From: a virus | Length of the DNA: 62,138 bases | IMG/VR virus record: IMGVR_UViG_3300034418_010262 | Span: 1-62,138 of that record | Strand: one strand, 5' to 3' | Shown: piece after piece, positions 1 through 62,138 of the stretch | Layout: each line of letters begins with the position of its first letter | How positions within the stretch are numbered: the first letter of the stretch is position 1 | The notes under the pieces: generated by a model | The model's database searches: none | Told to the model about the DNA's origin: nothing | Seen by the model: only the letters and a program-made list of their open reading frames with translations | Translations under genes and position numbers: made by a program

Positions 1-1
1 A

Positions 2-661
2 CTAACTTCAGACTCGACCAAAGAGCAAAAAATTGCAGCAGTATCAGGAATCATTGGTGGTATGGGTATTGGTTTCGTCGCAGGTGCTTTAACAGGAGCG
101 CAGCTGGGTGTTTGGTTTGGACCTTGGGCTGCTCTTATAGGTGGTTTGCTTGCTGGTGTTGCTTTTGGCTTTGGCGGGGAATATCTTATTAGAGCTATGG
201 TAGAAGCTTTCTTTGAAGAGCCAGAAGCTAAGCAAGCAAGATACAAAGAAATGCAAGAGCACCAAGCAGAAGCTATGAGACAAAACGGATCATATGCCGA
301 CTATCTGGGCGCTATGGAAAGATTACAAATGGGCGGTGCAACTGCATTCTCAGATTCAGGCTTTATTCCAAATCTAGGATTTGGACAAGGTCGTTTGCTT
401 GGAAATTCTAAAGGTAACTATTTCATGGGAATAGACGGTCAATTGTACCGTCAGGATGGACAGACTTATCGAGTTGAAAGAATGTCATTCGGTGGCGCTG
501 GCCAAGGTAATGTTGTAATCAATGCACCTCAAATAAGTGCGCCTGTCGTGAATAATGTAGAAGGTGGGAAGTCGGCCAACTATATTCAGATGGCCTCCTT
601 CGGTGGTGGCGGGGGCGGCTTTGGAAGCGACGACCCCTACAACCTATCATTTATTTCGTAG
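2..661 (+). CDS. C-terminal part of a glycine-rich, membrane-active or virion protein (5' truncated)
   Basis: The frame is open from the first bases of the window, so the true start lies outside; 219 residues are visible. Near the start of the visible part is a long hydrophobic glycine/alanine-rich stretch (glycine-zipper-like, about residues 14-70 of the fragment). A charged helical segment follows, then a beta-prone tail with a VVINAPQISAPVVNN run and a glycine cluster close to the end. That mix resembles C-termini of tail or tape-measure-type proteins, but I do not recognise the family. It converges with the small gene on the other strand and overlaps it by 11 bases. Confidence 0.6.
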   Translation, partial: LTSDSTKEQKIAAVSGIIGGMGIGFVAGALTGAQLGVWFGPWAALIGGLLAGVAFGFGGEYLIRAMVEAFFEEPEAKQARYKEMQEHQAEAMRQNGSYADYLGAMERLQMGGATAFSDSGFIPNLGFGQGRLLGNSKGNYFMGIDGQLYRQDGQTYRVERMSFGGAGQGNVVINAPQISAPVVNNVEGGKSANYIQMASFGGGGGGFGSDDPYNLSFIS

Positions 662-884
662 AATCACCTTTATCAGAAACGAAGGAATACATTTCTTTCG
701 CTTTAGACATAAGCTCTTCTACAGAATACATTTCAATGTGCTTTTGAAATTCTTCCATCTGCATCTTACCTGCATCCATCATTTTTTCAGCAAATGACAC
801 GTTCATGTGATACTGCTGATCCATATAATCTTTTGCAAGTGTTAGCATTTCTGAACGAATTTCAAATGGGTTTTTATTAGCCAT
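651..884 (-). CDS. small conserved-looking phage protein, unknown function
   Basis: 77 residues beginning MANKNPFEIR. The start at 884 has a strong AAAGGAGA ribosome site; the longer frame upstream to 959 lacks one. The protein is mostly amphipathic helix, rich in Met, Glu and Lys, with no cysteine motif or membrane segment. It lies downstream of hsp20 on the same strand, separated by a hairpin terminator. I do not recognise it. Confidence 0.6.
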   Translation of the reverse strand: MANKNPFEIRSEMLTLAKDYMDQQYHMNVSFAEKMMDAGKMQMEEFQKHIEMYSVEELMSKAKEMYSFVSDKGDSTK

Positions 885-981
885 AACTTTCTCCTTTGTG
901 TATGTATGTGTTAGCCAATCTGGGTGAATATCATAATAACCTGGATTACATATATTCATTTTGTTTTCCTTTTAAAGAAAT

Positions 982-1003
982 GGGGAGCTAACCGTGGCTC
1001 CCC
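982..1003 (-). terminator. intrinsic terminator after hsp20
   Basis: On the minus strand GGGGAGC and GCTCCCC form a 7-bp GC-rich stem with an 8-nt loop, followed by ATTTCTTT. It lies 18 bases past the hsp20 stop codon. Confidence 0.7.
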
Positions 1004-1020
1004 GCGGATTCGTTACGGAA

Positions 1021-1461
1021 TCACCCGTTTAGAAGTTCTGGAGCTCGACTGATTTCAATCTTACGAGGCTTCTTCTCTTCTGGAATCACATTCTCCAATT
1101 CAATTGTCAAAATGCCATCTGTAAAATGTGCACCACGTACGACAATCGTATCTGAGAGTGTAAAGGTACGACGGAAGTGGCGTGCTGAGATACCTTTGTG
1201 TAGGTATGTGCGCTCTTCCTCATCCTTCTTTGTCCCTTCAATATATAGAACACCGTCTTTTAGTTCGATGTCTAGTTCATCTTCGCCAAAGCCTGCGACC
1301 GCCAATTCAATGGCATAGTTATCGTCGTCGATCTTTGCGATATTATATGGGGGATAATTAGTTTGACCCGGTGTTTGTTCTCTCATTCTTTCGATCATGC
1401 GATCAAAACCGATGAAAAGTGGGTCATTGAGCATGTCTGCTCTAAAGCTACGTGTATTCAT
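1021..1461 (-). CDS. hsp20: Hsp20 / alpha-crystallin small heat-shock protein
   Basis: 146 residues if started at MNTRSFRADM (1461), which has an AAAGGAGA site 6 bases upstream. The alpha-crystallin domain is clear: PPYNIAKIDDDNYAIELAVA opens it, then ELDIELKDGVLYIEGTK. GISARHFRRTFTLSD matches the conserved R-F-R region, and a GILTIEL strand ends the domain. An ATP-independent holdase is expected, protecting phage or host proteins during infection. Small heat-shock genes are a recurrent accessory gene of marine T4-like phages. The gene has its own dual promoter and a structured leader. Confidence 0.93.
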   Translation of the reverse strand: MNTRSFRADMLNDPLFIGFDRMIERMREQTPGQTNYPPYNIAKIDDDNYAIELAVAGFGEDELDIELKDGVLYIEGTKKDEEERTYLHKGISARHFRRTFTLSDTIVVRGAHFTDGILTIELENVIPEEKKPRKIEISRAPELLNG

Positions 1462-1483
1462 TGCTATCTCCTTTATTAAGCAA
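1461..1483 (-). promoter_or_regulatory. hsp20 leader hairpin enclosing the ribosome site
   Basis: In the leader TTGCT (1483-1479) can pair with AGCAA (1465-1461), whose last A is the first base of the AUG. This leaves AAAGGAGA in the loop. A second hairpin (AGGGAA/TTCCCT) lies further 5'. Weak stems around a Shine-Dalgarno in a heat-shock leader recall RNA thermometers; this is inference from pairing alone. Confidence 0.35.
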
Positions 1484-1521
1484 GATTTATAATAAGGGAA
1501 CCCATTAGGCATTCCCTATAT

Positions 1522-1552
1522 TATTTATATCACATTATTTAGGAGATGTCAA
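1522..1552 (-). promoter_or_regulatory. dual early/late promoter of hsp20
   Basis: TTGACA (1552-1547), 17 bp, then TATAAA (1529-1524) fits sigma70. The same bases read TATAAATA (1529-1522), the T4 late box. The start point would lie near 1516, giving a leader of about 55 nt. Confidence 0.75.
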
Positions 1553-1913
1553 CTTTTTTTTCAAGAATTGCGTGTGCAATAATGTCCCCGTTCTTAAGGG
1601 CAACTAAACTGTCACATGTATTCTTGACTATCAATTTAATTTCAGAAGTCTCTTCTACAATCTGAACACACGAAGCGAGAACAAGCGATTTCTTAAGTGC
1701 CCAATCCTCTTTAATAAAAATCTTTGCAATATATCCTTCCGGCACTTCAAGAGTCTGCCCTGTTGGAATAATTGCTCTTACATCTGGAATCAACTGCATT
1801 GCATCCGGATCGGGTCCGAAGCCTTTTACGTGCAGTTTTTGTCGTTTATTCCAATTATTATAAGTATCAACAAAGTCTCCATGCTTTAAGGAGACGGCAA
1901 TATCAATCATCAT
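1539..1913 (-). CDS. dUTPase-fold protein with diverged active site
   Basis: 124 residues. The second half follows the trimeric dUTPase fold: VPEGYIAKIFIKEDWALKKSLVLAS corresponds to the GY-x-RSGLA region, and VKNTCDSLVALKNGDIIAHAIL to the N-L...I-x-x-GDRIAQLVI strand. The canonical RSGLA serine motif and the DxDYRGE region are not preserved, so catalysis is doubtful; a nucleotide-binding or regulatory role is possible. The start overlaps the regA stop (ATGA) and has an AGGA site inside regA, so the two are probably translationally coupled. Its 3' end contains the hsp20 promoter. Confidence 0.5.
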   Translation of the reverse strand: MMIDIAVSLKHGDFVDTYNNWNKRQKLHVKGFGPDPDAMQLIPDVRAIIPTGQTLEVPEGYIAKIFIKEDWALKKSLVLASCVQIVEETSEIKLIVKNTCDSLVALKNGDIIAHAILEKKVDIS

Positions 1914-2311
1914 TTTTTTCCTATATTGTACTTAGCCTCTAAGTTCCATTCATTTTTCTCTTTGTGAGATAGAATCTTAATTTGATTAAGCTGAGCAACT
2001 GGATCTTGAGCTTTCTCCGTATTTACAACTGAGATGAGATCCCATTCCTCAAGCAAGTTTACGATAGTATTTCTTCTAGCCTTATCTTCTTCTGAGAAGG
2101 TGTCTTTCTTTCCGTCTAGGATAAACAACTCTTTAAAATGTAGAATTGCATAACGACCTTGTTTGTGAAGAATATGGCAAGTTTGATATAAAGTCTTATC
2201 TTTACGAGATGAAATACCGATTCGTGTTAGGGTTTCTTTGACTTTTAAAAAGCTATCTGGCGAGGGAAGAGAGATCTCAATTCCTACCCCCTTAAAAATA
2301 TCTTCTTGCAT
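1910..2311 (-). CDS. regA: RegA translational repressor
   Basis: 133 residues from the ATG at 2311, which has AAGGA 10 bases upstream; T4 RegA has 122. The sequence tracks T4 RegA closely: FLKVKETLTRIGI, DKTLYQTCHILHKQGRYAILHFKE, then EEDKARRNTIVNLLEEWDLI and the C-terminal HKEKNEWNLEAKYNIG. RegA binds AU-rich sites at start codons of early mRNAs, including its own, and blocks initiation. A longer frame to 2404 adds an Asn-rich stretch that looks like a translated leader rather than protein. Gene order 45-44-62-regA is the T4 order. Confidence 0.93.
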   Translation of the reverse strand: MQEDIFKGVGIEISLPSPDSFLKVKETLTRIGISSRKDKTLYQTCHILHKQGRYAILHFKELFILDGKKDTFSEEDKARRNTIVNLLEEWDLISVVNTEKAQDPVAQLNQIKILSHKEKNEWNLEAKYNIGKK

Positions 2312-2384
2312 AACCACAGCATCCTTATTATTGTTATTATTATCACGATGCTCACCATGACCATCCAAACAATATTTATATTTT

Positions 2385-2783
2385 TCACACTCCCCCTGTG
2401 ACAAGTTTGCTATGTATATATTTCATATCTTCTTTACTCAAAGCTTTCTGATACATCTTTGCTACGGTACGGTTACACTGATAGACCTGTTGGATTGCAT
2501 CTAAGTCTGCATCTTTATCGGCCTTTGGCCACTTTGAGAAACGTTTACGCTTGCGTAGTGCTCCACGATAATATTGAAACTGAGCGGCATGGAACATATG
2601 AGCTCGTTGATTCATTTCATTCGCATGTAAGATAGTATCCTCGAAGTTTGCGAAACCACGATTTACCATATAAGGAATATATTGCTTTTCAATCAGTTCT
2701 GGATTTTCGTTATTGTTAATCAGATCTTCCTTCGAGAAAGAAGCTGCTGTCATAAAATCAAATGGGTTATAGTCCTTCGCCAC
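2385..2783 (-). CDS. 62: clamp loader small subunit gp62
   Basis: 132 residues if started at the GTG at 2783, which has AGGA 5-6 bases upstream; a TTG at 2795 is the alternative. The pattern of marine T4-like gp62 is visible: NPFDFMTAASFSKEDLI, KQYIPYMVNRGFANFEDTI, NEMN, then RKRKRFSKWPK near the middle. gp62 is the single non-ATPase subunit that joins four gp44 copies to load gp45. It overlaps the zinc-finger gene upstream by 17 bases, and regA follows. Confidence 0.85.
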   Translation of the reverse strand: MAKDYNPFDFMTAASFSKEDLINNNENPELIEKQYIPYMVNRGFANFEDTILHANEMNQRAHMFHAAQFQYYRGALRKRKRFSKWPKADKDADLDAIQQVYQCNRTVAKMYQKALSKEDMKYIHSKLVTGGV

Positions 2784-2964
2784 GAGCTTCCTCAATCTTT
2801 TTCAAAATATCATTTAAATCATCTGCACAAGTAGGGCAGGCTTTTAATTCAAGAGGCCCTTCACTTGTATCTAATTTTATACTAAACAAGTCAGCTTTGT
2901 CAACTGTTTTTTCACAATAAAAGCAAGTATGCTTTTTAATGAGACGTTTCATCCATTCGCTCAT
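2767..2964 (-). CDS. small zinc-ribbon protein
   Basis: 65 residues with two CxxC pairs, HTCFYCEK near the start and KACPTCAD near residue 43, separated by a short acidic beta segment. This is the pattern of a treble-clef or zinc-ribbon fold. Function is unknown; position between replication genes suggests a nucleic-acid or protein adaptor. It starts directly after the stop of the upstream gene and runs into gp62. Confidence 0.65.
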   Translation of the reverse strand: MSEWMKRLIKKHTCFYCEKTVDKADLFSIKLDTSEGPLELKACPTCADDLNDILKKIEEARGEGL

Positions 2965-3189
2965 TTACCACTCCGGCGCTGAATAATCTTTGTGCAATTT
3001 ATATGAAGCTATTCCATCTAATCCATAAGATGGGCAAACGTGAATGTATTCAGGCAAACCTAAATCGTCTTTCTCACCCGCTTCACCACAAATAAAGTAT
3101 GCACCAGTTTTTTCAGGTGAGCTATGCTTCCAAATTTTTAAGAGCTTTTGGTAAAGCTGATATTCATTATCACTAATTTCAACCATCAT
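2965..3189 (-). CDS. small acidic protein, unknown function
   Basis: 74 residues from the tandem ATG at 3189/3186, preceded by GGGAAGAAG. It starts inside the 3' end of the upstream gene, which supports this start over the longer frame to 3234. Predicted mixed alpha/beta with Trp, Tyr and two Cys; no family recognised. It is part of the run of tiny genes between gp44 and gp62. Confidence 0.5.
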   Translation of the reverse strand: MMVEISDNEYQLYQKLLKIWKHSSPEKTGAYFICGEAGEKDDLGLPEYIHVCPSYGLDGIASYKLHKDYSAPEW

Positions 3190-3367
3190 CTTCTTCCCAA
3201 TATCTACAATAAAAATGATTGCCACATGCATCAATCTCGTGCTGCGGATAACCTTCGCTCAACAGCCAAGGAAGGATACTTTCATCTTCGCCTAAGTCTG
3301 CGGGTAAAGGTTTAGGAAAACCATACTTCCAACCGCTGGGCGGATCGCACATCATCACTTTAGCCAT
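3179..3367 (-). CDS. small protein, unknown function
   Basis: 62 residues beginning MAKVMMCDPPSGWKYGFPKP, with many Pro, Gly and acidic residues and an H-x5-C-x2-H type grouping near the middle and end. No family recognised. It overlaps the next gene by 11 bases and is separated by one base from the gene upstream. Confidence 0.5.
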   Translation of the reverse strand: MAKVMMCDPPSGWKYGFPKPLPADLGEDESILPWLLSEGYPQHEIDACGNHFYCRYWEEDDG

Positions 3368-3368
3368 T

Positions 3369-3590
3369 TCATACTACAATATCAACGAATTGTCCCTGTG
3401 GTTTCTCATCAATCACTCGACCAGCATGGTCGTAACGGGTCCATTGAACGGTTTCAACCCATGTCACTCCAGTCGGTGTTTCAAGATGTTTCGTTTGTGT
3501 TACCTTAACACCATGAACAGTAGTATTAGTGGTGTAGTAATTACTTGTTGTAATCTGTGGCATGATGCCATATACTTCTACGTTATTCAT
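3369..3590 (-). CDS. small Thr/Val-rich protein, unknown function
   Basis: 73 residues, strongly beta-prone (TTSNYYTTNTTVHGVKVTQTK). The start overlaps the gp44 stop codon as ATGA, indicating translational coupling to gp44. No family recognised. Confidence 0.55.
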   Translation of the reverse strand: MNNVEVYGIMPQITTSNYYTTNTTVHGVKVTQTKHLETPTGVTWVETVQWTRYDHAGRVIDEKPQGQFVDIVV

Positions 3591-4540
3591 TTAAAGGATG
3601 TCTCCATCATGATTTCAGTGAGGCATGCAACCATATTTATCTCAAGATCAGCGACAAAGTTTGCTTTGTACATATAGTCTGCAAGAGTTACGATAAAGCC
3701 TGGCTGAGATCTAAGTTCGACCTTATCATTGGCCATATCATAGATACGACGGAACATCTCGTTCATATCTTGATCTGAGTTCTTTGCAACCCACTTACGC
3801 ATGTTTGTGAAGTCTTTACTCTTTAGAAGTTTAAAGAGTTCATCAAGGGATTCTTGTTTGAGATTAACAAAGATACCTTCATCAATAGCGCCAGAAGCGG
3901 AGTAAGATTGCAACTCTGTAAGTACACGTCGAAAATCAGGGAAGTGTTTTTGGATTACTTTTGCAACAACTGCTTTATCATACGCAACGTTTTCTTGTTC
4001 AAGAATAGCTTCAACACGGCGTAGGAATTGCATCGCGAGCTTTGGCCGATCGGATTGCTCAATAGTAAAGTCAACCTCTGACAAACGAGAACGAAGTGGA
4101 GAGATTATACGATTTTTAAAGTTACAAGTAAAGATGAACCCGCAGTTGCTTGAATATTCTTCAATAAAGTTTCGAAGTGCGGGTTGAACATTTGCTGCGT
4201 TGAGATAGTCCGCCTCGTCAAAGATGACGTATTTTCTACCACCTGTGAAGGAAACCGCTGAGGCAAACGTGGAGATATCATATCGGAGGGTATCGATATT
4301 GACGTTAAGTGAGCCGTTTTTAATAATATAATCGCAGCCAAGTTCATCGAGCATAGCTTTTGCGATTGTAGTTTTTCCAACACCTGGACCGCCAGTGAGT
4401 AGTAAGTTAGGAATAGATTTATCTGCTACAAATTTTTTGAAAGCAGATTTAGTTTTGTCTGGTAGAATTGTGTCGCCAATTACCATTGGCCTGTACTTCT
4501 CTACCCAAAGTACTTCATTTGCTTTTGCGTCAATAGACAT
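3587..4540 (-). CDS. 44: clamp loader large subunit gp44 (AAA+ ATPase)
   Basis: 317 residues, the family length. Walker A is GGPGVGKTT (about residues 50-58) and Walker B with the DEAD-like box is YVIFDEADYLN (about 103-113). SPLRSRLSEVDF supplies the sensor/arginine-finger region. Four gp44 and one gp62 form the ATP-driven loader that opens gp45 around primed DNA. The gene lies between gp45 and gp62 as in T4. Confidence 0.96.
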   Translation of the reverse strand: MSIDAKANEVLWVEKYRPMVIGDTILPDKTKSAFKKFVADKSIPNLLLTGGPGVGKTTIAKAMLDELGCDYIIKNGSLNVNIDTLRYDISTFASAVSFTGGRKYVIFDEADYLNAANVQPALRNFIEEYSSNCGFIFTCNFKNRIISPLRSRLSEVDFTIEQSDRPKLAMQFLRRVEAILEQENVAYDKAVVAKVIQKHFPDFRRVLTELQSYSASGAIDEGIFVNLKQESLDELFKLLKSKDFTNMRKWVAKNSDQDMNEMFRRIYDMANDKVELRSQPGFIVTLADYMYKANFVADLEINMVACLTEIMMETSFK

Positions 4541-4566
4541 TCAATCACCATCATCATATAAAAAGA

Positions 4567-4593
4567 AATGAGGGGGCCAAAGCCCCACTCATT
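4567..4593 (-). terminator. intrinsic terminator between the clamp-adjacent gene and gp44
   Basis: On the minus strand AATGAG and GGGGC pair with GCCCC and CTCATT around a short TTTG-type loop, followed by TTCTTTTTATAT. The stem starts at the stop codon of the upstream gene. It may lower gp44/gp62 expression relative to gp45. Confidence 0.75.
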
Positions 4594-4879
4594 ATTGTAC
4601 CACTTTGTCAGCGAGTGGTGCGTCCTCAGGTACATCCGGAGCTGGAGCATCGGCTGCCGGCATGTTACCATCGGGAGCTCCTTGCGGAGCATTCTGTTGT
4701 AGGAACATTTCGATTTTGTTACGAAGCATTCCAATAATTGCCATCTCGTTACCGGCTACTGCGCCGCGGCGAGACGCAACATCTACAAACTGTACAACAG
4801 TTGCTAGATCCTGAAGAGAAAGTTGGATCGGTTGAGGTGCTTGTGCCTCGGGTGCTTGAGCTGCTTGAGCTTCATTCAT
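4592..4879 (-). CDS. small Ala/Pro-rich phage protein next to gp45
   Basis: 95 residues. Both ends are low-complexity (Ala, Pro, Gln, Asp), and the middle contains a compact helical core, LSLQDLATVVQFVDVASRRG followed by MAIIGMLRNKIEMFL. A similar core occurs beside gp45 in other marine T4-like phages as I remember them; function unknown. The gene lies 6 bases downstream of gp45, so it is co-transcribed with the clamp. Confidence 0.7.
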   Translation of the reverse strand: MNEAQAAQAPEAQAPQPIQLSLQDLATVVQFVDVASRRGAVAGNEMAIIGMLRNKIEMFLQQNAPQGAPDGNMPAADAPAPDVPEDAPLADKVVQ

Positions 4880-4885
4880 AATTTG

Positions 4886-5548
4886 TTATCCTTTCTGATA
4901 AGTCGACTTAGTATCAATTGCCACGAAGTACGTGGCGTCCGTACCCTTGAACTCAGAGATTCCCTTTGCGCAAAGAGAAACTTTGTAATCCTGAGGCAAG
5001 AGCTTAAGATTATCGGTTTTAATGATAATCTTAAATTCATCAGATGTAGTGCCGATTTCAACACCATAATCATCAGAATTTTGGTTGTTGCTATCAATAG
5101 CTTTCAACCAGATTTTCCCTTCGGTCCCTACAAAGGCTACCTCAGCGAATTGCAACACGCCAGCAGCCTTAAGAACAGACTGTAGGTCTTCCCAAGAAAC
5201 ATCAACAACTACATCCAGAGATGGCAGTTGAATCTCTTTTTCGGGAGCTGCATGAATCATTGATATGTCAGCGTAAACATATTTCGTCTTACGACGACCA
5301 TCGTTGATCATAAAGTATTTATCATGAAACTCTACGTCGGGATCCTTGTAAAGTGATAAAATTGACAAAAATCTTGACAAATCATAGATACATGCTTGAG
5401 ATGGGATCTGATCTGGGATAGTTGCAGACGCCACCAGTGTCTTTTCAGGTGTTACTGTTTTAAGTATATCACCGGGTTTCATAAGAATCGACTTGTTGAT
5501 AGTCGAAAAACTCTTAAGAATGGTAAGAGTACGTTCACTAAACTTCAT
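4886..5548 (-). CDS. 45: sliding clamp gp45
   Basis: 220 residues (T4: 228). MKFSERTLTILKSFSTINKSILMKPG is the typical start of T4-type clamps, followed by the two beta-alpha-beta clamp repeats. The trimer tethers gp43 to DNA and also activates gp55-dependent late transcription. Its neighbours gp44, gp62 and RegA complete the T4 replication operon. Confidence 0.93.
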   Translation of the reverse strand: MKFSERTLTILKSFSTINKSILMKPGDILKTVTPEKTLVASATIPDQIPSQACIYDLSRFLSILSLYKDPDVEFHDKYFMINDGRRKTKYVYADISMIHAAPEKEIQLPSLDVVVDVSWEDLQSVLKAAGVLQFAEVAFVGTEGKIWLKAIDSNNQNSDDYGVEIGTTSDEFKIIIKTDNLKLLPQDYKVSLCAKGISEFKGTDATYFVAIDTKSTYQKG

Positions 5549-5574
5549 TATATAAGCTCCTTACAAATTTCACA

Positions 5575-6474
5575 TTATGTATTAATTTTACTACGTTTTT
5601 TGGATTTTGTCAACTGTTTTTTATTGGCATAAGTCTTACGATTGCTTTTACTGTCTGCGGTGGCTGACACGCCGAGAGAACCAATAGCAGCCATATTACC
5701 TTTAAAGATATACGTGCCAATGTGATTGAGGTGCATCCAAGGGCACATAATCACTTTCATACCGATGTCACGAGCTTTCTTACAGAAGAAGTAGTCCTCT
5801 GATAGATAACGACGCGATTCCGGATCAATTACACAGTCAAAGAAAGCTGTGATATCTCTTGAACCATCAAACTTGTCTGTACGAACGTGGTCTGGTTTGT
5901 ATTGAAGTTCAGGATAGGCATCACGATATTTCTCAAGTGTTTCTCTTGGAATACACATAAAGCCTGTGCCACCTTCACCAATCTCAAGTGGTTCACCAAC
6001 GTTAAACGTATCTAACTTCTTAACAGGATTGAATACGTAGTCTGCTGTATAGTTATCAAGATCGAATGGATTGTCGTCACCTTTACCAAGTTGTGCAGCC
6101 TTAGCAACCTTTTCCCATGCGATTGTTTTCTTAGGATAAGGTCCTACAACAATATTATGATTCTCGGCGTCTGCTAGGTTTACAGCAATCAATCCTAGAA
6201 CATCCTTAGCATTAAATGCGATGTCTGAATCGATGAATATAAGGTGAGTACAATCAGATCTGAGGAACTCATCTACAACATAGTTACGTGCCCTCTGAAT
6301 GAGGCTCTCGTTAAAGAGATAATAGAAACGGATAGGAATACCATTTGCTGCACACATCATAGCCAGGTCGTTACAGGACTTAGCATATGAGCCTGAGCAG
6401 TTACCACCGTACATCGGAGTACCGATAAAGAGCTTCTGCTCTTTGAGTTTGTCTAAAGAGATTTCAATTTTCAT
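5575..6474 (-). CDS. glycosyltransferase, GT-A fold
   Basis: 299 residues. KLFIGTPMYGG near the N-terminus and HLIFIDSDIAFNAKDV (DxD-type motif, about residue 82) are typical of GT-A nucleotide-sugar transferases. MCIPRETLEKYRDAYPEL and EDYFFCKKARDIG resemble the acceptor half of phage members. The C-terminal 30 residues are Lys-rich. It heads a minus-strand series of genes linked by 4-base overlaps that leads from DNA modification genes; the acceptor (DNA, protein or glycan) cannot be told. Confidence 0.8.
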   Translation of the reverse strand: MKIEISLDKLKEQKLFIGTPMYGGNCSGSYAKSCNDLAMMCAANGIPIRFYYLFNESLIQRARNYVVDEFLRSDCTHLIFIDSDIAFNAKDVLGLIAVNLADAENHNIVVGPYPKKTIAWEKVAKAAQLGKGDDNPFDLDNYTADYVFNPVKKLDTFNVGEPLEIGEGGTGFMCIPRETLEKYRDAYPELQYKPDHVRTDKFDGSRDITAFFDCVIDPESRRYLSEDYFFCKKARDIGMKVIMCPWMHLNHIGTYIFKGNMAAIGSLGVSATADSKSNRKTYANKKQLTKSKKRSKINT

Positions 6475-7106
6475 ATTTCTACTTGCTCCATATCATTTTC
6501 TGCTCTATGAATAGCTTGAATCCGAAGGATGTCTGCTGCAACATCATGTCTGCTATCATGAGCACTAAATACTTTTTCCCATTGCTCAGTATCTGCAACG
6601 GGTACGAATCCATTCTTTGTTGTAAAGTTAAACTTCGCATCAATAAATGTACGAGTATCACGTATACGCCAGTAAGGAATGTACTCGTTTAGAAACTTGT
6701 CCTTGCCTACGGCCATTGCCATATGATCTAGAATAACTGGATCAAAACCGTTTGAACGGCTCCACCAGTAATCAACTTTATCTTGAGTACGAAGATATCC
6801 GATCATCTGCTCAATAAACTGTGGTAGCTTAAGATCATCTGGCTTTGGTTTTAAAAGCTTACGAACTTCTGGTGCTTGCTGTAGCCACCAATCAAGATCT
6901 GACTTTTGATATTCAAAGTCATAGTTCTTCATTTGATCTTGCAAATCAAGTTTTGCTTTTTGAATGATACCTAAAAGTTCTTGAAAAGAATAAGGCTTAT
7001 CAAGAAAGCGATCCCATACAAATGTTGTATAAGAACACTCAATGCCAGGCGCCTTACGAGCACACTGGCCAATTGTTTCAAAGTCTAGGATAAAGTCAGT
7101 TCTCAT
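6471..7106 (-). CDS. dexA: DexA-like 3'-5' exonuclease
   Basis: 211 residues. FILDFETIG carries the first D and E of a DEDDh exonuclease, the middle has SDLDWWLQQAPEVRKLLKP as in T4 DexA (IEWWKNQSPEARK), and AHDSRHDVAADILRIQ supplies the final His and Asp. WWSRSNGFDPVIL gives the second Asp. T4 DexA degrades DNA from 3' ends. The start overlaps the methyltransferase stop by 4 bases. Confidence 0.85.
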   Translation of the reverse strand: MRTDFILDFETIGQCARKAPGIECSYTTFVWDRFLDKPYSFQELLGIIQKAKLDLQDQMKNYDFEYQKSDLDWWLQQAPEVRKLLKPKPDDLKLPQFIEQMIGYLRTQDKVDYWWSRSNGFDPVILDHMAMAVGKDKFLNEYIPYWRIRDTRTFIDAKFNFTTKNGFVPVADTEQWEKVFSAHDSRHDVAADILRIQAIHRAENDMEQVEI

Positions 7107-8311
7107 AGAAAAGCCTCAAGTGTAGTAATGTTTTCTTGATATTCAAGCTTCTGAGTACCATTATACTGCAAAATGTAATCGGTGTCAACCATTTTTCTTA
7201 GACCTTTAAGTGTTGCTAGAACCTCTGTGGCCATGTCTGTGGCTGTTTGCACGGGGACATTTTGGCAAATATGATTTGCTACCTTAGGGCCCGCATCGAC
7301 CAATTCAAAGTCTTCTGGCAATCCCATGATAGACATAGCTTCTCGGTAATTAATAAATCGATCTTCATCAGGATGAGTAAGCATAGTAGGATAGTGGCCA
7401 ACGAAAGCGCCGATACGATCTTTTGGAACAATGACACCTCTTCTCATAATCGACCCACCCTTAGCAAGTTTCTCATGTTTATAGCGGCACTTATCAACTT
7501 CTTTCTCAAAACCGTTTGCAGCCATCCAGTCAGCAACTTCATTATAAGTTTTACCTGCTCTTTCGATATAAGAGAAAGAATCCACACCACGAGCTGACGT
7601 TGGATCTACATCGCGAGAATGCTCTGTATGAGTTTTGCCTCCTTCAATCTCTTCAAGAATGTACTTATAGTACGGGTTGTCGGAAGGCTTTTTAGTATTG
7701 ATAGGTTCAGTTTGAAAGTTTGATTTTACATTACGAATTAATTCTTCGATTGGTGTGTACTCACGATTGTAGTATTCAAAGATTGGTACGCCGTTATCTC
7801 GTTTCCAGAAGAAATAAAATGAGCGTTCTCGTACCTGTGGAACACCATGAAGTAGAGATCTAGTCCGGTATACACTCATCGTATATCCATTGTCCTTACC
7901 AATCTGTTTCAATTGATTACGAACATTAGTTCCAATCTTACCAGCAAATCCTGGAGCGTTCTCGCCCCAGAAACAGTCTGGTCTATAGTCACCAAGAATA
8001 TACTTTGCAGTCTCAATCATCCATTTGTTGTTTTCGTTGTCGTCACCGTATCCATGTGACATCATTGATAAACCAGCGCATGGACACACTGATGATACAA
8101 CATTTGCTCTTTCGCCTGGCGGTGGCCTATGTCCTTTATCTAGAACATAATATGGAATCTTGTTGTCGTAATAATTTAGAATATGTCTGTCATTACCAGC
8201 AAAAGGTTCATATGACATAAAATGAATTGGAGGTGCACCAAAGGCTCGATGGGAACCAATAGTTTCACCTCCAATTAGTGGTACAATACTTGCGTGGGTA
8301 ATATCACTCAT
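7103..8311 (-). CDS. C5-cytosine DNA methyltransferase-like protein
   Basis: 402 residues. Motif IV catalytic Cys is SSVCPCAGLSMMSHG, motif VI is WGENAPGF, motif VIII is GVPQVRERSFYF, and the C-terminal NYREAMSIMGLPEDF resembles motifs IX-X. Motif I (IVPLIGGETIGSHRAFGAP) is a variant of the usual F-x-G-x-GG. It should transfer methyl from SAM to cytosine C5, or a related reaction. Because gp42 in the same operon would already place a hydroxymethyl group on C5 of phage cytosines, its real substrate may be host DNA or an unmodified pool. It is linked by 4-base overlaps to glf and dexA. Confidence 0.85.
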   Translation of the reverse strand: MSDITHASIVPLIGGETIGSHRAFGAPPIHFMSYEPFAGNDRHILNYYDNKIPYYVLDKGHRPPPGERANVVSSVCPCAGLSMMSHGYGDDNENNKWMIETAKYILGDYRPDCFWGENAPGFAGKIGTNVRNQLKQIGKDNGYTMSVYRTRSLLHGVPQVRERSFYFFWKRDNGVPIFEYYNREYTPIEELIRNVKSNFQTEPINTKKPSDNPYYKYILEEIEGGKTHTEHSRDVDPTSARGVDSFSYIERAGKTYNEVADWMAANGFEKEVDKCRYKHEKLAKGGSIMRRGVIVPKDRIGAFVGHYPTMLTHPDEDRFINYREAMSIMGLPEDFELVDAGPKVANHICQNVPVQTATDMATEVLATLKGLRKMVDTDYILQYNGTQKLEYQENITTLEAFL

Positions 8312-9309
8312 GCTAAAAACTTTCTCACTGTTGAGAGCGCCGTGCTTACCGCCTGATGCATATCAAGATAGGCGTACAAACCACAACGACCGATAAAGGT
8401 CATATGCTCTGGAATTTCTGCTTTATATTTCTTATATAGCTCTCGGTTCTTACCATCACGATCTTTTACGGGATAATAACGTTCATAGTTATTCTCAGAG
8501 TAATCGCATGGTTCCTCGAACGTTAGCGTTGTGATATATTTATTATCGCCGTGACAGGGAATATTCTTCCATTCAGTAACACGAGTCTTTGGGCCGTGAT
8601 GAGTAAAGTTTACAGTAGCGGTTGGTAATGCCCGTGGAATCGGCAGGCTTACAGTCTCAAACTTGATTGAACGATATGGAAGCTTATCATATTTCCATTC
8701 AAACCATTCATCAATTGGCATAGAATTAAACACATGATCGTATTCTTTATCCATATGATAATTATATTCAGTATTTAAAGATACAGTTATATTGTGGTGA
8801 GTGAGAATGTTCTCAACCATTTTGGTATAGCCATGCCGTGGCATGTACTGTATCTTATCATTTGGAAAGTATTCTTCGTTGTAATCATCACGAATAGGAA
8901 CTCGATTGATAATATCAGGATTTAGCTGATCGAGTTCAACACCCCACATCTTCTTAGTATATGGTCTGAAGAATACATCAAGAACATTCTCCTCACCTAC
9001 AATATCTTTTGTTTCACGATTTACTGGTAGCGTAACATATTGGCCATCAGCAAGTTGAGCCTTAACTTTATGTCTATACTCAACCCACTCAGTAAACCGT
9101 GAAAGCCATTCAAATACTTCTTCATTATTAGTATGAAATAGATGAGGACCATACTTATGAACTCGAATGCCATGTTCATTCTCATAATCATATGCATTAC
9201 CGGCTACGTGATCTCGTTTATCAATTACATCTACATTATGTCCTGCTCTTGCAAGCTCACGAGCAACCACACAACCTGATAGACCCGCACCTACTACTAA
9301 ATACTTCAT
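8308..9309 (-). CDS. glf: UDP-galactopyranose mutase
   Basis: 333 residues. The N-terminal FAD site is LVVGAGLSGCVVAREL, followed by VIDKRDHVAGNAYDYENEHG and HKYGPHLFHTNNEEVFEWLS, all hallmarks of the family. FFRPYTKKMWG and RVPIRDDYNEEYF form the substrate site, and FIGRCGLYAYLDMHQAV closes the FAD site. It converts UDP-galactopyranose to UDP-galactofuranose. Its place beside gp42 and a DNA-glycosyltransferase-like gene, with galE at 42 kb, suggests a sugar supply for DNA hypermodification; surface glycan synthesis is the alternative. Confidence 0.95.
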   Translation of the reverse strand: MKYLVVGAGLSGCVVARELARAGHNVDVIDKRDHVAGNAYDYENEHGIRVHKYGPHLFHTNNEEVFEWLSRFTEWVEYRHKVKAQLADGQYVTLPVNRETKDIVGEENVLDVFFRPYTKKMWGVELDQLNPDIINRVPIRDDYNEEYFPNDKIQYMPRHGYTKMVENILTHHNITVSLNTEYNYHMDKEYDHVFNSMPIDEWFEWKYDKLPYRSIKFETVSLPIPRALPTATVNFTHHGPKTRVTEWKNIPCHGDNKYITTLTFEEPCDYSENNYERYYPVKDRDGKNRELYKKYKAEIPEHMTFIGRCGLYAYLDMHQAVSTALSTVRKFLA

Positions 9310-10403
9310 GCTGCTAATACTCTCTTAAGCTCGTTTCTTTGAATGCTCTGATCCAAAGGATGGTTATCATATAGAGCATCTCGCTGAGCTTTGGCAGTAG
9401 CTTGCAATTGAGTAAGATCCATTGCTTCTACGTCTTGTACTCGAAGTCCAGCAAGACCCTCATCTTTATAATACACCATCATTTCTGGTTTGTCACCAAT
9501 AATAATAGAGCCGGCGTCAGCAACCTGTAGTGGGCGTGCTCGCCACCAACCAGAACCTGCATGAAAGTATCCGGGCATTAAACAGCCCCATTGCTGTTCG
9601 AATACTTTCACCATTTCTGGCTCGGTTTTACGCTCTGACTTATATTTACCACGCTTGGCTCCGTAGTAAACAATTTCCCACTTCCAATCGTCAGGTTGCT
9701 GCGCCTTGAGCCATTTTCGCGTTTTCTCTTGAACAAGAGACGCAAAATTCCATTTCATTTCTTTTTCTGGTGTATCACCAAAGAAACTATCCAAACCAAC
9801 ACTACCTGTTCCATAACCATTGTCTGCACGGCGATTTAGATGATAAGGATTTGGATTATATGTGTAAACATTTTCTCCTTTCCAGCCAAGTTCTAGTGTT
9901 GACATATCACCACCTGCAAAGGCGCTTACAAGCAAACGATTCTCTTTACTGGTGATAATGTTACAAGCATCGATATATTGTTCTTTATAGGACGCTACAG
10001 TTTCTTTATCTTCTACACCTTGCCATAGATCAAAGAGATACTGGCGAAATACACCTTCATCGTTTGCTTCGAGCTTCTCTTTATATGTTTCAATAGTGCT
10101 ATAGATCTGTTTAAACTGCCAATCGTCAAAAGCTAAGATGCAGTTTGGGCGAGCATGTACGGCATACAGTCCGGACCATAGGAATTGACAGAAGGCCTGG
10201 ATGCTGTGAATGTATACCACTACCTCATCATAGTGATCTAGGTTCTCGCCTAGTCTGACAGGCCGCTGTTCAACCTCATATCCCATATCTTCAAGGCAAC
10301 GAATGAGTGAATAGTGAGATGGCACAACCTGAAGTTGTTGCTGCAGAAAGAAGTCTTTCGTACACTGCAGCTTATTCATACCTGTTACAAGGATTTTTTT
10401 CAT
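9306..10403 (-). CDS. GT-B glycosyltransferase, probable DNA base glycosyltransferase
   Basis: 365 residues. The first half has a Rossmann-like ILVTGMN start and DHYDEVVVYIHS. The second half reads IVYYGAKRGKYKSERKTEPEM, which aligns by eye with the YGG...QRESKM region of T4 beta-glucosyltransferase. SIIIGDKPEMMVYYKDEGLAGLR follows, comparable to its LIIGDK...LRVWE region. T4 BGT adds sugar to hydroxymethylcytosine in DNA. The gene is overlapped by 4 bases with glf and with the UDG-fold gene. The donor sugar is not known; UDP-galactofuranose is the neighbour-based guess. Confidence 0.65.
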   Translation of the reverse strand: MKKILVTGMNKLQCTKDFFLQQQLQVVPSHYSLIRCLEDMGYEVEQRPVRLGENLDHYDEVVVYIHSIQAFCQFLWSGLYAVHARPNCILAFDDWQFKQIYSTIETYKEKLEANDEGVFRQYLFDLWQGVEDKETVASYKEQYIDACNIITSKENRLLVSAFAGGDMSTLELGWKGENVYTYNPNPYHLNRRADNGYGTGSVGLDSFFGDTPEKEMKWNFASLVQEKTRKWLKAQQPDDWKWEIVYYGAKRGKYKSERKTEPEMVKVFEQQWGCLMPGYFHAGSGWWRARPLQVADAGSIIIGDKPEMMVYYKDEGLAGLRVQDVEAMDLTQLQATAKAQRDALYDNHPLDQSIQRNELKRVLAA

Positions 10404-10765
10404 TTCGACTCCATATATCTTTTACATTCTTTAAGTTTCATCTCTTCATATTCAATATCATTCAATAGTCTATTTAGTGGTGAAGGATGAGGCATAACAA
10501 AGTGTTCAATACCTAGTCTATTTAGCGTTTCTGACACGAAGTTGCCGAGAGCAATAACTCTTTTATAACCATTAATATAACATAGTAGAGTCTCTTTGTC
10601 AACCATAGATTGATTGTAAGGTCCGGTTTCGTGAATAACATTGGTAAATGCATAGTACCTTATACCGAGGTGATCCATCCACTGATTCAATCTTTTAATA
10701 GTAGGACTCTGCTGATGTGCAGGACCGTTTGAAGGATTTATACCAACTACAATCATATCAATCAT
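10400..10765 (-). CDS. uracil-DNA glycosylase-superfamily protein
   Basis: 121 residues. IVVGINPSNGPAHQQSP fits UDG motif A (G-x-NPS), VIALGNFVSETL is the central strand, and HFVMPHPSPLNRLLND is motif B (HPSPLN). The protein is short for an active glycosylase and no clear catalytic Asp/Asn beyond the GINPS Asn is visible. It may remove uracil or a modified base. It overlaps dCMP deaminase, which feeds dUMP/dTTP synthesis, and the glycosyltransferase. Confidence 0.7.
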   Translation of the reverse strand: MIDMIVVGINPSNGPAHQQSPTIKRLNQWMDHLGIRYYAFTNVIHETGPYNQSMVDKETLLCYINGYKRVIALGNFVSETLNRLGIEHFVMPHPSPLNRLLNDIEYEEMKLKECKRYMESK

Positions 10766-11282
10766 CTAATGTTGTTACTACCACGCCGGCTTCTTTATAC
10801 ATGGGAAGTGATTCTTTATACCATACCTCTTCCCAATTACCCTTGTCTGTCTTTGCAGTAGGCATTACAACTCGTTTAATACCAGCTTGGATAACGCACT
10901 TTGTGCATGCTGGGCAAACTGGCAGGCCATAAACATATAGTGTGGCATCCTTTACAGTAACGCCATTATACAAAGCATTCATAAGAGCATTCATTTCAGC
11001 ATGAATTATACGAGGATACTTTTCATCTCGATTGTTGAGTCGTTCATCGCTATCTTCAATACCTCGAGGAAAACCATTGTAACCGGTGGCAAGGATCCGC
11101 CTTTCAGCATTAACAACAACAGCACCTATCTTACTCGACGGATCCTTACTCCAGCCAGAGATGATCTCAGCCATCTCCATGAAACGACGATCCCATTTTG
11201 TATCCTTGGCATCTTCCTCACGCATACGCCGTCCCATGTAATCGTGGTAACTTTCTCGATAATATTCCATTCTACTCATCAT
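10758..11282 (-). CDS. cd: dCMP deaminase
   Basis: 174 residues. Zinc ligands and catalytic Glu are in RIIHAEMNALMNAL (HAE) and LPVCPACTKCVIQAG (PxCxxC). WSKDPSSKIGAVVVNAERRILATGYNGFP is the conserved N-terminal substrate segment. It deaminates dCMP to dUMP for thymidylate synthesis, balancing the dCMP drawn off by gp42. Start is the tandem ATG at 11282 overlapping the upstream stop; 11270 is an alternative. Confidence 0.94.
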   Translation of the reverse strand: MMSRMEYYRESYHDYMGRRMREEDAKDTKWDRRFMEMAEIISGWSKDPSSKIGAVVVNAERRILATGYNGFPRGIEDSDERLNNRDEKYPRIIHAEMNALMNALYNGVTVKDATLYVYGLPVCPACTKCVIQAGIKRVVMPTAKTDKGNWEEVWYKESLPMYKEAGVVVTTLDD

Positions 11283-11511
11283 CTTTTTTGTCTAGAAGCT
11301 TTTGCTCCATTTGTTCCTTAATATCATGAACTCGTTCTTTTTCAATTAAGTCGATAATCAGATTTGTAAGATCTAGATCTTTCTTGAGAAAAAACATTCT
11401 TTGCTGTATCTTCTCAAGTTGCTTTTGATAGTACTCTAATTCCTTTTCTTTACGCAATCTAGTCTCAATGATATCAGAAATCATTATAAGTTTGCCGGGC
11501 TCATGATCCAT
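11272..11511 (-). CDS. small coiled-coil protein
   Basis: 79 residues, almost entirely a charged heptad-rich helix (RLRKEKELEYYQKQLEKIQQ, then a second helix ending EQKLLDKKDDE). Its ATG overlaps the gp42 stop as TAATG, so it is coupled to gp42. No family recognised. Confidence 0.6.
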   Translation of the reverse strand: MDHEPGKLIMISDIIETRLRKEKELEYYQKQLEKIQQRMFFLKKDLDLTNLIIDLIEKERVHDIKEQMEQKLLDKKDDE

Positions 11512-12206
11512 TATTTCACCAAATTAAAATGTCTTTCATACACGTGTAAATTCATGACTTGCCAGATGAGCATACCTTTTTCAATCTCACCGTGTTCACC
11601 TGTAACTGCAGCCATTTCATTCCAATTAGAAACAAACTTGTCCATAAGGTATTGTGCCCAAGCATAATCATTCTTATAGCCAAAAACAACATCATTAGAA
11701 CGCATTTGAGATACCATCATCAAGACACCATCACGAATATAGAATGTTTGTGCATTTGTACAGATGAAGTCAGACTTGCCGCCTTCATTGAATTCAACCC
11801 AGATTGATGGACGGTTGTAAACCATTTGAGCACGGCGGCTGTCTGGATTACACCATAATTCATCAAAGGCCATATAAAATTGTTTAAAGTACTTATCCGA
11901 GAAAACAAGATGGCCATAGTTAGAGTTGATATTGCCATGATCGTCTGCTGAATATTTCCAAGCTGCGGGTGGATCTTGGTTCTTGCCATGAATATCATAG
12001 ATATTTGTACTTTGGCTTTCATACCAATCCAACTCAGCTTCAATATAAGCTTGATTTGGTGTGCCAAAGATAGATGGTTCAGATGCAACGAAGTTTGCAC
12101 CAATCATCTCGATGGTTTTCTGGCCAGTTTTATCGATTGTAAATGCCTCATCCGCGAGCTCACCAATAAAGAACTCACGGATGTCTTTTACATTATTCAT
12201 CAACAT
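11511..12206 (-). CDS. 42: dCMP hydroxymethylase gp42
   Basis: 231 residues. It follows T4 gp42 along its length: AFTIDKTGQKTIEMIGANFVA, FGTPNQAYIEAELDWYESQS, NSNYGHLVFSD, NPDSRRAQMVYNRPSI, the catalytic-Cys region DFICTNAQTFYIRDG, and MRSNDVVFGYKNDYAWAQY. LHVYERHF is at the end. This thymidylate-synthase relative makes 5-hydroxymethyl-dCMP from dCMP and methylene-tetrahydrofolate, so phage DNA probably carries hydroxymethylcytosine or a derivative. A promoter inside the gene two upstream can drive it. Confidence 0.95.
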   Translation of the reverse strand: MLMNNVKDIREFFIGELADEAFTIDKTGQKTIEMIGANFVASEPSIFGTPNQAYIEAELDWYESQSTNIYDIHGKNQDPPAAWKYSADDHGNINSNYGHLVFSDKYFKQFYMAFDELWCNPDSRRAQMVYNRPSIWVEFNEGGKSDFICTNAQTFYIRDGVLMMVSQMRSNDVVFGYKNDYAWAQYLMDKFVSNWNEMAAVTGEHGEIEKGMLIWQVMNLHVYERHFNLVK

Positions 12207-12552
12207 TCGTCACCTGTCGGTTAATTGGACGATTAAAAATATCACGGGAACCGTCTTGGCCTTCAATTTTACCACGACAATATGCAACAAAGAAAGATGC
12301 ATAGTTGATTAGATCTTTAGCACTATCTTCGAGCGATTCGAAGTTTGGTTCATAGTCTTCGCCACGCATGGCTTCCATAACAGATTTCAGACGAAGCATT
12401 TTACCATGCATGACATCATGGATCGATTGTACGCCGTTTGGATAGTAATCGGCTTGTTGTACAGTTGAGTTCGGATTTTGATAATCACGAGACTTTTTGA
12501 CTTGGATCTCAGCACATTCGGCTAAGACTTTTGCGGATTCAGGTGTCGACAT
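12193..12552 (-). CDS. Nmad1/DUF1599-like nucleotide-modification-associated protein
   Basis: 119 residues. CAEIQVKKSRDYQNPNS, HGKMLRLKSVMEAMRG and LEDSAKDLINYASFFVAYCRG fit the DUF1599 (nucleotide modification associated domain 1) pattern of a helical domain with K-x-x-DY and a terminal D-x-x-NY motif. Members occur beside DNA modification genes; biochemical role unknown. It overlaps the gp42 start by 14 bases. Confidence 0.6.
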   Translation of the reverse strand: MSTPESAKVLAECAEIQVKKSRDYQNPNSTVQQADYYPNGVQSIHDVMHGKMLRLKSVMEAMRGEDYEPNFESLEDSAKDLINYASFFVAYCRGKIEGQDGSRDIFNRPINRQVTNVDE

Positions 12553-12554
12553 AA

Positions 12555-13013
12555 TTAACCTCTCTTGTATGTTCGCATTTCTTTTGAATGTTCATATAGT
12601 TGGATTGCTGCATCTCCGTTTATTATAGACAAAGCAATGCAATTTGTCAACTTATAATTTCGCATAGGCTTTCCGTAATACGTAAATTCTGTGTATGAAC
12701 TTGGATCTTTATGATTATTAAACAAGTACATTATGGCGTTGTCGCCTCGATTTTCTGGAACGTTTACAAAAATCAAAACATCAACATTATCAAGCTTCCA
12801 AAATTGACTTTGCTCAATCCAAAAACCTTGATCTCTATGATTAAGACGTAATGTTTTGCACTCATAACGGAGCACATCTAACCAGCCATCTTTTACTCGA
12901 TCATACCAATCAGGTGTTTTTTTAGCGTGAGGAAAAAAGTTTGCAACTAGATCTTCGCCAATTGAACCCACCGCAAGAGCGTGTTCTTCTCTTTTATTTA
13001 GCATTTGTAGCAT
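12555..13013 (-). CDS. putative PD-(D/E)XK-type nuclease
   Basis: 152 residues. VGSIGEDLVANFF, then DGWLDVLRYECKTLRL gives an acidic residue followed by E-x-K, the spacing of a PD-(D/E)XK site; a beta segment DVLIFVNVPENRG follows. The assignment rests on this motif only. The 3' part contains a consensus promoter in the coding sequence (LTNCIALSII codons). Confidence 0.45.
   Translation of the reverse strand: MLQMLNKREEHALAVGSIGEDLVANFFPHAKKTPDWYDRVKDGWLDVLRYECKTLRLNHRDQGFWIEQSQFWKLDNVDVLIFVNVPENRGDNAIMYLFNNHKDPSSYTEFTYYGKPMRNYKLTNCIALSIINGDAAIQLYEHSKEMRTYKRG
12622..12650 (-). promoter_or_regulatory. consensus promoter inside the upstream coding sequence, for the gp42 operon
   Basis: TTGACA (12650-12645), 17 bp, TATAAT (12627-12622): exact sigma70 consensus in both boxes, read toward the Nmad1-like gene and gp42. 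Confidence 0.75.
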
Positions 13014-13021
13014 GTTTTACC

Positions 13022-13747
13022 TCATATTTTTTCACAACGGGGAAACAGTTTATAGCCACGCTTTGGCACGTGGAAGTAACCCATAATTGGAATTATACCA
13101 CGAGAATCGTTTTTTGTAAAGGAAAGACTTGAGCGAGCGCCGTTTCCGGATATCCAGTTTGTTGTCGTGTCTTCAAGGTTGACAAGAGAAATATGAACAC
13201 CGGTGATATGGCAATCTTCATTAAGTTCAAAACGCTTAAGAAGATGCATAGATACTTTTTCACCAGAGTTAGCGTTGCCAGTCCACATGTTAAATTTATC
13301 AAAAGCTTGAGACATGCAGTTTTTGTCTTCGATTTGAGTGTCACGAGTATTTCTGTAAACCCAGTCGTATCCATCACGTTCTTCAGCAAACATATTAAAT
13401 GTTTCAGAGTTTTTGATGAAGTCTTCCATGTTGTTGTTTATAAACACACCAAGCATTTTAGAAAGCTCAGCGGAGCGTTGACTCATATCAAATCCATTGA
13501 AATGATCTTTTGCCGTTTTACGAAAGCCTTTTGGGAACCATTCGTCAACGACATATCCGTTGAAATGTTCTACAAATTCTGGCATGATTCCACGAATACC
13601 TTCGATAAGAGGAGTGTACTCGCCGTCGGCATTGAATGTTTCTTGACCAGATGTTTCTGCGATGTTGTCATCAGCATAATGTAATTGTGATTCTTGTGAA
13701 GCCAAGAAGTCGCCAGCAGTAGTAAATTTCATATCGCCCATAAACAT
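13022..13747 (-). CDS. 241-residue protein, unknown function
   Basis: Starts MFMGDMKFTTAGDFLASQES after GAAAGGAA. The protein is soluble, acidic and aromatic-rich (EWFPKGFRKTAKDHFNGFDMS, ERDGYDWVYRNTRD), with a C-terminal segment rich in beta strands. No catalytic motif is apparent to me. It has its own early promoter and lies upstream of the gp42 operon. Confidence 0.6.
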   Translation of the reverse strand: MFMGDMKFTTAGDFLASQESQLHYADDNIAETSGQETFNADGEYTPLIEGIRGIMPEFVEHFNGYVVDEWFPKGFRKTAKDHFNGFDMSQRSAELSKMLGVFINNNMEDFIKNSETFNMFAEERDGYDWVYRNTRDTQIEDKNCMSQAFDKFNMWTGNANSGEKVSMHLLKRFELNEDCHITGVHISLVNLEDTTTNWISGNGARSSLSFTKNDSRGIIPIMGYFHVPKRGYKLFPRCEKI

Positions 13748-13780
13748 TGTGTGTGTTCCTTTCTGTGTAACGATAATTCT

Positions 13781-13808
13781 ATTATATCAGGATTAGAGAG
13801 AATGTCAA
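13781..13808 (-). promoter_or_regulatory. sigma70-type early promoter
   Basis: TTGACA (13808-13803), 16 bp, TATAAT (13786-13781). The TGA stop of the upstream gene (13807-13805) lies inside TTGACA. Confidence 0.85.
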
Positions 13809-14086
13809 CTATAATTGCGCACATAAACGTCAAAATGTGTCGCATTTTCTGCAGGAGTGTCCTTGGCCCAAGAATTCTCACGAGGACCACGAGGACGAAT
13901 ACGAAGACCTTGCGTATTCTGTTTACCATAGTAACTCAAAGTGCCATATAGTTTACGAGCACGAGTGATGTATCCATTGCGCTCAACAAGCAAAGCTTTC
14001 AATTCAGCGATCGCAGGATCGTCAAGAGACTTTACCGTGAAACGATAATCAAGAGAAGTGCGGTTTTTGTAAGTTACGTATGCCAT
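13805..14086 (-). CDS. small basic protein, unknown function
   Basis: 93 residues, MAYVTYKNRTSLDYRFTVK at the start, then a helix ELKALLVERNGYITRARKL and an Arg-rich RIRPRGPREN segment, suggesting nucleic-acid contact. Its ATG overlaps the previous stop by one base (TAATG). No family recognised. Confidence 0.6.
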   Translation of the reverse strand: MAYVTYKNRTSLDYRFTVKSLDDPAIAELKALLVERNGYITRARKLYGTLSYYGKQNTQGLRIRPRGPRENSWAKDTPAENATHFDVYVRNYS

Positions 14087-14220
14087 TATTTTGTGTCCTT
14101 ATTCACGATGATGTAAACTGTTGGCTCGTCGAGCTTAGAGCCGATAAAGGCTTTTGCATCTTCTAAGCGAGAGCACATAGCGATGATCTGGTTGTTTGCT
14201 GCATTTTGAATATAGTACAT
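14086..14220 (-). CDS. 44-residue protein, unknown function
   Basis: Short frame beginning MYYIQNAANNQIIAMCSRLE and ending IIVNKDTK, with an excellent AGGAGG site 8 bases before ATG (14220). It overlaps its upstream and downstream genes by one base each, which supports it being real. Predicted beta-beta-alpha-beta. Confidence 0.6.
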   Translation of the reverse strand: MYYIQNAANNQIIAMCSRLEDAKAFIGSKLDEPTVYIIVNKDTK

Positions 14221-14534
14221 TAGAGTACCTCCTGTGGAGATACTCTCTTAGCACTAGAGACGAGGAAGTCACGATAATCATCGTCCAACTCTGCGAGTTC
14301 ATTTTCCCACTCGTCGTGAGTGCGGAACGTGACAGGAAACTCTTTGAAATACAGATTATTCTGCATGCATAGAGCACCAACGAAAGCAACGGCATCTTGA
14401 ATACGCTCAAGACCGCTGACGATGTAGTCAGCTCCGCCCTTCATCTTCCAGTAGGCGTTACCATCCGAAAACTTACCAGACTCACAGTGAGCACCATAGT
14501 TTTCAAGACACTGAGTAGAGATTACATATTTCAT
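14220..14534 (-). CDS. small phage protein, unknown function
   Basis: 104 residues beginning MKYVISTQCLENYGAHCESG, with WKMKGGADYIV and an acidic ELAELDDDYRDFLVSS segment. TQCLENYGAH recalls a phage-conserved small family that I cannot name. Ribosome site AAGGAGG; early promoter immediately upstream. Confidence 0.65.
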   Translation of the reverse strand: MKYVISTQCLENYGAHCESGKFSDGNAYWKMKGGADYIVSGLERIQDAVAFVGALCMQNNLYFKEFPVTFRTHDEWENELAELDDDYRDFLVSSAKRVSPQEVL

Positions 14535-14562
14535 AGGTGGTTCCTCCTTTTCCTATAATAGT

Positions 14563-14591
14563 AATATAGTACATTTGCTAGCAAATGTCAA
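14563..14591 (-). promoter_or_regulatory. sigma70-type early promoter
   Basis: GGGTTGACA with TTGACA at 14591-14586, 17 bp, TATATT (14568-14563). The spacer contains TTTGCTAGCAAA, a 12-bp palindrome. Confidence 0.85.
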
Positions 14592-14595
14592 CCCT

Positions 14596-14618
14596 TTTTT
14601 TCATTTTATTTGAAAAAA
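14596..14618. repeat. 23-bp A/T inverted-repeat element next to an early promoter
   Basis: Arms TTTTTTCA and TGAAAAAA around a 7-base loop. Exact copies lie at 15518-15540 (opposite orientation) and 59891-59913, each directly upstream of a GGGTTGACA promoter. Confidence 0.8.
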
Positions 14619-14806
14619 GTTTCAACTACTTGATTTTCTTTCATCAAGGTAACGACCCTAGAATTGCTATGCCTACCTCTAACATGAACTTGAAACCATT
14701 CCCTAGCTTCTTTTTCAGTTTCGCATATGACAGCACAGTACTCAGGCAATTCACTCTCGACTGCTTGGCACATAGTGCTAAATTGTGTTGTTACTGTCCA
14801 AGTCAT
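14606..14806 (-). CDS. small protein, unknown function
   Basis: 66 residues, MTWTVTTQFSTMCQAVESE then CAVICETEKEAREWFQVHVRG, ending VVETFFK. A ferredoxin-like beta-alpha-beta pattern is plausible. The last codons are supplied by the A/T inverted repeat. GTGGAG site overlaps the previous stop. Confidence 0.55.
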   Translation of the reverse strand: MTWTVTTQFSTMCQAVESELPEYCAVICETEKEAREWFQVHVRGRHSNSRVVTLMKENQVVETFFK

Positions 14807-14810
14807 AGTA

Positions 14811-15116
14811 TTACTCCACGGTTACGTGTACATCATGACGGCTATGGCCATCAACGACAAATCCTGGAGAACAGGGGCAAGAGCAGCCTGCATATTGGCT
14901 CCAACGAACCTTGGTATCAGCAGGTAAACCCATTGCTTCCAAGACGCCAGGAATAACTTCTTTTTTGTAAACAGTATGTTCACGTTGCTTACGGTTCATC
15001 AAGTTTTCCATGATGGTCTCACCCTGTGGCCAAACATAGATGCGAGTTTGCTTAGAGTACTCTCTCCAAGATACCATTGGACCACGTTCACGGATATCGA
15101 TATCAGTCGTTTTCAT
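14811..15116 (-). CDS. small protein with CxCPC motif
   Basis: 101 residues. MKTTDIDIRERGPMVSWREY, then WSQYAGCSCPCSPGFVV, a clustered C-x-C-P-C that may bind metal, and HSRHDVHVTVE at the end. No family recognised. Its start overlaps the preceding stop by one base. Confidence 0.6.
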   Translation of the reverse strand: MKTTDIDIRERGPMVSWREYSKQTRIYVWPQGETIMENLMNRKQREHTVYKKEVIPGVLEAMGLPADTKVRWSQYAGCSCPCSPGFVVDGHSRHDVHVTVE

Positions 15117-15445
15117 TACACCGCCTCCTTTTCAATAAAGCCAAAACCTAAAACTTCATATTCAACACCGTCAACTTCCATACGATCAAACATTGAAGTT
15201 GAACGAAGACCGTAACCACCCTCATGAAGAGGAGCCAAACGAGTAACGTTTGGATTGTAGTCACCGTTATCTTCGATGTCTGTACGGCTCCAAGAACCCA
15301 TTACGTTGTTAGTCCAACGGTAAGCATACTCAAGAGCATCCATTACATTGTCGAAACCTTCAGCAAGAACTTCTGCTACTGGAGTGAAACCTTCAACGTC
15401 ACCAGAGATTTCGTTGCGGTCCATGTGCTTAACGATGATTTTCAT
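15116..15445 (-). CDS. small acidic protein, unknown function
   Basis: 109 residues, MKIIVKHMDRNEISGDVEGF followed by ALEYAYRWTNNVMGSW and a C-terminal beta segment. Pattern-wise it could be a small alpha/beta domain; not recognised. First gene behind a strong early promoter. Confidence 0.6.
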   Translation of the reverse strand: MKIIVKHMDRNEISGDVEGFTPVAEVLAEGFDNVMDALEYAYRWTNNVMGSWSRTDIEDNGDYNPNVTRLAPLHEGGYGLRSTSMFDRMEVDGVEYEVLGFGFIEKEAV

Positions 15446-15474
15446 GTTGTTTCCTTTTCATTCCTTATAATAGT

Positions 15475-15503
15475 AATATAGTACTTTCGAAGGCAAATGT
15501 CAA
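15475..15503 (-). promoter_or_regulatory. sigma70-type early promoter
   Basis: GGGTTGACA with TTGACA at 15503-15498, 17 bp, TATATT (15480-15475). Near-identical over about 45 bases to the promoter at 14563-14591. Confidence 0.88.
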
Positions 15504-15517
15504 CCCTTTTTCGCACT

Positions 15518-15567
15518 TTTTTTCAAATAAAATGAAAAAAGATTCGTATGGAAATCAATGGCTTATA
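15518..15567 (-). repeat. two-part dispersed element upstream of an early promoter
   Basis: Contains the 23-bp inverted repeat (15518-15540) and TATAAGCCATTGATTTC (15567-15551 on the minus strand). The same two parts in the same order precede the promoter at 59917; a 15-bp match lies at 32455-32469. Confidence 0.8.
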
Positions 15568-15602
15568 ATTTTTTTACAATTTTTTCACATGTCAATAGCT
15601 TT

Positions 15603-15610
15603 TATAAATA
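15603..15610 (+). promoter_or_regulatory. T4-type late promoter
   Basis: TATAAATA 27 bases before the nitroreductase ATG, divergent from the early promoter on the other strand. Confidence 0.7.
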
Positions 15611-15636
15611 AATTGTAGCCAAAGAAAGGAATACGT

Positions 15637-16263
15637 ATGGAAAACTCTGCTATAATTAAAGCTGTAATCCGCAGTCAACATTGCCAACGTAACTTTGATC
15701 TGAATAAAACAATCCCAGAAGAAGATATGAAGTTATTGGAAACAGCGATTACAGAATGCCCAAGCAAACAAAATTTTGCTTTTTACAAAGCTAATTTTAT
15801 TACAGATAGAAAAACTATTGAAGCAATTCATGAAAACACTGAAGGCTTTGGCGTTTTAGCAAATCCTGATGAACCTTATTCAAAAGATAATGTCAAATGG
15901 ACAACAAATTCTCAAACTCTTGCAAACTTGTTAGTTGTAATGGAATATGTTAAACCATCTGAGTCTCAAGAATGGAGAAACAGCGAATTTGGCGATCCTT
16001 GGAAAAGAGATGCTGATATGGCTGTAGGTATTGCCGCAGGTTATTTAAATGTTATTTCATCGATGAAAGGCTATAGAACTGGTTGTTGTGCGTGTTTTAA
16101 TAACGAAGCAGTAAAGAAAGTTTTAAATACTAAAAACGATATTGCACTAATGATGGGAATTGGATTTAAAGACGAAACAAGACCAAGAAGAGAACACCAT
16201 TCAGATCCAGACTTTGTATTCCCAACAAAAGCAAAAGAAAAAATTGAGGTAGCTTATATTTAA
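15637..16263 (+). CDS. nitroreductase-family flavoprotein
   Basis: 208 residues. The start has the family pattern IIKAVIRSQHCQRNFDLNKTIPEEDMKLLETAI...CPSKQNFAFYK (R-S-x-R-x-F then the S-x-x-N region binding FMN). DADMAVGIAAGYLNVISSMKGYRTGCCACFN is the helix-plus-loop second half, and MMGIGF gives the GIG near the end. FMN-dependent NAD(P)H redox activity is expected, substrate unknown. GAAAGGA precedes the ATG. First gene of a plus-strand late unit that includes a methyltransferase and an oxygenase. Confidence 0.85.
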   Translation: MENSAIIKAVIRSQHCQRNFDLNKTIPEEDMKLLETAITECPSKQNFAFYKANFITDRKTIEAIHENTEGFGVLANPDEPYSKDNVKWTTNSQTLANLLVVMEYVKPSESQEWRNSEFGDPWKRDADMAVGIAAGYLNVISSMKGYRTGCCACFNNEAVKKVLNTKNDIALMMGIGFKDETRPRREHHSDPDFVFPTKAKEKIEVAYI

Positions 16264-16266
16264 ATT

Positions 16267-16959
16267 ATGATACATCCGCGAAATGAGAGTACCAATCGGT
16301 ACCCACTATTTAATGAATTGATACCTGAATATACAAAAGACTCTAAGTTGCTAGACTACGGTGGCAGCTCTGGTAACCTTTTATATTTTTCAAACGGTTC
16401 TATCAACGAGAGTACATACACTTGCGTTGATGTTACAGAAGAATCTATCGCAGCAGGACAATACGAGTTTCCTAAAGCAGAGTTTGTTCATCTAAACAAA
16501 TACAATGAAATGTATAATCATGATGGAACAAACGATCCCTACGTTTATCCAGTAATGACTCATAAAGATTTCATATGGGCGTATTCAGTTTTTAGCCACA
16601 CGGTTTTAGAAGATATCGTATCTGCTCTTTGGTGGTTTAAATCTTTAAATCCAAAAAAGGTTGTCGTATCGTATCTGTGTAACGACGGTGATGAAAATTC
16701 TCAGAAGGTATTACAATACTTTTATGATAGAAGAATAGATCAATTCGGCTCAACTGTAGATTTTCGTTCCAACCTAGACGATTACTTTTATCTATCAGAC
16801 AATGAATATGGTGTAAAGTCAGCAGAAACTTTTATTGCTGTGTACAATACCGAATGGCTAATAAATAAGTTATACGAAAAGGGAATAATAGCAAGAAAGA
16901 TTACGTCTACTCTTACTTCTATTCCATTTTTAGAGGTTGAATATGAAAATTCTTATTAA
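16267..16959 (+). CDS. SAM-dependent class I methyltransferase
   Basis: 230 residues. SKLLDYGGSSGNLLYFSNGS is motif I with the GxSG nucleotide loop, YTCVDVTEESIAAGQY supplies the acidic end of strand 2, and DFIWAYSVFSHTVLEDI is motif IV. Acceptor unknown. Shares its 3' end with the following oxygenase gene and is close to the nitroreductase. Confidence 0.85.
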   Translation: MIHPRNESTNRYPLFNELIPEYTKDSKLLDYGGSSGNLLYFSNGSINESTYTCVDVTEESIAAGQYEFPKAEFVHLNKYNEMYNHDGTNDPYVYPVMTHKDFIWAYSVFSHTVLEDIVSALWWFKSLNPKKVVVSYLCNDGDENSQKVLQYFYDRRIDQFGSTVDFRSNLDDYFYLSDNEYGVKSAETFIAVYNTEWLINKLYEKGIIARKITSTLTSIPFLEVEYENSY

Positions 16960-17389
16960 TAGAATACTCAAAGAACTTGAAGCTTTGCCGCCGTATGATT
17001 ATCAAATTGCTCTTCAAGGTGTGCAAGGGCAAACTGACCCATTCTATGGCATTGGAAAGCTCGCAGGTTTGCAGCATAAAGAGCCCGATTTCATACACCC
17101 TATTTTTCCTGAATTGAAGTATACAAATAAAGTATTGTTTGATCTAGGAATGTGTAGAAGTAGATTAATGTTGCTGAAACCGTCTTCATGTTATTCATAT
17201 CATAAGGATGCTTCAGAAAGAATTCATATTCCTTTAATTACAAATGAAAATTGTTTTATGGTAATAGAAGATGAAGTGATAAGATATCCCGCGGATGGTT
17301 CACATTATTTAATAAATACAACTAAGATGCATACTGCGATAAACGCGTCAAAAGAAGATCGACTGCACATTGTTGGATGTGTATATTAG
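16943..17389 (+). CDS. aspartyl/asparaginyl beta-hydroxylase-like 2OG-Fe(II) oxygenase
   Basis: 148 residues from the ATG at 16943 (GAGG six bases upstream). RLMLLKPSSCYSYHKDASERIHIPL contains the H-x-D iron pair, and MHTAINASKEDRLHIVGCVY supplies the distal His and the 2OG-binding Arg. The double-stranded beta-helix is small, as in phage members. Substrate unknown. One of four 2OG-type enzymes in this 5-kb stretch. Confidence 0.82.
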   Translation: MKILINRILKELEALPPYDYQIALQGVQGQTDPFYGIGKLAGLQHKEPDFIHPIFPELKYTNKVLFDLGMCRSRLMLLKPSSCYSYHKDASERIHIPLITNENCFMVIEDEVIRYPADGSHYLINTTKMHTAINASKEDRLHIVGCVY

Positions 17390-17398
17390 GAGAAAGTA

Positions 17399-17707
17399 AT
17401 GCCTGTAATTTATAACGTAGTTCATACAAGACCAAACACGAGTGCTGCTTGGATTGCTGATGAAGATCCAGATTTCATCTCAGATTTTCAGGCTAAAACA
17501 AACGAGTATATCGCGTCAGGTCATATTGTAAGCTTTACACACTCACATCCAAACGATCTAGAGCATCATGCCACTCTTACGATTACAGATGAAGCAGCAG
17601 ACGCTGTTATCCTGGCCGATGCTTCTTGGAGATATTTTGGTGATACTATCCATGATAATTATCAACCAAAAGGAATTACCACTGTTCAAACTAGAACAGT
17701 AGAATAA
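17399..17707 (+). CDS. small protein, unknown function
   Basis: 102 residues: MPVIYNVVHTRPNTSAAWI, a helix DFISDFQAKTNEYIASG, strands IVSFTHSHP and HATLTITDEAA. The alpha/beta layout resembles a ferredoxin-like fold. AGGAGAAAG site. It converges with the TauD-like gene and overlaps it by 22 bases, with a CTGTTC/GAACAG hairpin in the overlap. Confidence 0.6.
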   Translation: MPVIYNVVHTRPNTSAAWIADEDPDFISDFQAKTNEYIASGHIVSFTHSHPNDLEHHATLTITDEAADAVILADASWRYFGDTIHDNYQPKGITTVQTRTVE

Positions 17708-18540
17708 GGATAGCTCTCATAAACATTGCCGTAATCTAACGCAATTCTATGAAGAACTCTTTCTTCCATTCTATCAAATTCCCATCTCTTATGAATGCTC
17801 ATCCATTGATCTGATAAAATAATTTGTCCATCCACCCAATCATGGTGGTAAGCATATGATTCATCTTTTAAAATTTGGTGAACTAATTCTGAGTGTACTT
17901 CTTGAAACTCATCTTCGTTTAAACCGTCCATACCGAATACCTGATAAAACGGATAATATAATCCAGTAATTCCAGCTTCTGTAGTCATGACTAGATCAAA
18001 AAGATTTTCTTTGTTCACATGATCGTGGAACCAAGGCGTGGTACTATATCTTCCTTTCTCATATCCAAAATAGCACTTTAAATTTGCAATCGATTTTTGC
18101 AGGTTTTCTGACATGCCTTCATAGACCTTTGCCATATTAATAAAGCTTGTTCTAGAGCCTTCCATGTGTTCTGCACCATACATCCAAACAATAGGCTGTC
18201 TTGCTTTATTACTTGCCATATTGGCATGCCATTCTAAAGCGCTCGCGTGGCCAAATAATCCTGGCTCGCCTTTATCATCTTTCTTACCTGTAACTCTGAT
18301 AACACCTTCATGCAAATAAATGCTATGTGTTCTTTTCTTATCTTTTGCTTTCATTACATTGCCAATCACCTCTGCAATACGCAGCTGTTCTGCTGGTTCT
18401 ATAAATTCTGGCTCAGGAAAAACAACGACAGTTTGTTTTGAGAGTAGTCGAGCTACTTCAATTATCTCATCATCAGTTAGAGACGTAATAGGGTTATGAA
18501 CTCGTAAAGTCCAGCCGTTATCATCAAAACTTATTTCCAT
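17686..18540 (-). CDS. TauD/TfdA-family 2OG oxygenase with an HxN metal motif
   Basis: 284 residues. Layout fits TauD: an N-terminal LTDDEIIEVARLLSKQTVVVFPEPEF, the iron segment ALEWHANMASNKARQPIVWMYG, SRTSFINMAKVY, and the C-terminal SIHKRWEFDRMEERVLHRIALDY with distal His and Arg. The usual H-x-D is H-x-N here, confirmed from the bases (CAT GCC AAT). That could alter iron ligation or the reaction. Its start overlaps the next gene's stop by one base. Confidence 0.82.
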   Translation of the reverse strand: MEISFDDNGWTLRVHNPITSLTDDEIIEVARLLSKQTVVVFPEPEFIEPAEQLRIAEVIGNVMKAKDKKRTHSIYLHEGVIRVTGKKDDKGEPGLFGHASALEWHANMASNKARQPIVWMYGAEHMEGSRTSFINMAKVYEGMSENLQKSIANLKCYFGYEKGRYSTTPWFHDHVNKENLFDLVMTTEAGITGLYYPFYQVFGMDGLNEDEFQEVHSELVHQILKDESYAYHHDWVDGQIILSDQWMSIHKRWEFDRMEERVLHRIALDYGNVYESYPYSTVLV

Positions 18541-19046
18541 TAGATGTTCATTTCTGTATATGGAAAATCATGTACTGCCAATCTAAACAGCAAACGATCT
18601 TCTGTTGGCTCTTCTACCCAATGAACTTTCTTCGTGTTTAGAATAAACATATTGTTGTACACTACTCGCACCTCGCCATCATCATCTTTAATTCCAAGCG
18701 CGCCAGTATTTTTAGATAGTGGCATAAGGAAAGCAATCTCAGAATGTACATCAGCATGAGGAGGCATGCTACCACCTTCCTCTACTAAAAAGAAATCGAG
18801 TCTAAAATCTTTTGTTCTAATACCATATTTTTTGAATTGAGATAGAACAAACCTTCTGAGTTTCATGTCATGCATTTCTGGCGGAATGTGCTTTACATAA
18901 AACCGTTTCATCAGTTCTCCGCCTGTACATTCTGGAATCTTTTCTCCATAATGCTCAAACGATTCTACCCAGTCTAATTTATCATAATATTCTTGGAAAA
19001 ATTCCATTCCAAGATTTACGTCTGTTTGTATTCCATATTGTTTCAT
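18540..19046 (-). CDS. 2OG-Fe(II) oxygenase, aspartyl hydroxylase-like
   Basis: 168 residues from ATG at 19046, which has GGAGGGAAGA and overlaps the upstream stop (ATGA). MPPHADVHSEIAFLMPLS provides H-x-D, and NTKKVHWVEEPTEDRLLFRLAV the distal His and Arg. Substrate unknown; probably acts with neighbouring methyltransferase and acetyltransferase-like genes. Confidence 0.8.
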   Translation of the reverse strand: MKQYGIQTDVNLGMEFFQEYYDKLDWVESFEHYGEKIPECTGGELMKRFYVKHIPPEMHDMKLRRFVLSQFKKYGIRTKDFRLDFFLVEEGGSMPPHADVHSEIAFLMPLSKNTGALGIKDDDGEVRVVYNNMFILNTKKVHWVEEPTEDRLLFRLAVHDFPYTEMNI

Positions 19047-19576
19047 TCTTCCCTCCAAGCTATATACTGCCAAGAGTTCGGCACTGTTTCATACAGTTCA
19101 GCAGTAAGCTTCCATTTATTTGTGCTCTTTTTATTTATTGCTCCAACAAATCTTTTAAAATAATTTGCTTGCCTTTTTTCTCTAGAAATAATAGCGTTCT
19201 TTTCTACAAGCAAAGATTGGTGTTCAAGCATTGCTTGAATAGTTGGTCTTAAAAGTTCACGAGTAAACTGAACTCTATTGTCTGGTGTTTGATATAACCG
19301 CGACAAAATTCTAGAACCTAGTTCAATATCTTGGACGCCCGAGAAGCCAACTATCCTGCCTTCTCTTCTCATTATAGATATCGTATGCAAATTTTCAATC
19401 TGTTCTATTTTATAATTATCGATCAAATAATGATCGTCTTTTACAGCATGCATACATGCCTCTATCTCAACGAGATCATAGTCAGTTGTTTTTCTTGTCC
19501 ACACTTCTGCTGGTCGAGTATCATTTGCAGTAGGCATAGGCGTGTATAGCCAATCATCTATTTTCTGTATAAGCAA
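19043..19576 (-). CDS. possible GNAT-like acetyltransferase
   Basis: 177 residues, start uncertain (TTG at 19576 overlapping the upstream gene). A strand pair TISIMRREGRIVGFSGVQDI followed by helices and LLVEKNAIISREKRQANYFKRF resembles the GNAT core, but no classical Q/R-x-x-G-x-G/A loop is evident. Low-confidence functional call. Confidence 0.4.
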   Translation of the reverse strand: MLIQKIDDWLYTPMPTANDTRPAEVWTRKTTDYDLVEIEACMHAVKDDHYLIDNYKIEQIENLHTISIMRREGRIVGFSGVQDIELGSRILSRLYQTPDNRVQFTRELLRPTIQAMLEHQSLLVEKNAIISREKRQANYFKRFVGAINKKSTNKWKLTAELYETVPNSWQYIAWREE

Positions 19577-20205
19577 TGCTGTGTACTCTCTATTCCGGTT
19601 TCATAATCTGTTGGTATCACTTCGCCAAACTGCTTCATATAGTCGGTGTGATGCGCAACTAAAAAATACCAAATATTATTCATACGTGGTATATCTTCCA
19701 AGCCTTCATACACCATTACGTCTTCTGGTGTTGCAACAACATAGGCATATTCTTTATTATAAACCTGATCAAAAACGTCGGGTCTATCTTTTAATCTATA
19801 GTTGAGTGCTCGCCTTAACATAGTCTCGTCATCTGTGGGAATGAATGTTGAGTACAATGGTGATTGAATTTTTTGAATATATCTTTTCATTTCAGATATA
19901 GTCATATGCGTAAAGATTGAAAACATTAATGTTACATCGGCAGGCAGATCTAATTCTTCATCTTTACCATTTCTCCAATATTGATGATTGTAAGCATCTA
20001 GGTGGTGCCATTCATGTTCTGGCCAAATATGTCGATTTTCTTCTATAAGTTCCCAATCAACATCAACGCCCACGTACTCAAAATCACATGGCTGATACTT
20101 AAGCATGTTTCCATGATTGCATCCCCAGTCAACTACGCGCTTTCCTTTTAATGGAACTATACGCTCAAAATATTTTCTTACATCATACTCAAGATAAATT
20201 TTCAT
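19558..20205 (-). CDS. SAM-dependent class I methyltransferase
   Basis: 215 residues. GKRVVDWGCNHGNMLKYQPC is motif I, FEYVGVDVDWELIEENRHIW gives the acidic ribose-binding residue, and DVTLMFSIFTHMTISEM is motif IV. The start overlaps the next oxygenase stop by 4 bases. Substrate unknown. Confidence 0.83.
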   Translation of the reverse strand: MKIYLEYDVRKYFERIVPLKGKRVVDWGCNHGNMLKYQPCDFEYVGVDVDWELIEENRHIWPEHEWHHLDAYNHQYWRNGKDEELDLPADVTLMFSIFTHMTISEMKRYIQKIQSPLYSTFIPTDDETMLRRALNYRLKDRPDVFDQVYNKEYAYVVATPEDVMVYEGLEDIPRMNNIWYFLVAHHTDYMKQFGEVIPTDYETGIESTQHCLYRK

Positions 20206-20813
20206 TTTGGTGTTTCGAATTTTATCCTAGGTTCTGGGTTTAAATATTTCTCATAAAATTCTCTATAAGATACACTGATATTAAACTGCAAATTTACTCT
20301 GTCGTCATGTCTTTGATTAAACACTGCATGTGGTTGTCTACAGTTCCAAGCCCAGGCTGAGCCGGCCTCAGTCTTTCCTATAGAATAAATTGTTTCATCT
20401 GAATATATTTCAAGAGGAGTGTATACTTCATCCTCATAACACATAGGCGCAATAATACTGCTTGCTCTTACTGGGTCGCAATGAGGTAGGACGTCAGCTC
20501 CACCGTCTATCTTAAGAAATAAACACCCGTATATCTCATCGTATTTTTCTACGATTTCAAGAGCCCACGGATGAGTGACATACGCAAAGTTAAAAGCAAA
20601 GTACGGCTCATATGTGGCAGACTTTGCTTCTTGTAATATTTCGCTATAAACATCTGGAGGAATATCGCAAAACTTTGCGGCCAGTGTCCACGGATAATTC
20701 TTTCTTCCGTGGTGTGGGCTAGATCTCATTGCATATTGATCTCTTTCACCTACTCGGCTATCATAGCCTTTCATGTCTTTTATTTTACGATCATTTGTCT
20801 TTTCATCAACCAT
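20202..20813 (-). CDS. 2OG-Fe(II) oxygenase-like protein
   Basis: 203 residues. DVLPHCDPVRASSIIAPM gives H-x-D, with the later PHAVFNQRHDDRVNLQFNISV supplying distal His and Arg. It is the fourth 2OG-type enzyme of this cluster. It overlaps the desaturase stop by 34 bases; the start might instead be ATG 20774. Confidence 0.72.
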   Translation of the reverse strand: MVDEKTNDRKIKDMKGYDSRVGERDQYAMRSSPHHGRKNYPWTLAAKFCDIPPDVYSEILQEAKSATYEPYFAFNFAYVTHPWALEIVEKYDEIYGCLFLKIDGGADVLPHCDPVRASSIIAPMCYEDEVYTPLEIYSDETIYSIGKTEAGSAWAWNCRQPHAVFNQRHDDRVNLQFNISVSYREFYEKYLNPEPRIKFETPK

Positions 20814-21415
20814 TCTAATACAGCTCCAGTTTGATCGAAACGATGGAATCTCAAATTCTTTCCTTTATGATGTTCAGCATGATACCCTTCGCCAGCTGTC
20901 ATCACATTAATTGCTGGAACATTACGAGACTTGCCGCCTATGTGACAAACGCCGTTTACGAGACCAAAGCCAATTAGAGCGCATACCGAAGGAATTACTG
21001 TATAAGCTACAAGCACCTGCCAGCTGATTGCTAAAGCAATTAATGCCTGGGCACCCCAGATGATATGCCAGTACTTATGAAAGAAAAGAATACGAGGATT
21101 CACATACAAATCTTTTACATATTTTGGTGGAATATGATCTACTCGCCATATTCCGAATAGAACCTTCCAAAATCCTACCTTTAATGGAGAATGCGGATCA
21201 AGTTCTGTATCTGAGTGATGGTGATGCATGCGATGTACACCAATCCATCCAATAGGACTTCTTAATCCTATCAGGTTAGTTGTCCATAGAACAAATATCT
21301 CATAAAGCCAGTGCGCCTTAAACGCTTTATGAGCAAAATATCGATGCAATCCTGCTGATACTGAAACATGGGCTATAAGAAGATACCACAAAAAGCCCCA
21401 GACTAAAAATTCCAC
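20780..21415 (-). CDS. fatty acyl desaturase (membrane di-iron)
   Basis: 211 residues. The three histidine boxes are HRYFAHKAF (HxxxxH), HRMHHHHSD (HxxHH) and GEGYHAEHHKG (HxxHH), and hydrophobic spans surround them. This is the delta-9 type acyl-CoA/acyl-lipid desaturase pattern, at the short end for the family. It would introduce a double bond into acyl chains of host membrane lipid. Start is GTG after AGGAGG, with an out-of-frame 5-codon ATG frame between. Unusual phage gene; neighbours are oxygenases and methyltransferases. Confidence 0.88.
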   Translation of the reverse strand: MEFLVWGFLWYLLIAHVSVSAGLHRYFAHKAFKAHWLYEIFVLWTTNLIGLRSPIGWIGVHRMHHHHSDTELDPHSPLKVGFWKVLFGIWRVDHIPPKYVKDLYVNPRILFFHKYWHIIWGAQALIALAISWQVLVAYTVIPSVCALIGFGLVNGVCHIGGKSRNVPAINVMTAGEGYHAEHHKGKNLRFHRFDQTGAVLEWLMKRQMIVK

Positions 21416-21438
21416 TTCATATATCCTCCTGTTTATTG

Positions 21439-23148
21439 CTATTTATCAAAGACTAACCCAAAATTCTTACTGATAAAATGAGTCATTACTGTGTTTTCTC
21501 TTTTCACGATGTCCCACAGTCTTGTACTAGAAACGTCCCATTGTGCGGTACCCTTCTTAAACGATCTAGGATCATTGACATCATGCTTGTTATGCCACAT
21601 CTCGCATAAACTCTCGACGGGCACCTGATTCTTTTCTACCTTATAGGACATAATTGTTTCATTATCATATCCAAACGCAGCTTGAATCTGCGGTGGATAG
21701 ATTGAAAACTCTTTAAGCTCTTTCATCTTTGCAATCACTTCTTCTATATCACTAAAATAATCAAGCTGCGCCATGATAGGCCTAGAAGCCATCATAATTC
21801 CCGTATTAAAAATATCGTTACCTGGTTCTAGATCTTCATCTTGTAATAAAGCGTGCGCATTCCAATATTTGCTTTGAGGGGATCTAAAATCATAGTGGTA
21901 ATTTTTAAAATAGTTTGGTTTGTTTGGAAATACTTCAGCCTCTTCTTTTGTTGTTTTATTACAACAAAGAGCCACCTCTGCTTTCAAATAATTAAACGCG
22001 TCTACATGACTATGGAAGTATACGTCGTAATCAATATATAGAACTAGATCGTAATCGTGTGTAAGCTTGTCAAGCAACCAAACTTTGTATAGATTAATTA
22101 TATCATATACTGAAAGATCTGTAAACCTTTTTGCGAACTCAATATACTGATCATCATGCCCAAACTCGATGTAATCCGCGCCTATGGCCTTTGCATACTC
22201 TGCGTGATTTTGATGCAACTGTTCTTTGTATTGGGCTAAACGCTCTTTTGTTCTTTTACTTTTATTTACAGGATCATCTTCATGTCCTCTTGGATTATCA
22301 AGCTTGTCGTCTGGTATTTCAATATAGATTGAATACACGCATTTTGTTTTATCATTAAAATAAGCATTAAACTTTTTGTTTACAAAATGAGCTATCTTGA
22401 TCTTATTCCAATCTGGTATGACAGGATCTCGGCTTAAAATCCAATTCCATTCTTTATCCATTATAACATAAGGTACCTTATATTTTTCCATAATATAAGA
22501 AAAGATGCTCTCATTGTTTGGATAATAGTAAGCTCTTAGAAAATGAGCGTCGTCTCTATATACGTTGCCATCCTTAATATTTTTAATAAGATCTGCGGCT
22601 TCAATCATACGCTCTGAATATTTTATTTCTTTAATATGCTCTGATTTAGCAATCATGATTCCAGTATTCATCACGTGATTATCTTGACCATCCAACATGT
22701 CTTTTGTAATATGGTACTTAATCGTAGGACTGCGTTGACCAACCATCTCAAATAAAATACTCTCGAGCTCTTTATTCTTAATATCCTCATCTTGATCTAT
22801 TATATGAATGCCTTTGCTTAGATCTAATTCTTCAAACACATTTTCATTCGTATTGAAGATTACATCCATATCTACATACATCACCTCGTCATATTTTTCT
22901 GCAAGCTGAGCAAATAATACATGCTTATATAGATTCGCCTTCGTGAATTCATTATCGCCGATATCCATATCATCCATCTGATTGTGATAGAATATCCAAT
23001 CCACTCCAATCTTTTCGGCATAATCCTTTTTATTTTGGATCAACCTGTCAAAGTATTCAGAAATCATATGCTGAGCATGATCCGCCACTTGCCATCTATC
23101 TTTTGGTATGTCAATATTGTCGTATGTTGTAAAGATTACTCTCTTCAT
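21439..23148 (-). CDS. two-domain glycosyltransferase (tandem GT-A/GT8-like)
   Basis: 569 residues made of two related halves. The first has KANLYKHVLFAQLAEKYDEV then MYVDMDVIFN, and the second has INLYKVWLLDKLTHDYDLV then LYIDYDVYFH, so each carries a D-x-D at the end of an equivalent strand. Both halves also have a DI(F)NTGIMMA/MNTGIMIA segment. This looks like internal duplication of one GT-A domain. Donor and acceptor unknown. Confidence 0.8.
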   Translation of the reverse strand: MKRVIFTTYDNIDIPKDRWQVADHAQHMISEYFDRLIQNKKDYAEKIGVDWIFYHNQMDDMDIGDNEFTKANLYKHVLFAQLAEKYDEVMYVDMDVIFNTNENVFEELDLSKGIHIIDQDEDIKNKELESILFEMVGQRSPTIKYHITKDMLDGQDNHVMNTGIMIAKSEHIKEIKYSERMIEAADLIKNIKDGNVYRDDAHFLRAYYYPNNESIFSYIMEKYKVPYVIMDKEWNWILSRDPVIPDWNKIKIAHFVNKKFNAYFNDKTKCVYSIYIEIPDDKLDNPRGHEDDPVNKSKRTKERLAQYKEQLHQNHAEYAKAIGADYIEFGHDDQYIEFAKRFTDLSVYDIINLYKVWLLDKLTHDYDLVLYIDYDVYFHSHVDAFNYLKAEVALCCNKTTKEEAEVFPNKPNYFKNYHYDFRSPQSKYWNAHALLQDEDLEPGNDIFNTGIMMASRPIMAQLDYFSDIEEVIAKMKELKEFSIYPPQIQAAFGYDNETIMSYKVEKNQVPVESLCEMWHNKHDVNDPRSFKKGTAQWDVSSTRLWDIVKRENTVMTHFISKNFGLVFDK

Positions 23149-23810
23149 ATTCCAATCACCATATATCTTGTATATTCTTCGGAGGGGCTCATTTCACCCT
23201 TATAAAATACTCTTACTAAATCTAAAGACTCTACAAAAGAATCTAGACTATCGTGAGTATTAATGTGTTCTGGTTCTGCGTGATAGTTGTTTGATTGAAA
23301 GCAAACCATCGTATTATGATCTTTAGAATTTGCGATGAGCTTAATATCGTCGGGCTCCATGTGTTCACAGCTTGTATTAATAATCAGCTGAAAAGCATCT
23401 TTTCTTTCTAAGAAATAATTAATAGCATCATCAGTTATGCCAATATTGTTTCTACACTCAGGAATATCTTGTTTTAATTCCCAGTGAATGCGTTCACACA
23501 TAGGATCTGAATCAACATTCCAGATCTTTACTTCTTCATTAATGTGTTCTCTTAGTAAAATTCCAGTAAGACCGTACCAACTTCCCATTACCAGAATATC
23601 TTTCAAAGGTGCATCTGGATAATAGTCATCAGTAAGATAGTTTGAGAGCTCAGATACTAGCCATTCTTTACTAGCCATTTGTGCATCGTTAATGCTGTTT
23701 ATAATATCGAACGATCTATATAAATCTTCGTCTTGGTTATATTGTGAATCTTTATAAATTCTTTCGATTTCTTGAATAGCATTCTTATAGATCAGTTCTT
23801 TGTAGTTCAT
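23145..23810 (-). CDS. SAM-dependent methyltransferase-like protein
   Basis: 221 residues. LKDILVMGSWYGLTGILLREH is a motif I variant (GSWYG), VKIWNVDSDPMCERIHW the strand-2 acidic, and AFQLIINTSCEHMEP motif IV. The start overlaps the glycosyltransferase stop upstream. Substrate unknown. Confidence 0.72.
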   Translation of the reverse strand: MNYKELIYKNAIQEIERIYKDSQYNQDEDLYRSFDIINSINDAQMASKEWLVSELSNYLTDDYYPDAPLKDILVMGSWYGLTGILLREHINEEVKIWNVDSDPMCERIHWELKQDIPECRNNIGITDDAINYFLERKDAFQLIINTSCEHMEPDDIKLIANSKDHNTMVCFQSNNYHAEPEHINTHDSLDSFVESLDLVRVFYKGEMSPSEEYTRYMVIGI

Positions 23811-24399
23811 ATTTTAATCCATTATACATATCAATTGGCGCATCCCATTCAGCAGGGTTTGCTATGCTGTTTACTATTCCATTTTTAAATGTGTTGTGTG
23901 GAATCTTTTCGTGCACAAGAAACCTATCAATGCCTGGATACTTTCTCATGAAGTAATCCTTATTAGATAGAAAGTGTTCCCATACATCACGTTGCTGTCC
24001 TGCCGTCCATGTAATTACAGAACTATTTATGTGCACGTCATAGGCATGCGGAGCCATGTAAAGATCGTCTTTCCAATAGTCTTTTAAAATAGTAAGACCA
24101 TTCCATGTAATAAACTCAGACGGATCTCTTTTAATATCCATATCTAAATCAAAGTAAAGACACTTACCTTCTACAGGAAAGTCTTTACTGAACATAGCAA
24201 GCTTATTCCACCAGTATTTTAGTTTTGGTTTTTCAAATACTGGAATACATGGAATAGCTACACCGTAAGTATCGTCTGTATAACAATAGAATTTTGCTAA
24301 TGGAAAATACTTTACTAATTGTTCTGTTAATCTGTTTACGTGTTCATAGCTGTACTTATCGCCATGTTTTACGAATATAATGTTTAACAATCCTGCCAT
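23785..24399 (-). CDS. glycosyltransferase, GT-A-like
   Basis: 204 residues. MAGLLNIIFVKHGDKYSYEHVN begins the fold, KYWWNKLAMFSKDFPVEGKCLYFDLDMDI carries the D-x-D, and WDAPIDMYNGLKYE closes it. It resembles the small phage-encoded nucleotide-sugar transferase type. Overlaps the adjacent methyltransferase and radical SAM genes by 26 and 16 bases. Confidence 0.72.
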   Translation of the reverse strand: MAGLLNIIFVKHGDKYSYEHVNRLTEQLVKYFPLAKFYCYTDDTYGVAIPCIPVFEKPKLKYWWNKLAMFSKDFPVEGKCLYFDLDMDIKRDPSEFITWNGLTILKDYWKDDLYMAPHAYDVHINSSVITWTAGQQRDVWEHFLSNKDYFMRKYPGIDRFLVHEKIPHNTFKNGIVNSIANPAEWDAPIDMYNGLKYELQRTDL

Positions 24400-25460
24400 C
24401 TAAATCCTCGTATGCCATTCATAATTTCAATTTTACGATATAACTCATCGTACATAGACTGATCAAATTCAGACACTAATCCTTGATTGACTGTATCTAA
24501 TTCTTCTTGTGTTCGAGTAGTTAAATAGTTCATTTCAGGCGGATTAAATAATAGATTATAACTTCTAAGTTCATTGTCTCCTATAAACACGTGAGGATTA
24601 TCAGCATAAAAATCATTGATTTCTTGCATATCAAGTATATTAAAATAAGATACAGTAGGAACTACTTTCGGGACAATACCAGCTTCTTCGTTGAGCTTTT
24701 TAATTGTTTCTAGTGTATTGTTAAAATTAGTTCCACGTATCCATTCATATTTTCTGCCAATATGATCTAGACTCGCTACCATTTCTACTTTTTTAAATTT
24801 TTTTAAAGTGGTCATAAATCGTTTTGAAATTAAAGAGCAATTTGATGTAAGCCACACAGTACAATCAGGATTTACTTCTGCTAACTCTTCAAGTATTTTA
24901 GCATTTCGTAGATCAGAAAAAGGTTCACCACCTTTAATATGCAATACATGCAGATCAGGCAATAAGCTTATAATCTTTTCAATATCAGACTCAGTCAAAT
25001 TAACATGAGGCTGTTGATGATTACCAAATAAATGATCGATTGTGGCCCATTTAGTACTGAAATAACTACTACACATTATACAAGTTTGGTTGCAAATATT
25101 GCTTGTAGTAAATTCTAAATAACTAATCTTTCCCGGCTCATATTTTCTCCATTCTGGATTCAGCCAATAGAATGCTCCAGCGTGGGTACCATCTTTTTGT
25201 TTTATTCTTGAAGCACAATTATCGCATGCAACAGTTCCCATAATACCTTTTTCTTCAAGCTCTCGTCTTATATGCATATTCAAATCAGAGTAGGGAAAGT
25301 CTTCATATTCAGTTGCAGTAGCAATTTTGTATTCTTCTATACTATCAGTTGCAATAATTTCATTTATGTGTCTAGTGAATACCATGCAACAAGGCTTGAG
25401 CCAACCTTGTGGATCAATTACTAACGCATGATCTGGCCATCTACACGCGGGTATATTCAT
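24384..25460 (-). CDS. radical SAM protein with N-terminal twitch-like Cys domain (1 of 4)
   Basis: 358 residues. The N-terminal part has C-x6-ALVIDPQGWLKPCC and a later CDNC pair, an auxiliary-cluster motif placed before the core. The core follows: SNICNQTCIMCSSYFSTKW (C-x3-C-x2-C) for the SAM [4Fe-4S] cluster, then LHIKGGEPF (GGEP). The enzyme type modifies peptides, proteins or other substrates by radical chemistry; the substrate is unknown. It is joined by 4 bases to the next radical SAM gene. Confidence 0.88.
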   Translation of the reverse strand: MNIPACRWPDHALVIDPQGWLKPCCMVFTRHINEIIATDSIEEYKIATATEYEDFPYSDLNMHIRRELEEKGIMGTVACDNCASRIKQKDGTHAGAFYWLNPEWRKYEPGKISYLEFTTSNICNQTCIMCSSYFSTKWATIDHLFGNHQQPHVNLTESDIEKIISLLPDLHVLHIKGGEPFSDLRNAKILEELAEVNPDCTVWLTSNCSLISKRFMTTLKKFKKVEMVASLDHIGRKYEWIRGTNFNNTLETIKKLNEEAGIVPKVVPTVSYFNILDMQEINDFYADNPHVFIGDNELRSYNLLFNPPEMNYLTTRTQEELDTVNQGLVSEFDQSMYDELYRKIEIMNGIRGFRWQDC

Positions 25461-26623
25461 TTCAGTCTCTCAATATATTGACGATACATTTCAATATTTT
25501 TAATGCAAATTTGTTCATCAGTACCAAACTCAATAAGAGCACTGTTTAAATAGTTTCTAAGCTTATCTAAATACTCTGGAGTCTCTTCTTCTACTGCCCA
25601 AGGTGCGATGTCTTGCGGGGATGTTGTTCCACCCATAGGAGCCAAGACATGATAGGCAAAAGAAAGATTTTTTCTATTACAAAATGATAGTATTTTAGGT
25701 AAAGTCCACACGTTATCTTTACTAATCACAAATGAACAACCGACATCAGCAACACCATATGATTGAAGTTCATCTATATGTTTTAAAACCGTTTCTAAAT
25801 TACCATTTCTTCTTAAATCTTGATATATCTCAGGATCAATTGAATCTAATGAAATCGTAAATTCAGTGTTTGGCCTTTGAGCAAATTTTCTCGCGTATCC
25901 ATTTAAGATACTGCCGTTTGTTGTAAATTGAATGCGAAGCTTTTCTGGGTTTTCCTCTTCTACCATCTTAAGAATTTTATGTACTATTCTTTGAGCAAAT
26001 GGCTCCCCGCCTGTAAAGTTTAATTTATAAACTTCATGTATAATTTCACGTAAAGATTCTACGAAAGCATCACCAACTTCTGGATCATCATATATACTTG
26101 TAAATCTATGCGCAGTTTCTGGATTCTTCTTTACAAAATCTTCCATATGTTGAGAAGAATGATATGGACTGCAGAATTTGCATTTATAATTACAAGTATT
26201 TGAAAGTTCTAATTCTATATCCCTTGGAACAGGATGATTTAAGTCTCTCTCACCACCTACCCAATCTGCATCTAAACTGCTTGGAGGTTTATCTGCATCG
26301 CATTGCTCTTTGCAATACCTGCACCATTCATGCAAATCACCCATCATAGAAGCTTGACGAATTTCTTCAAAGCCTTCATCATTTTGCCATAGATCTCTTA
26401 AGCTGTCTCCTGGTTTCCATCGTGCCTGATTGGTAAAAGGATCTTTTTCGTAAGGTGTAGTATCTTTATGCTCTCTTACATGGCGCATAACAAACGGGCA
26501 GACCTTTAAATTGCCTTTCTTATTAATATGAATAGCTTGAAAAGGCGCCCAACAACTTACTGTTTTATATAAAGCTGGTAGTTCCGGTCTTCTATACTTG
26601 TTAATTTTATCGACGTATTTCAT
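25457..26623 (-). CDS. radical SAM protein with N-terminal twitch-like Cys domain (2 of 4)
   Basis: 388 residues. N-terminal CWAPFQAIHINKKGNLKVCP then WCRYCKEQC form the auxiliary-cluster motif. The core reads ELSNTCNYKCKFCSPYHSSQ and LNFTGGEPFAQR. It is the most diverged of the four paralogs. Four-base overlaps on both sides tie it to radical SAM genes 1 and 3, so stoichiometric co-synthesis is likely. Confidence 0.88.
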   Translation of the reverse strand: MKYVDKINKYRRPELPALYKTVSCWAPFQAIHINKKGNLKVCPFVMRHVREHKDTTPYEKDPFTNQARWKPGDSLRDLWQNDEGFEEIRQASMMGDLHEWCRYCKEQCDADKPPSSLDADWVGGERDLNHPVPRDIELELSNTCNYKCKFCSPYHSSQHMEDFVKKNPETAHRFTSIYDDPEVGDAFVESLREIIHEVYKLNFTGGEPFAQRIVHKILKMVEEENPEKLRIQFTTNGSILNGYARKFAQRPNTEFTISLDSIDPEIYQDLRRNGNLETVLKHIDELQSYGVADVGCSFVISKDNVWTLPKILSFCNRKNLSFAYHVLAPMGGTTSPQDIAPWAVEEETPEYLDKLRNYLNSALIEFGTDEQICIKNIEMYRQYIERLK

Positions 26624-27819
26624 TTATATTCCTTTAAATATGGAGCCAACTCATATATGTCTTCGTTATTTTCTCGTGCTACTAAACAAAAATCAATCCA
26701 TTCAATCATTCTTTTTCTTATTTCCGCAGGAGTTTTAAACGGATCTATTGTTGTTTCAACACTCATTACGTTGTTTAAATTACTTACATGCAGTTTATCA
26801 CTTACCCAATATGTGTCTGATCTTTTAGTAAACTTAGATTCTAAATAATCAAATAGATTTTTCTTTCCTTCTTCCTGATGTTGTATTGTTAAGAAGTTAG
26901 GTGAACAATACTTTGGAAACGTTACAAGGTTCGCCATACTGATACGAGGAACACCTGGCACATCAATAAAATAATCAATGAGTTCTGGAAGATGCATCCA
27001 GTTATAAACCGAAACAGTGGATACTACGATAACATGCCTGCCTGCATATTTATGATATCGTTTAATGTTGTTTATTGTTTTTTGAAAATTGCCTCCTCGA
27101 ATCCAATCATACATTTCATGCACACCGTCAATGCTTGCTTGGACATGAACTTCATCAATGCGATGTAGCAACTCAATTACATAATCAGTAACTAACTGAA
27201 AATTAGTGCAAATCTCAACACGGCACTTCGGATTCGTTTCAGCAAGCTTTTTAAGGATAAGAATATTATTTGGATCGGCGAACGGCTCGCCACCTTTAAT
27301 CGTAAGATGCTGTAGATGTGGTACTAGATCTAATACCTTATCCACATCTTCTTTCGTCATCTTATACATTTCAGTATGAAACTTATGGTTCTCATCTCGC
27401 CAAGTAAGGCCAGATTCTACAGCCATTTTCTCGTATGGCGCCCATTTAGAACTATACTTACCAGAGCAAGTAACACACATCTGGTTACAAATATTGCTCG
27501 TAGTAATTTCCAAAAATCGAATCGGAGTAATTGGCGCGCCCTTATCTTCTTCATATGTTGGAAAAATAAAGCGATTATAAGAATCGAAACGGGCTATACG
27601 ACCAGCTTCCCAGTGTACCTTACACACGTTACATTGTTTTGGAAAGTTACCTTCTTTAAAATCTTTACGAAGCTTATCATAAACTTCACCATTAAAGAAC
27701 TCAGTAAGATCAGGAACGTCTTTAATATGAGATATAGATGTGTTGTCCCCAGCACAGCATAGAACTATTTCGCCAATAGGATTAATTGTTATTCCCGTTT
27801 CAGGCACCATACATTTCAT
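26620..27819 (-). CDS. radical SAM protein with N-terminal twitch-like Cys domain (3 of 4)
   Basis: 399 residues. CMVPETGITINPIGEIVLCC then CNVC supply the N-terminal Cys motif; TTSNICNQMCVTCSGKYSSKW and LTIKGGEPFADP form the radical SAM core. It is closely similar in layout to the fourth copy at 33-34 kb. First gene of the minus-strand run of the cluster. Confidence 0.88.
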   Translation of the reverse strand: MKCMVPETGITINPIGEIVLCCAGDNTSISHIKDVPDLTEFFNGEVYDKLRKDFKEGNFPKQCNVCKVHWEAGRIARFDSYNRFIFPTYEEDKGAPITPIRFLEITTSNICNQMCVTCSGKYSSKWAPYEKMAVESGLTWRDENHKFHTEMYKMTKEDVDKVLDLVPHLQHLTIKGGEPFADPNNILILKKLAETNPKCRVEICTNFQLVTDYVIELLHRIDEVHVQASIDGVHEMYDWIRGGNFQKTINNIKRYHKYAGRHVIVVSTVSVYNWMHLPELIDYFIDVPGVPRISMANLVTFPKYCSPNFLTIQHQEEGKKNLFDYLESKFTKRSDTYWVSDKLHVSNLNNVMSVETTIDPFKTPAEIRKRMIEWIDFCLVARENNEDIYELAPYLKEYK

Positions 27820-27836
27820 AATATAACTCTATAAGA

Positions 27837-28397
27837 TTATTTAATTAAACTGTCGATTATCGCCAAGCCTTCGGTAATTCTAGTTGATTTTCTAATTTTT
27901 GATTTAATGTCTTTATCAGCTTCTTTTACTACATCAAGTTCTAAAGCCCATAACTTAAACTTAAACAGCTCTTCTTTACTTTCATTATCTTGCCAAAGAA
28001 TTTGAAAGAACCCAGTGTCAATCTCATTCTTTTTGATCTTAACTTGTTTGTCTAAATTGAGTAGAGTTGACTCTTTATCAGAAACTTTCTTTTCAAGTTC
28101 TTCTTTTTGATCTTGAAGAACCTTCAGACCTAGCATTTCACGAGCAAGTTCTTTCGCTGCGAGATTGATTTGTATGTTATGTGCTTTTGATTCTGCTTTT
28201 AATCTATCGACAGTATCATTCAAAATTTTATCGTGATCCCAACCTTCTTCCATCAATGCTTGATAGTCTGGATTGTTTTCATCATTTGGAAACGAATAAG
28301 GAAAAAGCTTTTCATCTTCCTCATATAGTACTTTTATAATAGTGCGCTCTGTGTTAGCATACTGAGCACTTACTATTCTTCCGCTAAAATCTGCCAT
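27837..28397 (-). CDS. coiled-coil protein, possibly virion or tail-fibre associated
   Basis: 186 residues beginning MADFSGRIVSAQYANTERT with a beta-rich opening, then a long heptad-rich helix (residues about 80-125, QDQKEELEKKVSDKESTLLN). It lies 19 bases downstream of a large structural-type gene on the same strand. Not recognised; a fibre-assembly or baseplate role is only suggested by position. Confidence 0.55.
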   Translation of the reverse strand: MADFSGRIVSAQYANTERTIIKVLYEEDEKLFPYSFPNDENNPDYQALMEEGWDHDKILNDTVDRLKAESKAHNIQINLAAKELAREMLGLKVLQDQKEELEKKVSDKESTLLNLDKQVKIKKNEIDTGFFQILWQDNESKEELFKFKLWALELDVVKEADKDIKSKIRKSTRITEGLAIIDSLIK

Positions 28398-28416
28398 TTA
28401 TTTACTCCTCATGCTG

Positions 28417-29442
28417 TTAAGTACCTTGATAAATCTTAAATGATTGGCTTCCTACAACCGTTGTGGTACCAGTTGGAAATTCTTGTGTACGATAATCGTT
28501 AGTGTTAACATAAAGCTGTTGATAGTTACCACCGCCTCCAGCACTTCCGTCTGGAGTACGACGTTCGTCTATATACAGTGCACCATTTAGAACACCATTA
28601 GATCCGTCTACATTATATGAGAGTTGATACTGACCAGCAGAGTTTGAAGATAGATAGTATCTCAAAAATTTATTCATAAGAGCTGACCAAGACGCTGGAG
28701 TATGGGCATTGATTCTATTGTTTGCAAAATCCCAATAGAGTGGAAGTTGGTCATAAACTTCTGGATAGGCAGTTGCAGGATAATCTACTTTTGCTAGATA
28801 ATAATTCGTATCGATAGTTTGTTCTACTGCTTCCGGGATACCTGAGGCTGTATAAGCTGCCGTATCTGATACCTTGTTTACTGCTATGGGTGTAGTGCTT
28901 ACGAGCGTAGCGTTCGCAGGTGATTGGGTTGTAGTAATGAAATATGTTCCGCCTTTTGCAGCAGTCTGTCCACCTCCACCAAACTGAGTTAAAACCGGAT
29001 CCACAAAAGTATCATAGAAGTCTGTAATTGTCATAGCTCGCAAGTGAGTATTGACATCTGCACCTCCTGCACCGTCTGGATTATACAAGTATAAAGGATA
29101 CTCGTGATTATTTAAATCTCCAGAAGGCGCTGATACGGCATCTGTTACTTGACGAATACGTGAATAGTTCTCAGTAGTGAGTACAATATCTGCTGTTTCT
29201 GCTTCAGTTGCAAATCTATCAACACGAGTACTATAAGCACCAGCGACATAAAATGTATCTACGAAAGGCTGCCCTGAAATGGCTGTGCCGTTTGCGCCTT
29301 GTACTTCGAGTGATGGATTAGGATCTTGAGCAAAGGCATATCCTGCAAACTCATGAAGAGCTGTCATATATGTTGAATCGCCTTCTGCAATTTGGTTCGT
29401 ACCTGATGCGTCTGATAAGAAAAGTGGTGATCTTACTGCCAT
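28417..29442 (-). CDS. probable virion structural (tail fibre-type) protein
   Basis: 341 residues, rich in Ala, Thr, Gly, Ser, Tyr and Asn, almost without Cys or Lys, as typical of fibres. MAVRSPLFLSDASGTNQIAEGD opens it, a DPVLTQFGGGGQTAAKGGTYF segment is central, and PLYWDFANNRINAHTP plus a Gly-rich run precede the end. Family unknown, but composition and two small similar-style genes next to it point to the virion surface. Confidence 0.65.
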   Translation of the reverse strand: MAVRSPLFLSDASGTNQIAEGDSTYMTALHEFAGYAFAQDPNPSLEVQGANGTAISGQPFVDTFYVAGAYSTRVDRFATEAETADIVLTTENYSRIRQVTDAVSAPSGDLNNHEYPLYLYNPDGAGGADVNTHLRAMTITDFYDTFVDPVLTQFGGGGQTAAKGGTYFITTTQSPANATLVSTTPIAVNKVSDTAAYTASGIPEAVEQTIDTNYYLAKVDYPATAYPEVYDQLPLYWDFANNRINAHTPASWSALMNKFLRYYLSSNSAGQYQLSYNVDGSNGVLNGALYIDERRTPDGSAGGGGNYQQLYVNTNDYRTQEFPTGTTTVVGSQSFKIYQGT

Positions 29443-29452
29443 AACAAAACTC

Positions 29453-29671
29453 CTATACTATTGCCTGGATACCAGGCGTAACAGCAAAGTACCAAGTTTT
29501 AGTTACACTACCAGACGAATCATAAATTTTAAGGGTATGATTCTGCATACGAATTCCCATTGCTATGGAAGATGCAGATGTTGCATCAGTGTTTGCAATA
29601 TTTAATAAATGTCGGTTATCATTAATAACCTCACCACTGAACGTGGTGTTCGCAGAAACTCTAAGTACCAT
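29453..29671 (-). CDS. small paralogous virion-type protein A
   Basis: 72 residues: MVLRVSANTTFSGEVINDNR, then HLLNIANTDATSASSIAMG and LKIYDSSGSVTKTW. Paralogous to the next gene. GGAGTAGATC precedes ATG. Confidence 0.65.
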   Translation of the reverse strand: MVLRVSANTTFSGEVINDNRHLLNIANTDATSASSIAMGIRMQNHTLKIYDSSGSVTKTWYFAVTPGIQAIV

Positions 29672-29680
29672 GATCTACTC

Positions 29681-29866
29681 CTATGTTACAGCCGCAGCGT
29701 ATAGCGTACGTACTTCTGTCCCGGTAGAATCATATATTCTTAGAACGTTATCTTGAATTGCCACCGCATAATTGATAGATCCCCTCGTTGTGACATCTGT
29801 ATTAGCGATGTTTTGTAGGACAAGTGAATTTGTTATCACTGTCGTTGTGCTTACTTTAATTGCCAT
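29681..29866 (-). CDS. small paralogous virion-type protein B
   Basis: 61 residues from ATG 29866 (AAAGGAG six bases upstream). MAIKVSTTTVITNSLVLQNI, IANTDVTTRGSI and LRIYDSTGTEVRTLY match the neighbouring gene in order and spacing, so the two arose by tandem duplication. Beta-rich; probably part of a fibre or decoration complex. Confidence 0.65.
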   Translation of the reverse strand: MAIKVSTTTVITNSLVLQNIANTDVTTRGSINYAVAIQDNVLRIYDSTGTEVRTLYAAAVT

Positions 29867-29892
29867 CTTCAACTCCTTTGGGTTTCAGGCTA

Positions 29893-30090
29893 TTATCCAC
29901 GGTCGTATCGGCGTAATCTCTCCTCTCGACCTATTCTCTTACCATAACCAAGATCTTTCATAATTCTCATACGCTCTTCTTCAGCGTAATTAGACCATTC
30001 AGAGATCTGTTCTTTCGTTCTACCACAGCCTATGCAATAACCCTTAGAAGGATCAATATAACAGATAGACATGCATGGTGTTACGTACAT
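29893..30090 (-). CDS. DUF1289 family protein
   Basis: 65 residues. The pattern C-M-S-I-C-x-I-D-P-x-x-G-Y-C-x-G-C-G-R-T, then SEWSNYAEEERMRI is the DUF1289 signature with four conserved Cys, presumably binding metal. Function is unknown; members are frequent in proteobacteria. It lies under one arm of a palindromic late promoter. Confidence 0.85.
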   Translation of the reverse strand: MYVTPCMSICYIDPSKGYCIGCGRTKEQISEWSNYAEEERMRIMKDLGYGKRIGREERLRRYDRG

Positions 30091-30108
30091 TATCGACCTC
30101 TTTATTTT

Positions 30109-30122
30109 CTATTTATAAATAG
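30109..30122. promoter_or_regulatory. palindromic bidirectional late promoter
   Basis: CTATTTATAAATAG is a perfect 14-bp palindrome. It places TATAAATA on the plus strand (30114-30121) toward the EF-hand gene and on the minus strand (30117-30110) toward the DUF1289 gene. Confidence 0.7.
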
Positions 30123-30173
30123 TATTGTGAACTCTTCGGCATGAATTTGAACTTAATTATATAGGAGATTAAG

Positions 30174-30485
30174 ATGGCCGAAGATAAAGGTTACCATCCA
30201 GCGGATACAAACGGCGACGGTGTTGTAGATGACGTCGAACGCGAAATGTATCTTGAATTTAAAAGAAAAGAATTAGAAGACAAGGACGCACAGCGTGATG
30301 CTATGCGTGGGATGACATGGTTTGCTTTATTCGGCATGCTACTCTATCCATTCGCAATTGTCTTAACATCATATTTTGGTTTAGATACTGCAGCAACTAT
30401 TGTTGGTGATATTGCTCCAACATATTTTGTTGCTATTTCTGCTTTGGTTGCAGCATTCTTTGGTGCTGACGCTATCCGTAAGTAG
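30174..30485 (+). CDS. EF-hand membrane protein
   Basis: 103 residues. A canonical EF-hand calcium loop (DTNGDGVVDDVE, about residues 11-22) is followed by a charged helix and two membrane segments (about 48-67 and 75-98). Topology with a single cytosolic EF-hand and a hairpin of helices could suit a holin-like or virion membrane protein, but neither is shown. Late promoter upstream, AGGAG site, terminator 8 bases after the stop. Confidence 0.7.
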   Translation: MAEDKGYHPADTNGDGVVDDVEREMYLEFKRKELEDKDAQRDAMRGMTWFALFGMLLYPFAIVLTSYFGLDTAATIVGDIAPTYFVAISALVAAFFGADAIRK

Positions 30486-30489
30486 ATAA

Positions 30490-30912
30490 ATCAAAAGGGA
30501 GGCCTTCCTAGGTGCCTCCCTTTCTATCTGTTTGTTTCGATGTACAGCACCCGGCTAGCTTTCCATTCGGTACTAGCGACTCACCGACCTAGATAAGAGG
30601 GCCTCTTCCTCACCTAGGGTTTGTTGGGTACATTCGACGTGATTGTCAGGCTTTCCCCGTGCGCCATAAGTAACGAGGACTGAGTTCTTACTGCCTGGTC
30701 GAGTTTTCCTCAGTCCTCGCTAATTCTGGTTTTCACGTCACCGGTATTTCACGGGCGGTATATTCACCAGAATTTTCGCGCGCAATCCGCGGATTGCTTG
30801 CCCGACCTTGTTTACTAACGACGCGCAGGCTACGTCAGGCAATATATCTCTTTACGTCATTTTTGGAACTTTAGAACCAGGGATTTGACTACCACTCAAT
30901 ATTGCCTTGATA
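30490..30912 (-). ncRNA. large structured noncoding RNA of unknown class
   Basis: About 420 nt without a credible gene, more GC-rich than its surroundings, running from its own promoter to a terminator on the minus strand. Perfect helices seen: AGGCAAUAU (30907-30899) with AUAUUGCCU (30846-30838). Also CGAGGACUGAG (30719-30709) with CUCAGUCCUCG (30685-30675), and AAUUCUGGU (30774-30766) with ACCAGAAUU (30731-30723). A 16-base palindrome GCAAUCCGCGGAUUGC (30797-30782) is also present. It lacks RNase P, SRP, 6S or tmRNA signatures. A phage-type ornate RNA is a possibility. Confidence 0.7.
30493..30525. terminator. bidirectional intrinsic terminator
   Basis: GGGAGGC and GCCTCCC form a 7-bp stem. 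On the plus strand TTTCT follows (end of the EF-hand gene); on the minus strand TTTTGATTT follows (end of the noncoding RNA). Confidence 0.8.
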
Positions 30913-30917
30913 CTATT

Positions 30918-30945
30918 AATATATACTTTTTCTAGTAAATGTCAA
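30918..30945 (-). promoter_or_regulatory. sigma70-type promoter of the noncoding RNA
   Basis: GGGTTGACA with TTGACA at 30945-30940, 16 bp, TATATT (30923-30918). No gene lies downstream before the terminator. Confidence 0.8.
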
Positions 30946-30964
30946 CCCTTTTATTGAATTTTTT

Positions 30965-31165
30965 TCAAATTTCTTCTACCGTTACCTTATACAACTTACC
31001 GTTGAAGTCTTCCATAGTAATGGTTTTCTTCGTTGACAGCATGTAACCATCGATAGGATGCAAATCCATTTTTACTCTACCAACCTGAGTAATCTTGTTT
31101 TCTGGTTTATCATTGTTAAAAGCGGTACTGATCACGTGTGCGATATAGTCGCAATAAGCCAACAT
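30965..31165 (-). CDS. small early protein, unknown function
   Basis: 66 residues: MLAYCDYIAHVISTAFNNDK, then a beta region MDLHPIDGYMLSTKKTITM. GAGGA site. It is the last protein gene before the RNA promoter, which begins 20 bases after its stop. Confidence 0.6.
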   Translation of the reverse strand: MLAYCDYIAHVISTAFNNDKPENKITQVGRVKMDLHPIDGYMLSTKKTITMEDFNGKLYKVTVEEI

Positions 31166-31179
31166 AACAAAAATTCCTC

Positions 31180-31392
31180 TTAACGCATTGTAGCGTTATC
31201 TACATAGACTCCATCGTCGTTTTCGCCGACATAAACGCGGTTGATATTTGAACCATATGCTATCTTATAAACCCACTCGCCACTGGCATTGCGGATATCG
31301 TCGGTAACACATACAGTAACGGGATCTCCATCCCAGCCTTGATCTGCTAGGAGGGTGTTCATTTGTTCAACTGTAATATTTGCAGGATCCAT
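31180..31392 (-). CDS. small early protein, unknown function
   Basis: 70 residues: MDPANITVEQMNTLLADQGW, then WVYKIAYGSNINRVYVGENDDGVYVDN, a compact alpha-plus-beta pattern. One base separates its start from the preceding stop. Not recognised. Confidence 0.6.
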   Translation of the reverse strand: MDPANITVEQMNTLLADQGWDGDPVTVCVTDDIRNASGEWVYKIAYGSNINRVYVGENDDGVYVDNATMR

Positions 31393-31605
31393 TTAAGCCT
31401 CTTTCATATATTCTACGATAAGTTGCAGATCTTCTTTAGAAAAATCTGATTTACGAGTACCCCAAGCAGCGCCGAAGCGAGTAAGCTTGTCACCAACTTG
31501 CGCGAGATGATTAGATTTTGCATCATCTTTTTCTGTGGCTGCACAGTTCATCATGTAACGACCGATAACACCAAGCTTTTTCTGGTTAGGAGTAGTTTCC
31601 ATCAT
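31393..31605 (-). CDS. small early protein, unknown function
   Basis: 70 residues from the tandem ATG at 31605 (AGGA eight bases upstream); upstream in-frame ATGs overlap the promoter and are unlikely. Helical: TPNQKKLGVIGRYMMNCAA, then HLAQVGDKLTRFGAAW. Not recognised. Confidence 0.6.
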   Translation of the reverse strand: MMETTPNQKKLGVIGRYMMNCAATEKDDAKSNHLAQVGDKLTRFGAAWGTRKSDFSKEDLQLIVEYMKEA

Positions 31606-31633
31606 ATTTATATTCCTCGTTGATTGTAGAACT

Positions 31634-31662
31634 ATTATATCAAAGTTTGAAAGAGTTGTCAA
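31634..31662 (-). promoter_or_regulatory. perfect-consensus early promoter
   Basis: GGGTTGACA with TTGACA at 31662-31657, 17 bp, TATAAT (31639-31634). The TGA stop of the upstream gene (31661-31659) lies inside TTGACA. Confidence 0.92.
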
Positions 31663-31886
31663 CCCTTTTTTTGAAAAAACTTCACGAAATCTAAAAATAA
31701 TTCGTAAGCTACTTCCTCAACATAGTCGATTGGAGTATGACACAACAAAGGCTCAGCTGCATACGCATCCAAAACGATTTGTTTGTAAGCAGGGAATGAT
31801 GTAACGTTCTCATTCTCAGCTTGTTCATCGATTACATCTACGATGCGTTCTTCCATTTCCATTACTAATTCTTTCATTTGACCCAT
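31659..31886 (-). CDS. small acidic helical protein, unknown function
   Basis: 75 residues: MGQMKELVMEMEERIVDVID, then DYVEEVAYELFLDFVKFFQKKG. Mainly acidic helix. Its last codons and stop are shared with the next early promoter. AAAGGAGA site. Confidence 0.6.
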   Translation of the reverse strand: MGQMKELVMEMEERIVDVIDEQAENENVTSFPAYKQIVLDAYAAEPLLCHTPIDYVEEVAYELFLDFVKFFQKKG

Positions 31887-31913
31887 ATTGGTCTCCTTTC
31901 ATCTTATATTAAT

Positions 31914-31942
31914 AATATAGTACTTTCAGAATGCAATGTCAA
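31914..31942 (-). promoter_or_regulatory. sigma70-type early promoter
   Basis: GGGTTGACA with TTGACA at 31942-31937, 17 bp, TATATT (31919-31914). Confidence 0.88.
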
Positions 31943-31945
31943 CCC

Positions 31946-32371
31946 CTAAAGTGAAAAATTTAGTGTTTTTATGCATTTTAATGCAAGTTTTTCTTCCATT
32001 CTGAATGCTTGTAACTCCCAAGGTGCCTTAGAGTAAGGCGTTTTGCTGTGATCTTTGGTTTTCCACTTAGTTTTACCATTAACATCACGTAATTCTTTCT
32101 TAGCATACTGCTTTACGTGAATCATCTCATGAACGATAGTGGATACTAGATCGTAAAATGACAAACCTTTTTTGATTGTAAGCGTAAACTCACGACCTTT
32201 GAAGTCTTCATTCATACAATACCCATAAGCCTCGATTTTTCCATCGAATTCTAAGGATATGTCAAGTGTACGAATACGAGGCATCATTTCTTTGATGCAC
32301 CAGTCAACAACAAGGGCGGCAAGCTCGCGTTCTTTAGCTTTACCGCCCCTAAAGTATACTTCGTTTGCCAT
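31946..32371 (-). CDS. SprT-like zinc metalloprotease domain protein (copy 1)
   Basis: 141 residues from ATG 32371 (AGGA seven bases upstream). VSTIVHEMIHVKQYAKKELRD holds HExxH, and PWELQAFRMEEKLA further on may give the third ligand. The short size and HEMIHVKQ signature match SprT-like phage peptidases. A second copy is at 44.9 kb. Could cleave host or protein-DNA crosslinks; inference from the SprT family. Confidence 0.78.
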   Translation of the reverse strand: MANEVYFRGGKAKERELAALVVDWCIKEMMPRIRTLDISLEFDGKIEAYGYCMNEDFKGREFTLTIKKGLSFYDLVSTIVHEMIHVKQYAKKELRDVNGKTKWKTKDHSKTPYSKAPWELQAFRMEEKLALKCIKTLNFSL

Positions 32372-32398
32372 ATGCATTTCCTTTCATTTGATATATCT

Positions 32399-32428
32399 AT
32401 TATACCACATTCAAGGAGGAAATGTCAA
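32399..32428 (-). promoter_or_regulatory. sigma70-type early promoter
   Basis: TTGACA (32428-32423), 18 bp, TATAAT (32404-32399). Confidence 0.82.
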
Positions 32429-32454
32429 CTGTTTTTGTAAAATAAATTCCTTTT

Positions 32455-32469
32455 GAAATCAATGGCTTA
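32455..32469 (-). repeat. partial copy of the dispersed pre-promoter element
   Basis: 15-bp match to the TAAGCCATTGATTTC part of the element at 15551-15567 and 59864-59880, again upstream of an early promoter. Confidence 0.65.
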
Positions 32470-32473
32470 GAAA

Positions 32474-32956
32474 TTATTTTTTCTCATTTGCCTCTTCAAT
32501 GACCATTTTTTCGTATTCTTCACGATCTACGATGCCTTCTCTAAGAAGCTTTTCACGGTTTGCTAGGTGTTTCATAGCAATTTCTTCTTTAGATCCGCCA
32601 AAGTAAGCCACACAATGGCCTTCTTCGATCATAATGTCAGTCACCAAACGACCATCCGCTGCACGGAAATCACCAAGGATACGACCAAACTTACCCTTCA
32701 TATCTTCGCCTGATTTATCTTCTGTGGTAATGAGTTTTGCGTCTTTTTCTAGCAGAGAATAGAGTCTATCCTTTGCTGCAAGACCAAAGAGTTTTTCTAC
32801 TCTGTCTGAAGTTCTACTTTCGGGCGTATCAATACCCATGATTCGAACTCTTTCGTCTTTAAGGCAGATACCGAAACCTAGATCAATGTCTACATCTACA
32901 GTATCACCATCAACTACTTTAATGACGTGAACGTCGTATTCATTTTGCGTTGCCAT
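32474..32956 (-). CDS. thermonuclease-like (SNase domain) protein
   Basis: 160 residues from ATG 32956 (GGAGG upstream). VIKVVDGDTVDVDIDLGFGI, ERVRIMGIDTPESRTSD and GKFGRILGDF are the SNase core; catalytic Arg/Asp/Glu-type residues are present in VVDGDT, RIMGIDTPE and the GR segment. Calcium-dependent DNA/RNA hydrolysis is the family activity. No signal peptide is visible, so it may act in the cytoplasm on host nucleic acid. A late box precedes it. Confidence 0.88.
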   Translation of the reverse strand: MATQNEYDVHVIKVVDGDTVDVDIDLGFGICLKDERVRIMGIDTPESRTSDRVEKLFGLAAKDRLYSLLEKDAKLITTEDKSGEDMKGKFGRILGDFRAADGRLVTDIMIEEGHCVAYFGGSKEEIAMKHLANREKLLREGIVDREEYEKMVIEEANEKK

Positions 32957-33007
32957 GTGTTCCTCCACCTGAGCGTTATTGTTATCATGGTAAAGAAATC
33001 ACAATAA

Positions 33008-33015
33008 TATTTATA
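33008..33015 (-). promoter_or_regulatory. T4-type late promoter before the SNase gene
   Basis: TATAAATA on the minus strand, about 50 bases before the SNase ATG and overlapping the 3' end of the radical SAM gene. Confidence 0.6.
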
Positions 33016-34201
33016 GTTCTTTTAGTTGTGGATGCAGTTCATATATGTTTATGTTTCTTTTTAAATTCATAAACGAAGCAAACATGTGCATTCGACTGCG
33101 CCAATTGTTATAATCTTCTATGGTCGGTATGATCGGATCGTTACTCATAAATTCTTCATTTTTAATAAACATGTGCCTATGCAAATTATCTGGCCATTTC
33201 TTATAGTTATTTCGCCAATCTTCTAGTTCTTTAAAAGTTAGAATTCTTTGAGGTGCAGCGTATTTTGGTTCGTGAACCCATCCCATCTGTGTAAAGCTTA
33301 CTTGAGTGTCGTTTACTCTTTGATTCCAGTAATCAAGCACTTCATTGTAGTTCCACATATTAAAAATGTTTAAGCGATGATTGATATTAATCCATCCAGT
33401 AATTCCAGATGATTTCCATCTTTCAATATTTTCTATTGTTTGCTCAAAAGGAGTGGATCTTACCCATTCGTATGTTTTACCAATACCATCCATTGAAACG
33501 GATATCTTTACTGGATTTGAAGCTTTAGATAGTAAGTCAATATATCGCTGTGGAACCTTTGACATGTTTGTTGTCATATCAATCAAGCACTTATCATTTA
33601 CTTTTACGAGTTCTTCTAAGATGTAATAGTTGTTATTGTCAGCGAAAGGCTCACCGCCTTTTACAACGATCTGTTCTAAGTTAGGAAGTATAGGTAAGAT
33701 CTTTTCAATGTCTGAATCCGACATTCTGTATAATGAAGCACCAAAGTCATTGAAGCCCGGTTCACCGGGATTCTTCCAGGATTCTAAGTCAAGTGACATT
33801 TCAGTTGCTTCCTGCTCTAACCCAATCCATTTAGAACTATAATAACTTGAACATGTCACGCAGGTTTGATTGCATAGATTTGAAGTTGTAAATTCTAGAA
33901 AGCGTATCGTCTTATCTGTTGGAATACTCGCTCTACGAGATTCACCTTTTACATTTGCGTGAAACCATGAATTCTTCATGCCAAGTTTAGCGTTGTTTAA
34001 ACAGTATCCACAAACTTTACTTACCAAAGGCTCTTTATCTTGACGCAGAGATTCTAAATCTGAATGGTTGTCCCATAATTCAGCAATATTATCTACATTA
34101 CTAATATGATTAAAAGACCAAGTTCTTTCTGCTGCACAGCATATAGAAAGATTACCGTCTGGTTGAATTGTTAGTGAATTGTGAGGAGCAGTACAATACA
34201 T
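33011..34201 (-). CDS. radical SAM protein with N-terminal twitch-like Cys domain (4 of 4)
   Basis: 396 residues. MYCTAPHNSLTIQPDGNLSICC and CGYC form the N-terminal auxiliary-type motif, TTSNLCNQTCVTCSSYYSSKW the radical SAM Cys triad, and QIVVKGGEPFADN the GGEP motif. It resembles copy 3 closely despite lying 5 kb away, so the family has expanded within this genome. Divergent from the exported-protein operon. Confidence 0.88.
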   Translation of the reverse strand: MYCTAPHNSLTIQPDGNLSICCAAERTWSFNHISNVDNIAELWDNHSDLESLRQDKEPLVSKVCGYCLNNAKLGMKNSWFHANVKGESRRASIPTDKTIRFLEFTTSNLCNQTCVTCSSYYSSKWIGLEQEATEMSLDLESWKNPGEPGFNDFGASLYRMSDSDIEKILPILPNLEQIVVKGGEPFADNNNYYILEELVKVNDKCLIDMTTNMSKVPQRYIDLLSKASNPVKISVSMDGIGKTYEWVRSTPFEQTIENIERWKSSGITGWININHRLNIFNMWNYNEVLDYWNQRVNDTQVSFTQMGWVHEPKYAAPQRILTFKELEDWRNNYKKWPDNLHRHMFIKNEEFMSNDPIIPTIEDYNNWRSRMHMFASFMNLKRNINIYELHPQLKEL

Positions 34202-34230
34202 AGTAACCTTTTATTACCCTTGTTACATCT

Positions 34231-34290
34231 TGTCAAAAATTTGACACTTTTCAACATATGTCAAAATATGTTACATGTCAATTCTATATT
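34231..34290. promoter_or_regulatory. cluster of TTGACA/TGTCAA repeats between divergent genes
   Basis: TGTCAAA and TTTGACA (34231-34246) form an inverted repeat with a 2-base spacer, and two further TGTCAA copies follow within 50 bases. No good -10 box accompanies them, so an operator is as likely as a promoter. Confidence 0.35.
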
Positions 34291-34306
34291 TATGGGGTTT
34301 AGTTTG

Positions 34307-34314
34307 TATAAATA
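34307..34314 (+). promoter_or_regulatory. T4-type late promoter of the exported-protein operon
   Basis: TATAAATA about 48 bases before the ATG at 34362. Confidence 0.75.
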
Positions 34315-34361
34315 ACAGGGAATAGAGATTGACTTCACATAATGAATTCTTGGAGGATACA

Positions 34362-34925
34362 ATGAGAATTTTACTATTACTTTGCGTGTTATTTCTTGGG
34401 TCTGCTGCAGCGGCTCAGGAAGCGCCTGAATGTCCGGAAGGCTACGTTTGTACTCAATCGGGCACAGACAGTACTATTAGGTCTGAAGGCAATATGACGA
34501 CTACGATCGTTCAACCGCCGCCGTCTGCAGTTTCACCACAATTTAGCGCCGGCAATAATAACGATCTATGTACGATCGGCGTAGCTGCTGCGGTGCAAAC
34601 TCAGATTCTGGGTATTTCTGGTGGCGGAACATTTACTGAAGAAAACTGTAAGCGATTGAAGAACGCTAAAGTATTGTATGATATGGGAATGAAAGTTGCG
34701 GCTGTATCTGTAATGTGTCAAGATGAGAATGTTTTTGACGCGATGATGCAAGCTGGAACGCCTTGCCCTTATGACGGACAAATCGGCGATGCTGCAAAGC
34801 TTGGCTGGGAAACGCACAAAGAAAAAATAAGAGAGGAAACAGGTGGCGGAAATCTTAAAGAAAATGCTAAGAACGCAGCTCCTTTTGCTGGCCTTGGTAT
34901 TTTGGCCTTCTTACTCTTCCTCTGA
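34362..34925 (+). CDS. exported protein with C-terminal membrane anchor (late operon gene 1)
   Basis: 187 residues from ATG 34362 (GGAGGATACA). Signal peptide MRILLLLCVLFLGSAAAAQ; four Cys in the mature part probably pair. LCTIGVAAAVQTQILGISGG and ENCKRLKNAKVLYDMGMKVAA form a hydrophobic-plus-helical core, and FAGLGILAFLLFL anchors the end. I recall similar proteins in marine myophages without a known role. First of five consecutive exported proteins. Confidence 0.75.
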   Translation: MRILLLLCVLFLGSAAAAQEAPECPEGYVCTQSGTDSTIRSEGNMTTTIVQPPPSAVSPQFSAGNNNDLCTIGVAAAVQTQILGISGGGTFTEENCKRLKNAKVLYDMGMKVAAVSVMCQDENVFDAMMQAGTPCPYDGQIGDAAKLGWETHKEKIREETGGGNLKENAKNAAPFAGLGILAFLLFL

Positions 34926-35772
34926 GAGTATTAAGCCTTACTATGGAGCTACTCCGAACGCTGCTGCAAACGGACTTTCTTGGTCTATGGGCAATGTATT
35001 GCCGACTCCTCCGGGATTAGATATTCAGAACGTGTTGTATAGTTATACCATCATTAAAGAAGATGGCGAAGCTGTTACAGTATACGTTCAAAACAAATTA
35101 GCTGGCTCAGATAATGAGTACATTTTTAGAGATCGCGAAGACTGGTCTCCTACATCGCCATCAGGACAAGAAGTGCGTAAAGTAATTCCTGTTGGCAACT
35201 TACATAGAGATCTATGGGGTGATGGGGAGATAGATGTACAAGGAAACGGATCTGTGGAAAATCCTAGTGTGATTTATACATATCGTGTAGATCCATGTTA
35301 TAATCCGCAGTTCGATCCTAACTGCCCCGGTTATGAGGTTCCATACGTAGAGCCTCCAGAAATTGATTACGAAATTTACGACGCAGTTGCAGAAGGCGAC
35401 GCTCAACGTGATCAATACCGTTATGAAGATGATGATGAACTGCAAGAAGAGGAAGATGAAGAGAAAAGACTGGCAGAACTTGAAGACGAAGAACGTGAGA
35501 GGAACGACCGTTTAGAAAAGGCAATGTTTGAAGCTGGCCGTGCCGAGCTTTTTGCATTGGCTTTTGCGAGAGGTCAAATGAAAGACTCAATTAATCTTAA
35601 CATGAACTCTTATTATGATGCAAACATTCCAGGTGGTACTTATAATGACTCGCTTGTTTTATTAGATACCAAACTTCCTGAAAACCAAAGTGGTTTACGC
35701 AATGGACTTGCACAACAATTACTACACCAACAAATGGTTGATATGCAATATAATTTAAGTACAGGACAATAA
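34843..35772 (+). CDS. exported acidic coiled-coil protein (late operon gene 2)
   Basis: 309 residues. GTG start at 34843 has GAGGA five bases upstream and lies inside gene 1. Signal peptide centred on LRTQLLLLALVFWPSYSSSES. A beta-rich domain follows to about residue 165 with one C-x9-C pair, then a very acidic helix (DDDELQEEEDEEKRLAELED) and a Met/Gln-rich C-terminus. Periplasmic or outer-membrane localisation expected. Not recognised. Confidence 0.72.
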   Translation: MAEILKKMLRTQLLLLALVFWPSYSSSESIKPYYGATPNAAANGLSWSMGNVLPTPPGLDIQNVLYSYTIIKEDGEAVTVYVQNKLAGSDNEYIFRDREDWSPTSPSGQEVRKVIPVGNLHRDLWGDGEIDVQGNGSVENPSVIYTYRVDPCYNPQFDPNCPGYEVPYVEPPEIDYEIYDAVAEGDAQRDQYRYEDDDELQEEEDEEKRLAELEDEERERNDRLEKAMFEAGRAELFALAFARGQMKDSINLNMNSYYDANIPGGTYNDSLVLLDTKLPENQSGLRNGLAQQLLHQQMVDMQYNLSTGQ

Positions 35773-35783
35773 GGAGGACTTCA

Positions 35784-36293
35784 ATGTTCAAATCAACTTT
35801 CATAGGTGCCACTATCGCTCTTATCGCTTCATGCGGAGTTGCGGTTGCTGCTGACACTCCTATAAACGGCTCAGTACAGTCGCGATGTATTATTCAAACA
35901 GATACATCAGGTACTTATGCTAACCCCAATGCTTACACACTTACAACATCGTCAACTGATGGCGGCGAGAAAGCACGCATTCGTGTAGATATTTCTCTGG
36001 CAAATGCTTATTACGTTGAGATTACAGCGCCTACAGAATTCTCATCTTCACCTAACCTCCCTGATGTGGTAAGTTGGACTGGAGATACTACAGTAGATGC
36101 TGTTTCAGATGCTACCAATATGGGTGATTATGAAACAAATAAAGTAGAACTTGGAATGATGGACCGTTACGACATGACAGCGACTGGATCAACGTGGTTT
36201 GTAACCTCGTCGGTTGCTACTATGGGAGGCAATAAAGCATTTCCAGGCGGTAACTATACTGCTGTAGTGCAAGCGGAATGCATCGCTCAATAA
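35784..36293 (+). CDS. exported pilin-like beta-sandwich protein (late operon gene 3)
   Basis: 169 residues. Signal peptide ends near GVAVAADTP. The mature protein has one Cys near the start (SRCIIQ) and one near the end (QAECIAQ), beta-rich composition and a final GGNYTAVVQAEC strand, like spore-coat-U/fimbrial subunits. The resemblance is in pattern, not in a diagnostic motif. AAGGAGG site. Confidence 0.6.
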   Translation: MFKSTFIGATIALIASCGVAVAADTPINGSVQSRCIIQTDTSGTYANPNAYTLTTSSTDGGEKARIRVDISLANAYYVEITAPTEFSSSPNLPDVVSWTGDTTVDAVSDATNMGDYETNKVELGMMDRYDMTATGSTWFVTSSVATMGGNKAFPGGNYTAVVQAECIAQ

Positions 36294-36308
36294 AAAGGTT
36301 TATACATC

Positions 36309-36698
36309 ATGAAGTATTTGTTTATGCTGGTTTTTCTCGTATTTACGAGTAAAGCTTATGCACATGAGATGGTACCTACCTATCCTGTGTTAAAGCAATC
36401 TTACATGGATGGGCTATTTGTAACCACTATGACAATGTTTAATAAACGGCCGGAAGTAGATTACTACGAGATTGGTGTTTATGACGACAATTGGGAGCCC
36501 ATCCGTTTTGTTTCCAATTATAAGATTTGGAAAATTCCGTATTTAAGTACGGTTTCTTTTGATATCTATATACGCGGGGATGATAAATATAAGGTTAGAT
36601 ATATATGCTCAAAGTCTAAACTACGTAAGAGCAACATGACAAGGGCCGCCGTTTCATCTAGAATTTGTTCAAAAGTGAAAAGGCCGGATGAAGAGTGA
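36309..36698 (+). CDS. exported Ig-like protein, possibly chaperone-like (late operon gene 4)
   Basis: 129 residues. Signal peptide MKYLFMLVFLVFTSKAYA. The mature part, with MFNKRPEVDYYEIGVYDDNW and IPYLSTVSFDIYIRGDDKYK, has the strand spacing of PapD-like domains. C-terminus is Lys/Arg-rich. Sits directly after the pilin-like gene, the order chaperone-subunit systems use, but the link is inference. Confidence 0.55.
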   Translation: MKYLFMLVFLVFTSKAYAHEMVPTYPVLKQSYMDGLFVTTMTMFNKRPEVDYYEIGVYDDNWEPIRFVSNYKIWKIPYLSTVSFDIYIRGDDKYKVRYICSKSKLRKSNMTRAAVSSRICSKVKRPDEE

Positions 36699-37120
36699 TG
36701 AAAAGATATATAATATTAGCAGCTTTGCTTTTTAGCTCGCCAGTACTGGCAGATAATATTGGCCTACAGTTACCCAATATGGGGCAGGCTTATGGTCAAG
36801 ATAGCATTCGCTCAGGTGAAATTGATTGTAAGAATTCAATCGGTGGTTCAACAAATCTTGAGTTTGGAGTAACCGGTATAATTGATAATTATAATAGCCC
36901 GTTTAGTGGTGGTAATGATATGGATACGAGTCGAGATATAGGTGTTTATGCTCGTATTATTATTCCACTCGACGGACCTAAAGAAAGAATTAATTGTAAC
37001 GATTTGTATGAACTTGAATTGAGAAAGAAGAGACTTGAGGTCTTAAAGCTACAACAAGAACTTGAGCAACTTCGTCGTTTGAATGAGAATAGTGAGGGAG
37101 AAATCTCATTTGAAAACTAA
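36698..37120 (+). CDS. exported protein with C-terminal coiled coil (late operon gene 5)
   Basis: 140 residues; ATG overlaps the previous TGA. Signal peptide MKRYIILAALLFSSPVLA. A Gly-rich beta segment (LQLPNMGQAYGQDSIRSGEI) has two Cys, then VYARIIIPLDGPKERINC and a C-terminal heptad helix LRKKRLEVLKLQQELEQLRR. Similar proteins exist in marine myophages as I recall; function unknown. Confidence 0.7.
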   Translation: MKRYIILAALLFSSPVLADNIGLQLPNMGQAYGQDSIRSGEIDCKNSIGGSTNLEFGVTGIIDNYNSPFSGGNDMDTSRDIGVYARIIIPLDGPKERINCNDLYELELRKKRLEVLKLQQELEQLRRLNENSEGEISFEN

Positions 37121-37132
37121 ATAGGAGTTTCT

Positions 37133-37774
37133 ATGGCCGATAAAGACCTAGGGGATGGCCTTGAACAACTTGACGAAGAAGTAGAAAAGTTAAAGAATAC
37201 CAAGTTTAAGTTATTTGGTATTTCTATGACACCAACTACTATTGGTGCAGCTTTTGCCTTGCTTGGGGCAATTGGCGGATCCTTATATGGATCCTTTGAA
37301 GTCTATAAAGACTATATGGACATGAAAGAAATTGTTCAAAATATTGATGTTGATTCAATAACAACACGCAATAATGAAATTGAAGTATCGGTCGAGAATG
37401 CAAAGACTGAACTGATAATTCAAATAGCTTCCATCCAAAAACAAATAGACGACTTAGAAAAACGCACACGAGAAAATAAAGTTGATACGAGAGATCAAAT
37501 CAACACTATGGATTCGCAAGTTCGCCGTGTCGAAAAGCTCGTGCGTGATACTGAATCAGACGTAAGACAAATAATTCAAAATGCTGAGGAGCGTTTTGAT
37601 AATAAAAGGGATGCGCTACAGAATCAGTATGATACAAAAGCTTCTCAATTAAGAGAATCTAGTGACACTCGGATCACTGATTTAGAAAACAAAGTTGAAC
37701 GAGACATGCGTAATCTAGAAACAGAACTCACGAATAAACTACAAAAGGCCTTAGACAATCCACTAGCAAACTAG
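37133..37774 (+). CDS. membrane-anchored long coiled-coil protein
   Basis: 213 residues. One membrane segment (about 33-53, MTPTTIGAAFALLGAIGGSLY) separates a short acidic N-terminus from a long coiled coil (about 80-205). A type II anchor with a periplasmic rod suits a spanin-like or inner-membrane scaffold, but there is no lipoprotein partner beside it. TAGGAG site. Confidence 0.65.
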   Translation: MADKDLGDGLEQLDEEVEKLKNTKFKLFGISMTPTTIGAAFALLGAIGGSLYGSFEVYKDYMDMKEIVQNIDVDSITTRNNEIEVSVENAKTELIIQIASIQKQIDDLEKRTRENKVDTRDQINTMDSQVRRVEKLVRDTESDVRQIIQNAEERFDNKRDALQNQYDTKASQLRESSDTRITDLENKVERDMRNLETELTNKLQKALDNPLAN

Positions 37775-37783
37775 GAGTGAGAC

Positions 37784-37951
37784 ATGATCGGACCAAAACG
37801 TACTTGTAAAAATTGCGGACATAGGTGTCACTGTTATCAACCGGATTGCGATGATTGTCATAACGACGTTTGCATTAAATGCGATTGCAAAACACCAGAC
37901 GAAAAACAAACAAATACGGATGCACGATCATGGGATGGCTATTTAAAGTAG
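37784..37951 (+). CDS. Cys-rich 55-residue metal-binding miniprotein
   Basis: Nine Cys and three His in the first 36 residues in the order C-x2-C-x3-C-x-C-x4-C-x2-C-x4-C-x2-C-x-C, then a hydrophilic tail. The pattern suggests clustered zinc or other soft metal binding like metallothioneins or a compact zinc finger. AGGAGTGAGAC precedes the ATG. Its 3' end overlaps the next gene by 22 bases. Confidence 0.7.
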   Translation: MIGPKRTCKNCGHRCHCYQPDCDDCHNDVCIKCDCKTPDEKQTNTDARSWDGYLK

Positions 37952-38181
37952 AGAAAGAAGACGATGATGCAGAACTTGCCAAACGGTTGGAATTTGATTT
38001 TAAAATTCGAGACATCCGCAGAAGAATTGAAAAGCTCAGGGAGAATTTTCATACCCCACGACGAGTACGAGTGGAAGAGCCACCTGAAGTGGATGAACAG
38101 GCACAAAACACCAGACAACAACGCGACAAAGATAATGAAATTAATGAGATCAAGGCAAAACTCTTAGGGAGGAAAAAATGA
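37930..38181 (+). CDS. small charged helical protein
   Basis: 83 residues from ATG 37930 inside the Cys-rich gene, MGWLFKVEKEDDDAELAKRL; strongly charged, helical throughout, ending IKAKLLGRKK. The ATG of the lipase gene overlaps its stop (ATGA). Not recognised. Confidence 0.6.
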   Translation: MGWLFKVEKEDDDAELAKRLEFDFKIRDIRRRIEKLRENFHTPRRVRVEEPPEVDEQAQNTRQQRDKDNEINEIKAKLLGRKK

Positions 38182-38888
38182 TTTGTAACAAAATGGCTAG
38201 GCTAGCTGAATTGGCTTACTTAGATGGTAAAGAAGCTAAGAACAAAATGAAAGCTCTCGGTTACACCGGACACAAGTTCTTTGAGAACGATGGAGCTCAG
38301 TGTCACGCGGTATGGAATAAAGAAGAATATGTTCTTGCATTTCGTGGTACAGAACCAACCGAGATCTCAGATGTCCTTGCAGATCTAAATGCTATTCCAC
38401 GTGGAGCAATGACACATGGTTTAGTTCATTCGGGTTTTAGAGGTGAATGTGATAAAATATGGGATGAGATTGTAGCACATCACGGTAAAGGCCATAAAGA
38501 GAAAAAGCTTTGGATCACAGGGCACTCTCTTGGCGCTGCTATGGCTACTATTGCAACTTCAAGATTCGAAGAAACTCAGAAGGTTGAGCAACTTACAACG
38601 TTTGGCTCACCTAGAGTTGGTACTCGTAGTTTTGTGAAACATATTGAAACAAAGCATATGCGGTTTGTTAACAATAACGACATCGTTACAAAGGTTCCAC
38701 TTATGCTGATGGGTTACAAACACCACGGCGAATTAAAGTATATTAATTTTTATGGTAATGTCCGCAAAATGACTCCTTGGCAGATGCTCAAGGATCGTTG
38801 GCGCGGTTGGAAATCAGGTTTACTAGATGGTGCAAAGGATCATGGTATGGATAACTATGTTCGTTGCACTGATAAATTGGAGTACTAA
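38178..38888 (+). CDS. class 3 lipase-like serine hydrolase
   Basis: 236 residues. AFRGTEPTEISDVLADL is the oxyanion/lid region, LWITGHSLGAAMATIA the nucleophile elbow GxSxG, FVNNNDIVTKVP the acid, and DGAKDHGMDNYV the catalytic His, all in the order of the family. No signal peptide, so it would act on the inner leaflet of host membrane unless released by lysis. GGGAGGAAAAA site. Lies in the late operon of exported and membrane proteins. Confidence 0.88.
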   Translation: MICNKMARLAELAYLDGKEAKNKMKALGYTGHKFFENDGAQCHAVWNKEEYVLAFRGTEPTEISDVLADLNAIPRGAMTHGLVHSGFRGECDKIWDEIVAHHGKGHKEKKLWITGHSLGAAMATIATSRFEETQKVEQLTTFGSPRVGTRSFVKHIETKHMRFVNNNDIVTKVPLMLMGYKHHGELKYINFYGNVRKMTPWQMLKDRWRGWKSGLLDGAKDHGMDNYVRCTDKLEY

Positions 38889-38891
38889 ACT

Positions 38892-39203
38892 ATGTGGGAA
38901 ATGATAACAAGAATGTTCGGCGATACGCTATGGATTTATACGGCTATCGCTGGCTCTTTGGTTGGTGCAGCATTTTTAGCATGGTTTCGTAATACACACG
39001 CAGCACTTTATTTGATGGGAAAATTTGATGGTTTCTTAGATTATTTGGTCGATAGATTTGGTTGGGATTGGCTGCAAGATGATCCCGAAGCATGGCGTAA
39101 ACGTTATCCAAAGGTCACGAAAAAAATCGACGATTTAGAGCTTCGTATAAAAAATTTAGAAGCTCAAGCTAAAACTAAAGTCATTAGACAAAAGGAGAAA
39201 TAG
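38892..39203 (+). CDS. membrane protein with coiled-coil tail
   Basis: 103 residues. One membrane segment (about 13-31, TLWIYTAIAGSLVGAAFLAW), an amphipathic Trp-rich stretch, and a C-terminal helix LELRIKNLEAQAK. Starts three bases after the lipase stop. Unknown role. Confidence 0.65.
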   Translation: MWEMITRMFGDTLWIYTAIAGSLVGAAFLAWFRNTHAALYLMGKFDGFLDYLVDRFGWDWLQDDPEAWRKRYPKVTKKIDDLELRIKNLEAQAKTKVIRQKEK

Positions 39204-39204
39204 G

Positions 39205-39270
39205 ATGTCTTGTAACAGTCCTAATTGCAAATGTGGTCCTACGTGTGACTGTAAGGATTGCAATTGCTAA
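39205..39270 (+). CDS. 21-residue Cys-rich (metallothionein-like) peptide
   Basis: Seven Cys in 21 residues arranged C-x4-C-x-C-x3-C-x-C-x2-C-x-C, after AAAGGAGAAATAGG. The only other residues are small or polar. Short metallothioneins have this C-x-C-rich composition. Too short for most gene finders. The next gene starts inside its last codons. Confidence 0.6.
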   Translation: MSCNSPNCKCGPTCDCKDCNC

Positions 39271-39470
39271 ACGTCTACTTAGAATTTATCGTAGATCAAA
39301 CTTTACACAATATTTCAACATACGACAAAGCTTTAGGGACTAATCTTGCTAGAGATTATAAAAGATTTGTATGGTGGAATATGAGAGAACTTCAGAAACC
39401 TGTGCTGAATTCTCTATTCGAAAACGGTAGAGTGTGGCGTCTATTAATGGACAAACACTTATCCCTATAG
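39264..39470 (+). CDS. small helical protein, unknown function
   Basis: 68 residues from TTG 39264, with AAGGA six bases upstream inside the Cys-rich peptide; TTG 39258 is possible. LEFIVDQTLHNISTYDKAL then RDYKRFVWWNMRELQKPVLN: amphipathic helices with a Trp pair. Not recognised. Confidence 0.55.
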   Translation: MLNVYLEFIVDQTLHNISTYDKALGTNLARDYKRFVWWNMRELQKPVLNSLFENGRVWRLLMDKHLSL

Positions 39471-39485
39471 TAAAAGGAGACTAAT

Positions 39486-39638
39486 ATGAACTGGTTAATG
39501 TCAAGACTAAAAGAGCGTACTTCATGGGATGGAGCAGCTCTTATCGGTGTTGGCCTAGTAGGCTTGCTTATGCCACTAGACCTCGTATCTTACGCGGCGA
39601 TCGCGTGGGGTGTTATCACGCTACTAAAGTCTGAGTAG
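39486..39638 (+). CDS. 50-residue two-segment membrane protein
   Basis: AAAGGAGACTAAT precedes ATG. MNWLMSRLKERTSWDGAALI starts it, followed by two short hydrophobic segments (about 15-30 and 34-47). Size and layout are those of tiny phage membrane proteins; a holin is conceivable. Overlaps the convergent gene by 23 bases. Confidence 0.65.
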   Translation: MNWLMSRLKERTSWDGAALIGVGLVGLLMPLDLVSYAAIAWGVITLLKSE

Positions 39639-39903
39639 CATAGTACTTTTTATATAGCTCGGCGATCTTATCAAGCTCAGGATGATTGTGAATCCATTGA
39701 CCAGTGGAAGGATCAAATTCTTTCTTGAAAAAATCGTCGAGCTTTTTATTGCCGGTATCAAGTTGAGGATCTATAGCAAGACAAAGCTTATCGAACTCTC
39801 CATCAGAAATAACTGATTCGTTCTCTTTCTCATATGCATACGCGTATATACAGAGTTTAATACGATTACGTATTTCTTTCTCCGCTACAGATCCCCAGCT
39901 CAT
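39616..39903 (-). CDS. small helical protein, unknown function
   Basis: 95 residues from ATG 39903 (overlapping the previous TGA). RIKLCIYAYAYEKENESVISDGEFDKLCLAI resembles a D-x-EFD-x-L motif seen in small helical adaptor domains, and WIHNHPELDKIAELYKKYY ends it. Function not assigned. Confidence 0.55.
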   Translation of the reverse strand: MSWGSVAEKEIRNRIKLCIYAYAYEKENESVISDGEFDKLCLAIDPQLDTGNKKLDDFFKKEFDPSTGQWIHNHPELDKIAELYKKYYATQTLVA

Positions 39904-40043
39904 CACCCTCGCCCTTGTCCTCTATATTTCTTCATACTTGCTTTTTTACTTTTATTCATAGAAGATAACTTAAGGTTTCGTTTACCAATCGAAGTTTTCT
40001 TATAATTTTTTTGCTTTACAGCAACACCTACTGTTTTTGCCAT
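39903..40043 (-). CDS. 46-residue basic protein
   Basis: Starts MAKTVGVAVKQKNYKKTSIG after GAGGAG and ends MKKYRGQGRG. About one third is Lys or Arg. Small Lys/Arg-rich proteins ending in KKYRGQGR recur in marine T4-like phages as I remember them. Nucleic-acid binding is probable from composition. Confidence 0.6.
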   Translation of the reverse strand: MAKTVGVAVKQKNYKKTSIGKRNLKLSSMNKSKKASMKKYRGQGRG

Positions 40044-40046
40044 ACT

Positions 40047-40871
40047 TTACTCCTCAATTTTAAATAAATTACCAAATGTTTGGCCAGTATCTTTAGGACA
40101 ACACCAATCGTAATCAAATAGCTGATCTAACGTTGCATGTTCTCCCTTTAAGTTCCACCAGTTACGAACATACTCAAAAGAAACTTGAGCAACTCTTGCT
40201 AGCTTAGCATCTGAGTGATCGTGAACTGTAGTTGGAAATCTTTCTACATTGTGATTAAACAATGGATGAATATGAGTAATACCCAAGCCATATATGATAT
40301 TCTCGATGGTTGGTTTCATTCTCACGGTTTTCTCTTTATCAAGTCTTAGAAGCAAAGGCATTCTAAAACGAATATGATTATCATCTAGAAAATAATAATC
40401 TACAATTTTCTTAGCATAGCCACGCTTAATAATATAACATTGTAAGCCATGATCCCATCCAACTCTATGCCGTGGAGCCATCACTGCCCACCCTTCGTGC
40501 ATTACACAAAGCTGCAAAGCATCCCATAGAACACCATGTTTTTTTACATAGTCTTCCCATACGAATGGCCATTGGTCTATTTGATTGAAAAGGCAGTCAT
40601 CCTCAAAGATAGCAACCATATCTTCATCTGTTTCTTCATACCATTTTTTGATTGTAAGTAGATGAGATGATGTCGCGCCAAAAGGTAAGATTTGGCACTC
40701 AGGTGTGCCAGTGATCTTGAGATTAGAATCTTCTAATCGAGGATAAGAACATATTCTATAGTTGGTTATTCCTAGCTTCTCAAATTCACCAATCATATAT
40801 TCTCGGCGGTCTTTACTCTCTTCAAGATTGACCACCCAACAGCTGGGAAACCCCTTCAATTTTGGATGCAT
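40047..40871 (-). CDS. family 25-like glycosyltransferase
   Basis: 274 residues. CWVVNLEESKDRREYMIGEFEKLGI is the GT25 N-terminal motif, FGATSSHLLTIKKWYEE the conserved central helix, and MVAIFEDDCLFNQ the ED(D) metal motif. GT25 enzymes modify LPS or proteins with galactose or other sugars. It may use UDP-galactose, which galE in this unit supplies. Confidence 0.82.
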   Translation of the reverse strand: MHPKLKGFPSCWVVNLEESKDRREYMIGEFEKLGITNYRICSYPRLEDSNLKITGTPECQILPFGATSSHLLTIKKWYEETDEDMVAIFEDDCLFNQIDQWPFVWEDYVKKHGVLWDALQLCVMHEGWAVMAPRHRVGWDHGLQCYIIKRGYAKKIVDYYFLDDNHIRFRMPLLLRLDKEKTVRMKPTIENIIYGLGITHIHPLFNHNVERFPTTVHDHSDAKLARVAQVSFEYVRNWWNLKGEHATLDQLFDYDWCCPKDTGQTFGNLFKIEE

Positions 40872-41095
40872 TATTTAATTCCGTTGTTATATTCACTCAC
40901 TAGTTCTTGTATACTATCAATTGCCATATCTAATTGAATATCGGTAATTGGTGGCAATTCTTTCTTGTACATTGCAATGATGATTTCGTCTTCAATCTTA
41001 TCGCGATTTACTTTACCATTTTTAATAGGCAAATGAAAACCATTTTGCATAATGTCAATCGCGAGTTCACATGATATCATTACATCTTTGTCCAT
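40871..41095 (-). CDS. small protein, unknown function
   Basis: 74 residues, MDKDVMISCELAIDIMQNGF with an acidic C-terminal helix. Its stop overlaps the glycosyltransferase ATG by one base. Early promoter just upstream. Not recognised. Confidence 0.6.
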   Translation of the reverse strand: MDKDVMISCELAIDIMQNGFHLPIKNGKVNRDKIEDEIIIAMYKKELPPITDIQLDMAIDSIQELVSEYNNGIK

Positions 41096-41119
41096 ACTTT
41101 TTCTCCGTATATATCTGTA

Positions 41120-41147
41120 AATATATTACATAATGAAGAAATGTCAA
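41120..41147 (-). promoter_or_regulatory. sigma70-type early promoter
   Basis: GGGTTGACA with TTGACA at 41147-41142, 16 bp, TATATT (41125-41120). It follows the upstream gene's stop by 3 bases. Confidence 0.82.
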
Positions 41148-41150
41148 CCC

Positions 41151-41615
41151 TTAATCCCACAAATTTTCATAATATTTTCCAAATAATCTGAAGCCGTTGC
41201 TCATTCGTTCCTGATGCGCCTTCAAGCCGTCACGATCAATCCATTCAAAATCGCCTAGGCCACTATCACTTGGAATATGTGGTCCATAATACTCATCTTC
41301 CCAATTGTCTTTTACTTTTTGTTCAAAGGCCCAGATCATTTCATCCATAATCCAATCCCAACGATCAAAAAACTTAGGATCAGCTGTACCGTCACCTTCG
41401 TATGCACGTTTCCATTTAGTAGTAGGACGCAACTCTTTTGGTACATCACTTGGATCTGTATTAGGAGCGCCGTGCTTTGTTTCTTTCAACTGTTTTAGCA
41501 TAGGCAAGATAATCGGTGCAAGGGTATAATCCATGCTCCAAGTATCATAATCGTGTATTGCGACTTCTATCTTTTGCGGCCTATCATCTTTATAGGGCCC
41601 TATATAAACTTTCAT
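41151..41615 (-). CDS. 154-residue protein, unknown function
   Basis: Start ATG 41615 overlaps the HNH gene stop (TAATG). MKVYIGPYKDDRPQKIEVAI begins it; RWDWIMDEMIWAFEQKVKDN is an aromatic helix and HQERMSNGFRLFGKYYENLWD ends it. A phage-conserved type I cannot name. Confidence 0.6.
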   Translation of the reverse strand: MKVYIGPYKDDRPQKIEVAIHDYDTWSMDYTLAPIILPMLKQLKETKHGAPNTDPSDVPKELRPTTKWKRAYEGDGTADPKFFDRWDWIMDEMIWAFEQKVKDNWEDEYYGPHIPSDSGLGDFEWIDRDGLKAHQERMSNGFRLFGKYYENLWD

Positions 41616-42124
41616 TATATAAACAACTCCCAACTTGGATGTTTGATTGTAAATTCCATTTGTTTACGTTTACGAACTAATTCCCAGTAACCAGGTCTAT
41701 ATGGTTTATATTTAGGCTTCCAGTCCATCCTGTTTCCTTTAGTAGAATTACAAGAATTGCAGGCTGCTACTATATTGGTCCACTCTGTTTTACCACCACG
41801 GCTGAGTGGAACAACGTGATCCATAGTCAAATGTGATCTACTAAACTTATATCCGCAATACAAACATTTGTACTGATCGCGTAAATAAAGGTTAGATTTT
41901 GAAAACCTAACCTCTGACTTGGATTTGATATATTGTTTCATCATAATCACAGCGGGAACTTTGGTTTCCCAAGAGGGGCTCCGGACTAGCCAATCGTCAT
42001 ACCATTCTAACACATCACATTTATCGTGATAAATGTACCGTATGGCTTCTTTCCAATTAATAACGCTGAGAGGTAGATAGTTGACGGGTTGAGCATCTGC
42101 ATTAAGAATCAAAACGTCGGACAT
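41615..42124 (-). CDS. HNH endonuclease
   Basis: 169 residues. A zinc-bound beta-beta-alpha HNH core: CLYCGYKFSRSHLTMDHVVPLSRGGKTEWTNIV then ACNSCNSTKGNR. The two CxxC pairs bind zinc; DHV and N are the catalytic residues. An N-terminal domain of about 70 residues precedes it. Could be a free-standing homing-type nuclease or a DNA-processing enzyme. Confidence 0.92.
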   Translation of the reverse strand: MSDVLILNADAQPVNYLPLSVINWKEAIRYIYHDKCDVLEWYDDWLVRSPSWETKVPAVIMMKQYIKSKSEVRFSKSNLYLRDQYKCLYCGYKFSRSHLTMDHVVPLSRGGKTEWTNIVAACNSCNSTKGNRMDWKPKYKPYRPGYWELVRKRKQMEFTIKHPSWELFI

Positions 42125-42144
42125 CTATCTTTCCTTTGCTGCTT

Positions 42145-43011
42145 TTAACTATTTATCTCCAATCTGTACTGATCTTCACACATTTGGTAGATATCTTTCG
42201 TGAGTACACAATATTCTGATAATTCATCAACTACTGAAGCAGTAGCATCACCTTCTCTACGATCTTCGAAAACTCGTTTCATTTCTTTGCCGGTAACTTT
42301 ATCCATAGCATCTAAGACTTCAAGAACACTGAATCCTGTATTACTACCAAGGCATTCATACGGAGTATTACGAGGACCTTCTTCTACAGCCTTTACTATA
42401 GCAGCACTAAGATCACAGACGTGTATATAATCGCGAATGCAAGTACCGTCCCTAGTATCATAATCGTTACCAAAGATGCTAATGTGGGGATATTTTTCAG
42501 CAGCCACCATAGCAGCAACACGAATAAGATGGGTTGGAGCACCCAATTGCCGATTAACGCCATCAGTACCAGAGACATTAAAAAAGCGAAAAATAGTATA
42601 ACCATTGGCTTTCTCCTTAATAATATCTTCAGCAGCCACCTTACTGCGAGCATAAGGCGAAGCCATCTCCCATGCTGATGATGTACTTGCAAAGATAAAG
42701 TTTGGAGTTTTTACTTTGTCAAGCATATTTGATGTGCCCATAGCATTTACACGGTAATACTCCGTGGGCTCTTTAAGTGACTGAGGTACGACACTGCGAC
42801 CGGCCAAATGAACTACAGCATCATATGTACCATGTACAGCAAAGGGATCTGTGACATCTACGGGCTCAAACATATCCACATATTTTGATATATCATTGTG
42901 CTCGCCATGAATATTCGTATCCCAACCATCGACATAATGGCCATACTCTTTAAGCAGTTTACATACATGGCTGCCAATATAACCCGTGGCACCCGTTACC
43001 AGAACTTTCAT
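42145..43011 (-). CDS. galE: UDP-glucose 4-epimerase
   Basis: 288 residues. GATGYIGSHV is the NAD-binding site, VVHLAGRSVVPQSLKEPTEYY and STSSAWEMASPYARSK supply the Ser/Tyr-x3-Lys catalytic set, and RFFNVSGT the substrate loop. Shorter than E. coli GalE (338). Interconverts UDP-glucose and UDP-galactose, the substrate of Glf encoded at 8.3 kb. Confidence 0.92.
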   Translation of the reverse strand: MKVLVTGATGYIGSHVCKLLKEYGHYVDGWDTNIHGEHNDISKYVDMFEPVDVTDPFAVHGTYDAVVHLAGRSVVPQSLKEPTEYYRVNAMGTSNMLDKVKTPNFIFASTSSAWEMASPYARSKVAAEDIIKEKANGYTIFRFFNVSGTDGVNRQLGAPTHLIRVAAMVAAEKYPHISIFGNDYDTRDGTCIRDYIHVCDLSAAIVKAVEEGPRNTPYECLGSNTGFSVLEVLDAMDKVTGKEMKRVFEDRREGDATASVVDELSEYCVLTKDIYQMCEDQYRLEINS

Positions 43012-43037
43012 ACAATCCTCCTATACATAATAATACT

Positions 43038-43066
43038 ATTCTATAATGTATTTAGCCAAATGTCAA
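43038..43066 (-). promoter_or_regulatory. sigma70-type early promoter of galE
   Basis: TTGACA (43066-43061), 17 bp, TAGAAT (43043-43038); AGGAGG precedes the galE ATG downstream. Confidence 0.85.
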
Positions 43067-43067
43067 C

Positions 43068-43075
43068 TATAAATA
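43068..43075 (+). promoter_or_regulatory. T4-type late box abutting the endolysin gene
   Basis: TATAAATA ends 4 bases before the ATG at 43080, so an mRNA from here would be leaderless. Confidence 0.5.
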
Positions 43076-43079
43076 AAGC

Positions 43080-43598
43080 ATGAAACATTTACTATTACTT
43101 CCACTGATTATATATCTAACAGCATGCTCGAGTGATACCGATTATGCTCTTTCTCGCAAATTGCCAGAATCAAAACAAACTCTAGCTCACAAGGCGTATT
43201 TCTGGTATGGCTTGTCAGAAGAAAAAGATCGCCAAACAATCAAAGATATTACGGGAGTAGATCCAGTAACTACTGAGTGGTGTGCTGCTTTTGTGAATAT
43301 GGTGTTACTTGAAAATGAACTACCAACATCAAGATCTGTGAGTGCTTTCCCACTTATGGCTAGATCATTTATAACTTACGGTCAAGAAGTTACAACTCCC
43401 GAAAAGGGAGATATTTTAGTCTTTGAAAGAGGCGAAGCCGGATGGCAAGGCCACGTTGGTTTTTATGTCAGTCAAACCAAAGATATGTCGACCGGTCAAA
43501 TTTGGTATAACGTAATTGGCGGAAATCAAAATGATAGTGTTTCCATACAAAAATACCCAGCCGATAAATTAATCACAATACGTAGAGTTTCACTTTAA
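43080..43598 (+). CDS. lipoprotein CHAP/NlpC-type cell-wall hydrolase (endolysin candidate)
   Basis: 172 residues. Lipoprotein signal MKHLLLLPLIIYLTAC with Cys at residue 16. TEWCAAFVNMVLLENEL has the nucleophile Cys, GDILVFERG and GHVGFYV the catalytic His region, and VIGGNQNDSVSI the third residue, the TIGR02594/CHAP-like pattern. It should cleave peptidoglycan, anchored in the envelope. No Shine-Dalgarno visible. Confidence 0.8.
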   Translation: MKHLLLLPLIIYLTACSSDTDYALSRKLPESKQTLAHKAYFWYGLSEEKDRQTIKDITGVDPVTTEWCAAFVNMVLLENELPTSRSVSAFPLMARSFITYGQEVTTPEKGDILVFERGEAGWQGHVGFYVSQTKDMSTGQIWYNVIGGNQNDSVSIQKYPADKLITIRRVSL

Positions 43599-43811
43599 AG
43601 TTCTAGGATCAAATTCTAGTGGTATACATACCGCTTGAGTGTTTGGCGGGTAATAACCAGATGGCATTTCAAAAAGAGCTGAAGATAAACTTTCTCTTGC
43701 TTTAAAACAATCTACGTTCGTTGTAAAAAAGCCCATATTTTGTGCGTTAACGTGTAAGGCTTCTTTAGTTGGTAATAACATGACAAGTACTAGTACGTAT
43801 ATAGTATTCAT
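43590..43811 (-). CDS. small exported protein
   Basis: 73 residues with a hydrophobic signal-like start (MNTIYVLVLVMLLPTKEAL) and two Cys in the mature part. Converges with the endolysin gene, overlapping by 9 bases. tRNA genes lie just upstream. Not recognised. Confidence 0.5.
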   Translation of the reverse strand: MNTIYVLVLVMLLPTKEALHVNAQNMGFFTTNVDCFKARESLSSALFEMPSGYYPPNTQAVCIPLEFDPRTLK

Positions 43812-43836
43812 AGCACTGCCTTTTCGGTTGTTAAAT

Positions 43837-43919
43837 TGGTGCCCGTGGCCGGACTCGAACCGGCAAGCCTAAGCGACACATTTTAAGTGTGTTGAGTTTA
43901 CCAATTTCTCCACGCGGGC
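43837..43919 (-). tRNA. tRNA-Leu (anticodon UAA)
   Basis: Acceptor GCCCGCG pairs with CACGGGC, the anticodon arm is ACACA-CTTAAAA-TGTGT, the variable arm is long (leucine type), the T arm is GCCGG-TTCGAGT-CCGGC, and CCA is encoded. One acceptor mismatch. Confidence 0.9.
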
Positions 43920-43924
43920 TTTTC

Positions 43925-44000
43925 TGGTGCCCCCACACGGACTCGAACCGCGGACCTACTGATTACAAATCAGTTGCTCTACCAGCTGAGCTATAGGGGC
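43925..44000 (-). tRNA. tRNA-Thr (anticodon UGU)
   Basis: Full cloverleaf: acceptor GCCCCTA, D arm with AGCTCAGCTGGTAGAGC, anticodon arm CTGAT-TTGTAAT-region with TGT, T arm with GTTCGAGTC, CCA encoded. Confidence 0.92.
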
Positions 44001-44013
44001 ATTACTTATTTAT

Positions 44014-44091
44014 TGGCCTGCGCTGAGGGACTCGAACCCCCGACCTAGTGCTTAGAAGGCACTTGCTCTAATCCAGCTGAGCTAAGCGCAG
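44014..44091 (-). tRNA. tRNA-Arg (anticodon UCU)
   Basis: Acceptor CTGCGCT/AGCGCAG is perfect, anticodon arm AGTGC-CTTCTAA-GCACT, T arm with GTTCGAGTC, discriminator G, CCA encoded. Reads AGA, a codon the phage uses often. Confidence 0.92.
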
Positions 44092-44096
44092 ATTCT

Positions 44097-44204
44097 TTAA
44101 GCGTTATCAATAAAACGCTGGAAAATTTTCTCTGGTATCATACAAAGCTGTATATAAACAGCCCAGAAACCAATATTCCAAATGATGATTTCAGGCCAGT
44201 TCAT
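44097..44204 (-). CDS. 35-residue single-span membrane protein
   Basis: ATG overlaps the stop of the upstream gene (ATGA). One hydrophobic segment (IIIWNIGFWAVYIQLCMI), then a charged end. Likely translated by coupling. Confidence 0.55.
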   Translation of the reverse strand: MNWPEIIIWNIGFWAVYIQLCMIPEKIFQRFIDNA

Positions 44205-44659
44205 TTACGAAACTCCACTTGATACCACTTGCCATCATGTTTAAATTTGATGATGCTGTGAGAATAAACTGATTTATTTTGATTTTCATACAGTGTTTTA
44301 GTCTCACATTTCTCTTGAAGGCGGTAGCCAACAATTTTGTCACTACCTTTTTGTGCCTTATCAGCTCCAATAATACCACCAATTACTGCACCTGCTGCAG
44401 CACCTTGGTCATTACCAGAAGCGCCTTTACCAAGTAGACCACCAATAATCATACCCATCAAAGCACCGCCCGCGGCATCACCTTGTTCATTAGAGTATAC
44501 GGGTACTTCTACCTCATAACACTCAGTATGCTGAAAAGGAACTCGCTGAGTTACGTAACGATATTCGTCAGTGATAGTAGCTTGCACTTTATCAGCATAA
44601 GCTGGCGCTGCTACCAATAGAGCTAGAGCACTAACTCCAATCTTTGATATCATAGACAT
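44201..44659 (-). CDS. exported glycine-zipper (17-kDa antigen-like) protein
   Basis: 152 residues from ATG 44659. Signal peptide with SALALLVAAPAYA. After a Cys-containing segment comes a glycine zipper (GALMGMIIGGLLGKGASG, then AAAGAVIGGIIGA), like Rickettsia 17-kDa/glycine-zipper 2TM proteins, and a C-terminal beta domain with two Cys. Outer membrane or periplasm expected. Confidence 0.75.
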   Translation of the reverse strand: MSMISKIGVSALALLVAAPAYADKVQATITDEYRYVTQRVPFQHTECYEVEVPVYSNEQGDAAGGALMGMIIGGLLGKGASGNDQGAAAGAVIGGIIGADKAQKGSDKIVGYRLQEKCETKTLYENQNKSVYSHSIIKFKHDGKWYQVEFRK

Positions 44660-44768
44660 CTTTATAAACCTTTTCTGTGTCATTGTGGCCGTGGCGATAT
44701 CCCACAACATATCCAATTACTCCACCAAGGATTGTACAAATTAAAGCCATTTCTGTTACAATACTCAT
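44631..44768 (-). CDS. 45-residue single-span membrane protein
   Basis: MSIVTEMALICTILGGVIGY starts a membrane segment, and a charged tail ends IKDWS. AAGGGTGAG site. It overlaps the start of the glycine-zipper gene by 29 bases in another frame. Confidence 0.55.
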   Translation of the reverse strand: MSIVTEMALICTILGGVIGYVVGYRHGHNDTEKVYKDVYDIKDWS

Positions 44769-44773
44769 GATGC

Positions 44774-44884
44774 TCACCCTTGTTGAATAAAGTTTGGTTG
44801 AATGCTACTACAACCATTGCAGTATTCAAATGGATCTGAGTATCCAAAAACAGCTAGCATGCCGTCGTATTCTTGTTCTATCAT
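44774..44884 (-). CDS. 36-residue early peptide
   Basis: MIEQEYDGMLAVFGYSDPFE then a CNGC pair; AAGGA site; first frame after an early promoter. The next gene's ribosome site lies in its end. Confidence 0.5.
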   Translation of the reverse strand: MIEQEYDGMLAVFGYSDPFEYCNGCSSIQPNFIQQG

Positions 44885-44910
44885 GTTTGATTCCTTCTTA
44901 TTATTATATT

Positions 44911-44938
44911 AATATAGTACTTTCTTGGAGAATGTCAA
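44911..44938 (-). promoter_or_regulatory. sigma70-type early promoter
   Basis: GGGTTGACA with TTGACA at 44938-44933, 16 bp, TATATT (44916-44911). The upstream TGA stop (44937-44935) lies inside TTGACA. Confidence 0.85.
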
Positions 44939-45315
44939 CCCTTTCTTTGAAATTTTTTCACAAATTCTAAAAGAATTTTCTCCGATCGTTCTCTGGCTTC
45001 TTGTTCCCACCAACAAGTGTCATAGTTGTAACCCTTGTCAAGAAGCTCTCCAAGATTATCATACATGAACTGCTTCACATGAACCATTTCGTGGGCTATA
45101 CTAGTATATATCTGGCTTATGTTCTTGTTCTTCTTAGAAATCAAAATTAAATAGTTATCTTCATCAATATCAATACACAGGCCAGACTTATCGTTTACGA
45201 TCTTATCTTCTGCAACAATCTCAATACTCTTTGGCCAAGCTGGCAAATTCTCGCAGCAAAAACGAGTAAAGTGAGTTGTGAGTTTTGGATCTAATCCTTT
45301 TACCTTAACTTTCAT
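44935..45315 (-). CDS. SprT-like zinc metalloprotease domain protein (copy 2)
   Basis: 126 residues. IYTSIAHEMVHVKQFMYDNLGE holds HExxH, and CWWEQEARERSEKI may give the third ligand. Matches copy 1 at 32 kb in the HEM-HVKQ block and the WE-x-x-A block. Function inferred only from the fold. Confidence 0.72.
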   Translation of the reverse strand: MKVKVKGLDPKLTTHFTRFCCENLPAWPKSIEIVAEDKIVNDKSGLCIDIDEDNYLILISKKNKNISQIYTSIAHEMVHVKQFMYDNLGELLDKGYNYDTCWWEQEARERSEKILLEFVKKFQRKG

Positions 45316-45556
45316 CTCTGTACAACGTAGTTCTGCTATTGATTGCTTGATGAATGATTTTCCACTTTACCCATGCTTCCATGCAATGTTCTATTTCTTT
45401 ATAGAAGATAGCATTGAGCAACCAAACTAAATGCCATTTACCATTTCTTTTCCTTTCCCACTGAGCTGCAGAAAAAGATTGATTTAACCTGCCACCAATT
45501 ATAACATTAAAAAGAATAGAAGTGGCAATAATTATTCTTTTAAAGTACATTTTCAT
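45305..45556 (-). CDS. small protein with N-terminal membrane or signal segment
   Basis: 83 residues: MKMYFKRIIIATSILFNVII then a Trp-rich basic region (QWERKRNGKWHLVWLLNAIF). Starts directly after the gp52 stop and overlaps the next gene by 11 bases. Not recognised. Confidence 0.55.
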   Translation of the reverse strand: MKMYFKRIIIATSILFNVIIGGRLNQSFSAAQWERKRNGKWHLVWLLNAIFYKEIEHCMEAWVKWKIIHQAINSRTTLYRDES

Positions 45557-46897
45557 TTAATCTAATCCCTGTAGATCACTCTCATATTGTTTTGCGGGGG
45601 TTGTTTTATTCCAGAAATTTAATTCTGCTTGAGTTGATTTAATTTCTTTGGCTAGTTCCTTTACCATTTCATCTGTCAAGCTCATGATATTGATACGTAG
45701 CAATCTATCAACGTCAGATTCAATAGCATGTGTATTTTGTAGTATCTGATCGCCAACATCTTTCTTCTTACGGTTTTTAAACACGATGCGATCGTCAAGT
45801 ACTGCTTGAATAAATTGCATCTTCACATTAAGCCAACGAAGATCTTCTTGAGCTTCTTCTCTACGCTTCTCAATTCGTTGTTGTAGTATACCAAGACGAT
45901 AGTCGACAAAGTCTTTGATTAAAAGACGCTCATCATCATACTCACGAAGCTTTCCGTCCGGACCAATTACTGTAAGGTTTTCACTTAATGGCTTACTCAG
46001 CTTGAATTTAGAAATAATCTTAGCATCATTCCAGTTTGCTGAAGTGTTTTGCTTTAATTTGATTTCAAAAGAGAAACCAGTCTTATCACAAAGATCTTCA
46101 TATGATACGATGTCACCATCATCTTCAAGCTTATCAAGTACCTTAACATATGATTCACGATCAAAACCATATGGAACTTCAGTAATCATCATTACTGTTT
46201 TGGTTTTCTTATGATACTTACCATAAACAATGTGGCGATCTTCAACAGGATCATAGTCGACTCGTCCTTTGAACTCAGGAAATGACACTGGAGCCTTGTT
46301 GGTTATATTACCATCCGACAAGTATTCACGAACGAGGCGAGAGAGGTCGTCTACTGATCGTGGAAGGATGTTTGTAGCAAAACCAGTGGCAATACCCTTA
46401 GTTCCATTAGCCAATACCAAAGGAAGTACTGGTAGATAGAATGCCGGTGGTTCGTGTTCCGGATCAGGGTGGGCGGGGGCCAGGTCAACATCGCGAATAT
46501 ACTTCTCAAAGTTTTCGCTTAAGCGCGTGTAAACATAACGTGCTGCGCCTGCTTCTTGAACTAGTCGAGTACCAAAGGAACCACGACCCTCGACTAGGCA
46601 GACATTGTTATTCCACGTTGCAGCCATTAGTTGCCCGGCCCCCGCGGCAGACGTCTCTCCATGATTGTACCCATAGTCTGATATAATACCTGCAACAGCG
46701 GATACTTTCTTAAAGTCACGCTTTGAGTTGAGGATACTGCTATAAAGGTAGAACCTTTGGACAGGCTTTAACCCGTCAATCATATTAGGAATCGCTCGTG
46801 ATTCCACGGTGTACATTGCAAATGATTTCCACTCGTTGGATGCAACCTTCGAGATTGGATATTCATTTTCTTCAACTGTAAATTCCATCAATGACAT
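45557..46897 (-). CDS. 52: DNA topoisomerase II medium subunit gp52
   Basis: 446 residues (T4: 442). ESRAIPNMIDGLKPVQRFYLYSSI opens the breakage-reunion domain; RGSFGTRLVQEAGAARYVYTRLS carries the catalytic Tyr (about residue 121); LVLANGTKGIATGFATNILP follows; C-terminal coiled coil. Works with gp39 to remove supercoils for replication. Confidence 0.95.
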   Translation of the reverse strand: MSLMEFTVEENEYPISKVASNEWKSFAMYTVESRAIPNMIDGLKPVQRFYLYSSILNSKRDFKKVSAVAGIISDYGYNHGETSAAGAGQLMAATWNNNVCLVEGRGSFGTRLVQEAGAARYVYTRLSENFEKYIRDVDLAPAHPDPEHEPPAFYLPVLPLVLANGTKGIATGFATNILPRSVDDLSRLVREYLSDGNITNKAPVSFPEFKGRVDYDPVEDRHIVYGKYHKKTKTVMMITEVPYGFDRESYVKVLDKLEDDGDIVSYEDLCDKTGFSFEIKLKQNTSANWNDAKIISKFKLSKPLSENLTVIGPDGKLREYDDERLLIKDFVDYRLGILQQRIEKRREEAQEDLRWLNVKMQFIQAVLDDRIVFKNRKKKDVGDQILQNTHAIESDVDRLLRINIMSLTDEMVKELAKEIKSTQAELNFWNKTTPAKQYESDLQGLD

Positions 46898-46925
46898 GAC
46901 GAACCCTTTTTCAATTTATAGTACC

Positions 46926-46954
46926 ATTCTATCACAGTTTTTGGTATATGTCAA
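46926..46954 (-). promoter_or_regulatory. sigma70-type early promoter of gp52
   Basis: TTGACA (46954-46949), 17 bp, TAGAAT (46931-46926). The upstream TGA stop (46953-46951) lies inside TTGACA. Confidence 0.87.
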
Positions 46955-47160
46955 CCAAAATATTTTTCAAGCATGTCTAAAACGTCTTGATATTTAGCCA
47001 TTTCAAGGATTTCTGTTTCCATCGCCTCAAACACATCAGGGTGCTCGCCAATTCCTGCTGGATTATTAAGATATACTTCGACGTTCATTCTATGTTTTTG
47101 AATATGTCCGTGGGCATGAGCCTTCATTGCTTCAATCATTACTTCTTGTTCTAGTGCCAT
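46951..47160 (-). CDS. small helical protein between topoisomerase genes
   Basis: 69 residues: MALEQEVMIEAMKAHAHGHI then EVYLNNPAGIGEHPDVFEAM and a terminal helix. AAGGAGAAA site. A similar protein family accompanies topoisomerase genes in some T4-like phages as I recall; function unknown. Confidence 0.6.
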   Translation of the reverse strand: MALEQEVMIEAMKAHAHGHIQKHRMNVEVYLNNPAGIGEHPDVFEAMETEILEMAKYQDVLDMLEKYFG

Positions 47161-47171
47161 TATTTTTCTCC

Positions 47172-48992
47172 TTATTGGAACATGTAGTCTTTACGTAATT
47201 GCGAATCTTTTCCAAACATCATTTGGAACATACCAGCATCGTCAACCGTAACTGTGTCGTACACTGGTTTATTGATAATAGTATCATATTCTTCTTCCGT
47301 CAAACTTCCCAAACCTTTGATGTAGCGATGTTTCCACCCATCTTTGCTTGACTTAAATTCATTCGCCTCTTCATATGTATAAAACCACTTGATTTGAGAT
47401 CCTTTTGTAGAAATCATAATAGGCGTTCTAGTGATCTTGACTTTCTTTTCAAGAAGAAGCCGTGGCCAAAACTTGTAAAAGAAGGCAATTAAAAGAGGAC
47501 TAATGTGGCCGATACCATCATGGTCAGCATCAGTCAGTGTTGCAATATGTTCATATGTCATATCATCAACTGAGTTTGGATTTGTAATATCCAATCCAAG
47601 AACTGAGATCAATTCTGAGAGCTCTTTGTTCTTAAGAACATCAGCAGGTTTCATATCCCACGTGTTCATAATAACACCACGAAGAGGATAAGCACCCACC
47701 TTATTTGGATCACGTACTTTGAGAAGGAAGCCCATCGCTGAGTCACCCTCCACAATTTTCAAAGTAGCATCATCCTTATTTGCTGCAATATGCTTAGCCA
47801 CTTTAACCTTACGCAATTTCTTTTGAGCAAGAGTAGCAGCTCGTTTGTCTGCAGCGATTTTCTTTGCAAGCTGAGCCTCAATAATCGGATCAATAATAGA
47901 TGGAGTATTCAGGATCTTACGAGCAAAGAAATCAGCCTCACGAATGCCAGACGCAATCGCATGTTCCTTTACATTACCCATTGGATTCGTCAGTCTTTCT
48001 TTTGTCTGCGAGTCAAATTTTGGGTTAGTAAAGTTCTTAGCGAACATGACAAACGTGAGACCGTTCTTAATTGTCGACTTGACAACTTCGATTTTATGCT
48101 TGCGCTTAATCATAGTTGTAAGTTCTTCAACAATACCATTCACGATAAAGTCTACATATGTACCACCTTGTCGTGTATTCACACCATTTACAAATGAGTT
48201 GTTACGGAAACCATCTTCAGATGTAGTGATGAAGAATGAAAGATCTTCAGTTTTCTCGATGATTGCTTCTTCACCAAAAAGCTCAGCATACTTTTTCAGG
48301 TTGTTGACCTTGATGCGTCGCTTATTAAAAGAGAATGCAATTTCAGGGAATGCCATTTGAAGCGAAGACAAACGATCTTCAACTAAAGCAACTGTATCGA
48401 GTTCTTGTAAACTGTCGACTTCGAACAAATCGAAATCAGGAGTAAACCAAACTTCGGTTCCGTTTCCGTCTTTTGGAGTTTGCTTTTCACGAATATCCTC
48501 TGCACCATTCTTACATTCAACTGTAAGCATATTGCCGTTAGACCAAGTCTTACCGACAAACTTAGATGATAAGAAGTTAGTAGCAGCCGAGCCAACACCG
48601 TTGGTACCAATAGTTACTCGTTCATCGTCAAAACTTGTACCCGCATTAACACGTGTCCAAGCTGCAGTCGCACGAGCAATCTTGTTGTCTGTTGTCTCAT
48701 CATAAACAAGCTCTTGCGGAATACCACGGCCATTGTCCGTAATCGTCACCTTATTATTATCTATAGACACGTTGATTTTGTTCGCATACTCAAAGTTTGT
48801 GCGAATGGCTTCGTCTATAGAGTTGTCAAGAATCTCGTCAATCATTTTCGATAGCGCTGGAACATACCGTGAGGTTTTCCATTCACCCATCACAAAACGC
48901 TCGACCTGTTCTTGAGCACTAGAGCCCATATACATACCAATACGTTCTCTGACGTGTTGGCGAGCTGTTAAGATTTTGAACTGTTCAGTCAA
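47172..48992 (-). CDS. 39: DNA topoisomerase II large subunit gp39 (unsplit)
   Basis: 606 residues with both the ATPase and TOPRIM halves that T4 splits into gp39 and gp60. EILDNSIDEAIR and DNGRGIPQELV are the GHKL motifs, LKIVEGDSAMGF and LTDADHDGIGHI the TOPRIM EGDSA and DxD motifs. Start is TTG 48992 with AAGGGA seven bases upstream. Confidence 0.95.
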   Translation of the reverse strand: MTEQFKILTARQHVRERIGMYMGSSAQEQVERFVMGEWKTSRYVPALSKMIDEILDNSIDEAIRTNFEYANKINVSIDNNKVTITDNGRGIPQELVYDETTDNKIARATAAWTRVNAGTSFDDERVTIGTNGVGSAATNFLSSKFVGKTWSNGNMLTVECKNGAEDIREKQTPKDGNGTEVWFTPDFDLFEVDSLQELDTVALVEDRLSSLQMAFPEIAFSFNKRRIKVNNLKKYAELFGEEAIIEKTEDLSFFITTSEDGFRNNSFVNGVNTRQGGTYVDFIVNGIVEELTTMIKRKHKIEVVKSTIKNGLTFVMFAKNFTNPKFDSQTKERLTNPMGNVKEHAIASGIREADFFARKILNTPSIIDPIIEAQLAKKIAADKRAATLAQKKLRKVKVAKHIAANKDDATLKIVEGDSAMGFLLKVRDPNKVGAYPLRGVIMNTWDMKPADVLKNKELSELISVLGLDITNPNSVDDMTYEHIATLTDADHDGIGHISPLLIAFFYKFWPRLLLEKKVKITRTPIMISTKGSQIKWFYTYEEANEFKSSKDGWKHRYIKGLGSLTEEEYDTIINKPVYDTVTVDDAGMFQMMFGKDSQLRKDYMFQ

Positions 48993-49024
48993 GATTTTAT
49001 CCCTTTTGGAAACATTATTAAGCT

Positions 49025-49053
49025 ATTCTATACTATTTCTTTTGTTATGTCAA
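49025..49053 (-). promoter_or_regulatory. sigma70-type early promoter of gp39
   Basis: GGGTTGACA with TTGACA at 49053-49048, 17 bp, TAGAAT (49030-49025). Confidence 0.87.
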
Positions 49054-49056
49054 CCC

Positions 49057-49131
49057 TTAAATTTCTCCAATCCAATGGGTGCAGTCATCGCAAGGATCAT
49101 CGAATTGATAACATCGATAGTCTTCGGCCAT
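49057..49131 (-). CDS. 24-residue peptide, possible
   Basis: MAEDYRCYQFDDPCDDCTHW then IGEI, three Cys; AAAGGAA site. Lies between two promoters on the same strand; its stop is 3 bases before the gp39 promoter. Confidence 0.45.
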   Translation of the reverse strand: MAEDYRCYQFDDPCDDCTHWIGEI

Positions 49132-49157
49132 GCAGTTCCTTTCGGTTGTTGGCTCAT

Positions 49158-49169
49158 TATTTATAAATA
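49158..49169. promoter_or_regulatory. palindromic late box
   Basis: TATTTATAAATA is a 12-bp palindrome giving TATAAATA on the plus strand (49162-49169) toward the tail-tube-like gene and on the minus strand (49165-49158). Confidence 0.6.
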
Positions 49170-49195
49170 CTATCATAGAGTTTCAGAAATGTCAA
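49167..49195 (-). promoter_or_regulatory. sigma70-type early promoter
   Basis: TTGACA (49195-49190), 17 bp, TAGTAT (49172-49167), overlapping the divergent late box. Confidence 0.75.
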
Positions 49196-49208
49196 CAGGA
49201 AATTTCAT

Positions 49209-49691
49209 ATGATTACAAATTATCTGTCTCCAGTTGGCTTTGTGGTGTCAATTCAACGACTACCAAATGTAGAATTTTTCACACAAAGAGCCACGATTCC
49301 AGGAGTCAACATTACACCTGCACCTCAGGCTGCTCCCATCCATCAGTTGTATGCTGTTGGTGATCGCCTTGAGTACCAAGAACTCGACATGAATTTTATC
49401 GTGGACGAGTCTATGAATAATTATAATGAGATCCTTGCATGGATGGAAGGTATTGGTACTCCAGAAAAGTCGACACAGTTCAGAGATCTTGAGAAAGGTG
49501 ACGGCACTACATCAGACATCCGCATCGTGATTTCAAACTCTAACAAGAATCCAAACATTGAGTTTACTTTCTTCGATTGCTTTCCAACTAGCCTCAGCCC
49601 AGTCTCTTTAGATGTGACAGGAACTGACGTCATCTACCCTGAATGCTCAGTAACTTTCAGGTATACTCGTTTCGAATACAGAAAAATGTAG
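49209..49691 (+). CDS. tail-tube (gp19/gp54) family protein
   Basis: 160 residues. YLSPVGFVVSIQRLPNVEFF, then IPGVNI, VGDRLEYQELDMNFIVDESM and NEILAWMEGIG are the order of T4-like gp19/tail-tube proteins. It may be the tube initiator or the tube itself; family membership is firmer than the exact paralog. AGGAAATTTCAT precedes ATG; late box upstream. Confidence 0.72.
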   Translation: MITNYLSPVGFVVSIQRLPNVEFFTQRATIPGVNITPAPQAAPIHQLYAVGDRLEYQELDMNFIVDESMNNYNEILAWMEGIGTPEKSTQFRDLEKGDGTTSDIRIVISNSNKNPNIEFTFFDCFPTSLSPVSLDVTGTDVIYPECSVTFRYTRFEYRKM

Positions 49692-49720
49692 TTGACATTT
49701 CTATCAAAGTGTGATAGAAT
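49692..49720 (+). promoter_or_regulatory. sigma70-type promoter of uvsY
   Basis: TTGACA (49692-49697), 17 bp, TAGAAT (49715-49720), immediately after the TAG stop of the tail gene. Confidence 0.87.
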
Positions 49721-49750
49721 GTATTATAAAATGGTTTTGAAAGGTATGAA

Positions 49751-50188
49751 ATGAGTACTGATGATATAAGTGAGATTTGGGCAAAAGATGCAAACATCGA
49801 CGAAACGAATCTCGTCGGTGAGTCTAAGAAAATCCCTTCATTACATAGCAAGTACTATAACATGTACTTCCGAGAAGCGCTTAAAGTGAAGAAGCTTCGT
49901 TATGATTACAAGCAACTTGAGCTTGCAAAGAGAGAGTGGTATGATGGATCTATGGCTGAAGAAGATCTTCGTGAACGCGGATGGAAACCATACCAGAAAA
50001 AAATCATTCGTCAGGATATAGATAAATATATCCAAGCAGACAAGGATATTGTAAATCTAAGTTTAAAGATCGACTATCATACAGCTCGAGCAGATTACTT
50101 AGAAGACATTGTGAAAACTATTCATAGTAGAAACTTCATTATTAAATCAATGATTGATGTGTTGAAGTTTCAAGCAGGAGAGTACTAG
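49751..50188 (+). CDS. uvsY: recombination mediator UvsY
   Basis: 145 residues (T4: 137). HSKYYNMYFREALKVKKLRYDYKQLELAKREWY and IVNLSLKIDYHTARADYLEDIVKTIHSRNFIIKSMID follow the family. UvsY helps UvsX displace gp32 from single-stranded DNA. Followed after 3 bases by uvsW, as in T4. Confidence 0.93.
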   Translation: MSTDDISEIWAKDANIDETNLVGESKKIPSLHSKYYNMYFREALKVKKLRYDYKQLELAKREWYDGSMAEEDLRERGWKPYQKKIIRQDIDKYIQADKDIVNLSLKIDYHTARADYLEDIVKTIHSRNFIIKSMIDVLKFQAGEY

Positions 50189-50191
50189 ATT

Positions 50192-51682
50192 ATGAGTGAT
50201 GTGGTGAATGTTGAGGAAGGAAATGCGGTGCACCTGAAGGTGACGGCCGATCCCGGCACTCGCCAAGAAATTGCTGAATACTTTTCATTTAAACCAAGTG
50301 GCTATCAATTTTCTCCGGCGTACAAGAATAGAGTGTGGGATGGTACCATTCGTTTGTATCAGCCGATGCGCCCAGTACTTTATGTTGGTTTGTTTCCAAG
50401 ACTGAAAAAGTTTTGCGAAGATCGTGGTTATGAGTTAAATGCACCAGCACATCTAATGCATGGAGAGGAGATTCCTGATGACTACGGTTATGAATTGGCT
50501 AAAGAGATTGGTTGTAAGTTTGAACCACGGGATTACCAAAACCAATACGTTGTTGATGCAATCCGGGATTCAAGATCATTGTCCTTGTCTCCTACTAGTT
50601 CTGGCAAATCGTTAATCATCTATCTGATACAACAACACTATTGGAGAGTTTATGAGCACAGAACACTTATCATCGTCCCAACAATCTCACTGGTTCATCA
50701 GATGGCTGGAGACTTTAGGGACTATGGATGCGAGGACGACATATACACGATTCAGGGCGGTGTAGATAAGAATACAGATGCTCCAATCGTTATCTCAACT
50801 TGGCAGTCACTTATCAAACAACCAAAGGATTGGTTCTCTCAGTTTGGTGTTGTACTTGGCGACGAAGCTCATTTGTTCCAGGCCAAAAGCCTTCAAAAAA
50901 TTATGGAAGGTTTAGATCAGTGTTACTATCGACATGGCTTTACTGGTACTTTAAAATCAGAAGAAAGCAAGACACATCGGCTGGTACTAGAAGGTTGCTT
51001 TGGCGGCGTAAGAAGGCACGTGACGACTAAAGACTTGATGGATTCAGGTACTGTTGCAGACTTTAACGTTAAAGCAATCGTATTGTCACATCAACAGGAT
51101 GTAAGAAAAAGCTTTAAGAAAGCGATTGGTCAGATACAGGTAGCAAGTAAAAAGTATCCTGCTGAAAGAGAATTCATTGTCAACAATCACAAGCGAAACA
51201 TTTTTATTCGAAATTTGCTTTGGTCTCTCAAAGATCAGAACAATTTGGTTTTGTTTGATTTGGTTGAAAAGCATGGCAAGATCCTAGAGCCGATGCTAAA
51301 GAAAGATGATCGCCAACTCCATTTTATATATGGTGCTACAAAAGGCGACGAGAGAGAACGTATCAGACATCTCGTTGAGAATGATCCCATCAAACAACAT
51401 GATATCCTTGCATCATATGGTGTTTTCTCAACGGGTGTAAATTTAAAAAAACTTGATAACGTAATCTTCGCTTCTGGTTCTAAATCTGAAATCAAAGTAT
51501 TGCAATCAATTGGTCGTGCCCTTCGAAAGGGCAACGACGCCGATAAGGCGACTCTGTATGATATTGCTGACGATCTTTCGGTGGGGACTTACCAGAACTA
51601 TACTCTCCAGCATTTCCGGAAACGGATTGAGATCTACGGTCAGGAACAGTTTGCTGTCAAGATATACACAGTAGAAATCTAA
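50192..51682 (+). CDS. uvsW: UvsW DNA/RNA helicase
   Basis: 496 residues (T4: 503). N-terminal domain, then RDYQNQYVVDAI, SLSPTSSGKSLIIYLI (motif I), VVLGDEAHLFQAKSL (motif II), GFTGTL (III), FSTGVNLKKLDNVIFASGSKSEIK (V) and SIGRALRKG (VI). SF2 helicase for branch migration and origin control. Confidence 0.94.
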   Translation: MSDVVNVEEGNAVHLKVTADPGTRQEIAEYFSFKPSGYQFSPAYKNRVWDGTIRLYQPMRPVLYVGLFPRLKKFCEDRGYELNAPAHLMHGEEIPDDYGYELAKEIGCKFEPRDYQNQYVVDAIRDSRSLSLSPTSSGKSLIIYLIQQHYWRVYEHRTLIIVPTISLVHQMAGDFRDYGCEDDIYTIQGGVDKNTDAPIVISTWQSLIKQPKDWFSQFGVVLGDEAHLFQAKSLQKIMEGLDQCYYRHGFTGTLKSEESKTHRLVLEGCFGGVRRHVTTKDLMDSGTVADFNVKAIVLSHQQDVRKSFKKAIGQIQVASKKYPAEREFIVNNHKRNIFIRNLLWSLKDQNNLVLFDLVEKHGKILEPMLKKDDRQLHFIYGATKGDERERIRHLVENDPIKQHDILASYGVFSTGVNLKKLDNVIFASGSKSEIKVLQSIGRALRKGNDADKATLYDIADDLSVGTYQNYTLQHFRKRIEIYGQEQFAVKIYTVEI

Positions 51683-51707
51683 TATTGGTTTGTAACTGAT
51701 AAATCAG

Positions 51708-51736
51708 ATTATACCAGGCTTTGATAGTGATGTCAA
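51708..51736 (-). promoter_or_regulatory. perfect-consensus promoter antisense to uvsW
   Basis: TTGACA (51736-51731), 17 bp, TATAAT (51713-51708), firing leftward into the uvsW 3' end. No gene lies downstream on that strand for a long distance. Confidence 0.75.
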
Positions 51737-51769
51737 CAGTTTTTTTCACAATATATTAACTTTTTACAG

Positions 51770-51798
51770 TTGACATTTCAGTCAATATGTACTATATT
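51770..51798 (+). promoter_or_regulatory. sigma70-type promoter of gp55 operon
   Basis: GTTGACA with TTGACA at 51770-51775, 17 bp, TATATT (51793-51798), 36 bases before the gp55 ATG. Confidence 0.88.
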
Positions 51799-51834
51799 AT
51801 ATCTAAGTAACATTAGGAGGCGCAAAGAAATGCT

Positions 51835-52341
51835 ATGGCTAAAAGAGCAACCCGCAATTACGTAAACAACAAAGATCTTCTTGAAGCACTCATCAAGTAC
51901 AAAGAAGAGTGTAGAGAAGCAGAGGATGCAGGAGATCCGTTGCCACGAGTACCAGACTACATTGGAAAGTGTATCTATCAGATCGCTACTCGGCTTGCAA
52001 CAAAACCAAACTTCTCTGGATATTCTTATAAAGAAGATATGATTTCAGATGGAATTGAGAACTGCCTACTTTATATCGGTAACTTCAATCCTGAGAAATC
52101 TCAGAATCCATTCGCTTACTTCACTCAAATTATTTGGTACGCGTTCCTGCGTCGTATTCAAAAAGAAAAGAAGCAGATGTACATTCGATTTAAGTCATCT
52201 CAGAACATGTTATCAACAGGTGATACTTATTCTGGAGGTGAAGAGGTTAATTTGAATCTTACAACAAGTGCAGATTATATGAATACATTTATTGAAGATT
52301 TTGAAGATAAGCTGAAGAAAGATAAGGAAAAGAAAAAGTGA
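51835..52341 (+). CDS. 55: late-promoter sigma factor gp55
   Basis: 168 residues (T4: 185). DYIGKCIYQIATRLATKPNFSGYSYKEDMISDGIENC and NFNPEKSQNPFAYFTQIIWYAFLRRIQKEKKQMYI are the near-invariant sigma region 2 of gp55. It directs host RNA polymerase to TATAAATA with the sliding clamp. Late boxes of that type occur throughout the window. A GGAGG site lies before ATG. Confidence 0.96.
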   Translation: MAKRATRNYVNNKDLLEALIKYKEECREAEDAGDPLPRVPDYIGKCIYQIATRLATKPNFSGYSYKEDMISDGIENCLLYIGNFNPEKSQNPFAYFTQIIWYAFLRRIQKEKKQMYIRFKSSQNMLSTGDTYSGGEEVNLNLTTSADYMNTFIEDFEDKLKKDKEKKK

Positions 52342-53402
52342 AGATAGCAATCGTAACAGATATGCATATCGGAGTCCGTGGTGATTCCAAAGTTTTTGCA
52401 GATCATCAAGAGAAGTTCTTCTTAGAATGTTTCTTTCCATATCTTGACGAGCATGGGATTGATACTGTATTTGATTTAGGCGATACATTCGATCGTCGTA
52501 AGTTCATCAACTATGTATCACTTAAGCGTGGTAAAGAGTTCTTCTTTGATCAGCTTGCAAAACGAAACATTGAGTATCATGCTCTGGTTGGAAATCATAC
52601 GACATACTACACTAATACGAATGAAGTGAATAGTATGGATCTTCTTCTAAAAGAGTATGACAACTTTCACATCTATCAGCACGAAACAAAAGAGTTGACA
52701 TTTGGATCAACTAAGTTTATAATGGTACCGTGGATTACAAAAGACAATAATCAGCATTGCTTTGATAGCATCAAGAACTCAGATGCTCATGTCCTTGCTG
52801 GTCACCTCGAGCTAAAAGGCTTTGAGATGATGAAAGGTCAAGTTTGTACTCACGGTATGGATAAAGATCTGTTTAGTCATTACGAGCAGGTTTGGTCTGG
52901 TCATTTCCATCATCCTTCTAAGTATGGTAACATCGAGTACCTTGGTGCGCCCTACGAGATGACTTGGTCAGACTATCAAGGAAAGCGTGGCTTCCATGTT
53001 TTTGATACAGAATCAAGAGAGCTTACTCGAATTGATAATCCATTCCAGATATTCCACAAAATTGAATACGATGATAGTGATATGACAATTGAAGATATTG
53101 CTCATCTTGATACCACAAACATCAAAGATGCGTATATCAAAGTGATTGTAAAGAACAGAACAAATCCCTACATTCACGATTTGTTTATCAACAAACTTGC
53201 AGACGCTGGTGCCACTGATGTTAAATCAATCGAAGACACCTTGAATATTGAAAGTGAGGGAATGGATGAAATCCTTGATGAAACCCAAGATACGAAGGAC
53301 ATACTTCATGCCTTTATCGATTCTATGGAAACAAAAGTAGATAAAGTGAGTGTAAAAAGAGTTATTGATGATTTATATATTGAGGCACAAAGTATTGCAT
53401 GA
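52338..53402 (+). CDS. 47: recombination endonuclease subunit gp47 (SbcD/Mre11-like)
   Basis: 354 residues (T4: 339). TDMHIGVRGDSK, DLGDTFDRRKF, VGNHTTYYTN, AGHLELKG and SGHFHHPSK are the metallophosphatase motifs I-V. Forms the DNA end-processing complex with gp46. ATG overlaps gp55 (ATGA-like), and gp46 follows with a 4-base overlap. Confidence 0.95.
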   Translation: MKIAIVTDMHIGVRGDSKVFADHQEKFFLECFFPYLDEHGIDTVFDLGDTFDRRKFINYVSLKRGKEFFFDQLAKRNIEYHALVGNHTTYYTNTNEVNSMDLLLKEYDNFHIYQHETKELTFGSTKFIMVPWITKDNNQHCFDSIKNSDAHVLAGHLELKGFEMMKGQVCTHGMDKDLFSHYEQVWSGHFHHPSKYGNIEYLGAPYEMTWSDYQGKRGFHVFDTESRELTRIDNPFQIFHKIEYDDSDMTIEDIAHLDTTNIKDAYIKVIVKNRTNPYIHDLFINKLADAGATDVKSIEDTLNIESEGMDEILDETQDTKDILHAFIDSMETKVDKVSVKRVIDDLYIEAQSIA

Positions 53403-55111
53403 AGATATTATTTAAGGAATTGCGTTATAAGAATATTCTATCTACGGGAAATTCTTTTACAACAATTCATTTAAACAAAAAGACAAACACTCTAGTGAGT
53501 GGTACGAATGGCGCAGGCAAATCTACAATGCTTGACGCCATTGTATTTTCTTTATATGGTAAACCTTTCCGTAAGATTAATAAGCCACAGCTTATCAACT
53601 CTATCAATCAAAAAGAATTACTTGTTGAGATTGATTTTGTAATTGGCCAAGCTCAGTATATGGTACGCCGCGGTATCAGACCAAACTTGTTTGAAATCTT
53701 TAAGAATGGTGAGCTTATCAATCAAGATGCAGCAGCTCGTGACTATCAAACATATCTTGAGAAAAACATTTTAAGATTAAATTATAAGTCATTTACTCAG
53801 ATCGTTGTACTTGGTAGCGCTACATATGTACCATTTATGGAATTGCCAGCACATGGCAGACGAGAAGTTATTGAAGATCTTCTTGATATTCAAGTCTTTA
53901 GTACAATGAATACTCTTCTCAAAGAACGTTTGATCGAGAACAAAGAACAGATCTCTGAGAACAACTATCAAAAGAATCTTACAGAGTCTAAGATTGAATC
54001 TGCTGAAGCTCATAATGCTTCTATTCGTCAGATTCGTCAAGATGAAGTTGACAAGATCAAGGAGAAAATGAATGAGCATATATCTAAGATCGAAACAGAG
54101 AAAGCAGAAATTGAAAGCACTCAAGAAGCTATCGAAGAGCTTATCAAAACAATCACAGATAAATCAGACGTCAAGTCAAAAATAGACAAAGCTCGAAACC
54201 TAAATCAAGAATTGAGTTCTAATCTTCGTAATTATATGAAAGAGCTCGCCTTCTATCATGATAACGATAGTTGTCCTACATGTAAACAAGGTATTGCTCA
54301 CGATTTTAAATCAAGTGTTGTTACCGAGAAAAGTAAAAAGGTTGAAGAACTAGAAGCTGGAATATTAGAATTATCTAATAAGGTAAATGAATATGAAAAT
54401 CGTATCAATGAAATATCTTCGATTGAGGATAAAACTGCATCTCTTAGCTTGCAAATTAGTGAGCATCGAGCAACGATTAAAATTTCAAAGAATGCGCTTA
54501 TATCTTATAAAAAAGAGCTTGACAAAGCTGAAGAAGAAGTCGAAGCGGTAGATCAAACTCAACTCAATCTTTTACGAGAAACAATGCAGTCTATCGAGAC
54601 TCAACAAACCGATCTCTTTAATCATAAAGAAGTCTTGTCTGTGGTGTCAACTATGCTTAAAGATGGAGGCATCAAATCAAAAATCATTCGTCAGTATATC
54701 CCAGTGATGAACAAACTCATCAATAAATACTTGAGTGCTTTTGATTTGTTCGTTGACTTTCAACTTGACGAGAACTTCAATGAGGTGATTAAGTCTCGTT
54801 TCAGAGATGCTTTCTCATACTCTTCATTCTCAGAAGGCGAGAAGCTTCGCATCACTCTATCAATTATGCTATCATGGAGAACCGTAGCAAAGCTTCGTAA
54901 CTCAGTATCGACAAACTTATTGGTACTTGACGAAACTCTTGATGGCGCAATGGATGGTGTAGGTGTTGAAAACTTGATTGAAACTCTACAAAATCTAAAT
55001 GCAGAAGATAACATCTTCGTTATTAGCCACCGTGGCGACCAGTTTGGTGACAAGTTTGAAGGCCATATTAAATTTCAAAAGGTTAAAAACTTCAGTGAAA
55101 TAGCGGCCTAG
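53399..55111 (+). CDS. 46: recombination endonuclease subunit gp46 (SbcC/Rad50-like)
   Basis: 570 residues (T4: 560). Walker A GTNGAGKSTMLDA (about residues 35-47), a coiled coil with zinc hook CPTCKQG near the middle, the signature SFSEGEKLRITLSIML and Walker B LLVLDETLDGAMDG. ATPase partner of gp47 in host DNA degradation and recombination. Confidence 0.95.
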   Translation: MKILFKELRYKNILSTGNSFTTIHLNKKTNTLVSGTNGAGKSTMLDAIVFSLYGKPFRKINKPQLINSINQKELLVEIDFVIGQAQYMVRRGIRPNLFEIFKNGELINQDAAARDYQTYLEKNILRLNYKSFTQIVVLGSATYVPFMELPAHGRREVIEDLLDIQVFSTMNTLLKERLIENKEQISENNYQKNLTESKIESAEAHNASIRQIRQDEVDKIKEKMNEHISKIETEKAEIESTQEAIEELIKTITDKSDVKSKIDKARNLNQELSSNLRNYMKELAFYHDNDSCPTCKQGIAHDFKSSVVTEKSKKVEELEAGILELSNKVNEYENRINEISSIEDKTASLSLQISEHRATIKISKNALISYKKELDKAEEEVEAVDQTQLNLLRETMQSIETQQTDLFNHKEVLSVVSTMLKDGGIKSKIIRQYIPVMNKLINKYLSAFDLFVDFQLDENFNEVIKSRFRDAFSYSSFSEGEKLRITLSIMLSWRTVAKLRNSVSTNLLVLDETLDGAMDGVGVENLIETLQNLNAEDNIFVISHRGDQFGDKFEGHIKFQKVKNFSEIAA

Positions 55112-55122
55112 AAAGGATTACA

Positions 55123-55350
55123 ATGCAACACTCTATAGAAGATCTTATTAAAAGAATAAACGCTATGAAAGATAAAGCGATTCAAGTTCATCGACTTCGA
55201 AACGAATTTGCTGAAATTTCCGGTAAAGAATATGATAAGGAATCCTGTAAGAGGTTGATTGAAGATATTCAAACACTGGCCTTGGGTATTGCTATGGACC
55301 GAGAAGGTGATGACATAATTACAGAGATGGATTCTTGGAAAGAAAAATGA
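55123..55350 (+). CDS. small helical protein, unknown function
   Basis: 75 residues, two or three charged helices (IEDLIKRINAMKDKAIQVHR). AAAGGATT site. Its stop overlaps the FkbM gene start as ATGA. Confidence 0.55.
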   Translation: MQHSIEDLIKRINAMKDKAIQVHRLRNEFAEISGKEYDKESCKRLIEDIQTLALGIAMDREGDDIITEMDSWKEK

Positions 55351-56042
55351 AGCTTCTTGATCCTAAAAGATACATTACAACTCACTTACATGACAGAGAT
55401 ACTTATGCTACTATGGTGCACGAGTTTTTCAATCTCGACACGTACGGTTGGTGGTATCAAGTAAAGCCAGGCGATATTGTAATGGATATTGGTTCTTGCA
55501 TTGGAATGTTTACTTGTAAAGCACTCGAACAGGGTGCTAAACATGTTTATTCAGTAGAACCAAACATTAAACTTCTTCACACTACTATGGTCAATGCTAT
55601 GCCTGCTATCTCAAGATCGGCAGAGCAAAGAGTAACTCCTATTAATGCCTTCATCGGCCACTCAGATCACGGGTTTGGTGTTAAAGGAGATGAAGCACCA
55701 CATAAATCATTTAAAGAGATTATAGAAGAATACGAAATAGATCATCTTGATTTCTTAAAAGTTGATTGTGAAGGTGGTGAGTATGATATCTTTATGAAAG
55801 AAAACTATGACTTCTTATTCAATAAGGTACATCATATTGCTATGGAAGTACATCTTGACGTATATCCCGAAGCGCCCGAACGATTTATCAAGATGAGAGA
55901 TAAATTTATACGAAGATGGCCCGGCCATATTCGGTTTTTAAAGTTAGAACATAGAAAGAAAACATGGGACGACAACTACATAAGAGGAGACTGGCCAATA
56001 GGCTGGGGAAGCTCTTGGATGATCTATCTAACACGCATTTAA
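55347..56042 (+). CDS. FkbM-family methyltransferase
   Basis: 231 residues from ATG 55347. GDIVMDIGSCIGMFTCKALEQGAKHVYSVEPN is motif I with the acidic E-P-N typical of FkbM, and IDHLDFLKVDCEGGEYDIF the FkbM L-K-x-D-x-E-G-x-E motif. O-methylation of a sugar or similar acceptor is usual for the family. Confidence 0.88.
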   Translation: MKLLDPKRYITTHLHDRDTYATMVHEFFNLDTYGWWYQVKPGDIVMDIGSCIGMFTCKALEQGAKHVYSVEPNIKLLHTTMVNAMPAISRSAEQRVTPINAFIGHSDHGFGVKGDEAPHKSFKEIIEEYEIDHLDFLKVDCEGGEYDIFMKENYDFLFNKVHHIAMEVHLDVYPEAPERFIKMRDKFIRRWPGHIRFLKLEHRKKTWDDNYIRGDWPIGWGSSWMIYLTRI

Positions 56043-56045
56043 TGG

Positions 56046-56074
56046 TTTACAAAATGGACATTATGTGTTACAAT
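56046..56074 (+). promoter_or_regulatory. possible promoter of gp43
   Basis: TTTACA (56046-56051), 17 bp, TACAAT (56069-56074); weaker than the others. Confidence 0.5.
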
Positions 56075-56102
56075 GTAAAATATATGATACAAACAGGTGA
56101 AC

Positions 56103-58634
56103 ATGTCTAAATTCTACACATCAGTCGAACGCTTTATCAACGACATTCTAGTTCGTGGTTATGAAAACGGCAGACCATTCCAACGCAAAGTCAAATTCAA
56201 GCCAACATTATATGTTCGTGCTCGTGATAACGCCACTCACAAATCATTGATTGGTGATGTGCCTCTCGGTGCTACTCGTTTCAATAGCATGATCGAAGCT
56301 CGTGATTTCATTACTCAATACAAAGATGTACATGGTTTCGATATCTGTGGCACTATGAATTACGTCACTCAATTTATTCAAGAAGAATATCCAGACGAGA
56401 TTGATTTTGACATGTCTAAGATCAACATCTGTTCTTTTGACATCGAGGTTGATATCTCGAATGGATATGCAGACATCAATGTCGCTGACAAAGAAATCAC
56501 TTCGATTGCATACAAATCTTCTAAGTCTAGTACATATCATCTTCTCGGTCGTAAAGATTTCGACAAGACAAAAACAATTACAGGTATCGATCCAGACGAT
56601 ATATCGTTTATGAAGTTTGATACCGAGGTGGCACTGCTTGAAAGATTTATTCAAATCTGGCAGATGGAATATCCTGAAGTTGTTACAGGTTGGAACGTCG
56701 AGTACTTCGACATCCAATATATTGTCACTCGAATCATTCGACTTATGGGTGAAGAAAAGGCTAAGAAGCTTTCGCCTTGGGGTCGTATCTCACCACACTC
56801 AATCAACAAATTTGGTAAAGAACAGAAATCATATATCATATCTGGCCTGACCATCATTGACTATATGGATGCTTTCAAGAAGTTTGGTTACAAGTACGGC
56901 CCACAAGAATCTTATAAACTCGATCATATCGCCCATGTAGTACTCGGCGAGAAGAAATTGGACTACTCTGAATATGGAAACCTTAATGCTCTTTATGAAC
57001 AAAATCCACAACTATATCTCGACTACAACCTCAAAGATACTCAGCTCATTCAAAGAATGGAAGATGAATCTGGACTTCTTTCGCTTGTACTTACTGTTGC
57101 TTATGGTGGTGGGGTTAACTTCAGTGATGCATTTGGTACAGTAGGAATTTGGGAAACAACAATATATCGCCGTTTGATGAAAGACAAAATTGTTCCACAT
57201 CTTAAAGGTGGACCCGGCGAGCGAGCTGGTGAACTTGTCGGTGGTTATGTTAAAGATCCAAAAGTCGGCATGCATCCTTGGGTTGTATCGTTTGATTTGA
57301 ACTCTCTGTATCCACACCTGATGCTGCAATATAATCTATCTCCTGAAACTTATGTCGAAGGCGAACGTGAATATGTATCTCAAGAAATGGTACTCGACGG
57401 CTCATATCAAAACAAAACTGATTATGCAGTATGTGCAAACGGCGCATGTTTCCGTAAAGACAAACTCGGCATCATTCCTGAGATCATTGATGAATATTAT
57501 AATCGTCGTTCTGGTATCAAGAAAGAAATGCTTGCAGTAGAACAAGCTATTGAGAATGAAACCGATCCTGCTAAAAAACGACAACTTCAATCTCAGCAGA
57601 CACAGCTTCATAACAACCAGATGGCTATCAAAATTGCTATGAACTCTCTTTATGGCGCCACTGCTAACATCTACTTCCTTTACTATATTAACGATATGGC
57701 TGAAGCTATTACAACATCTGGTCAGCTTTCAATTCGATATGCTCAAAAGTCCGTGAACGAGTATCTTAACAAGATTCTCAAGACTGACGGTAAAGACTAT
57801 ATCATCTATATCGATACCGACAGTATCTATGTTGATTTTGGTCCTCTTGTTAAAGCTTCATTTGGTACTGTTGACATCGATCGTAATAAAGGTGAGGAAT
57901 TCCTCGATAAGATCTGTAAGATGAAGATTGAAGAAGTAATCGAAAACGGTTACAAAGATCTTGCTTCTAAGATGGGTGCATATCGCCAAGCTATGGTAAT
58001 GAAACGTGAAAAGATTACTGATAAATCTGTATTCATTGCTAAGAAGCGATACATTATGAATACTCTTAACTCAGAAGGTGTTCATTACGAAACTCCAAAA
58101 ATCTCTGTAACCGGCCTTGAATCTGTAAGATCATCAACACCGGAAGTCTGCCGTGATAAACTCAAAGAATCGTTCAAGGTTATCATGAATGAAGGCGAAG
58201 AAGCAATCCAGCAATTCATTGCTCAATTCAAATCTGAGTTCTTTAATCTTCCACCAGAAGATGTTGGTCGTAACTCAGGTACTGATAACATCGAGAAGTA
58301 TACAGTTCGTGGTACTTACAAGAAAGGTTGCCCAATGCATGTTCGTGGTTGCATCCTCTACAATAAGTATCTCAAAGAAAATGGTCTGTCGAATCGTTAT
58401 GAATCGATTACGTCAGGTGATAAGATTAAATTTGTATATCTCAAAGTACCGAATCCAATCAAAGAAAATATCATATCGTTCCCAGCGGTTCTACCTAATG
58501 AATTCAATCTCAAACCGTACGTGGATTATGAAACTCAATTCAATAAAGTCTTCCTCAGTCCTCTTGAGTCTATTCTTGAAGCTCTTGGATGGTCTGCTGA
58601 GAAGACAAACACAATAGAGGATTTTTTCGCATGA
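56103..58634 (+). CDS. 43: DNA polymerase gp43 (family B)
   Basis: 843 residues from ATG 56103. Exonuclease SFDIEVDIS (ExoI), [13 protein letters not shown] (ExoII) and YNLKDTQLI (ExoIII); polymerase [20 protein letters not shown] (A), [11 protein letters not shown] (B) and [12 protein letters not shown] (C). T4 gp43 is 898, so a little shorter. Replicates the phage genome with gp45 and gp44/62, and is likely to use hydroxymethyl-dCTP. The gene is whole, without intron or intein. Confidence 0.97.
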
Positions 58635-58813
58635 ATCAACAAAGACTTGCCCAACTTGAAGCCGCATGGCGTTATCAAAACACAGTCGTAGAAGCCTTGG
58701 AAGCTGAACGAGCACCTGACAAATACGTTACTAAAGCTAAAAAAGAACGACTGCGCATTAAAGATATGATCGCACACTTAAAGGGAAATATAGAAAATGA
58801 TGATAGCAAATAG
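58631..58813 (+). CDS. small helical protein after gp43
   Basis: 60 residues, [20 protein letters not shown] then basic helix; ATG overlaps the gp43 stop (ATGA). Overlaps the MazG-like start by 17 bases. Unknown. Confidence 0.6.
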
Positions 58814-59054
58814 GGAAAAACTTGAAGTGCTTACCATTACAATGGAAGAGTGTGCAGAAGTAATTAAAGAATGCGCTAAAATACAGCGATATGGCATACA
58901 AGGGAATAAAGAAAAACTTGAAACAGAAATTGGAGATCTAGGATGTATGTTTGACATTCTAGCAAAATATGATATAATCGACTTGGATAAAGTTAAAGAA
59001 GCCGCTAAGAATAAACGTGAAAAACTTAAAAAATGGAGTGATTTAGATGTCTGA
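58797..59054 (+). CDS. MazG-like nucleotide pyrophosphohydrolase
   Basis: 85 residues. TMEECAEVIKECAKIQRYG (E-x-x-E) and KLETEIGDLGCMFDILAKY (E-x-x-D) are the metal-binding helices of all-alpha NTP pyrophosphatases. It could hydrolyse dNTPs or alarmones; in a hydroxymethylcytosine phage, dCTP removal is one possibility. Confidence 0.8.
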   Translation: MMIANREKLEVLTITMEECAEVIKECAKIQRYGIQGNKEKLETEIGDLGCMFDILAKYDIIDLDKVKEAAKNKREKLKKWSDLDV

Positions 59055-59493
59055 TTGGGCAAATGATATTTACATGATGCATAACAAATTTGGTGTGCGT
59101 GATTGGTTTGAAGCAAATAAAGATAACAAGGAACTGATGCGTAAGTATCTTATGTTCCGTGCTTTAATGTGTCAGGAGGAATTGAGTGAAACTCTTACTG
59201 CAATCAATAATGGAGATGCTGAAGAAATCGTTGACGGTCTTATTGATCTTTGTGTTTTTGCTATTGGCACTCTCGACGTATTCGGTGTTGATGCTAATGA
59301 CGCTTGGGATCGTGTCTATAGTGCTAATATGTCTAAAAAGCCTGGAGTTAAGCCGGGCCGCCCTAACCCGTTTGGGCTTCCAGATCTTTTAAAGCCAAGT
59401 GGATGGACACCACCAACTCACGAAGGCAACCACGGCGATTTTGAAAAAGCTTTGGATGTTATTCCTCAGCCAAAACCCGAAGGTGGCTGGTAA
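59047..59493 (+). CDS. second all-alpha NTP pyrophosphohydrolase-like protein
   Basis: 148 residues. MCQEELSETLTAINNGDAEEIVDGLIDLCVFAIGTLDVFGVD gives E-x-x-E ... E-x-x-D, as in phosphoribosyl-ATP/dUTP-type MazG relatives; the C-terminal part is Pro-rich. Overlaps the preceding gene by 8 bases; the two may work on different nucleotides. Confidence 0.75.
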   Translation: MSDWANDIYMMHNKFGVRDWFEANKDNKELMRKYLMFRALMCQEELSETLTAINNGDAEEIVDGLIDLCVFAIGTLDVFGVDANDAWDRVYSANMSKKPGVKPGRPNPFGLPDLLKPSGWTPPTHEGNHGDFEKALDVIPQPKPEGGW

Positions 59494-59503
59494 AAAAAGT
59501 GAA

Positions 59504-59540
59504 AATGTTACCGTTATCATTTTTTGTTAGCGGTAACATT
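59504..59540 (+). terminator. hairpin after the MazG-like genes
   Basis: AATGTTACCG and CGGTAACATT form a 10-bp perfect stem with a 17-nt loop that contains T6. The base is followed by TATAAACC, not a U tract, so termination is uncertain. Confidence 0.5.
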
Positions 59541-59553
59541 TATAAACCTTCTG

Positions 59554-59561
59554 TATAAATA
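59554..59561 (+). promoter_or_regulatory. T4-type late promoter
   Basis: TATAAATA 41 bases before the next gene's ATG. Confidence 0.65.
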
Positions 59562-59602
59562 CGGTTACATTGTTATGCCACATTGCAAAAGGAGGTCCCA
59601 CC

Positions 59603-59845
59603 ATGTGCAGTCCATTTGTACGTAAAGAAGCCAACCGAATGAATTGGATCGTTAAAGGTAAACTTATAGATCCATCCTGGTCCGACAGAGACGTCGAAGC
59701 TACCTATAATTCATACATAAAGCGATTATGGGGAAACAACGAAAACTATGTTCATGAAATTGGATTTGAACAAGCCTGGAAGGCTAGAGAAGCAGAACAA
59801 CTATCAAAAGAGTTAGAATCAGTCGCTGTCCTAGGATACGATTGA
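59603..59845 (+). CDS. small protein, unknown function
   Basis: 80 residues from ATG 59603, AAAGGAGGT site. MCSPFVRKEANRMNWIVKGK then helical, Trp-rich. No family recognised; expressed late by its promoter. Confidence 0.6.
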   Translation: MCSPFVRKEANRMNWIVKGKLIDPSWSDRDVEATYNSYIKRLWGNNENYVHEIGFEQAWKAREAEQLSKELESVAVLGYD

Positions 59846-59863
59846 TTTTTTTTTCAACTTTTT

Positions 59864-59913
59864 TATAAGCCATTGATTTCATTACAAACGTTTTTTCATT
59901 TTATTTGAAAAAA
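59864..59913 (+). repeat. two-part dispersed element upstream of an early promoter
   Basis: TATAAGCCATTGATTTC (59864-59880) and the 23-bp inverted repeat (59891-59913), exact matches to the minus-strand copy at 15518-15567. Confidence 0.8.
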
Positions 59914-59916
59914 GGG

Positions 59917-59945
59917 TTGACATTGCCCTGCAAAAGTACTATATT
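59917..59945 (+). promoter_or_regulatory. sigma70-type early promoter
   Basis: GGGTTGACA with TTGACA at 59917-59922, 17 bp, TATATT (59940-59945). Confidence 0.88.
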
Positions 59946-59976
59946 ATTAATATAAGGAAAAACAAAGGAAATCAAA

Positions 59977-60246
59977 ATGCTACTACCAAACGGTTCAATG
60001 ATCAAAAACGACGTAATCGAATGCTTTAACGCGGCGGTTGCAGACGAATTCAATACACGTCCTGGTGTTGGTACAACTGACTTCTGGAACTTTGTTGAGT
60101 CTGACATGTATCAAGGTCTTCGTATGTTCTACAACTCAGAATACATTGACGCTTGTTTTGATGTATTAGCTGACGAGTTCGAAGGTAATCTAAACCTTGA
60201 GCGTATCGAAATCTTGAAAAAAGATTTTCTAGGTATGGAGGCGTAA
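59977..60246 (+). CDS. small early protein, unknown function
   Basis: 89 residues: MLLPNGSMIKNDVIECFNAA, acidic and aromatic helices throughout. AAAGGAA site. First gene after the promoter; the next starts 3 bases later. Confidence 0.6.
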   Translation: MLLPNGSMIKNDVIECFNAAVADEFNTRPGVGTTDFWNFVESDMYQGLRMFYNSEYIDACFDVLADEFEGNLNLERIEILKKDFLGMEA

Positions 60247-60248
60247 TT

Positions 60249-60428
60249 ATGGAAAAGCTACTTACCGCTGAAGAATACGCCACACTTGACGGACTTCTTC
60301 CGCGCGCTGAAGAATACGCCACATACGAAGATTACTGCAAGCCTCGTCGTGAACTTGGCTTGGGCGTCATTCCCCTCTCTCTTTTCAAAGCTTTAAAAGC
60401 AAATCCAATTCCAGCATCGGAGAAGTAA
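60249..60428 (+). CDS. 59-residue early protein with internal repeat
   Basis: A 19-base direct repeat (CGCTGAAGAATACGCCACA) occurs twice within the first 85 bases, giving TAEEYAT and RAEEYAT. The rest is unrelated. GGAGGCG site. Not recognised. Confidence 0.6.
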   Translation: MEKLLTAEEYATLDGLLPRAEEYATYEDYCKPRRELGLGVIPLSLFKALKANPIPASEK

Positions 60429-60429
60429 T

Positions 60430-60636
60430 ATGAAATATGATGAAAGACACGGGGGTCCATTCGATCGTGGTTCTGCAGACAGCTACTATGGCCGTGGATT
60501 AAATCCTCACTATTATAAAGGTGCAACATATCAATCTGACAGAGTTGAAATGGCTGATATGACCGCTGAAGAAATAGAAGCATATTATGCTGGTTATGAT
60601 GATAATGAAGAATCCGGAAACAAAAAAGAGTGGTAG
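60430..60636 (+). CDS. small GGPFDRGSADSYYGR protein
   Basis: 68 residues. MKYDERHGGPFDRGSADSYY then RGLNPHYYKG and a helical acidic end. Proteins with this Gly/Tyr/Asp-rich block occur in many tailed phages as I recall; role unknown. GGAGAAG site. Confidence 0.7.
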   Translation: MKYDERHGGPFDRGSADSYYGRGLNPHYYKGATYQSDRVEMADMTAEEIEAYYAGYDDNEESGNKKEW

Positions 60637-60670
60637 AATTTACGTAATCAATGCATTAATAAATATTATA

Positions 60671-60697
60671 GGCAGAGGGTAAAGCTCTGCCTTTTTT
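60671..60697 (+). terminator. intrinsic terminator
   Basis: GGCAGAG and CTCTGCC form a 7-bp stem with a 7-nt loop, then T6. Confidence 0.88.
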
Positions 60698-60742
60698 ATG
60701 TGAGCGACGGGGTAAATCCGTCAAACAAGAAGGAGAAGTTTA

Positions 60743-61708
60743 ATGGAACTACTCACATTGTGGAGCCTTGTCGGCTTCCTGCTTGCTGCATATGCGGTTA
60801 TAGCGAACGATTCAGTGCAAACTCTCGGCACGTGGATGGCATCTAACAATGAGAGATTTAACTATAAAGTACTATGGGCAGCGGCTTCTGCTGTTCTTCT
60901 AGCAACACTCTGGTACGGTTGGAGTGTTAATGGTGGCGACATTAGTTATGGCCGTTTGAATAAGATCCCGTGGCAAGAAGTACAATGGTACCACGCCGCA
61001 GCACCAGCTATTCTTGTTGCTTTAACACGAATTGGTGTACCAGTTTCAACATCATTCTTAGTTCTATCAGTATTTGCTTCAACCTTTGTGTTGGAAAAAA
61101 TGTTGATGAAATCTATTATGGGTTATGGCGTAGCAGCCTTATTTGCTTACGCAGTATGGTTTGCCATTAATAAGTTTGCTCATAAATGGTTTGATGAAAC
61201 TCAGCCAGTAAGTGAAGATAATAAACGTTTTTGGCGGATTGCTCAGTGGGTTGCTACTGGCGGATTGTGGTGGACTTGGTTGTCACATGACATGGCAAAC
61301 ATTGCGGTATTCCTCCCGCGTCAAGTACCTGTAGATCTTATGATTTTGATCTCATTTGTATTTGTCGGTGGTTTGTTCTTTATGTTTAGAGAACGTGGTG
61401 GTAAGATCCAACAAATCGTTTTGGAAAAACATAACACAAGATATGTTCGTTCAGCTACGTTGATTGACTTATTCTATTGGTTGTGTTTATACTTCTTTAA
61501 AGAGCTAAACGATATTCCTATGAGTACAACTTGGGTATTCGTTGGTTTGCTAGCAGGTCGTGAACTTGCGATGGCTACATACTTTGGTAAGAAGAAAACA
61601 AAATCTGTATTTCCTCTTGTAGCGAAAGACTTTGGAAAGATGATGGTAGGACTTGGAGCTTCAGTTGCTCTTGTACTAATGGTACATTACATTATCAATC
61701 CAGTGTGA
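60743..61708 (+). CDS. PiT-like phosphate transporter
   Basis: 321 residues, about nine hydrophobic spans. The PiT signature AND appears in YAVIANDSVQTLGTWMAS, and RIGVPVSTSFLVLSVFAS resembles the G-x-PVST-x-T segment that follows in PHO4/PiT proteins. Only one such signature pair is present, where PiT proteins usually have two. Phosphate uptake for phage DNA synthesis is the natural reading. Short leader hairpin (GACGG/CCGTC), AAGGAG site. Confidence 0.72.
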   Translation: MELLTLWSLVGFLLAAYAVIANDSVQTLGTWMASNNERFNYKVLWAAASAVLLATLWYGWSVNGGDISYGRLNKIPWQEVQWYHAAAPAILVALTRIGVPVSTSFLVLSVFASTFVLEKMLMKSIMGYGVAALFAYAVWFAINKFAHKWFDETQPVSEDNKRFWRIAQWVATGGLWWTWLSHDMANIAVFLPRQVPVDLMILISFVFVGGLFFMFRERGGKIQQIVLEKHNTRYVRSATLIDLFYWLCLYFFKELNDIPMSTTWVFVGLLAGRELAMATYFGKKKTKSVFPLVAKDFGKMMVGLGASVALVLMVHYIINPV

Positions 61709-61743
61709 CATTTTTGTCAAGTAAAAAAATTTTACAGAAGGGG

Positions 61744-61772
61744 TTGACATTCAACTCCTTTTGTGTTATATA
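61744..61772 (+). promoter_or_regulatory. sigma70-type promoter of the tmRNA locus
   Basis: GGGTTGACA with TTGACA at 61744-61749, 17 bp, TATATA (61767-61772). Start point near 61779. Confidence 0.85.
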
Positions 61773-61778
61773 TAAAAA

Positions 61779-61840
61779 GTGGACGTTGAAACAAAATAAA
61801 GACGGATCGGACCGCGGGGCAGTACCGCGCACCTCCACCA
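61779..61840 (+). ncRNA. ssrA: tmRNA acceptor (3') piece, permuted gene order
   Basis: Contains the T arm CGCGG-GGCAGTA-CCGCG (61813-61829) and the acceptor strand CACCTCC with discriminator A and CCA (61830-61840). It precedes the tag-coding piece, the arrangement of two-piece alphaproteobacterial tmRNA, whose T loop is also non-canonical. The mature 5' end is not determined. Confidence 0.88.
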
Positions 61841-61858
61841 TAAACACATGAGGATATA

Positions 61859-62002
61859 ATGAATTGGGATTGGCACTGGATAAGTTGGTTTAAAGGAACA
61901 CCTTTTCAATGGGGTGAATTTAGATTTAATAGTGGCAATCCATATAAAAGTTATAGATTTGGACCATTACTTATTCGTGTGTTTATGATGGGGGCGAATT
62001 AG
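61859..62002 (+). CDS. 47-residue Trp-rich protein encoded in the tmRNA intervening segment
   Basis: ATG has GAGGA four bases upstream. MNWDWHWISWFKGTPFQWGE starts it, and it ends SYRFGPLLIRVFMMGAN. Five Trp, five Phe. The frame fills the 149-nt segment removed in tmRNA maturation (61841-61989) and reads 13 bases into the mature coding piece, its TAG lying in the tmRNA 5' region. Not recognised. Confidence 0.6.
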   Translation: MNWDWHWISWFKGTPFQWGEFRFNSGNPYKSYRFGPLLIRVFMMGAN

Positions 62003-62138
62003 GATCGACGGACGGAATAGTTGAGTGGAGTTCACCGTGTTGGCCTACGTTATTCAGCCAAAAACTACAAATGCAAATGATAATTTTGCACCTTCTGGTT
62101 TTGCTCTAGCAGCATAATTAAGGGGGTTGGTCACTTAC
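61990..62138 (+). ncRNA. ssrA: tmRNA coding (5') piece, partial at window end
   Basis: Starts GGGGGCGAATTAGGATCGACGG, like the 5' end of tmRNA. Its first seven bases pair with the acceptor strand at 61830-61836 except one C-A mismatch. The tag frame begins at GCA 62073 and ends at TAA 62117: ANDNFAPSGFALAA, with the usual AND start and ALAA end. The remaining pseudoknots run beyond the window. Confidence 0.9.

Follow-up and report, generated by a model that had tools for sequence, protein, structure and literature searches.

The tmRNA gene at the right end of the record of a marine-type phage is permuted and codes for a two-piece tmRNA, and its intervening sequence (IVS) very probably doubles as a small protein gene at a site used for cargo. 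The tmRNA itself belongs to a known family; for protein genes nested in the spacer, no report was identifiable among the literature matches listed. Our computational analysis identified the tmRNA, an ORF in its spacer, selection on the encoded protein, a site common to many protein families and a helix around the cargo. The initial annotation had recognised the tmRNA correctly; the spacer ORF was absent from it.

A permuted tmRNA gene at the end of a phage record

The window, i.e. the whole stretch of DNA analysed, is the complete virus record IMGVR_UViG_3300034418_010262 with 62,138 bases, and readable DNA stops at position 62138. In Rfam covariance searches, RF04321 (tmRNA_permuted) matched positions 61779–62117 with 111.5 bits (gathering threshold 47; model positions 1–213 of 213), and RF01849 (alpha_tmRNA), the model proposed for this search in the initial annotation, matched positions 61740–62138 with 88 bits (gathering threshold 50), its 3' side being lost at the record end. 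ARAGORN also called a permuted tmRNA and assigned it the tag ANDNFAPSGFALAA, a frame with hydrophobic C-terminal residues and a terminal AA. Moreover, the T loop GGCAGTA (61818–61824), the encoded CCA (61838–61840) and a G3-U70 pair (61992 with 61834) can be read from the sequence; G3-U70 is the alanine identity pair of tmRNA. By the sequence, Rfam and ARAGORN alike, the acceptor piece with the T arm and CCA lies upstream of the coding piece, i.e. the order is permuted. As established for this family, the IVS is expected to be missing from the mature two-piece tmRNA. The features of the locus, with their basis in brackets, are:

61744–61776, + strand: putative sigma70-like promoter, TTGACA at 61744–61749 and TATATA at 61767–61772 with a 17-nt spacer (sequence; score 10/12)
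61779–61840, + strand: acceptor (3' tRNA-like) piece with T arm and CCA (RF04321 alignment, ARAGORN 3' tRNA domain, sequence)
61839–61848, + strand: IVS end helix, 5' arm CATAAACACA, which begins with the CA of CCA (fold; pairs with 61978–61987)
61841–61989, + strand: IVS, 149 nt (ARAGORN domains)
61850–61853, + strand: Shine-Dalgarno (SD)-like GAGG, 5 nt ahead of the ATG (sequence; first three bases paired in the extended helix)
61859–62002, + strand: nested small protein gene, 47 aa, MNWDWHWISWFKGTPFQWGEFRFNSGNPYKSYRFGPLLIRVFMMGAN, with the stop codon TAG at 62000–62002 in the coding piece (ORF, 56 loci, dN/dS)
61978–61987, + strand: IVS end helix, 3' arm TGTGTTTATG, which at the same time supplies codons of the nested ORF (fold)
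61990–62138, + strand: coding (mRNA-like) piece, 5' part, beginning at G1 and ending with the record (alpha_tmRNA; complete in locus L322)
62073–62117, + strand: tag reading frame ANDNFAPSGFALAA and stop (ARAGORN)

The coding piece of L322 is identical to that of the window up to the record end, and part of its acceptor piece differs. L322 has a full-length alpha_tmRNA match (model positions 1–355 of 355, 108.2 bits). Because this locus with the same coding piece has a complete alpha_tmRNA, the missing 3' part of the window tmRNA is most simply a contig-edge effect. No match to the window tmRNA was found in named phages by BLASTN. Altogether, both covariance models, the ARAGORN call and the complete counterpart in L322 bear out the permuted two-piece tmRNA of the initial annotation.

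A strong promoter of the tmRNA's own had also been proposed. The candidate scores 10/12, and scores of at least 10 were found upstream of 110 of 158 phage tmRNAs among the matches listed vs 5.7% of random windows. However, the site at 61744 is not in the list of a consensus promoter scanner, which requires T as the last -10 base, and a 15-bp hairpin (61733–61765) overlaps the promoter; a promoter at this position is, in total, plausible. The hairpin is perhaps the terminator of the upstream gene.

The proposed phage origin is supported by T4-like neighbours, i.e. a DNA polymerase, topoisomerase II subunits, SbcC/SbcD-like proteins and a helicase; the best matches listed for the polymerase are cyanophages at ~45% identity. 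A 321-aa protein (60743–61708) adjoins the tmRNA, is hydrophobic by eye and has 592 related stretches in viral contigs; it had no PHROG or Pfam match, and TBLASTN against named phages was empty. Three tRNA genes (Leu-TAA, Thr-TGT, Arg-TCT) are clustered on the minus strand at 43837–44091. The alpha-type tmRNA suggests an alphaproteobacterial host, as the initial annotation had proposed; however, such a host is unproved, since the phage Melnitz, which also has an alpha-type tmRNA, infects a strain of the OM43 methylotrophs (PMC9004378). A gene for SmpB (PF01668) was found in 10 of 14 control genomes and in none of 22 records from related viruses, a set that does not include the window and may contain fragments; if the gene is truly missing there, host SmpB would have to serve.

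The IVS of the window carries a 47-codon gene

At its end, the nested ORF traverses the 3' arm of the spacer-closing helix with its last codons and then stops within the coding piece, at the UAG of GGGGGCGAAUUAG. A search with the family alignment identified 56 loci in viral contigs. The ORF was flanked by both tmRNA pieces in 35 of the 56 by a strict pattern and in 47 by a looser pattern, and also, by eye, in L343; in L359 and L362, the tmRNA is interrupted by the contig edge. In six of the 56 loci (L328, L340, L341, L349, L375 and L350), the ORF lies outside an intact tmRNA, and the first four of these have the ORF without a surrounding tmRNA.

Several of these loci have unusual arrangements. 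By eye, apparent scraps of a tmRNA edge lie beside the ORF copy in L328, L341 and L349, which are possibly traces of cassette movement. In L375, the ORF is shifted to directly upstream of a tmRNA, and in L350/L380, the cassette sits in a broken tmRNA, downstream of which lies an intact one. The spacers of L360, L361 and L004 are composite, i.e. the ORF cassette is followed by a second spacer-like element that starts with TAAGCACA.

Among 27 unique cores of the family, the median dN/dS was 0.146 (327 of 351 pairs, dS 0.05–3), and variable columns numbered 5, 11 and 25, of 38 each, at codon positions 1, 2 and 3, respectively. A random-placement test against the close relative L353, one of five relatives tested, was not significant (P 0.46). 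In an alignment of five sequences (A3), the cassette was near-constant while the promoter and the acceptor and coding pieces were divergent. The identity of the ORF correlated only weakly with that of the sequence following it (r = 0.22; 435 pairs from 30 entries, among them a few copies outside intact tmRNAs). Judged by these sequence comparisons, we conclude that the 47-aa ORF is under purifying selection and is carried in very different tmRNAs.

No member of the family turned up in 289 alphaproteobacterial genomes, in a search run without a positive control. For the window ORF, PHROGs had no match at E 0.01 and Pfam none at E 1, and TBLASTN against named phages gave one chance-level match (E = 7). 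The AlphaFold model has five strands and is of moderate confidence (pLDDT 72.7, compared with 45–63 for the four others); Foldseek found no significant match to it in the PDB (best E 2.3). Because of the moderate confidence of the model and the lack of a PDB match, we claim no function for the protein.

Long spacers of phage tmRNA genes are occupied by ORFs

To compare spacers of phage and bacterial permuted tmRNA genes, we took a phage sample from two pattern scans of viral contigs (at least 189 pattern hits, 167 with a recognisable acceptor piece, 160 unique) and a bacterial sample from one pattern scan (at least 118 hits, 111 with an acceptor piece, 109 unique, nearly all alphaproteobacteria by title). 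Both samples are from among the matches listed, and related sequences within them are not independent. The pattern used for selection demanded C72 and CCA, so that their presence is built in; U70 was kept in 157 of 160 phage tmRNAs and in 40 of 40 with a long IVS among the matches listed.

Among the matches listed, the median IVS length was 80 nt in the 160 phage genes vs 28 nt in the 109 bacterial genes, and the IVS was at least 100 nt long in 62 of 160 vs 1 of 109. A wider bacterial control gave a match in 270 of 289 genomes; two of those among the matches listed exceeded 300 nt (L473/G135 and L472/G126), and the longest frame in the 166-nt IVS of L473 has 3 codons. A further bacterial locus, L474 (277-nt match), has a 90-nt spacer with a 31-codon GTG frame.

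Among the matches listed, 39 of 40 phage IVSs of at least 138 nt had an ORF over at least 60% of their length, and shuffled sequences gave a mean of 7.0 and a maximum of 13 over 60 runs, with 11 on the antisense strand; SD-led ORFs numbered 23 vs 1.2 in shuffles. For all 62 phage IVSs of at least 100 nt in the same list, the count was 52 (shuffle mean 13.5, maximum 20; antisense 18), with 27 SD-led ORFs vs 1.7 in shuffles. The excess was weak for those of 100–137 nt among the matches listed (13 of 22 vs 6.5; shuffle maximum 10).

We then picked ORFs of at least 25 aa that cover at least 55% of an IVS of at least 95 nt, in a set of 73 IVSs made up of the listed sample plus the window, Melnitz, L039 and L023. 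Such an ORF was present in 58. Because the other 15 lack one and many phage IVSs are too short for one, the ORF is dispensable for the phage tmRNA. A strong SD motif preceded only 31 of the 58 picked ORFs. Their stops fall mainly at two sites, 4 nt before the IVS end (21 ORFs) and 10 nt into the coding piece (16 ORFs), both of which are supplied by the tmRNA itself; in total, 23 of the 58, including the window ORF, stop within the coding piece. Of 28 ARAGORN tags from phage genes with an IVS of at least 100 nt, 27 end in AA, the exception being L143. The tags of 79 phage genes included none found among those of 110 sampled bacterial genes, which is compatible with the phage-specific tag that the initial annotation had considered.

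Unrelated small genes share the spacer site

Ten families of IVS ORFs with at least two members, i.e. nine besides that of the window, were identified at the tmRNA spacer site among the matches listed. Median dN/dS was 0.09–0.36 in nine families, seven of which provided a single usable pair, and the tenth was saturated. The Pfam family DUF6356 scored above its cut-off of 24.4 in 3 of 19 scanned ORFs (L099, 43.3 bits; L118, 33.5 bits; L449, 46.2 bits), and apart from DUF6356, none of the 19 passed a Pfam cut-off. Ten other IVS ORFs had matches at E 0.025 or worse in PHROGs, and TBLASTN of one DUF6356 ORF against named phages gave no match. The cargo of L085 and L456 resembles a stand-alone ORF of the window (59570–59845), and the 120-aa cargo ORF of L131 resembles a Melnitz gene at 69065. 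A cluster of seven members is linked by the C-terminus that the tmRNA encodes; of these, only Melnitz and L396 were counted as a family.

These data bear on whether the spacer frame could be a functionless chance ORF in an ordinary phage two-piece tmRNA. Such tmRNAs are already known, three of the four named phages with a permuted tmRNA show no such ORF, and shuffled IVSs yield, with any start codon, ORFs over more than 60% of the IVS in a mean of 13.5 of 62. However, 39 of 40 long IVSs among the matches listed vs 7.0 expected, the dN/dS of 0.146 in the window family and of 0.09–0.36 across families, and the DUF6356 matches in 3 of 19 ORFs all argue against chance, which we regard as highly improbable.

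Some spacers hold other inserts. By eye, those of L003 and L191 contain much the same non-coding insert of ~90 nt in two different tmRNA genes; in the L003 locus, Rfam gave no match apart from tmRNA. T-arm-like motifs were seen by eye in the spacers of L115, L109, L096 and L168, and the L115 spacer looks like a degenerate tRNA-Thr with an anticodon-like TGT. We also considered that some non-coding IVSs are glutamine riboswitches and rejected this, as Rfam gave only tmRNA families in 11 loci and the riboswitch of Melnitz follows the tmRNA.

Alternatively, the cassette could be a selfish mobile element for which the spacer of the tmRNA gene is a harmless place to insert, with a protein that promotes the element's own spread. 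The presence of the same cassette and helix arms in divergent tmRNAs, the copies elsewhere with apparent tmRNA-edge scraps seen by eye (L328, L341 and L349) and the composite spacers of L004, L360 and L361 are in line with this idea. By contrast, no match to a recombinase or nuclease was above the cut-off for 19 ORFs in Pfam and 11 in PHROGs, the endonuclease VII match of L200 in PHROGs being only at chance level (E 0.17). Moreover, the cargoes are unrelated small proteins, two of which have stand-alone phage homologues; therefore, homologous exchange of spacers fits better than a mobile element, and we consider the latter unlikely.

The end helix belongs to the tmRNA

In the predicted fold, a 14-pair helix closes the spacer of the window, and its inner pairs take in the first three bases of GAGG. 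The precursor of the window folded better than shuffled sequences (z -3.9). For IVSs of at least 40 nt among the matches listed, the two native ends gave better pairing than exchanged ends did in 123 of 124 phage cases and 19 of 20 bacterial ones. Because the end helix is found in phage and bacterial IVSs alike, it is the tmRNA's own, with the cargo carried inside it.

The pairing of the ends in 123 of 124 phage IVSs among the matches listed and the z of -3.9 could also mean that the spacer matters as RNA, e.g. as a helix, processing signal or decoy, and that RNA structure accounts for the codon-like conservation. However, changes cluster at third codon positions, the site is common to different protein families, and bacteria, with IVSs that are mostly too short for a gene, have the helix just as often (19 of 20 IVSs of at least 40 nt). 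We consider this explanation highly improbable.

An isolated phage has a similar gene, and known systems differ

A permuted tmRNA above the cut-off was found in four of nine named phage records searched. Only one of these four, the isolated phage Melnitz (MZ577097), has such an IVS ORF; by eye, the IVS is short in HTVC008M and in Mosig, and the IVS of BUCT-ZZ01 has a short frame only. The Melnitz tmRNA gives a complete alpha-type match, and its IVS starts with TAAACACTTGGAGAAGTATATG and encodes MFKWLSKTRLVVITRDYFRERNRKADAKIPKYLSGTRSVYDGGELGSTGRNRKV from an SD-led start, the same frame being openable also from an upstream TTG. Thus, Melnitz is like the window in being a phage with a permuted alpha-type tmRNA and an SD-led IVS ORF, which was found here. 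A homologue of this ORF is present in L396, also in an IVS. The annotation of the Melnitz locus contains SsrA only, and the IVS ORF is unannotated. The available text of the Melnitz paper describes the tmRNA and a glutamine riboswitch, but not the spacer ORF (PMC9004378). In the Melnitz locus (L390), this riboswitch (1199–1247) follows alpha_tmRNA (774–1191), overlaps the 3' end of the annotated SsrA and lies upstream of a late-transcription coactivator gene; it may act on downstream genes rather than on the tmRNA.

From 18,146 phage genomes, 133 unique tmRNA structures have been reported, 53 of them two-piece (PMC9004378). Because it is published, a phage two-piece tmRNA is known biology and, alone, ordinary. 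The alphaproteobacterial permuted tmRNA shares with the window the order of the pieces, the T arm, CCA, G3-U70, a tag ending in AA and the IVS end helix; however, its IVS is short (median 28 nt, 1 of 109 at least 100 nt long among the matches listed) compared with the 149 nt of the window. Group I intron-containing tmRNA genes also have a protein gene in a part of the precursor that is absent from the mature RNA, but there a self-splicing intron in the T loop encodes a homing endonuclease (PMC11915505), whereas the site here is the spacer of a permuted gene, with small proteins that are unrelated. Consistently, the window has the permuted order, and Pfam gave nothing for its ORF at E values of 1 or below, which argues against a group I intron with an endonuclease. 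A tRNA-Ala gene in the IVS of one permuted tmRNA is likewise a nested gene; it is, however, an RNA gene in one nominally archaeal genome (PMC11915505), and that of the window is a protein gene. In its available text, the paper on a tmRNA database from 2025 places a tRNA gene and also a repetitive element inside permuted spacers, and endonuclease genes inside group I introns, and makes no mention of protein genes in permuted spacers (PMC11915505). Similarly, among the literature matches listed, which were mostly open-access and available in part (including PMC4131195 and PMC11590407), no report of protein genes in a permuted tmRNA spacer was identifiable.

Discussion

Beyond the computational observations above, expression from the precursor, processing, a coupling of translation to maturation and the function of the protein are matters on which we infer. 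In permuted tmRNA, RNase P acts at the GGGG end and 3' processing occurs at CCA. For the window, the precursor would be transcribed from the sigma70-like promoter, ribosomes would start at the SD just inside the IVS end helix to make a 47-residue phage protein, and host tRNA-processing enzymes would free the two tmRNA pieces. Most likely, one precursor would thereby be translated into the small protein and also give rise to both pieces. Such nesting would let the tmRNA promoter drive the small gene with little additional DNA. For the picked ORFs that stop in the coding piece, cleavage at the IVS end would leave a stop-less mRNA, i.e. a tmRNA substrate, as described for arfA (PMC10107115). Related phages have unrelated small genes or non-coding inserts at the same place, and the same cassette is found in different tmRNA bodies; in this reading, the IVS is a cargo site.

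More tentatively, and by analogy, the nested gene and the tmRNA might form a switch in which translation delays maturation and the product is tagged after cleavage, a reading that we consider rather doubtful. Ribosomes reading the ORF would run through the 3' arm of the helix closing the spacer, and translation would therefore delay tmRNA maturation. Since a cut of the precursor before GGGG would remove the stop of 23 of the 58 ORFs, including that of the window, the tmRNA would tag their product. Tagging of this kind would resemble the negative feedback on arfA. If the switch is true, full-length protein would signal unprocessed or overloaded tmRNA.

Whether or not such a switch exists, the preferred reading, i.e. 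a tmRNA gene with a small protein gene in its IVS, makes the spacer a recurrent home of small phage protein genes, a sequenced isolate included. Annotation hides the spacer ORF because the span is marked as tmRNA. To our knowledge, the spacer of two-piece tmRNA is usually regarded as a by-product of processing. The spacers yield a catalogue of small phage proteins that are unstudied and have a tie to ribosome rescue. They also provide a transcript for which a double role, as mRNA and as the precursor of another RNA, can be tested directly.
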